Origin: a virus
DNA: 23,596 nt
Virus record (IMG/VR): IMGVR_UViG_3300022198_004007
Coordinates: 1 to 23,596 of that record
Reading direction: 5' to 3' (one strand)
In this document: one piece after another, positions 1 through 23,596 of the stretch
Layout: each line of letters opens with the position of its first letter
Numbering within the stretch: position 1 is the first letter of the stretch
Notes under the pieces: generated by a model
What the model was told of the DNA's origin: nothing
Database searches by the model: none
The model's input: only the letters and a program-made list of their open reading frames with translations
Position numbers and translations under genes: made by a program

Positions 1-1057
1 GTGGGACACCATGACCTTCTATTCGTGAAAACAGAACAAGAGTATTTCCTGTTAAACTTACCACTAAGTTTTTAATGAACTTATTCCTTTTTGTATTATT
101 GATAATGAATTGAACTTCATCTTCAAAAGTATTAAACTTTTGGGGATTGTGTTTTAGAGTTAAGCATCTTATATTAAGTTTAGATAGATGTCCTTTATCC
201 ATTAACTCTTTAGTTCTTGTTACTTTATATGATGGTCCAAAAACTCCTTCTAAGACCCATTTATGCGTCTGTGTGCCGTCTAAAGTTCCTGTGAACCCAA
301 ATCTGTACTTGCATGAATGTAACTTATTCATTATGCTTATCAGAGACTTGCTTTTGAAAAGATGAGCTTCATCTCCAATCACTACATCATATTCTGAATA
401 CCAACTTTTCTCCAACTTGTAGATAGATTGCCAAGTTGTTATTGTTACTTGGCAATTATTTGTTTTTTCTCTACCACTATAAATCTTATGACAATATGAA
501 TCAGCATCCCAACCATAATCTTGGAAATCCTTGTACATCTGCTCTACAAGAGATGTCGTTGGAACAACTAAAAGAATTTTTTTATTTTTATCCACATAAT
601 ATCTTACAACAGAATAAATCATCAACGATTTGCCAGATGCAGTGGGGCTTATTAATAATTTTCTGTTATACCTTAGAGCACCATATACTGCCTCAATTTG
701 ATAATCACGAGGTTTGAAAGCACATATAGAATGCATATAATCTTTTACGCCTTCTAATGAAATTTCTTCATTTACTTCAAATGGAAGACCATAAAACTTA
801 TTTTCTATAAACTCGTATGTATAATTGTGTAGTTTTAACTTTTCAATAACTTTATCCAATAAACCAACATATATTTCTCCAGTATGAACTGAAAGAAGGC
901 GTATCATTCCATCCCAATGCTTACTTCTCATCTGAGGCATAAACTTTGCACCAGGAACCTCAAATGTAAAATATTCTTGCATTTCATATAAAATATGAGG
1001 TTCACATTCTAACTTAATGTAAACCTCATTCTTTTTATGTATTTTTACGTCACACAT
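1..1057 (-). CDS. uvsW: UvsW-type recombination DNA/RNA helicase (partial, C-terminus cut by window edge)
   Basis: Superfamily 2 helicase that in T4 unwinds branched DNA and R-loops during recombination-dependent replication. Read on the minus strand, 352 codons are open from ATG at 1057 to the window edge without a stop; T4 UvsW is about 500 aa, so the second RecA-like domain is mostly missing. Visible parts: an N-terminal substrate-recognition domain (residues 1-110, including SKHWDGMIRLL), a Q-like motif KPRDYQ at 115-120, Walker A SPTASGKS at 137-144, motif Ia VVPTTSLVEQM, the DEAH box at 229-232 and motif III FTGTL. The gene follows uvsY with a 37 bp gap, the T4-like neighbourhood. It has its own late-promoter-like octamer and a leader inverted repeat. 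No clear Shine-Dalgarno sequence is visible. Confidence 0.93.
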   Translation of the reverse strand, partial: MCDVKIHKKNEVYIKLECEPHILYEMQEYFTFEVPGAKFMPQMRSKHWDGMIRLLSVHTGEIYVGLLDKVIEKLKLHNYTYEFIENKFYGLPFEVNEEISLEGVKDYMHSICAFKPRDYQIEAVYGALRYNRKLLISPTASGKSLMIYSVVRYYVDKNKKILLVVPTTSLVEQMYKDFQDYGWDADSYCHKIYSGREKTNNCQVTITTWQSIYKLEKSWYSEYDVVIGDEAHLFKSKSLISIMNKLHSCKYRFGFTGTLDGTQTHKWVLEGVFGPSYKVTRTKELMDKGHLSKLNIRCLTLKHNPQKFNTFEDEVQFIINNTKRNKFIKNLVVSLTGNTLVLFSRIEGHGVP

Positions 1058-1079
1058 ATAACAAAAAATCTTTGTTATA
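1057..1079 (-). promoter_or_regulatory. Inverted repeat in the uvsW leader abutting the start codon
   Basis: Arms 1057-1065 and 1071-1079 are perfect 9 bp complements around a 5 nt loop. The 3' arm of the transcript ends on the A of the uvsW start codon. The 5' arm lies just downstream of the late-promoter octamer at 1082-1089, where transcription would start. A read-through RNA could fold over the start region, while a late RNA would lack part of the 5' arm. The stem is nearly all A-T pairs, so its stability is modest. Confidence 0.45.
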
Positions 1080-1081
1080 CT

Positions 1082-1089
1082 TATTTATG
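1082..1089 (-). promoter_or_regulatory. Putative late promoter for uvsW (CATAAATA)
   Basis: On the minus strand the octamer is CATAAATA, one base from the T4 late -10 element TATAAATA and a full match to the looser NATAAATA form. It sits 25 bp upstream of the uvsW ATG, in the short gap after uvsY. In T4, uvsW is a late gene, which agrees. Short AT-rich motifs arise by chance in such DNA. Confidence 0.5.
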
Positions 1090-1094
1090 TGTGC

Positions 1095-1529
1095 TTATCC
1101 TAACCCTGATTGAAATCTCATAAACTCAATAGAGTTTTTAATTTGATATGTTCTATTATGAATCTGCTTTAAAATATCTTCAATATATTTTAACATAACA
1201 TCATAATATTCTACTTTTAAAGTTATTTGAGATAAACTTTGATCAGCATCTAAATATCTTTCCATATCAGTTTTATCTCTTATTTTTTTGGGAAAAGGAT
1301 TTTCAATATAAACATCTGGATCTGCTTTACCAGAATAATATTGATGCTTTTCGTGCCTTATTTTTCTTTTCTGCTGATCTGCTTTTTTTCTCAATAAAAC
1401 TATGTTATTATACAAATCAAAATACTTTGCATGTAATGATGGACATTTTAAACTTTCTTCGTGAAGATTATCAATATCTATTTTGGAATCATTTTCCCAC
1501 ATAGATTGTATTTTTTCAAGATCAATCAT
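1095..1529 (-). CDS. uvsY: UvsY recombination/replication/repair mediator
   Basis: Recombination mediator that in T4 binds single-stranded DNA and loads the UvsX recombinase onto DNA covered by gp32. The product is 144 aa, close to T4 UvsY (137 aa). It is rich in charged residues and helical, with the conserved-looking core YYSGKADPDVY at 64-74 and a C-terminal block ending in EFMRFQSGLG, comparable to the T4 ending. Its ATG at 1529 overlaps the end of the gp3 gene by 8 bases, so the two are translationally linked. It is followed by uvsW, the same functional pair as in T4. The identification rests on length, motif pattern and context. Confidence 0.85.
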   Translation of the reverse strand: MIDLEKIQSMWENDSKIDIDNLHEESLKCPSLHAKYFDLYNNIVLLRKKADQQKRKIRHEKHQYYSGKADPDVYIENPFPKKIRDKTDMERYLDADQSLSQITLKVEYYDVMLKYIEDILKQIHNRTYQIKNSIEFMRFQSGLG

Positions 1530-2112
1530 ATACGTTTCTTAAAAATTCTCCTTGAGAGTCTGTAATATTATACATCATATATTTAAAACTGACATCAGCT
1601 GTAAAATATTCTTCATCCGTACTTGTGGCATCAAAATTTAATTCTGATAATCTATATGGAAACATTCGTTTAAAAATAATATTATAGTTATTATTTTCAT
1701 TGCTAGTAGTTACTAATAATGTTCCATCAGAATATAAGTTCATATCAGTTTTATAATCTGGTACGTTTTGATATGCTTCTAGGTTATTTTGAAAATCATA
1801 TATTTCTGCTAGATTTTCTGGAAATCCTAAACCTCTCATCCAATGCTGTATTTCCATATAGTTTCTTAAATCTTCATCAACAAGAAATCTAAGATTAAAA
1901 TCATCAAAAACCATATTATCCCCAGGAACTGGTATTGGATTGAGATAGTTTGGTTGTTCTGCCACACCAAGAGTCATTCCTGGAATATTGACAGAGTTTG
2001 CAAAGAAAGAAACTTTCGGTGCTCTGTTCAAAATAAATCTAAATTTTACTGTTGATAAAAAGTTTCTATTTTGTACACTTTCATACTCAAATTTTTTATA
2101 ACTTTCTGTCAT
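1522..2112 (-). CDS. 3: gp3-like tail completion / tail terminator protein
   Basis: Likely the tail terminator that ends tube and sheath polymerisation at the head-proximal end of the tail. The 196 aa product has a pattern shared by the T4 tube-fold proteins (gp19, gp54, gp3): a beta strand FLSTVKFRFIL, then SVNIPGMTLG, then FDDFNLRFLVDEDLRNYMEI and WMRGLGFPE. T4 gp3 is about 176 aa. The position between gp23 and uvsY/uvsW fits cyanophage gp3. The start at 2112 has no obvious Shine-Dalgarno sequence (A-rich leader), but a late-promoter-like octamer lies just upstream, after the gp23 terminator. A related tube-fold protein such as gp54 is the main alternative. Confidence 0.72.
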   Translation of the reverse strand: MTESYKKFEYESVQNRNFLSTVKFRFILNRAPKVSFFANSVNIPGMTLGVAEQPNYLNPIPVPGDNMVFDDFNLRFLVDEDLRNYMEIQHWMRGLGFPENLAEIYDFQNNLEAYQNVPDYKTDMNLYSDGTLLVTTSNENNNYNIIFKRMFPYRLSELNFDATSTDEEYFTADVSFKYMMYNITDSQGEFLRNVYD

Positions 2113-2130
2113 TTTTTTATTGTTTTTAAG

Positions 2131-2138
2131 TATTTAGA
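2131..2138 (-). promoter_or_regulatory. Putative late promoter for gp3-uvsY (TCTAAATA)
   Basis: On the minus strand the octamer is TCTAAATA, one mismatch from T4 TATAAATA. It lies between the gp23 terminator and the gp3 start at 2112. It would restart transcription directly after termination and give a leader of only about a dozen bases. Confidence 0.45.
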
Positions 2139-2144
2139 TAAAGA

Positions 2145-2171
2145 TAAAAAAAGAGACCCTTTCGGGTCTCT
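2145..2171 (-). terminator. Intrinsic terminator after gp23
   Basis: On the minus strand AGAGACCC pairs perfectly with GGGTCTCT across a GAAA tetraloop (arms 2164-2171 and 2152-2159), followed at once by a run of seven T. It lies 29 bp past the gp23 stop codon. It is the only clear GC-rich hairpin plus U-tract seen in the window and should end most capsid-gene transcripts. Confidence 0.92.
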
Positions 2172-2199
2172 GTGTATATTTAAACCTATTAGGTTTGGA

Positions 2200-3642
2200 T
2201 CACATAAGGTTCTTAACAAGAACTCTTCTGTAATAACGGTTGGTGTCTGCTGCAAGGCGACCAAGTGTGGTTGATGCGCCAGAAGCAAGTCCACCTTCAG
2301 CGAATGGATTAGCAACAAGACCATAACGAGTCTTAAATCCAATCTTAGGCTGGAAGGAGTTTTCTCCAACTGCACGTACCATCTGTAGGGGTACATATGG
2401 GCAGTAGAATAGACCTGCATCATAAGGGGAAGAACCCTTATAACCTACAACATAATACTGGTTACCACCAACGTTGCCAGCACTACCAGAACGATTAGTT
2501 AGGTTAGCAGCATATGGGTCAATATATACGCGATACTTGCCCATTAGAGTACCAGCAAAGGTATTGCCAGTATCATCTACGTTGAGGTTTGCATTTAGTG
2601 CAGGGGTATAATCAAGTACACCTGCCATGGTTAGAGCGGAAGCAACATCTGCGGAGCAGAGGATGATGTTGCCCTTTCCACGACGAGTTCTGGTTGCGAT
2701 TTGGTTAGCATCGCGCTCGATTTGGAAAAGTAGACCCTTGAACTTCTCAACTGACCAACGACCGTTGGAGTCAACATCAAGGTCAAACTGACCAGAAACA
2801 GCAACATTCTGCTGAGCACCAGCTTCTGCAGTGATGTAGATGCTACGGATAACTTCACGGTTGATTTCAGCAAGAATCTCGCTAGAAAGAATGTTAGCAA
2901 GTTCTGCCTCAGCATTTAGACCGTGGATTGCCTTGAGGTCTTGAGCGAGTTCTAGTGAATACTCAGCTTTGAGTGCTCTTGACTTTGCAGCAACGGTGAT
3001 CTTCTCGATTGAGAAGGCCATTTCGTTGAAACCTGCATTGTCACCATAACCTAGACCTTCTGCATCTCCAGTGTTCATACCACCAGAAACGTTATACTCG
3101 CCAGAAGCGTTTAGAAGACCTGGGTTGGTGTTGCCAGATTGTGCTGCAGTTGTACCAATACCGACATCACCAGATGGGCTGGTATATCCAGTTTGTGCAA
3201 GATCGCCAGCAGTATTCTGACCAGAGAAGCGAGTATCTGCTTCATCAAATAGTGCTTCCTGACCATTCTGATCAGTATAGCGTGAACGCATTGCAAAGAT
3301 TAGTCCAGTAGGACCAGTCATTGGTTGAACGCCAGCGAGGTCATAAGCGACCAGGTTAGGCATAGAACGTCTGATTAGAGAAATCAGTACGGGATCAAAA
3401 CCAGCTACAGGACCGCCTTCAGCGGAAGCACCTGTAAATCCACCAGTGCCAGCTGACATTGTTGGAGATTCAGTAAGGAATGAACCTGACTGATTGAAAG
3501 CTTGTTGCTCTCTTAGGAATTTTTCTTGGTTTTCTAGCAGGACAGCAGTTACAGCCTTTCTATGTGAATCTTTGATTGGATCAAGACCCTCATGGTTAAG
3601 AAGGGGTGCCCACTTTTCCTGCAATCTTTCTGATTGAAACAT
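2200..3642 (-). CDS. 23: Major capsid protein gp23
   Basis: Forms the hexamers of the head shell. The product is 480 aa (T4 gp23 is 521). It has the typical myovirus gp23 blocks: an N-terminal helical propeptide starting MFQSERLQEKW, then FDPVLISLIRRSMPNLVAYD and GVQPMTGPTGLIFAMRSRY. The propeptide ends with FLTE-S at residues 55-59, matching the gp21 protease rule (L/I)-x-E before A/G/S, so cleavage is expected after Glu58. AGAGGT upstream of ATG 3642 is a good ribosome-binding site. The base composition is visibly richer in G+C than in neighbouring genes, as expected for codon-optimised, very highly expressed protein. A strong terminator follows. No late octamer was seen directly upstream, so it is probably read from the gp22 promoter. 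Confidence 0.97.
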   Translation of the reverse strand: MFQSERLQEKWAPLLNHEGLDPIKDSHRKAVTAVLLENQEKFLREQQAFNQSGSFLTESPTMSAGTGGFTGASAEGGPVAGFDPVLISLIRRSMPNLVAYDLAGVQPMTGPTGLIFAMRSRYTDQNGQEALFDEADTRFSGQNTAGDLAQTGYTSPSGDVGIGTTAAQSGNTNPGLLNASGEYNVSGGMNTGDAEGLGYGDNAGFNEMAFSIEKITVAAKSRALKAEYSLELAQDLKAIHGLNAEAELANILSSEILAEINREVIRSIYITAEAGAQQNVAVSGQFDLDVDSNGRWSVEKFKGLLFQIERDANQIATRTRRGKGNIILCSADVASALTMAGVLDYTPALNANLNVDDTGNTFAGTLMGKYRVYIDPYAANLTNRSGSAGNVGGNQYYVVGYKGSSPYDAGLFYCPYVPLQMVRAVGENSFQPKIGFKTRYGLVANPFAEGGLASGASTTLGRLAADTNRYYRRVLVKNLM

Positions 3643-3683
3643 TGCGGTTTACCTCTTAAAGTGTGTTTGATTTAATATTAAAT

Positions 3684-4832
3684 TCAGTTTTTAGCAATTT
3701 TAGAAGCCATCTGTAGATATGCATTCATCTGCTCTGAGATATACTCAGCATTGATATCTGCTTCTTCAGTTAGATTTTCTGCCTTTGCTTTTGGGGTAGA
3801 AGTTTTTGATGGGAAATATGATTCCCTCAAAGCTACCAACTTTTCACGATATTCTTTTTCACTTCCAAACTCAACACTTTCAGCAAGTGAAGCGAGCTTT
3901 TCTTTTTGAGAGAGTGCTAGACCCTCTGAAACGTTATCAAAGATTCCATCAGCAACCGACTCTGCAAGACGCTTGTTGAGTGAAATGTTCTTCTCAATTT
4001 GCTCGTTGAGTTTTGTCTCCATTTCATCAAGTTTTTCTACCATACTATTAAGTACATCATATTTCTCTTCAGGGATTGATACATAATGTGCTTCAAAAAG
4101 GTCTTTTAGACCATTCATGAAGGACTCAGAGAGTTCTTCTTTTAGACCTTTTTCAACAGAGAGTTGATTTTCAGAAATCCACTCATCTGCAACATACTCT
4201 AGATATGAATCGACACGTTCTTGAAGTGCTGTTTTAATTTCAGCAACTTCTTCTGCTAATGCATTTTCATAATGCTCTTCGAGTTGCTCTTTGATTTCAG
4301 CAACTTTAGACTTTAGTGCAGATTCAAATACTAACTTTGCCTTTTCTTTAAATTCTTCGGAGAGTTCGACTTCTTCAGTATTTAAGATAGCATTAACATC
4401 TTCTTCGATATCATACTCATCTTCAACTTCTTCTGTCTCTTCTTCAACTTCTTCATCGACTTCTTCTTCAGCAATCACTTCTTCATTATCAATTTCATCT
4501 TCTTCCTCAGAGATTAATTCATCATCAATCTCTTCTTCTTCTTTAACTGCTCCAGCAGGAAGTTTTTCCATTGGTTCAGCAGGCTTAGCGCCTCTGTTTA
4601 CTACATCCTTCACAGTCTTTAGTGAAGGCTCTTTAAATTTTGCTGAATCGTCGTCAGACTTGTAGTTTTCTGGTGTAGGTCCACCAAGATCCTCCCAGGA
4701 TCCACTTTGACCTGCTACTGCTCCAGCAGCAAGCTTTGGCATTGGATCTCCAGCTTTAGCGCCAGAATTAACGGCGGTCTTGGATTGAGCAGTGCCTACT
4801 TCCATTTCTTGTAAGTTGTTTCCACTAGACAT
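3684..4832 (-). CDS. 22: Prohead core scaffold protein gp22
   Basis: Main internal scaffold of the prohead, normally digested by gp21 during maturation. The product is 382 aa (T4 gp22 is about 270). Order of parts: a low-complexity N-terminus with a duplicated 19-residue motif (21-39 and 78-96), a very acidic Glu/Asp stretch at about 97-155, then long heptad-like helices rich in Glu, Lys and Leu to about 340. Candidate gp21 sites of the form L-x-E before A or S occur at LFEA, LAES (twice) and LRES. CGGAG lies upstream of ATG 4832. It is placed between gp21 and gp23 as in T4, with a perfect late octamer upstream. Confidence 0.9.
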   Translation of the reverse strand: MSSGNNLQEMEVGTAQSKTAVNSGAKAGDPMPKLAAGAVAGQSGSWEDLGGPTPENYKSDDDSAKFKEPSLKTVKDVVNRGAKPAEPMEKLPAGAVKEEEEIDDELISEEEDEIDNEEVIAEEEVDEEVEEETEEVEDEYDIEEDVNAILNTEEVELSEEFKEKAKLVFESALKSKVAEIKEQLEEHYENALAEEVAEIKTALQERVDSYLEYVADEWISENQLSVEKGLKEELSESFMNGLKDLFEAHYVSIPEEKYDVLNSMVEKLDEMETKLNEQIEKNISLNKRLAESVADGIFDNVSEGLALSQKEKLASLAESVEFGSEKEYREKLVALRESYFPSKTSTPKAKAENLTEEADINAEYISEQMNAYLQMASKIAKN

Positions 4833-4874
4833 TTAAAACTCTCCGATTACCTTTTACGTTATGAAATCTATATT

Positions 4875-4882
4875 TATTTATA
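4875..4882 (-). promoter_or_regulatory. Late promoter for gp22-gp23 (perfect TATAAATA)
   Basis: On the minus strand this is an exact match to the T4 late -10 element TATAAATA, in the 74 bp gap between gp21 and gp22 and 43 bp upstream of the gp22 ATG. It probably drives gp22 and gp23 up to the terminator at 2145-2171. Confidence 0.7.
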
Positions 4883-4906
4883 CTTTATTAATTTCCACTA
4901 GATAAA

Positions 4907-5557
4907 TTATAGTGAATTTAAGAAGTTATTAAATAAATCAATCTTATGTTCATCAAGTTTTTTCTGATCAACAAGATGATTTACTCTTCTTTTTACTTGC
5001 TCAGCATATTTTTCGCGGAGAATTCCACCCTCCCATACCCACTCTTTTCCTTCCATAATTCCCTGAACAAATGCATCAGGTGCTGAAGGATCAGCAACAA
5101 TATCAGCTGCTGTAGCAAGCATGAAATCTTCACCTACTTGTTTATATCCTTCTTTTGTAGTGATTAAAGAACCAATACCACGAGAAGAAACTCCAAGAGT
5201 AACTCCATCTTTAAGTAAAGATTCTGCAATCTTACCCATTGGAGTTGAAAGAATTTGTGCTTTTCCAACAAAATTGTTTCCTTCTTTTTGAAGATCTACA
5301 ATCTTATGTGAAACTCTATCAAGATTTACAGTAGGTCCATCTGGATGACCAAGCTCTCCAAGAGCACGTCCCTTTAAAACATATTGTTCATTATAACGCT
5401 TCACTTCCTTTTCCATAATGGACATAGGATACATACGACCATTTCTATTAACACATTCTGCTTGTAAAAATGGTCCTTTGATATAAAGTTTAGCTTCCTT
5501 TCCAGTTCCTTCTGTAATAAGCTCTACTTTTTCAATCTCTTCTCTTATTAGTTTCAT
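4907..5557 (-). CDS. 21: Prohead core protease gp21
   Basis: Serine protease that cleaves scaffold, capsid and internal head proteins after (L/I)-x-E during head maturation. The product is 216 aa, close to T4 gp21. The expected catalytic His lies in GELGHP (His71) and the catalytic Ser in GVSSRG (Ser124 or Ser125). AECVNRNGRMYP at 33-44 is another family-like block. Residues 13-17, LITEG, match the protease's own cleavage rule, so self-processing after Glu16 is plausible. It starts 6 bases after the preceding 92 aa gene and precedes gp22. Confidence 0.93.
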   Translation of the reverse strand: MKLIREEIEKVELITEGTGKEAKLYIKGPFLQAECVNRNGRMYPMSIMEKEVKRYNEQYVLKGRALGELGHPDGPTVNLDRVSHKIVDLQKEGNNFVGKAQILSTPMGKIAESLLKDGVTLGVSSRGIGSLITTKEGYKQVGEDFMLATAADIVADPSAPDAFVQGIMEGKEWVWEGGILREKYAEQVKRRVNHLVDQKKLDEHKIDLFNNFLNSL

Positions 5558-5562
5558 TTTTT

Positions 5563-5841
5563 TTAACTTGTAAATGCTACTTTTGCTACTTTTACTGCAG
5601 TGTTAGATGACCAAATAATATCTTGTGGTCCTTTCTCAACAAATTCAACAGATTCAGATGCCATTGTCATAGTGCATGTGCTTGCATATCCAGAAATAGT
5701 GCTTTTAGCAATACTTACTGTAGAAACACCTGTATGACCATTCCATACTCTTAAACAAGTAGCATTTGATGCAGTATTTACATCTGATGCATTTACTGTT
5801 AGAGCATTTTCTCCATCAATTAATAATGTTCTTTGTGACAT
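5563..5841 (-). CDS. Small beta-rich hypothetical protein, probably head-associated
   Basis: A 92 aa protein of unknown function. It is rich in Ser, Thr, Val and Ala, with alternating strand-like patterns (MSQRTLLIDGENALTV, CLRVWNGHTGVSTVSI, TAVKVAKVAF) and no predicted helix-rich core, signal peptide or membrane segment. It occupies the place of T4 gene 68 (between 67 and 21), yet T4 gp68 is a charged core protein, so this is unlikely to be an equivalent. A small decoration or accessory capsid protein is one possibility, inferred from position only. The start at 5841 follows the gp67-like gene by 20 bases; no strong Shine-Dalgarno sequence is visible. Confidence 0.75.
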   Translation of the reverse strand: MSQRTLLIDGENALTVNASDVNTASNATCLRVWNGHTGVSTVSIAKSTISGYASTCTMTMASESVEFVEKGPQDIIWSSNTAVKVAKVAFTS

Positions 5842-5861
5842 GGTTTTAAAAAAATAAGTTT

Positions 5862-6038
5862 TTATTCTTCACCGTCAAAATATTCTTCTGATTCATCACT
5901 ACCAAAAATAGAGTTTGAAACAGAAGGTTTTAAAGAAGTTACTCTTTCTGATGCTTTTGAATATAAAAGATCTTTAATTTTATCGCTGATATTTGCTGGT
6001 GAATCATCAGCAATAATCATATCCATTAGTTCATCCAT
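5862..6038 (-). CDS. 67: gp67-like small prohead core protein
   Basis: A 58 aa reading frame from ATG 6038 to TAA at 5862-5864. It begins MDELMDMIIADDSPANISDK, continues with a helical segment DKIKDLLYSKASERVTSL, and ends in an acidic tail SDESEEYFDGEE. T4 gp67 is a small prohead core protein with a similar helix-then-acidic layout, located just after gene 20, exactly this position. The function is inferred from layout and synteny, not from strong sequence identity. A perfect late octamer lies upstream, overlapping the gp20 stop codon. No clear Shine-Dalgarno sequence is seen. Confidence 0.72.
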   Translation of the reverse strand: MDELMDMIIADDSPANISDKIKDLLYSKASERVTSLKPSVSNSIFGSDESEEYFDGEE

Positions 6039-6065
6039 GATTTTGTTTTGATATTACAATATTAT

Positions 6066-6073
6066 TATTTATA
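6066..6073 (-). promoter_or_regulatory. Late promoter for the gp67-like/gp21 group (perfect TATAAATA)
   Basis: On the minus strand an exact TATAAATA overlaps the TAA stop of gp20, 28 bp before the ATG at 6038. It probably drives the gp67-like gene, the 92 aa gene and gp21. Confidence 0.68.
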
Positions 6074-7706
6074 TCTCTCCTCCTTTAGGAGCTTGCACAG
6101 GTTTTTCATCAATCTGAGGTTCTAAAGGAACTTGTCCCATTTCTCCGTTCATAGTATCCATTGGCATTCCAGTTTCTGGATCTACTGGTATGCTTGGATC
6201 AGGAATAACACCATCTTTGATTTCTTTTTTAATAAGTTTATCTTGCTCTATTATTTCTTCATCAGTCTGGCGAAGAATTTTTCTTCTCAAATAATCCTGA
6301 GAAAAATATCTACCAACATATGGCTCAGCAGTAACTGCTAGATTTAATCTTTCTGTTAATAGTTCAGATTCTTTTAACTCTGAGAAGTGATTATCATATA
6401 AGAAGTCATACTGTATATGCTGAGACATTTTTTCCCAATCTTCTGGAGTCACAACATTTTTTAAAAGTAACTGAGTTCTCAACATATCATTGAATAGATT
6501 TGAAAATCTTTTTCTTAAACGTCCAACAAACTTAGTAAACTTAAGTTCATCTCTTAAGATTTCAGAAGATCTGCCCAAGTTAAACCCACCTTCTCCATCC
6601 ATTCTTGAGGGTGGAACATTAAGTGCTCTGTATAGTTTTTTCTTAAAATATTCAATATCAGTGATTTCTCCAAGATTTTGGCCTCCTGGCAAAGTTGAGA
6701 TTTCTGTTCCCCTTCCACCCTCTCTGCGAGGCAACCAAAAATCTTCAAGCATTGACATGTACTTTTTGTCATCTCTTATTTCTCCAGTATTTGCATCATA
6801 AACTAGCTTGTTGCGATAACGCATCATTACGTCACGCAAATATTGTTCTGCTTTTACTTTTGGTAAGTTGCCAACATCAATATAAAATATACGACGTTCT
6901 GGTGCTCTGGATAATCTGTAAATAACCAGAGAGTCTTCAATCATTCTTAGTTGATTGAGAGCTTTGATGGACTTATGTAAATATGAAAGAACAGTATTTT
7001 TATTTCTATCTACTAATCCAGAACTGCAATATGAAACAGCATCTTTTGCAATTTTTATAGCACCTGATGGATTATTTTGAGTATTTAATCCGCTAGTTTT
7101 TGGTGTGTATTCAAAATACTCATCAATGATTGGAAAATCCAAGTTCATTGGATCATCCTTTTTAGATACAATGTTAATATCTAAGTTATTTTTTTTCTTT
7201 TTTGCCCTAACGTATCTCATTTTTAAGGCATCAATATGCCTTAATTCTTGTATTCCTTCCTGTGGATTTTTAATATCTATTACTTTATGATAATAAATTC
7301 TACCATCAATATACCAGTTTCTATAAATCTCATGACATTTTTTGTCAAAATCTAAAATATCTAAAATATTTTTAAACTCTTCTCTGATTTTTGTTTTTAA
7401 ACTCTCACTAGCATTTAAATTTGATAACTCAATCTGAACAGGAACATCATATGTATCAGATACTATAGCTTCATTTACAATATCTTCAATGGCGCTATCA
7501 ACTTCTGGATGTAGAGACATTTCTCTATATCTTTTGATTAAATCATGCTCAGTTTTATATACTCCCTCAATATCAACTGATGTTCCAAAAAATCCACTTG
7601 TTAGATAATAATCAACCCCATCCTCATTATTTTGAGGAATGGGGGATATCAGATCTTTAGAGTTATCTTTGTTATCATCAATTGAGAATCCAAACAATCT
7701 CGCCAT
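6069..7706 (-). CDS. 20: Portal vertex protein gp20
   Basis: Dodecameric portal that nucleates prohead assembly, docks the terminase and conducts DNA. The product is 545 aa (T4 gp20 is 524). Recognisable portal blocks: an N-terminus MARLFGFSIDD, then HPEVDSAIEDIVNEAIV, RIFYIDVGNLPKVKAEQYL, the well-conserved FWLPRREGGRGTEISTLPGG and ALNVPPSRM. The C-terminus is Pro/Gly-rich and probably flexible. AGGAC precedes ATG 7706 at normal spacing. It is followed by the gp67-like gene, as in T4. A late-type octamer overlaps the end of gp19 and an inverted repeat lies in its leader. Confidence 0.97.
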   Translation of the reverse strand: MARLFGFSIDDNKDNSKDLISPIPQNNEDGVDYYLTSGFFGTSVDIEGVYKTEHDLIKRYREMSLHPEVDSAIEDIVNEAIVSDTYDVPVQIELSNLNASESLKTKIREEFKNILDILDFDKKCHEIYRNWYIDGRIYYHKVIDIKNPQEGIQELRHIDALKMRYVRAKKKKNNLDINIVSKKDDPMNLDFPIIDEYFEYTPKTSGLNTQNNPSGAIKIAKDAVSYCSSGLVDRNKNTVLSYLHKSIKALNQLRMIEDSLVIYRLSRAPERRIFYIDVGNLPKVKAEQYLRDVMMRYRNKLVYDANTGEIRDDKKYMSMLEDFWLPRREGGRGTEISTLPGGQNLGEITDIEYFKKKLYRALNVPPSRMDGEGGFNLGRSSEILRDELKFTKFVGRLRKRFSNLFNDMLRTQLLLKNVVTPEDWEKMSQHIQYDFLYDNHFSELKESELLTERLNLAVTAEPYVGRYFSQDYLRRKILRQTDEEIIEQDKLIKKEIKDGVIPDPSIPVDPETGMPMDTMNGEMGQVPLEPQIDEKPVQAPKGGEI

Positions 7707-7716
7707 TATTAAGTCC

Positions 7717-7738
7717 TATATACTACTTATTGTATATA
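7717..7738 (-). promoter_or_regulatory. Inverted repeat in the gp20 leader next to the ribosome-binding site
   Basis: Arms 7717-7723 and 7732-7738 are perfect 7 bp complements with an 8 nt loop. In the transcript the 3' arm runs directly into AGGAC, the Shine-Dalgarno sequence of gp20. The 5' arm covers the place where the late promoter at 7740-7747 would start RNA. Short AT-rich repeats occur by chance, so confidence is low. Confidence 0.35.
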
Positions 7739-7739
7739 T

Positions 7740-7747
7740 TATTTATT
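7740..7747 (-). promoter_or_regulatory. Putative late promoter for gp20 (AATAAATA)
   Basis: On the minus strand AATAAATA, one base from TATAAATA, overlapping the stop codon of gp19 and 34 bp before the gp20 ATG. This is the same stop-overlapping arrangement as the promoter after gp20. Confidence 0.45.
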
Positions 7748-8366
7748 ATCCTTGAGCAACGTTAGTTCCAGCTCTTTCTGGATACCAGAATTGTACTTGG
7801 AATTCGACAGTAAACTCTTCAATGGTGTCCGTATTTTCATATGAAAGATCAATAGCAGAAATACTAGTTGGGAAAATATCCTTAAACTTGTATTGTGCTA
7901 GAACATTTGCATTTCCACCAGTTCCTGTTCCAGTTTCTCTACCGATTGATGCTCTACCAAGTTGAAGAACAGTAGCATCTGTCATATAATCGTTTGGATT
8001 TGTTATTCCACTATGATCAGAATACTGATTTACATTTTGCATCCAAGATTCAAATACTCTTCTGTGATCAAAAGCTTCATCATTAATAACAGTGATTGTC
8101 CAAACATCAAAAGTTCTGTCTCCAGCAACTTTCAATGTACGACCTCTGAATGGAACTTCGATTGGATTTATGGTAGATGCAGGAAGAGCTGCTGCTTTAC
8201 ATAAAAATGTAAAGTTTTCTGAATCATATACTCCAGTACCATCTCCTTGAATTCCTAAGTCGATACCACCAGGGATAGAAGGTAGTTGAACTTCAAAAAG
8301 ATTTGGTCTTGCTCCTCCACCAATCAACTTAGATTTGAACTGGGATAAGCTTTTTAGGGTTGCCAT
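7746..8366 (-). CDS. 19: Tail tube protein gp19
   Basis: Stacked hexameric rings of this protein form the inner tail tube for DNA passage. The product is 206 aa (T4 gp19 is 163). Family features: an N-terminus MATLKSLSQFKSKL followed by GGARPNLFEVQLPSIP, then CKAAALPASTINPIEVPFRGRT, then FDVWTITVINDEAFDHRR and a C-terminal strand FTVEFQVQFWYPERAG. AAGGAGG upstream of ATG 8366 is the strongest ribosome-binding site in the window, fitting a protein needed in many copies. It follows gp18 with a 38 bp gap and no visible promoter, so it is probably cotranscribed with the sheath gene. Confidence 0.95.
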   Translation of the reverse strand: MATLKSLSQFKSKLIGGGARPNLFEVQLPSIPGGIDLGIQGDGTGVYDSENFTFLCKAAALPASTINPIEVPFRGRTLKVAGDRTFDVWTITVINDEAFDHRRVFESWMQNVNQYSDHSGITNPNDYMTDATVLQLGRASIGRETGTGTGGNANVLAQYKFKDIFPTSISAIDLSYENTDTIEEFTVEFQVQFWYPERAGTNVAQG

Positions 8367-8404
8367 TTTTTTAGTGCCTCCTTAGTAGTTATGTTAAGTG
8401 TTTA

Positions 8405-10612
8405 TCAAACAGTTCCAACAACTTCTTCAAACGCAACACCTGTTCTAGTTGCTACGAATGTTAGAGTTACATAGTTAATAGACTTAGCAGGCTTCAAGAA
8501 GATGTCTGCTCTAAACTCATTATTATCAATAACATCTGGGGTATTATTTGATTCATCACATACAACTAAGAAACCATATAAACCTCTTTTAGCTTTAATA
8601 TCTCTTAGATATGGTTCAACAATGTTCACAAAGTTCGCTCTTGTAATCTCATCATTTAGTTCGAATAACTGAGCTTCAGCAGATCTTTGAAGTGCTTGTT
8701 CAACAGTTAAGAATAAACGACGAACATTAATTCTATCGAATGCAGATGCATATCCAAGAGCAGTTTTATCACCAAACAACATAATTCCTATTCCTGGTTT
8801 ATTAACAACAGAGTTAATTCTTGCAGGATATAACTTATCTCTTTGTGGTTTTGTTGGATTATATGCAAGTTTAATAGCATTATTTAATAATCCTCTTTGC
8901 TGACCTGCAGGAGAGAACCAAGGATATGCAAAAATTGAAGTTCTCACACACAATCCAGCAATATCAGCGTTGCAAGGAACATAACGGAACTTATTATTGA
9001 ATCTATCGTAAGTATACTTATATCCACTATCAAATATTGCATAAGATGAAGATTCTAGAGGAGCAAAAAACTCAATAATATTATCTGTTTGTCTATTTTT
9101 GTTTGAAACATTTACAAGATCATCTCTATGAGGAGAAATAACTGCAATACAATCTTTTCTTCCATTTGCAAGGGCAATTAAATGATTTGCCTTTGCTTGT
9201 GAAGCAAACTTATTATTCATGCCTGGACCCATGATTAAATAATCAACTTCAACTTCATCTTTATCTTCAAATAGATTATATGAAGTGAAGATACTACCCA
9301 AATCTGCTTCTAATGATTGAGTCTCTGTAATAGATGTTTTAGCATTATAATCAAGTCCACCACTTAAAGTATATGTGACATTTCCAAGAGCACTAAAAGT
9401 TTTGCTCTGAGCTGGTTCATTCCAGCTACCATCAGAATCACTTACTGGAGAGAAGTTTGTTGAAAATCCAGTAGCAACAACTTCTTCATATGTGTAAAGA
9501 TTATCGGAAGGATTATCACCGACAAAAATATAATCGGAATATTTTGCAATATATTCTTTCCACCATATTTTTAATGGTGCATTTTCAGAAGAAGTTGCAT
9601 CAGTTGCTTTTGATAAAAATAGGTGCTTTTCTAAAAGATTTCCCTGAATACCAGTAACATTACCAGTATCATCAATGACTGCTACATGCATAGCATCATT
9701 TTTACCATTTCTTTCTGCTACAAACTGACTTGTAGTTGGTTTTGGAGCGATGGATCTCCATAAAATTTTCGCATTTTCTAACTCAATTATTTGTTCATCA
9801 TACCAATCTGTAGCATCAGATTCTGCACTTCCTAAAGTTGCAGAAGCATTTGAAATCACATTTCCAGATGATCCTAAGACAACGATTGTATTTCCTGGTC
9901 TAAAAGATCTTAGTTGACTTCTTTCTTTATATGATATTGGAGTAACAACTCCGTTTGTAGATACTAGTCCAGTAACTTTAACATCAATAGTGCTATTACC
10001 AACTCCTGTTACTATTCCTCTTAAACTACCAGTGAATAGAGAAGTTGTTCCGATACCAGCAGAAGGAATACTTGTTAGTGCTGTTGAAACAGCATAACCA
10101 ACAACAATATTAGCAGTTGCAGCTGCTCCAACATTAAGAATTTGATCTGCTTTGTCATCAATAACGCAAATTTTTAAATCATTTGACCAAGAACCAGGAT
10201 TTTTTGCTGCAAAAATATAGTCTGCAATGTCATCTGCCCAAAACTCTTCATAGTTTTCATAGTTTAAAATCTTTAAAGCAGATGTTGATGCAATAGAAAC
10301 ACCTCCAGGACCTCTAATAGCAGAAGCATTTTTGAACTGATCATCTCCAGTTCTAACAACTTTCAGAACTCCTCCATAGGAAAGAAATGCTGAAGCTGAC
10401 ATCCAATACTCATATTGTGCATCCGTAGATTGAGGTCTTCCAAAAACATCAATCAGTTCTTGCTCAGTGGTGATGTCGGTAACATCATTTACAGGTCCCT
10501 TAACAAAAGGTCCGCAAATACCACCAATATTATCAAGTACATTATCAGCTCTTCCTACAGTTAAATCAACTTCCCTGACTAATACGCCAGGAGATAATTG
10601 AGGAGTTGCCAT
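8405..10612 (-). CDS. 18: Contractile tail sheath protein gp18
   Basis: Forms the contractile sheath around the tail tube. The product is 735 aa (T4 gp18 is 659); the extra length lies mainly in the variable middle part (about 160-420), the protruding region in known sheaths. Conserved ends: MATPQLSPGVLVREVDLT at the start, FVKGPVNDVTDITTEQEL nearby, and in the C-terminal domain YPARINSVVNKPGIGIMLFG, YASAFDRINVRRLFLTVEQA and FELNDEITRANFVNIVEPYL. GGAG is found 9 nt before ATG 10612. It precedes gp19 as in T4. Its leader holds a 9 bp inverted repeat. Confidence 0.97.
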   Translation of the reverse strand: MATPQLSPGVLVREVDLTVGRADNVLDNIGGICGPFVKGPVNDVTDITTEQELIDVFGRPQSTDAQYEYWMSASAFLSYGGVLKVVRTGDDQFKNASAIRGPGGVSIASTSALKILNYENYEEFWADDIADYIFAAKNPGSWSNDLKICVIDDKADQILNVGAAATANIVVGYAVSTALTSIPSAGIGTTSLFTGSLRGIVTGVGNSTIDVKVTGLVSTNGVVTPISYKERSQLRSFRPGNTIVVLGSSGNVISNASATLGSAESDATDWYDEQIIELENAKILWRSIAPKPTTSQFVAERNGKNDAMHVAVIDDTGNVTGIQGNLLEKHLFLSKATDATSSENAPLKIWWKEYIAKYSDYIFVGDNPSDNLYTYEEVVATGFSTNFSPVSDSDGSWNEPAQSKTFSALGNVTYTLSGGLDYNAKTSITETQSLEADLGSIFTSYNLFEDKDEVEVDYLIMGPGMNNKFASQAKANHLIALANGRKDCIAVISPHRDDLVNVSNKNRQTDNIIEFFAPLESSSYAIFDSGYKYTYDRFNNKFRYVPCNADIAGLCVRTSIFAYPWFSPAGQQRGLLNNAIKLAYNPTKPQRDKLYPARINSVVNKPGIGIMLFGDKTALGYASAFDRINVRRLFLTVEQALQRSAEAQLFELNDEITRANFVNIVEPYLRDIKAKRGLYGFLVVCDESNNTPDVIDNNEFRADIFLKPAKSINYVTLTFVATRTGVAFEEVVGTV

Positions 10613-10624
10613 TTTTTAGTTCTC

Positions 10625-10662
10625 CGTATTACTCAGTTTATCTAAAAATATTTAGTAATACG
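10625..10662 (-). promoter_or_regulatory. Inverted repeat in the gp18 leader, 3' arm touching the Shine-Dalgarno
   Basis: Arms 10625-10633 and 10654-10662 are perfect 9 bp complements with a 20 nt loop, in the 84 bp gap before gp18. In the transcript the last base of the 3' arm is the first G of GGAG. The 5' arm overlaps the CTAAATA promoter-like sequence. Confidence 0.42.
10649..10656 (-). promoter_or_regulatory. Weak late-promoter-like octamer before gp18 (ACTAAATA)
   Basis: On the minus strand ACTAAATA has two mismatches to TATAAATA but shares CTAAATA with the site before gp3. It lies 37 bp before the gp18 ATG, in one of the few real intergenic gaps. Confidence 0.3.
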
Positions 10663-10696
10663 TATACTTTCAGTTGATAAAACAATGCATGAACAA

Positions 10697-10960
10697 CTAC
10701 CAATCAGGATATTCCCACTTATCATTGACTTTAGGTGTCATTCTATTTGATATTACCCTTTTTATTGTACATTCTTTACACTCATATGCATAAGAAGATA
10801 GATTGTATTTATTCCTTCTTATTTTATAAAATCCATCAATAAGATCTTTTCTTTTACCACATTTTTTACAAGTTCTTTCTGTTAAATATAAATGCTCTTC
10901 ATTAAAATGGTTTGATAAATCCATATTATCTATAATCCCACATGTACGACATGTCACCAT
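10697..10960 (-). CDS. Small zinc-finger protein overlapping the end of gp17
   Basis: Unrecognised small protein, 87 aa from ATG 10960. It has three Cys pairs and a His pair: C4-x2-C7 with H18 and H23 (C2H2-like), C31-x2-C34 in TCKKCGKRKDL, and C61-x2-C64 in ECKECTIKR; the last two probably form a zinc ribbon. It may bind nucleic acid or protein. The start is uncertain: ATG 10960 keeps the first finger and overlaps gp17 by 35 bp, ATG 10966 or 10987 are longer, and ATG 10924 starts just after the gp17 stop but loses both N-terminal cysteines. No good Shine-Dalgarno sequence decides between them. The gene sits between terminase and sheath, so a packaging or regulatory role is possible but not shown. 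Confidence 0.7.
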   Translation of the reverse strand: MVTCRTCGIIDNMDLSNHFNEEHLYLTERTCKKCGKRKDLIDGFYKIRRNKYNLSSYAYECKECTIKRVISNRMTPKVNDKWEYPDW

Positions 10961-12572
10961 ATTCATCAGTAAACCATCTATCGCCATCAGGATCTACAAA
11001 AGAGGATCCTTCATCTAAACCATCAACAATAAAACCAAATGGGGACATATCCTGTTCTATTTGGTTTTTTTGTTCTTCATATAATCTTTTTCTAATATCT
11101 TGATCTGTTAGTTCTTTAAAATAATCTTGAGCAACTAACCATGCATAAATCACAAGACACATTGCTAGGTCATCATTACATCCATCTTCAGCTTCAAATG
11201 AATTATTTTTTTGTATAAATGTAGTTAACTCTGAGATTATTTCATAGTCATTAAATATTAGTTTATCTTCTTCAATCATAGTTTTTAGATTGAGAGCACC
11301 AACTTTTTTTACGGTTTTAGACATTTTTACACCAAGTTGAGTCTTTTTACCACTAAAACCCTGACCTACAATTTGACCTGCTCTACCTCTCATAGAACAC
11401 ATAAGAAGATTTTGATATTCTAAATCGTATTGGATAATACTTGCTACTTGATCTCCAATATCATTAACTTCACAAAGAATATACGCTCCATTGTAGTTTT
11501 TTGCAACGTCATATATGATATTCGGAAATAGCATAGGTTTTATCTCATTATTTCTATACTTTGCAACTACTTTATGAGGAAATTCTGTTATATCTACAAC
11601 TATAAATGCAGAATAATCTTCACTAACTCCTCTAGCTACGTCTACCGTAATAACATAATCGTGATTTTTTTCTACTTCCTTATAAACATCTAATCCAACA
11701 TTTTGTTTGATTGGATTATCATATATCATAGATTTGAGTTTGCTAGGTGCAATAAGAGTATCAACAGAACCTAGAAACTCACATTCAAACTCAACTTTAA
11801 ACTGCTGCTCTGAAGTGTTTGCTATAGTTTGAGCTTTCCATGCAGCATCTCTTCCAGGAACTTCGGACCAATGTACTTCTGTTGGAATATATTCGTTTTT
11901 CTTTCTTTCTGCATCATGCCAAAATCTATAAAAATGGTTCATACCGTGAGGAGTAGAAACCATGATTACTTTTGTGTTTTTACCAGAAGTAATAGTAGGA
12001 TAAACAGAGGCAAAAAACGAGTCAGCAATGTGATTTGGGACAAAAGCGAACTCGTCGAGAAAGAGGATGTTAAACGACATACCTCGGACAGCACTTGCAG
12101 ACGTAGAAGCAGCCAAAATCTTTGATCCATTTTCTAACTCAATGTTACCTCTATTCCATGCTATGATACCTTGTTGCATCCATTTAGGCAAATTTTCATA
12201 AGCAGTTGCTAATCTACCAAGAAGTTCTCTTGCAGTTGCCGCTTTGTTTGCTAGAATACCAATATTAACGCTATCATTAAAAATCAGATAATGTAACAAA
12301 TATGAAACTACAGTTGTAGATTTACCAGTCTGCCTTGGCATTTTGCAGATATTAAATCTATTATTGTGGAAATTTTTGATTAAATTTTCTTGAAAGTCGT
12401 ATGGATGAAACTGAGTTAGACCTTCATCAAGAGAAACAATCTTAATATAGTTATGTGCAAAATACACAGGATCATCTTTACATTTAATAAATTCTTCAAT
12501 TTGATCTTGCGTAAACTCAATCTGTGTATTTGCTTTTTTTAGATTGGGATTACCTAAGTATACTTCACTCAT
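10926..12572 (-). CDS. 17: Terminase large subunit gp17 (packaging ATPase and nuclease)
   Basis: Motor that translocates DNA into the prohead through the portal and cuts the concatemer. The product is 548 aa (T4 gp17 is 610). ATPase domain: Walker A PRQTGKST at 79-86, Walker B ILFLDE at 169-174, coupling motif STPHG at 206-210. RNase H-fold nuclease domain: Asp311 in TVDVARGVSEDYSAF, Glu368 in CEVND and the Asp pair at 467-468 in GCNDDLA, matching the T4 acidic triad. ATG 12572 overlaps the TGA of the upstream gene (ATGA), indicating coupled translation. Unusually, three genes separate it from gp16. Its 3' end overlaps a small zinc-finger gene. Confidence 0.97.
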   Translation of the reverse strand: MSEVYLGNPNLKKANTQIEFTQDQIEEFIKCKDDPVYFAHNYIKIVSLDEGLTQFHPYDFQENLIKNFHNNRFNICKMPRQTGKSTTVVSYLLHYLIFNDSVNIGILANKAATARELLGRLATAYENLPKWMQQGIIAWNRGNIELENGSKILAASTSASAVRGMSFNILFLDEFAFVPNHIADSFFASVYPTITSGKNTKVIMVSTPHGMNHFYRFWHDAERKKNEYIPTEVHWSEVPGRDAAWKAQTIANTSEQQFKVEFECEFLGSVDTLIAPSKLKSMIYDNPIKQNVGLDVYKEVEKNHDYVITVDVARGVSEDYSAFIVVDITEFPHKVVAKYRNNEIKPMLFPNIIYDVAKNYNGAYILCEVNDIGDQVASIIQYDLEYQNLLMCSMRGRAGQIVGQGFSGKKTQLGVKMSKTVKKVGALNLKTMIEEDKLIFNDYEIISELTTFIQKNNSFEAEDGCNDDLAMCLVIYAWLVAQDYFKELTDQDIRKRLYEEQKNQIEQDMSPFGFIVDGLDEGSSFVDPDGDRWFTDEYGDMSYMWDYR

Positions 12573-13303
12573 AATTCGTTTTTAATCAACAGTAAATCAA
12601 AAGAAGCGGTATATCTACCATTATTACTTCTTGTCGTTAATCTTACATCTATATCAGAATGTTCTGTTATTTTTTGTGGAAATGCAAACTTATAAAAATA
12701 TTCTCCACCAGATCCACTAACTTCAAAGGTATGTCCAACCCTAAATGCTTGTCCAATCGTATTATACCTAATCATCATAAATCCAGTAGCATCTGCACCT
12801 GCCTGAGCACTACATACACCCTGATATAAGTATCCAGTATATCCGTTTGGTATCGTATATATTGACATTAGAGTTTGTCCAAGTCCTGCGTTAATCCTAA
12901 GAACTTGTGTTCCTTCTCTAGAAAAATTTAATTCTCCTACATTTGTGGATCCAGTTTTTACGTATCCACGAAAAACTCTTTTAAAAATTTTAGTTCCAGT
13001 AACAGTTCCTGTACTTGATAATGTGAAATCTTCTTCAATAATATCCCAATTTGAATCTAGACCAACAATAGTTACAACTTTACTATTATCATCTGCACCA
13101 ACTTGTTCTGCTACAAGAACCCCAGGAGTATTAAAAGCACTCCAAGGATAAAGAGTATCTCCCTTATCCCAAACTGTTGCGGTAGTATTTGTTGATTGTG
13201 ATGGAGTTGCTCCGAACTTGTGAATGGTTGATGCTCCACGAACTTTTCCGCGAGCAACATTTAAATCAAATTGTTCATCCCAAATAAAGCTATCAAAAGA
13301 CAT
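12569..13303 (-). CDS. Hypothetical beta-rich protein, probably virion-associated
   Basis: A 244 aa protein of unknown function. It is Gly/Ser/Thr-rich with many short strand-like segments, for example VRGASTIHKFGATPS at 22-36, WDKGDTLYPWSAF at 45-57, FTLSSTGTVTGTKIFKRVF and YKFAFPQKITEHSDIDVRL near the end. No signal peptide, membrane helix or enzyme motif is seen. The composition resembles phage surface or decoration proteins. It is the last gene of a three-gene cassette inserted between the terminase subunit genes and is coupled to gp17 by an ATGA overlap. It begins 2 bases after the 105 aa gene. The role as a structural protein is an inference. Confidence 0.75.
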   Translation of the reverse strand: MSFDSFIWDEQFDLNVARGKVRGASTIHKFGATPSQSTNTTATVWDKGDTLYPWSAFNTPGVLVAEQVGADDNSKVVTIVGLDSNWDIIEEDFTLSSTGTVTGTKIFKRVFRGYVKTGSTNVGELNFSREGTQVLRINAGLGQTLMSIYTIPNGYTGYLYQGVCSAQAGADATGFMMIRYNTIGQAFRVGHTFEVSGSGGEYFYKFAFPQKITEHSDIDVRLTTRSNNGRYTASFDLLLIKNEL

Positions 13304-13305
13304 AA

Positions 13306-13623
13306 CTAATCAATCCATTGAAGTTTTGCTGGATGGTATCTTTGTACTTTTTCTATATTTGGATTGTTATCTTCAACTGGATATATGTTATGAACAACTG
13401 CTCCAGGATAATCTTTTTGCAACATTTCACACAATTCAGGTTTTGATGGAATCCCAGTTTTTGTCAACATAGAAAATCTATGCAAACTTCCCTGCCACAT
13501 TACATCTGCAAGATATTTCTCAGATATATCCTCGTTTTTTTGATCTGAGTTAATGTAAATATTACCAGTAAAATCTCCAGAAATATTTACAGATTCTGAA
13601 ATAAACTGTTTAAATGATTTCAT
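13306..13623 (-). CDS. Small protein with capsid-targeting-like N-terminus; paralogue of the 238 aa neighbour
   Basis: A 105 aa protein of unknown function. The N-terminus MKSFKQFISES resembles the capsid-targeting sequence of T4 internal head proteins (MKTYQEFIAEA), including an I-x-E-S gp21 cleavage site after Glu10. Residues 38-83 form a compact domain with W43-Q-G-S, H48, PS at 59-60 and YPGA at 72-75. The same pattern occurs in the upstream 238 aa protein, so the two are paralogues. AAGGAAG lies right against ATG 13623, an unusually short spacing. If the targeting sequence is real, the protein is packaged in the prohead core and trimmed. Confidence 0.78.
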   Translation of the reverse strand: MKSFKQFISESVNISGDFTGNIYINSDQKNEDISEKYLADVMWQGSLHRFSMLTKTGIPSKPELCEMLQKDYPGAVVHNIYPVEDNNPNIEKVQRYHPAKLQWID

Positions 13624-13637
13624 CTTCCTTAGTGTTA

Positions 13638-14354
13638 TTATTTTGCGTTATTGTCCCAGTATTTTGTTCCATATGCACATTCTGATCTTGCTTCCATTTT
13701 TTTACATTTAGGGCAATATTTTTTTTCTGATTCTTCAGAGACTTGGACTATTGGTTTTCCTGGCTCGTAATCAGATACATGAAAACTGTATACTCGTGCT
13801 CCTGGATATACTTTTTCTATTTCAACTTGAATATCCTTTCTACTTGGAAGTTTTGTTTGTGGGAAAAACATCTTTATTCCATGATAAGAACCTTTCCAAG
13901 TTAAGTTAACCAATACAATATTTCCAGTTTTTGCTGGAATTCTAATCGCTTCGGAAACTAATGGATCTGGTGTGATTAAATCAACAACCTCTAAAAAAGT
14001 ATTTCCATTAGCATCTTCGATTGTTACTTTATTTTCTTTTTCTTCAACATTTAAAGTCTTGGGATAGTTCTTATCCCCACGCTTTGCTGGCGCTTTTCCA
14101 CGCTTTCTTTTAGCCCAAACATTTGGCCAGAGTCCTTCATTTTTTTTCTCTTGAAGGATTTCTTCTACGATTTTATCTACTAAAGAGACTTCATTTTTTA
14201 TAAAACTTGGAATATCTACTCTTGCAGAAGGACGTAATTTCGCTTTAGCAACATTGGATTCATTTTCATTAGGTGATTTTATCATCTTACGAATTTTGTT
14301 CTGTCTTTTTGCAGAAGAATGCTCTGGTTTATTGATTGGGTGATTTAAACTCAT
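13638..14354 (-). CDS. Hypothetical basic protein with a C-terminal Cys cluster
   Basis: A 238 aa protein of unknown function. N-terminal third: basic, with helical segment VDKIVEEILQEKKNEGLW and a strongly basic linear motif NVWAKRKRGKAPAKRGDK at 78-95 that looks nucleic-acid binding. Residues 148-193 contain W153-K-G-S, H158, PS and YPGA, the domain shared with the 105 aa gene downstream. The end has C214-P-K-C217 and C226, possibly a partial zinc site. It lies between gp16 and the 105 aa gene, so a link with packaging or head maturation is possible. AAGGAAG lies upstream of ATG 14354 at rather long spacing, within the loop of an inverted repeat. Confidence 0.8.
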   Translation of the reverse strand: MSLNHPINKPEHSSAKRQNKIRKMIKSPNENESNVAKAKLRPSARVDIPSFIKNEVSLVDKIVEEILQEKKNEGLWPNVWAKRKRGKAPAKRGDKNYPKTLNVEEKENKVTIEDANGNTFLEVVDLITPDPLVSEAIRIPAKTGNIVLVNLTWKGSYHGIKMFFPQTKLPSRKDIQVEIEKVYPGARVYSFHVSDYEPGKPIVQVSEESEKKYCPKCKKMEARSECAYGTKYWDNNAK

Positions 14355-14359
14355 GGTTT

Positions 14360-14384
14360 TAAATATTCTTCCTTTTAATATTTA
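14360..14384 (-). promoter_or_regulatory. Inverted repeat enclosing the ribosome-binding site of the 238 aa gene
   Basis: Arms 14360-14367 and 14377-14384 are perfect 8 bp complements (TAAATATT with AATATTTA on the minus strand). The 9 nt loop contains AAGGAAG, the likely Shine-Dalgarno sequence. The 5' arm overlaps the late-type octamer. All pairs are A-T, so the stem is weak. Confidence 0.35.
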
Positions 14385-14386
14385 TT
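14379..14386 (-). promoter_or_regulatory. Putative late promoter for the inter-terminase cassette (AATAAATA)
   Basis: On the minus strand AATAAATA overlaps the gp16 stop codon, 25 bp before ATG 14354. It could drive the 238, 105 and 244 aa genes and gp17. Confidence 0.4.
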
Positions 14387-14816
14387 CTTCTTTTATTTTT
14401 TGTTGTTTCAATAGTTTTGCTAAATCTGCTGTTGATCCAACAAAAAGTGCATTTGTAACGTTTGTTGGAGATTTTTTTGTTCTATCCTCATCAATATCTT
14501 TCATTTTTTTCTGAAGATCTATAAGTTTATCTGTAGTATCTGATACATTTTTTATGAGTTGACCAAGCACTTCATATGCTCTTGCAGATTCTGTTTCTTG
14601 AGCTAACTCAAGAACACTATCAATAGCTTCTTGACCTTTTTCTATAATGGAATATAAATTTCCTCTAGAATATTCATAATCTTTTTTAATATGATCTATT
14701 TCCTTAGAAATTTTATCATCACTAACCACTTCAACATCTTTTTTTATAGTACATTCATCTTCAGAATCCTCTGAAATATTAAATGCATCGTCTAAACCAT
14801 CGAATGCTTTCTTCAT
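14382..14816 (-). CDS. 16: Terminase small subunit gp16
   Basis: Ring-forming regulator that recognises packaging substrate and stimulates the gp17 ATPase. The product is 144 aa (T4 gp16 is 164). Layout matches: an acidic N-terminus (DDAFNISEDSEDE), a central long-helix region from about 45 to 110 (DYEYSRGNLYSIIEKGQEAI, then ETESARAYEVLGQLIKNVSD and a Lys-rich DLQKKMKDID), and the ending block NALFVGSTADLAKLL, comparable to NATVFVGSPSEL in T4. It starts 9 bases after the gp15 stop. No strong Shine-Dalgarno sequence is seen. Confidence 0.9.
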   Translation of the reverse strand: MKKAFDGLDDAFNISEDSEDECTIKKDVEVVSDDKISKEIDHIKKDYEYSRGNLYSIIEKGQEAIDSVLELAQETESARAYEVLGQLIKNVSDTTDKLIDLQKKMKDIDEDRTKKSPTNVTNALFVGSTADLAKLLKQQKIKEE

Positions 14817-14824
14817 AACTTTAT

Positions 14825-15829
14825 TTAAAATGAGCTCATATCAAAACCAAATGTATCACCAAGTTCAACAAGGTCATTATCTTGATTTGTAATAAGTTTA
14901 ATATCTGTACCAGAAACATGCTGAGTTATCTTAGTGCCATAAGATCCTCTTTCAACTTCAATACTATTTCCAGATATTTTAACAACTTTCATAGTTTCAC
15001 CGTCAATAGTTATATAGTTATTTTTTGATAAACCAGAACTATCATCTACATTTAATGTAGATGTAGATATTTCCATATTACTTAGCAATACTGTAGATAT
15101 TGTATTTGTATAACTTTTGGTTGCGACTGGTGTAGTGATAGTTGTAATCTGCCTTGTAGCAGCAGCTTGATCTCCTCCAAAATACCCAATTTCGACCTTT
15201 TTGATAATATCTCCAGCAGGTTTTGATGGAACTGGTCCAAACAAATAAGTTTTTGCACTAAACTTTAAAGAATATATTAAAGATCTTCTAGTTGTAAAAT
15301 CACCCTCATAATCATCCTCCATAGTAATATTATTTAAAGTAAAAGGAACATCTCTTTTTTCTCCAATAGAATCAACTAAATCTATAGTTAATGTATAAGA
15401 AGGTTGAAAATATGGTAATATTTGCTCTACAATTTGAAGCATATCATCATTATGTTTTGTCATAATATTAAGTTCAAATTCCATATTATATGGAACTGGC
15501 ATATACATTTTTTTAATAGATGATTTATCAGTTTTATCTGATACTAAAAATGATTGAGTAGTAGTTACTTTTCTAGAACCATCATAGCTTAATCCAACAA
15601 ACTCAAATGACATTCTTGGAAGAGTTATTCTTACAGGATTGTTTAAATCTTCTGGAGATTGCTCAAGTCTTGCTAAAAACTTTTGCTTTGGTCCATATGC
15701 TAGAGGAACTTTAATTTCCGATATTACTTCACCATTTGCATTTGTTGTTTTTATTTTTATATTATTAAATAATGTACCAAATCCAATAATAGTATTTCTT
15801 AAAATTTGGTGATAAAAATATTCGAACAT
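14825..15829 (-). CDS. 15: Proximal tail sheath stabiliser / tail completion protein gp15
   Basis: Forms the hexameric ring at the top of the tail that joins it to the neck. The product is 334 aa (T4 gp15 is 272). Residues 1-200 carry the conserved body: MFEYFYHQILRNTIIGFGTL, VPLAYGPKQKFLARL, RITLPRMSFEF, MPVPYNMEFELNIMTKH and YSLKFSAKTYLFGPV. About 60 extra residues near 253-314 form a separate small beta module with IDGETMKVV and a VERGSYGT motif, which is absent from what is expected of T4 gp15. AGGAG precedes ATG 15829 at good spacing. It lies between gp14 and gp16 as in T4. Confidence 0.93.
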   Translation of the reverse strand: MFEYFYHQILRNTIIGFGTLFNNIKIKTTNANGEVISEIKVPLAYGPKQKFLARLEQSPEDLNNPVRITLPRMSFEFVGLSYDGSRKVTTTQSFLVSDKTDKSSIKKMYMPVPYNMEFELNIMTKHNDDMLQIVEQILPYFQPSYTLTIDLVDSIGEKRDVPFTLNNITMEDDYEGDFTTRRSLIYSLKFSAKTYLFGPVPSKPAGDIIKKVEIGYFGGDQAAATRQITTITTPVATKSYTNTISTVLLSNMEISTSTLNVDDSSGLSKNNYITIDGETMKVVKISGNSIEVERGSYGTKITQHVSGTDIKLITNQDNDLVELGDTFGFDMSSF

Positions 15830-15840
15830 TTATAAATCTC

Positions 15841-17286
15841 CTATACTCTTCCAAATGGATTTTTTTCTGTGAAATCAACTATTTTATCTGCCTGTACTTG
15901 AATATTATAGTTGTCTTCATACTTACCATATTTATTACTAGAATCATTTGCATCTTCTAAATTATCTTCATAAGCAGTTTTTATAGTAAATGTTGCGCTA
16001 GATGCAGATCCAACAACTTGTTCATTATTATAAAACTTACCAAGAACATTAGAAAGTTCTAATACTCCAGTAACAATATTCCAAGATTTGACTATTCCTG
16101 TAGATCCACTTAATGAACCAGTTACAGTTTCATTATATTTGAATGTACCACTTCCAGGAATAAGTAGATCTGGATCAGAAATTGTAACACTAGGAACCGT
16201 AGTATAACCTAGACCAGCATTTGTTAAGTACACTGCAGTTACTACTCCCACCTCATTAATCACTGCGATAGCTTTTGCTACTGCAGTTTGTACTCCTACA
16301 TAATCATCTGGAGGAGAAATCGTAACTGTTGGTGGATTTATGTATCCAGATCCTCCCTGTATTAATCTAACACTTTCTAATCCACCAAACCCAACTGTTG
16401 CTGTAGCATCAACACCTGATCCAGTATTTTCATCTAAGAAAATAATTTTTGGTGGAGAACTTGTAGTATATCCAAAACCAGAGTTAATAATATTGATAGA
16501 ATCTACTGATTGAAAATTACTTGGTCCCCTCATACTTACAACACCTATTGCTTGGGATCCAAAAGCATTTCCACCTAATCCACCTACAACTCTAGGAAGA
16601 GCAATTTTAATAGTAGGAGGACTTGTATATCCTTTTCCACCATCAACTAAATTGATAGAAATAATACCATCATCTCTTGGAGTACTAACATACGCTGTAG
16701 CAGTTACTCCACCACCAACAAACATTTGAAGTGTATGAATATACCCAATATCTTCAGTATTATCATCTATCATCTCAATACTAGTATCAATAATCTCATC
16801 CTGATATCTAAACAACTCACATCTTAGTTCATAAACATAGTTTTTATTTAACTGATAGAAAGGTTTTTCATGCTCCACATATTTTATTTCAAATATTCTA
16901 TCTCCAAGAGGAAAATATATTAGATCACCTTCTTTAGGTCTAGATCCTAGTTTTATTCCATCTAAATTATCAACTAAAGGTTGAATATATGTTTCATATC
17001 TATCTCTAGAGATTATAAGAGTTATATCATCTACTTCCTCTATACCAAACTTTGATAATAAAGTACCTTGTCCACCATAACCATCATAAGTATCTAAATA
17101 TGCTTCTATAGGAAATGCATTACTAAACTTAGAACTTACTACTTCTTTTATTATACTTTTTTCAGAAACATACTCTCTTGGAAGATAATAAACATCAACA
17201 CCATACATTTTTAGTTGTTCATTTATTAAATCTTGAACAAGATTCTGTTCTCCCTTTGATCCCTGTAAAAAGAATGGATTTAACAT
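15841..17286 (-). CDS. 14: Neck protein gp14 with repeat-rich insertion
   Basis: Head completion protein that, with gp13, closes the portal and receives the tail. The product is 481 aa against about 256 in T4. The N-terminal 185 residues are gp14-like: MLNPFFLQGSKGEQNLVQDL, VDVYYLPREYV, KEGDLIYFPLGDRIFEIKYV and YVYELRCELFRYQDE. Residues about 190-437 are an insertion with four copies of a G-x-G-Y-T/I-(x)-P motif. The last 45 residues (KYEDNYNIQVQADKIVDFTE) resume the gp14 body. It starts 4 bases after the gp13 stop. No frameshift is seen, so the insertion is in frame and probably surface-exposed. Confidence 0.93.
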   Translation of the reverse strand: MLNPFFLQGSKGEQNLVQDLINEQLKMYGVDVYYLPREYVSEKSIIKEVVSSKFSNAFPIEAYLDTYDGYGGQGTLLSKFGIEEVDDITLIISRDRYETYIQPLVDNLDGIKLGSRPKEGDLIYFPLGDRIFEIKYVEHEKPFYQLNKNYVYELRCELFRYQDEIIDTSIEMIDDNTEDIGYIHTLQMFVGGGVTATAYVSTPRDDGIISINLVDGGKGYTSPPTIKIALPRVVGGLGGNAFGSQAIGVVSMRGPSNFQSVDSINIINSGFGYTTSSPPKIIFLDENTGSGVDATATVGFGGLESVRLIQGGSGYINPPTVTISPPDDYVGVQTAVAKAIAVINEVGVVTAVYLTNAGLGYTTVPSVTISDPDLLIPGSGTFKYNETVTGSLSGSTGIVKSWNIVTGVLELSNVLGKFYNNEQVVGSASSATFTIKTAYEDNLEDANDSSNKYGKYEDNYNIQVQADKIVDFTEKNPFGRV

Positions 17287-17290
17287 AATA

Positions 17291-18133
17291 TTAACCTATC
17301 ATATCTAATGGTGGCAGTTCATAATCATATGACATTTGTTGCATTAAAGTATCTATTTCTACCTGAGCATCATCATATAATTGCCTACCATTAAACTCTA
17401 CTCCACCTGGCAACTTAACACCAGTAAACTTTATTAAATTTTGACCCCATTGCCTTTTTATTAAAGAAGTTAAATATTTTTTGACAAAACTATCATTCCA
17501 TACTTTCGAATAATCATTTGGATCTAAAAGTCTGTAACAATCTATTACAAAATATTGCCCAGGCGTAACTGTATTCCAATCAATATCTAGATATAACCTA
17601 TCTTGTCTTTTATTATATCTAATTTGCTTTTGTGTTGTTAATAAGAAATCAATATCTTCAAGATATGTTTTGGTCATCGCATAAGTCAATAACTCAGTAG
17701 ATCCCCAGTAATAAATATCATTTAAAAATAACTGATATTTTACACTAAACATTCCACTAGATACAGAATTAGATCCTTCAAATCTAAAAATTCTATTAAT
17801 ACCTGTAACATACTCTGGAACTTTAATATAGTTACCATTTTCATAGTATGTAAATGTTGTAGCTGTTCCTGCTACTGAAGTAGTTATATTACTAACATCT
17901 ACACCTAAACCAGATGAAGATTTTGCTTTTCCTCTATCAATATCATTTTGAGTGACTTTATATTTTAAAAATGTTGGATAAACTCCATCAAAATGTCTCT
18001 CTTGAAAGAACTGCAATGCATCATCAACAAGATCTTCGATTTGTTCTTCTGCAACATTTATTTCTAAAACTGGTGCTCCAAGCTTTCTTAAGCAATAATC
18101 TATTAATTCTTGTCTTGTTGATGGTTGTGCCAT
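17291..18133 (-). CDS. 13: Neck protein gp13
   Basis: Head completion protein that binds the portal after packaging and forms the neck with gp14. The product is 280 aa (T4 gp13 is 309). Family-like features: an N-terminus TRQELIDYCLRKLGAPVLEI, the acidic helix EEQIEDLVDDALQFFQERHF at 29-48, DIYYWGSTELLTYAMTKTYL in the middle, and QYFVIDCYRLLDPNDYSKVW towards the C-terminus. ATG 18133 shares one base with the stop of the 54 aa gene (TAATG), suggesting translational coupling. It is followed closely by gp14. Confidence 0.93.
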   Translation of the reverse strand: MAQPSTRQELIDYCLRKLGAPVLEINVAEEQIEDLVDDALQFFQERHFDGVYPTFLKYKVTQNDIDRGKAKSSSGLGVDVSNITTSVAGTATTFTYYENGNYIKVPEYVTGINRIFRFEGSNSVSSGMFSVKYQLFLNDIYYWGSTELLTYAMTKTYLEDIDFLLTTQKQIRYNKRQDRLYLDIDWNTVTPGQYFVIDCYRLLDPNDYSKVWNDSFVKKYLTSLIKRQWGQNLIKFTGVKLPGGVEFNGRQLYDDAQVEIDTLMQQMSYDYELPPLDMIG

Positions 18134-18297
18134 TATAGGTTAGAAAGAACTTCTTGTTGTTTTAAATATAACTTAATATATGATTTAGTTAAATCTTTCA
18201 AAAAATTAATATCACTTATATTATCTATATCTCTACACATTTTCTCAAACTCGAAGTTTTTTGTTAGAGATTCTAGTGATATTTTTTTATGATCCAT
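18133..18297 (-). CDS. 54 aa two-helix hypothetical protein upstream of gp13
   Basis: Very short gene, 54 aa, unrecognised with certainty. ATG 18297 has GGAG ten bases upstream. It overlaps the previous gene by 11 bases and the gp13 start by 1 base (TAATG), so it sits in a tightly coupled set and is very likely translated. The sequence reads as two amphipathic helices, SLESLTKNFEFEKMCRDIDN (7-26) and NFLKDLTKSYIKLYLKQQEV (31-50), with a short turn between. There are no membrane or signal features. It may be a neck-assembly helper; a distant resemblance to the phycobilisome-degradation adaptor NblA is discussed as a finding. Confidence 0.72.
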   Translation of the reverse strand: MDHKKISLESLTKNFEFEKMCRDIDNISDINFLKDLTKSYIKLYLKQQEVLSNL

Positions 18298-18514
18298 TTT
18301 TACTAATCTCCAATAGTAGATTTTTTATTTCATTTATATTTGATTTTATATCATCTAACTCTTTTTCTATGTTATCAATCCTACCATTTTCAACTTTTCT
18401 TCTTTTTTTATTATTTAAATATGATTCATATTCTTGTTTATTAGTGTTTATTATTGCATTGCTAACCTCATCTCTATAAAGATGAGGTTCATTTTTTACT
18501 TTTACTTTATTCAT
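18287..18514 (-). CDS. 75 aa coiled-coil hypothetical protein
   Basis: Small protein of unknown function. The N-terminal part is polar and basic (MNKVKVKNEPHLYRDEVSNA, then NNKKRRKVENG at 34-44). The C-terminal 30 residues form a heptad-like helix, IDNIEKELDDIKSNINEIKN followed by LLLEIS, which suggests a coiled-coil oligomer. ATG 18514 overlaps the stop of the large DUF4815-type gene by one base (TAATG) and its own end overlaps the 54 aa gene. The position between a large virion protein and gp13 suggests a small tail or neck assembly factor, but nothing in the sequence proves that. Confidence 0.78.
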   Translation of the reverse strand: MNKVKVKNEPHLYRDEVSNAIINTNKQEYESYLNNKKRRKVENGRIDNIEKELDDIKSNINEIKNLLLEISKNGS

Positions 18515-21500
18515 TATGCTAACCCGATTACTCTTAAATCTCTAAATCTTGGAGGGAACGCCTGATTCGTAGATGTTCCTAAAAGTTTTATTGAGAAGAA
18601 GTTAAATGGTTCAAGGTTGTCAATATTAAACTCCAAATCAATAAAATCACTATCTCCAGGATAATAGTTTAAAGCACTAGTCCTATTATATTGTTTATCA
18701 GGAGTTCCATCATTTCTAGAAATATCAATGACTTCTCCAGAAGCTAATCTATTTCTATATCCTGGGAAAGGATAATAGATTGGATTCTCGGAAGCATTTT
18801 TCATTATTGCAAAAAATGCTCTAACATCTGTGTATTGATTTACATAAGATTCTACAAGAACTCTTAATGAAGTTGCAGGAAACTCTAGTTCAATAGGTTT
18901 AGTATGATATATAAATGCTGTTGGGTCATCAGATACAGATCCAGTTCTTGGATCATTAATATAATCAGTTATAGGAGAATTAACTCTATTAGATACAAAT
19001 ATTGCACCTAAACGATCAAGATCAATAATAGGACTAATAACTGGTTGGTCTGTTGAAAGATTTAGTGTTATCTCAAGAGATTTATTTCCTGGGATTTGAT
19101 CAGAAAAAGCTAGTTCATTGATTCTAGATGCAATGATCCTTGGTGAATCAAAATAGTTATCTTCATTTAATGTGATTGGAACTGTTCCTGCATCCCTAAA
19201 TGATTCTTCATTTCCAGAAATACTAGTGCCTGTTGTTGTTCTAACTGTTGCTTCTAAAGTAGCATCTGGTAATACCAATGCACTTATGATTGGGTGAATC
19301 ATTTCATAATTTATATTTTTAGAAGCATATATTGATTTACCTCCTCCAGATTTAGTGCTATTAAAGTAAAGCTTTGGATCTGGAACACTTGTACTTCTAT
19401 CAGTTCCATTAGATGAAGTATCAATTTTAATAGTGTATGTATCAAGAGTGATAGGATTACTTACAGTAGAATCTTGTAAGAAATGTTCTTTATTTATTCT
19501 CCTTAATGATATTCCATTATACTCATATTTAAATACCTTTTGATTTGCAGATGTTCTTCTTGGTACAGCAATATTAGATTGATCAACATCTCTAGCAATA
19601 CCAGTTAGGAAGTTTCCAGAAATACCAGTATAAGAAATAATTTCATTTCCTACAGAAACATAACCAGGATTTGTAGCAGATACATCTACATTTTCAAAAG
19701 TCTCGAATAAAGACATATCGTCAGTATTGAGTTCTATATCTTGTGTTGAAGTAGATGTTAATGGTTCAACTAAAATAGCTGGAGCACTATCTGGTGAAAC
19801 GCCAGATATCATAACTCTATTAGATTTTGAATGCATTCCATGATTTTTATGTGAAATCTCCATATGCAATCCATCATGTACATTTTCAATTGACGTTATA
19901 TTAACTAGATTTCCATCTCCACCATTTGCAATAGCATTAAGAGTTGTAGTTCCAAATCCTACAACAGGATCTGTACAAGTAAAATATAATGGTTTTAAAG
20001 GAGAAGACTCAAATTCTCCTTGTATATTAGTTAACAATAACTCATTTGCTGCATATATTGAAGAAACCGACATTAAAAGGTTTCTACCAACAGAAGATAT
20101 TCCTAACTGATCTACATATAACTCTTCACCAATAGTATACCCAGATCCACCATTAACGATTGTTGCTGCTATAGCTACTCCACCATCAATAGTAATATTT
20201 GCAGTTGCATTTTTGCCAGTTCCTGTTAATGATAGCAATGGAACATTTTCGAAAGTAAATGCTGGTACTCCAATCTCAAATGGTGTATATCCAATACCAG
20301 CATTAGTAAATGATAGATTTCCTGTTGCTATTCCAGCATTACCAGAATATGTTCCTGATGCATTATTTCCTTCTTGATAGATTGTATTACCAATCTTAAG
20401 AATAGTATCAGTTACAGTGGTTCCTAAAGATACTCTAGATGTATTAGAGTATGTTTTGATTGCATCTTGATAAAGATTATTAGTTTCTGAAAGATCAGTA
20501 TTTACTAAAGTAACACTTCCTTGATCAACAAATCGTGCGTTATATAATGTAAACTTAAGATCTTCATATTGACTTGGAGTCCAAGTAGAACCATTTTGAG
20601 ATTTAAATAGTGATCCGAGTTCATTTTGAGTGGTAATTGCTATCTCTTCTCCTTGAATATTAAAAGTAGTTTCACCTAATCTAGAAATCCAAACATAATA
20701 GTCCGTAACATCAGAAAGAAGTACAATACAATGTTCTTTATTTCCTTCCAAGTAAACTGGTCCTTGGAACGTTACTCTAGTTGCTACTGTAGCATCATCA
20801 GATACTTGAACTTGACTTGGTAATAGTTCTACTCTACTTAAAGGATAAACTTCAGTAGTAGGTAGACCCAACTCCATAGATCTTAGTTCAACATAAACTG
20901 GAAGATCTTCTGATTTTGCTTGGAAGAAAAGATCCATATGAGTCACAAATACTCCAGCCGCATTGGGAATAAAGAATGATTGTGCTAATGGATCGTGTCT
21001 GTTTGGTGGACGTGGTGGAGATATTGTAAACGACCATGTACTAGTTACACTATTAGTCGGCACAAATCTATTAGAAGTTGATCTAATAGCTCTTTCTCTA
21101 CTAATAGTTGCAGATTCTATTAAAGTATTTCTTACTTGAATAGTTGTCTCTTGTGTTTGAGTAATAAATCCTGATGAATAGAACTGACCAGTAGCTTCTG
21201 TTGTTTCCACACCAAGAATAACGTCAATTGTTCTATCATTAGAAATTTTAAATGATATTGCTCCAGTTTGGAATCTTTGATTAGTCTCATCATTTGGACT
21301 TGGAACAAATAATGATCCTATTACAACACCTGCTTGATCTGTAAATATTCTCTTATTTGATATTGTAGCTACAGCGCCACTACTAGCTCCTTCAATTCTA
21401 GATCCTATTGGAGGATTTCCATAATATCCTGAAGAATAATCTCCTGAAGATGTTGTATCTAAATTGAGTATTGAAGAAGATTCGGTATATGATAATGGAA

Positions 21501-23596
21501 GATCACTTTGGTCATATGGATTTCTGTCATAAAAAGATTGAGCATTTGGATTACTTAAATCACCAAATTGATGATTTGGTGCTGCACATCTAAATAAAGC
21601 TATTTCTCTACCATCTTCATTGTAAAATATTACATCTTCTCCTACTTCAAAAACTCCATCGATCATTTCAATTTCTAATAACTTTGGAGTACATAAAGCA
21701 GTTACATCTTGATCATCAAAGAAAACATATAATAATGTACTGGGTTTCATTTTTTTAACAATGAACTCAATATTTCTAGATCTTAAGTAAGCAGCAGATT
21801 CTGCACTTACAACTCTATTTCCAAGATTTTTATCTTCAATTGGATTTGTTACTCTAGTTGAAGTTCCTTCTTGATTAGCAGTACCTGTTAAGGTTGTTTG
21901 AACTATGTTTCCAAAAGTTGTAGTAGTACCACCCCATACAGTATTTCCAGATTGACCACTCCAACTTGAACTGCGTGAAGATGTTCCAATAATAGCTTCA
22001 GAAGATCCAGTCCAATTATTTTGCCAAGAACCCCAAGCAACTGGATCGAATCCATCTTGAGATGCAAACTCTTCAGCAGTAAAACTAACATCTTCTTCAA
22101 TAAGTCTACCTTCAATACCAGTAATAATCAAGGGTTCTAATATAGTTTCTTCACTCCAAATGTCTGATGATGGATTTAAATCAACCTGACCATAATAGTT
22201 AGTTACTAAATATGGAGTAACATTTACAACTCTTGTAGAATAAGATTGTCTTATTCTTATTTGTTCATTATAAGCGAGAGTTAAAAGTCCTTTACCAGTA
22301 TTTTCAAATCTTGCTCCTCCACCACCAGTTATTTGAACATTATTTCCAATAATAGATTCAGCAGTTGCATATTTTACGTTATCATATTCTGATCTAGATA
22401 TTCCTTTTACTGGAGATATTGTGGGAGATTTAGTGACTCCATAGTTATTAGTAGTTGCTATGGTCAAATCTAGTTCAGTGGTATATGCTGAAGGTCTAAG
22501 TTCCCTTTTTACTGGATCTATTGAGTTAGTAATCTTTCCAGGAACAATATATTGATTATTTCTATTTGAAAAATCATCTACAAAAAATCCAGATTTAAAT
22601 CTTTCTAGTCCATTTTCATCTTTAACTGATAATGAAGATGTAGATTGCTCTAAAATATTTAAAGTTGTATAATATTCTAAGTTTTTAATCCTTTTTTCTA
22701 AATTAGAGATATCTGACATGCGATATCTCTTATATTTTAATAATCTTATATCTGTTGTTTCTTTAAGATTTTTTGAATATGGTTTTAAGTTAATAGATGC
22801 TATTTCTATAGCATTTGCTGGAGCTTCTGGTGGATCAAAAGATTCTGATGGAGTTCCTTGCTTGATAATAATTTGCTCATTAATATCTAAGAAAATTCTA
22901 TCAGTTCTTCCTAGATAAAATGCATAATCTAATAAAATATCTTCATCAGAAACAAATATGTTTGAAGAAGAATTACCATCTGAACTAAACCTTCTTCCTA
23001 AAAACTCAAATGGAGATCTAGTCCCTTGAATAACATCAAATTTATCAACAATAGGTCTTATATCAATAATATCTGCTTTATCAATATTATTTGTCAATTG
23101 ACCAATTTGATTTCTAGAAATATTAGAATATGAATTTACACAAATAATATCTCCCAAATCATCTTCAGGTATGTAAAGTCTTTCATAAACTACTTTTATT
23201 TTTCTAACAGGAGGAGCTGAATTCTCTACTCTTTTAATAAAAGAATATGAATAAACTTGATTTGTTTCCCCAGAGTTTAATCTATATCTGTTGGTAATAT
23301 TTTCACTTTGAGTTGCAACATAGTTGACTACTGTGCCTTTTGCTCCTGTAGATTTAAATCTTAAAGTTTCTCCAGAAATAGGTACTTTACTATTTACTGG
23401 AATAACTTCAATAGTTGAAGAGTTTACAATAGAAACACAAATAAATACTGCTTCAGACTCTTCACCATAAAGCTTTTCTCCAACTCTAACCGCATTTGTA
23501 GTTGATGGAGATTCCTCTCTTGTTATAATATTAGTTAAAGATATTTTTGGCAGAATAGGATCTTCACTATTTCTAGATTCAAAAATACCATAAATT
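18514..23596 (-). CDS. Very large DUF4815-type virion structural protein (partial, N-terminus beyond window)
   Basis: The frame is open from the stop at 18514-18516 to the right window edge, 1,693 codons, with no start needed at the TTG at 23157: residues upstream of it (for example NSAPPVRKIKVVYERLYIP) continue in frame, so the true start lies outside. Around 22558-22735 is a block RMSDISNLEKRIKNLEYYTT followed by ENGLERFKSGFFVDDF, which I recognise as typical of DUF4815 proteins of marine T4-like phages. The middle holds beta-rich modules, two G-x-G-Y-T motifs (near 20130-20310) and a module with VSVGNEIISYTGISG and ARDVDQS. The C-terminus has YYPFPGYRNRLASGEVID and ends PPRFRDLRVIGLA. Probably a tail or baseplate fibre-like virion protein; its exact place is unknown. 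Confidence 0.88.
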   Translation of the reverse strand, partial: IYGIFESRNSEDPILPKISLTNIITREESPSTTNAVRVGEKLYGEESEAVFICVSIVNSSTIEVIPVNSKVPISGETLRFKSTGAKGTVVNYVATQSENITNRYRLNSGETNQVYSYSFIKRVENSAPPVRKIKVVYERLYIPEDDLGDIICVNSYSNISRNQIGQLTNNIDKADIIDIRPIVDKFDVIQGTRSPFEFLGRRFSSDGNSSSNIFVSDEDILLDYAFYLGRTDRIFLDINEQIIIKQGTPSESFDPPEAPANAIEIASINLKPYSKNLKETTDIRLLKYKRYRMSDISNLEKRIKNLEYYTTLNILEQSTSSLSVKDENGLERFKSGFFVDDFSNRNNQYIVPGKITNSIDPVKRELRPSAYTTELDLTIATTNNYGVTKSPTISPVKGISRSEYDNVKYATAESIIGNNVQITGGGGARFENTGKGLLTLAYNEQIRIRQSYSTRVVNVTPYLVTNYYGQVDLNPSSDIWSEETILEPLIITGIEGRLIEEDVSFTAEEFASQDGFDPVAWGSWQNNWTGSSEAIIGTSSRSSSWSGQSGNTVWGGTTTTFGNIVQTTLTGTANQEGTSTRVTNPIEDKNLGNRVVSAESAAYLRSRNIEFIVKKMKPSTLLYVFFDDQDVTALCTPKLLEIEMIDGVFEVGEDVIFYNEDGREIALFRCAAPNHQFGDLSNPNAQSFYDRNPYDQSDLPLSYTESSSILNLDTTSSGDYSSGYYGNPPIGSRIEGASSGAVATISNKRIFTDQAGVVIGSLFVPSPNDETNQRFQTGAISFKISNDRTIDVILGVETTEATGQFYSSGFITQTQETTIQVRNTLIESATISRERAIRSTSNRFVPTNSVTSTWSFTISPPRPPNRHDPLAQSFFIPNAAGVFVTHMDLFFQAKSEDLPVYVELRSMELGLPTTEVYPLSRVELLPSQVQVSDDATVATRVTFQGPVYLEGNKEHCIVLLSDVTDYYVWISRLGETTFNIQGEEIAITTQNELGSLFKSQNGSTWTPSQYEDLKFTLYNARFVDQGSVTLVNTDLSETNNLYQDAIKTYSNTSRVSLGTTVTDTILKIGNTIYQEGNNASGTYSGNAGIATGNLSFTNAGIGYTPFEIGVPAFTFENVPLLSLTGTGKNATANITIDGGVAIAATIVNGGSGYTIGEELYVDQLGISSVGRNLLMSVSSIYAANELLLTNIQGEFESSPLKPLYFTCTDPVVGFGTTTLNAIANGGDGNLVNITSIENVHDGLHMEISHKNHGMHSKSNRVMISGVSPDSAPAILVEPLTSTSTQDIELNTDDMSLFETFENVDVSATNPGYVSVGNEIISYTGISGNFLTGIARDVDQSNIAVPRRTSANQKVFKYEYNGISLRRINKEHFLQDSTVSNPITLDTYTIKIDTSSNGTDRSTSVPDPKLYFNSTKSGGGKSIYASKNINYEMIHPIISALVLPDATLEATVRTTTGTSISGNEESFRDAGTVPITLNEDNYFDSPRIIASRINELAFSDQIPGNKSLEITLNLSTDQPVISPIIDLDRLGAIFVSNRVNSPITDYINDPRTGSVSDDPTAFIYHTKPIELEFPATSLRVLVESYVNQYTDVRAFFAIMKNASENPIYYPFPGYRNRLASGEVIDISRNDGTPDKQYNRTSALNYYPGDSDFIDLEFNIDNLEPFNFFSIKLLGTSTNQAFPPRFRDLRVIGLA

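Follow-up and report, generated by a model that had tools for sequence, protein, structure and literature searches.

The 105-aa open reading frame between the terminase genes of this cyanophage fragment raises the question of whether a protein that begins like the internal proteins of phage T4 is brought into the head by the same kind of signal. Throughout, the window is the whole stretch of 23,596 nucleotides that was analysed. The sequence-only reading of the gene had proposed a packaged internal head protein. The N-terminal likeness to the T4 tag was confirmed by the analyses below, and a capsid-targeted prohead protein trimmed by gp21 is the interpretation towards which we lean.

Genomic context of the 105-aa gene

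The window is part of a T4-like cyanophage genome; its minus strand carries gp16, two small genes, a gene for a 244-aa protein, and gp17 to gp23; gp18, gp19, and gp20 were assigned by position and by likeness to phage S-SCSM1. The open reading frame is exactly as first noted, with an ATG start that is preceded by a GGAAG stretch resembling a Shine-Dalgarno ribosome-binding site. Its placement between the terminase genes was correct, although two other genes share the interval. The relevant features are as follows (slashes in motifs mark predicted cuts here and below):

2200..3642, minus strand: gp23 major capsid protein (sequence)
3684..4832, minus strand: gp22 prohead core/scaffold protein (T4_CASP, E 4.5e-75)
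4907..5557, minus strand: gp21 prohead protease (Peptidase_S77, E 1.3e-38)
10926..12572, minus strand: gp17/terL, terminase large subunit (PF03237, Pfam)
12569..13303, minus strand: 244-aa neighbour, phrog_8198 (PHROG profile match)
13306..13623, minus strand: 105-aa coding sequence, member of phrog_1742, a family of unknown function (E 5.5e-35, residues 1-99)
13378..13521, minus strand: residues 35-82, beta-beta-alpha-beta domain (AlphaFold2 model)
13522..13593, minus strand: residues 11-34, low confidence, probably a flexible linker (AlphaFold2 pLDDT)
between 13594 and 13593, minus strand: predicted gp21 cut after E10 (sequence)
13594..13623, minus strand: residues 1-10, MKSFKQFISE, capsid-targeting-like tag (sequence pattern, conservation)
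13638..14354, minus strand: 238-aa untagged neighbour with a related domain at about residues 140-191 (BLASTP, hhalign)
14382..14816, minus strand: gp16/terS, terminase small subunit, phrog_445 (profile matches)

All phages inspected carry the phrog_1742 gene within the cluster of head and packaging genes, and the S-SCSM1 gene found at the same place as the 244-aa neighbour (_31) is labelled as a virion protein. Both gp21 and gp22, which such a tag needs, are encoded in the window. The gp23 of the window has a similar predicted gp21 site, FLTE/S (E58/S59), placed by comparison with FLTE/A of T4 gp23. Scans for promoters, terminators, and repeats around the 105-aa gene were uninformative.

Conservation of the N-terminus

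The protein begins with MKSFKQFISES, while IPII and IPIII, taken from the T4 record, both begin with MKTYQEFIAEA. Five of the 11 residues are identical (M, K, F, I, and E), and most other positions are conservative replacements (S/T, F/Y, Q/E, and S/A), in agreement with the parallel drawn from the sequence alone; the I-x-E site before a small residue is likewise present, by sequence, as FISE/S. Relatives of the phrog_1742 family were found in 135 INPHARED records, all of them cyanophages, and in 220 IMG/VR stretches. Among 55 distinct sequences, M1, K2, F7, S9, and E10 never vary. Position 4 holds either F or Y, position 8 holds one of I, L, and M, and residue 11 is S with a single exception. 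Residues 11-26 are also well conserved, and because conservation extends over residues 12-26 it does not by itself single out the tag. A Pfam search of the protein returned no domain, and a sequence search of solved structures returned no significant match.

Occurrence of the motif in other proteins and phages

The DNA pattern ATGAARNNNTWYNNNNNNTWYHTNNNNGAR, which encodes MKx[FY]xx[FY][ILMF]xE, matched the window once, at the 105-aa gene, against 0.01 matches expected from shuffles. The window record comprises 23.6 kb only, and the genome-wide search for other N-termini of this type was made on the genomes of relatives, with a positive outcome: 19 matches in eight whole phage records and 33 in another 27 records, that is, 52 in 35 records, against none for the reversed pattern in the same records. 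In T4, the pattern recovered ipII and ipIII, in which a capsid targeting sequence is known (PMC9958956), and the unstudied gp61.1. The latter (L113:967-1131) is an uncharacterised protein of 54 aa with the CTS-like N-terminus MKTFKEFIKED.

The cyanophage matches fell on unrelated proteins. In S-SCSM1 they were the phrog_1742 homologue and an NMNAT, in S-CREM2 the cytidylyltransferase gp154 and gp6 (an S-AdoMet lyase by Pfam), and in S-SZBM1 the phrog_1742 member SSZBM1_191 and SSZBM1_192; S-SM1, where the gp16-gp17 interval differs, had a single match, the cytidyltransferase T4-GC190. The NMNAT N-termini kept the motif in 78/78 and 47/47 loci (125 in total, which are related and therefore not independent events), with the E followed by A, S, or G. 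A second pattern, of the MRFxxFIxE type, found the S-SZBM1-type NMNAT, and 3 of its 10 matches were spurious (short ORFs). In environmental contigs, the first pattern marked basic proteins with a net charge of up to +33, one of which, by its first 19 residues, weakly matched the PHROG for an internal head protein (E 0.0085). It also marked a glucosaminidase (PF01832, E 8.8e-17; L276, reverse strand from 1501) and a possible GNAT acetyltransferase that fell short of the Pfam cut-off (L281, reverse strand from 460), both of which are candidate head-loaded enzymes. The case for the tag rests chiefly on this recurrence in unrelated proteins; judged from these sequences, the tag seems to be a capsid targeting signal of cyanophages at large, beyond the 105-aa gene.

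Several further sequence features were observed in the tagged proteins and their neighbours. A second short module after the tag, approximately LGLxSDGHGGWYDxxGEFVAKTxxGxLxFY, is common to the otherwise unrelated NMNAT, a kinase, and a gp12-type protein. It is carried by the S-SCSM1 NMNAT (L098:1501-2727), by gp12 and gp14 of S-CREM2 (L093), and by the S-H34 kinase and the gene that follows it (L298:2995-6177), and phrog_3561 matches it as well. The S-CREM2 gp12 (L093:7704-10313) is annotated as CRISPR Cas9/Csn1, a name that looks doubtful, and no Pfam domain was found in it; a tag-like LRFASFMAEAAV lies about 18 residues into this protein, and its S-H34 counterpart likewise has FSSFLKEAEE. 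In S-SZBM1_194 (L090:11253-13376), an internal FITYREFIAEGN, distant from the N-terminus, is similar to the T4 CTS. Finally, two virion-listed proteins, S-SCSM1_97 (L085:43121-43306) and S-CREM2 gp160 (L091:35343-36236), both carry GxxGFTGxxAxxGPxAGYDPLM, a stretch similar to the N-terminal arm of the major capsid protein in its mature form.

Association of the motif with virion proteins

Published virion proteomics detected the NMNAT/cytidylyltransferase in S-SM1, S-SCSM1, S-SZBM1, and S-CREM2 (PMC3037559, PMC9602691, PMC9146016, PMC10665884). The S-AdoMet lyase is another of the tagged proteins that mass spectrometry has placed in virions. In S-CREM2, six proteins matched the motif at the amino-acid level, against 0.05 expected when N-terminal residues were shuffled, and 5/6 annotated motif proteins are in the virion list (Fisher P=0.003), the one outside it being gp175. 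When S-CREM2, S-SCSM1, and S-SZBM1 were pooled, 7/11 motif proteins were in virions (stratified exact P=0.0014), or 7/9 (P=0.0003) when the two phrog_1742 homologues were left out; since the motif was loosened after some virion proteins had been seen, these P values are indicative and not preregistered. Virion status was taken from Table 1 for S-SZBM1 and from GenBank labels for S-SCSM1, because the virion list of that paper is a figure. The tag on the 105-aa protein is thus probably real, because in related viruses unrelated enzymes that occur inside particles bear this same label.

The phrog_1742 homologues themselves, SSCSM1_30 and SSZBM1_191, were absent among the detected virion proteins of S-SCSM1 and S-SZBM1. 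SSCSM1_30 has only two convenient tryptic peptides, but SSZBM1_191 has six, and S-SCSM1 proteins of 61 and 69 aa bear a virion label, so that the absence carries some weight; small proteins are nonetheless easily missed.

Charge and predicted fold of the protein body

The trimmed protein (residues 11-105, 95 aa) is acidic, with a net charge of -4, in contrast to those tagged proteins that are basic. A basic, DNA-associated mature protein is typical of the T4 internal proteins without strictly defining them. No sequence link was detected between the mature 105-aa protein and the T4 internal proteins, and by homology or charge it is not one of them. The proposal of a packaged internal head protein therefore divides: the tag is upheld by the same motif on unrelated virion-detected proteins and by the recovery of ipII and ipIII, while packaging in the mature virion and injection stay conjectural in view of the undetected homologues and the acidic charge, and no effector function could be assigned.

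The AlphaFold2 model had a mean pLDDT of 67.5, with 81-90 over most of the core (residues 35-82) and values below 50 for residues 1-20 and 22-32, the N-terminus forming an arm, modelled at low confidence, that stands away from the folded domain. The beta-beta-alpha-beta domain is common to the untagged 238-aa neighbour (BLASTP E 2e-08; hhalign probability 85.6%) and is related by fold to DUF6321 proteins and to SSCSM1_29, a 517-aa virion protein of S-SCSM1.

The best PDB fold match in Foldseek was T7 Gp2 bound to Escherichia coli RNA polymerase (E 0.39, prob 0.51), and two annotated Gp2-like inhibitors were in the list from the viral library (E 0.012 and 0.092). A virion-delivered inhibitor of the host RNA polymerase would fit these matches, but the fold is small and common, and hhalign against T7 Gp2 gave a probability of 0.05%, with no profile similarity. 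Gp2 residues R56 and R58 are needed for binding to RNA polymerase (PMC3778932), and they have no counterpart here, as the last strand of the domain (VVHNIYP) contains no arginine. The weak Foldseek lead was consequently rejected, and we regard such an inhibitor as scarcely credible.

Proposed mechanism and alternative explanations

Residues 1-10 would constitute a T4-type capsid targeting sequence, an amphipathic segment (MKxFxxFIxE) that would recruit the 105-aa protein to the gp22 core of the prohead, gp22 being the presumed docking partner. The gp21 protease would then cut after E10 and leave inside the head a mildly acidic protein of 95 aa, made of the linker and the beta-beta-alpha-beta domain. 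The data establish the sequence, its conservation, and its statistical association with virion proteins; recruitment, cleavage, retention, and delivery of this protein are steps that we infer, of which prohead entry and trimming at E10 have the best support. The tag would be one case of a signal that T4-like cyanophages widely use to load unrelated cargo, such as NMNAT, S-AdoMet lyase, a kinase, and others.

The main rival, a serious one although we consider it unlikely, accepts the tag and takes the protein for a transient part of the core or scaffold, which would enter the prohead with gp22, be digested or lost as the head matures, and be neither retained in the virion nor injected. T4 gp67 and gp68 are components of this kind, and the absence of homologues from two virion proteomes, the acidic charge, and the location of the gene within the head and packaging cluster of all phages inspected would all suit such a role. 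On the other hand, the digestible core proteins gp21 and gp22 were themselves detected in the S-SCSM1 and S-SZBM1 proteomes, and the 105-aa protein has one clear (I/L)xE-small site besides the tag, so that there is no obvious reason to expect complete digestion.

A neck, tail-fibre, or packaging accessory of the gp16-gp17 interval, whose N-terminal segment binds a partner other than the prohead core, seems improbable to us. The S-SCSM1 neighbours are labelled as tail fibre and virion proteins, and the presence of the domain in SSCSM1_29, besides the untagged neighbour, indicates that it can occur in virions without this tag; yet the same N-terminus is found on NMNAT, S-AdoMet lyase, and the T4 internal proteins, for which the head is the only common partner. 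That the likeness reflects chance or a general bias of phage N-termini is very improbable: the motif is short, S-CREM2 gp175 carries it outside the virion list, and the second pattern had its share of spurious matches, but the contrast with the reversed and shuffled controls and the invariance over 55 relatives contradict this explanation, unless the recurrence of the motif on unrelated proteins is itself artefactual.

Implications and comparison with known systems

Whether T4-like cyanophages employ a general tag to fill the head with diverse, interchangeable cargo that is injected as infection begins is, in our estimate, evenly balanced. If so, the cargo would include NMNAT, S-AdoMet lyase, kinase, glucosaminidase, basic proteins, and the 105-aa protein, and the puzzling enzymes of cyanophage virion proteomes would be explained. 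Those who published the proteomes were unable to decide between true cargo and carry-over from the lysate for enzymes such as NMNAT, S-AdoMet hydrolase, and kinases (PMC9602691, PMC10665884), and the common conserved T4-like tag on them argues for true cargo. The tag could then serve as a sequence signal by which head-loaded proteins are predicted from genomes alone, and phrog_1742, with its 135 cyanophage records, gains a first working hypothesis. A literature search found no report of such a tag in cyanophages, although much of the subscription literature was outside its reach.

The 105-aa protein matches its own family, phrog_1742, over the full length, with nothing to set it apart. T7 Gp2 resembles it weakly in fold over about 50 residues and is not a tagged protein. 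The cyanophage NMNAT/cytidylyltransferase (T4-GC190; phrog_395) bears the same tag in the same phages, but it is an enzyme with a second N-terminal module, is found in the virions of four phages, and is encoded elsewhere in the genome. The protein differs from T4 IPII and IPIII in having no detected similarity beyond the tag, in being acidic where they are basic, in its location in the gp16-gp17 interval, and in the absence of its homologues from two virion proteomes. It resembles them in the tag of 10 residues, with a basic residue at position 2, aromatic residues at 4 and 7, a hydrophobic residue at 8, E10, and a small residue at 11, and in the presence of gp21 and gp22 in the phage; it probably behaves as the CTS-tagged proteins of T4 do.
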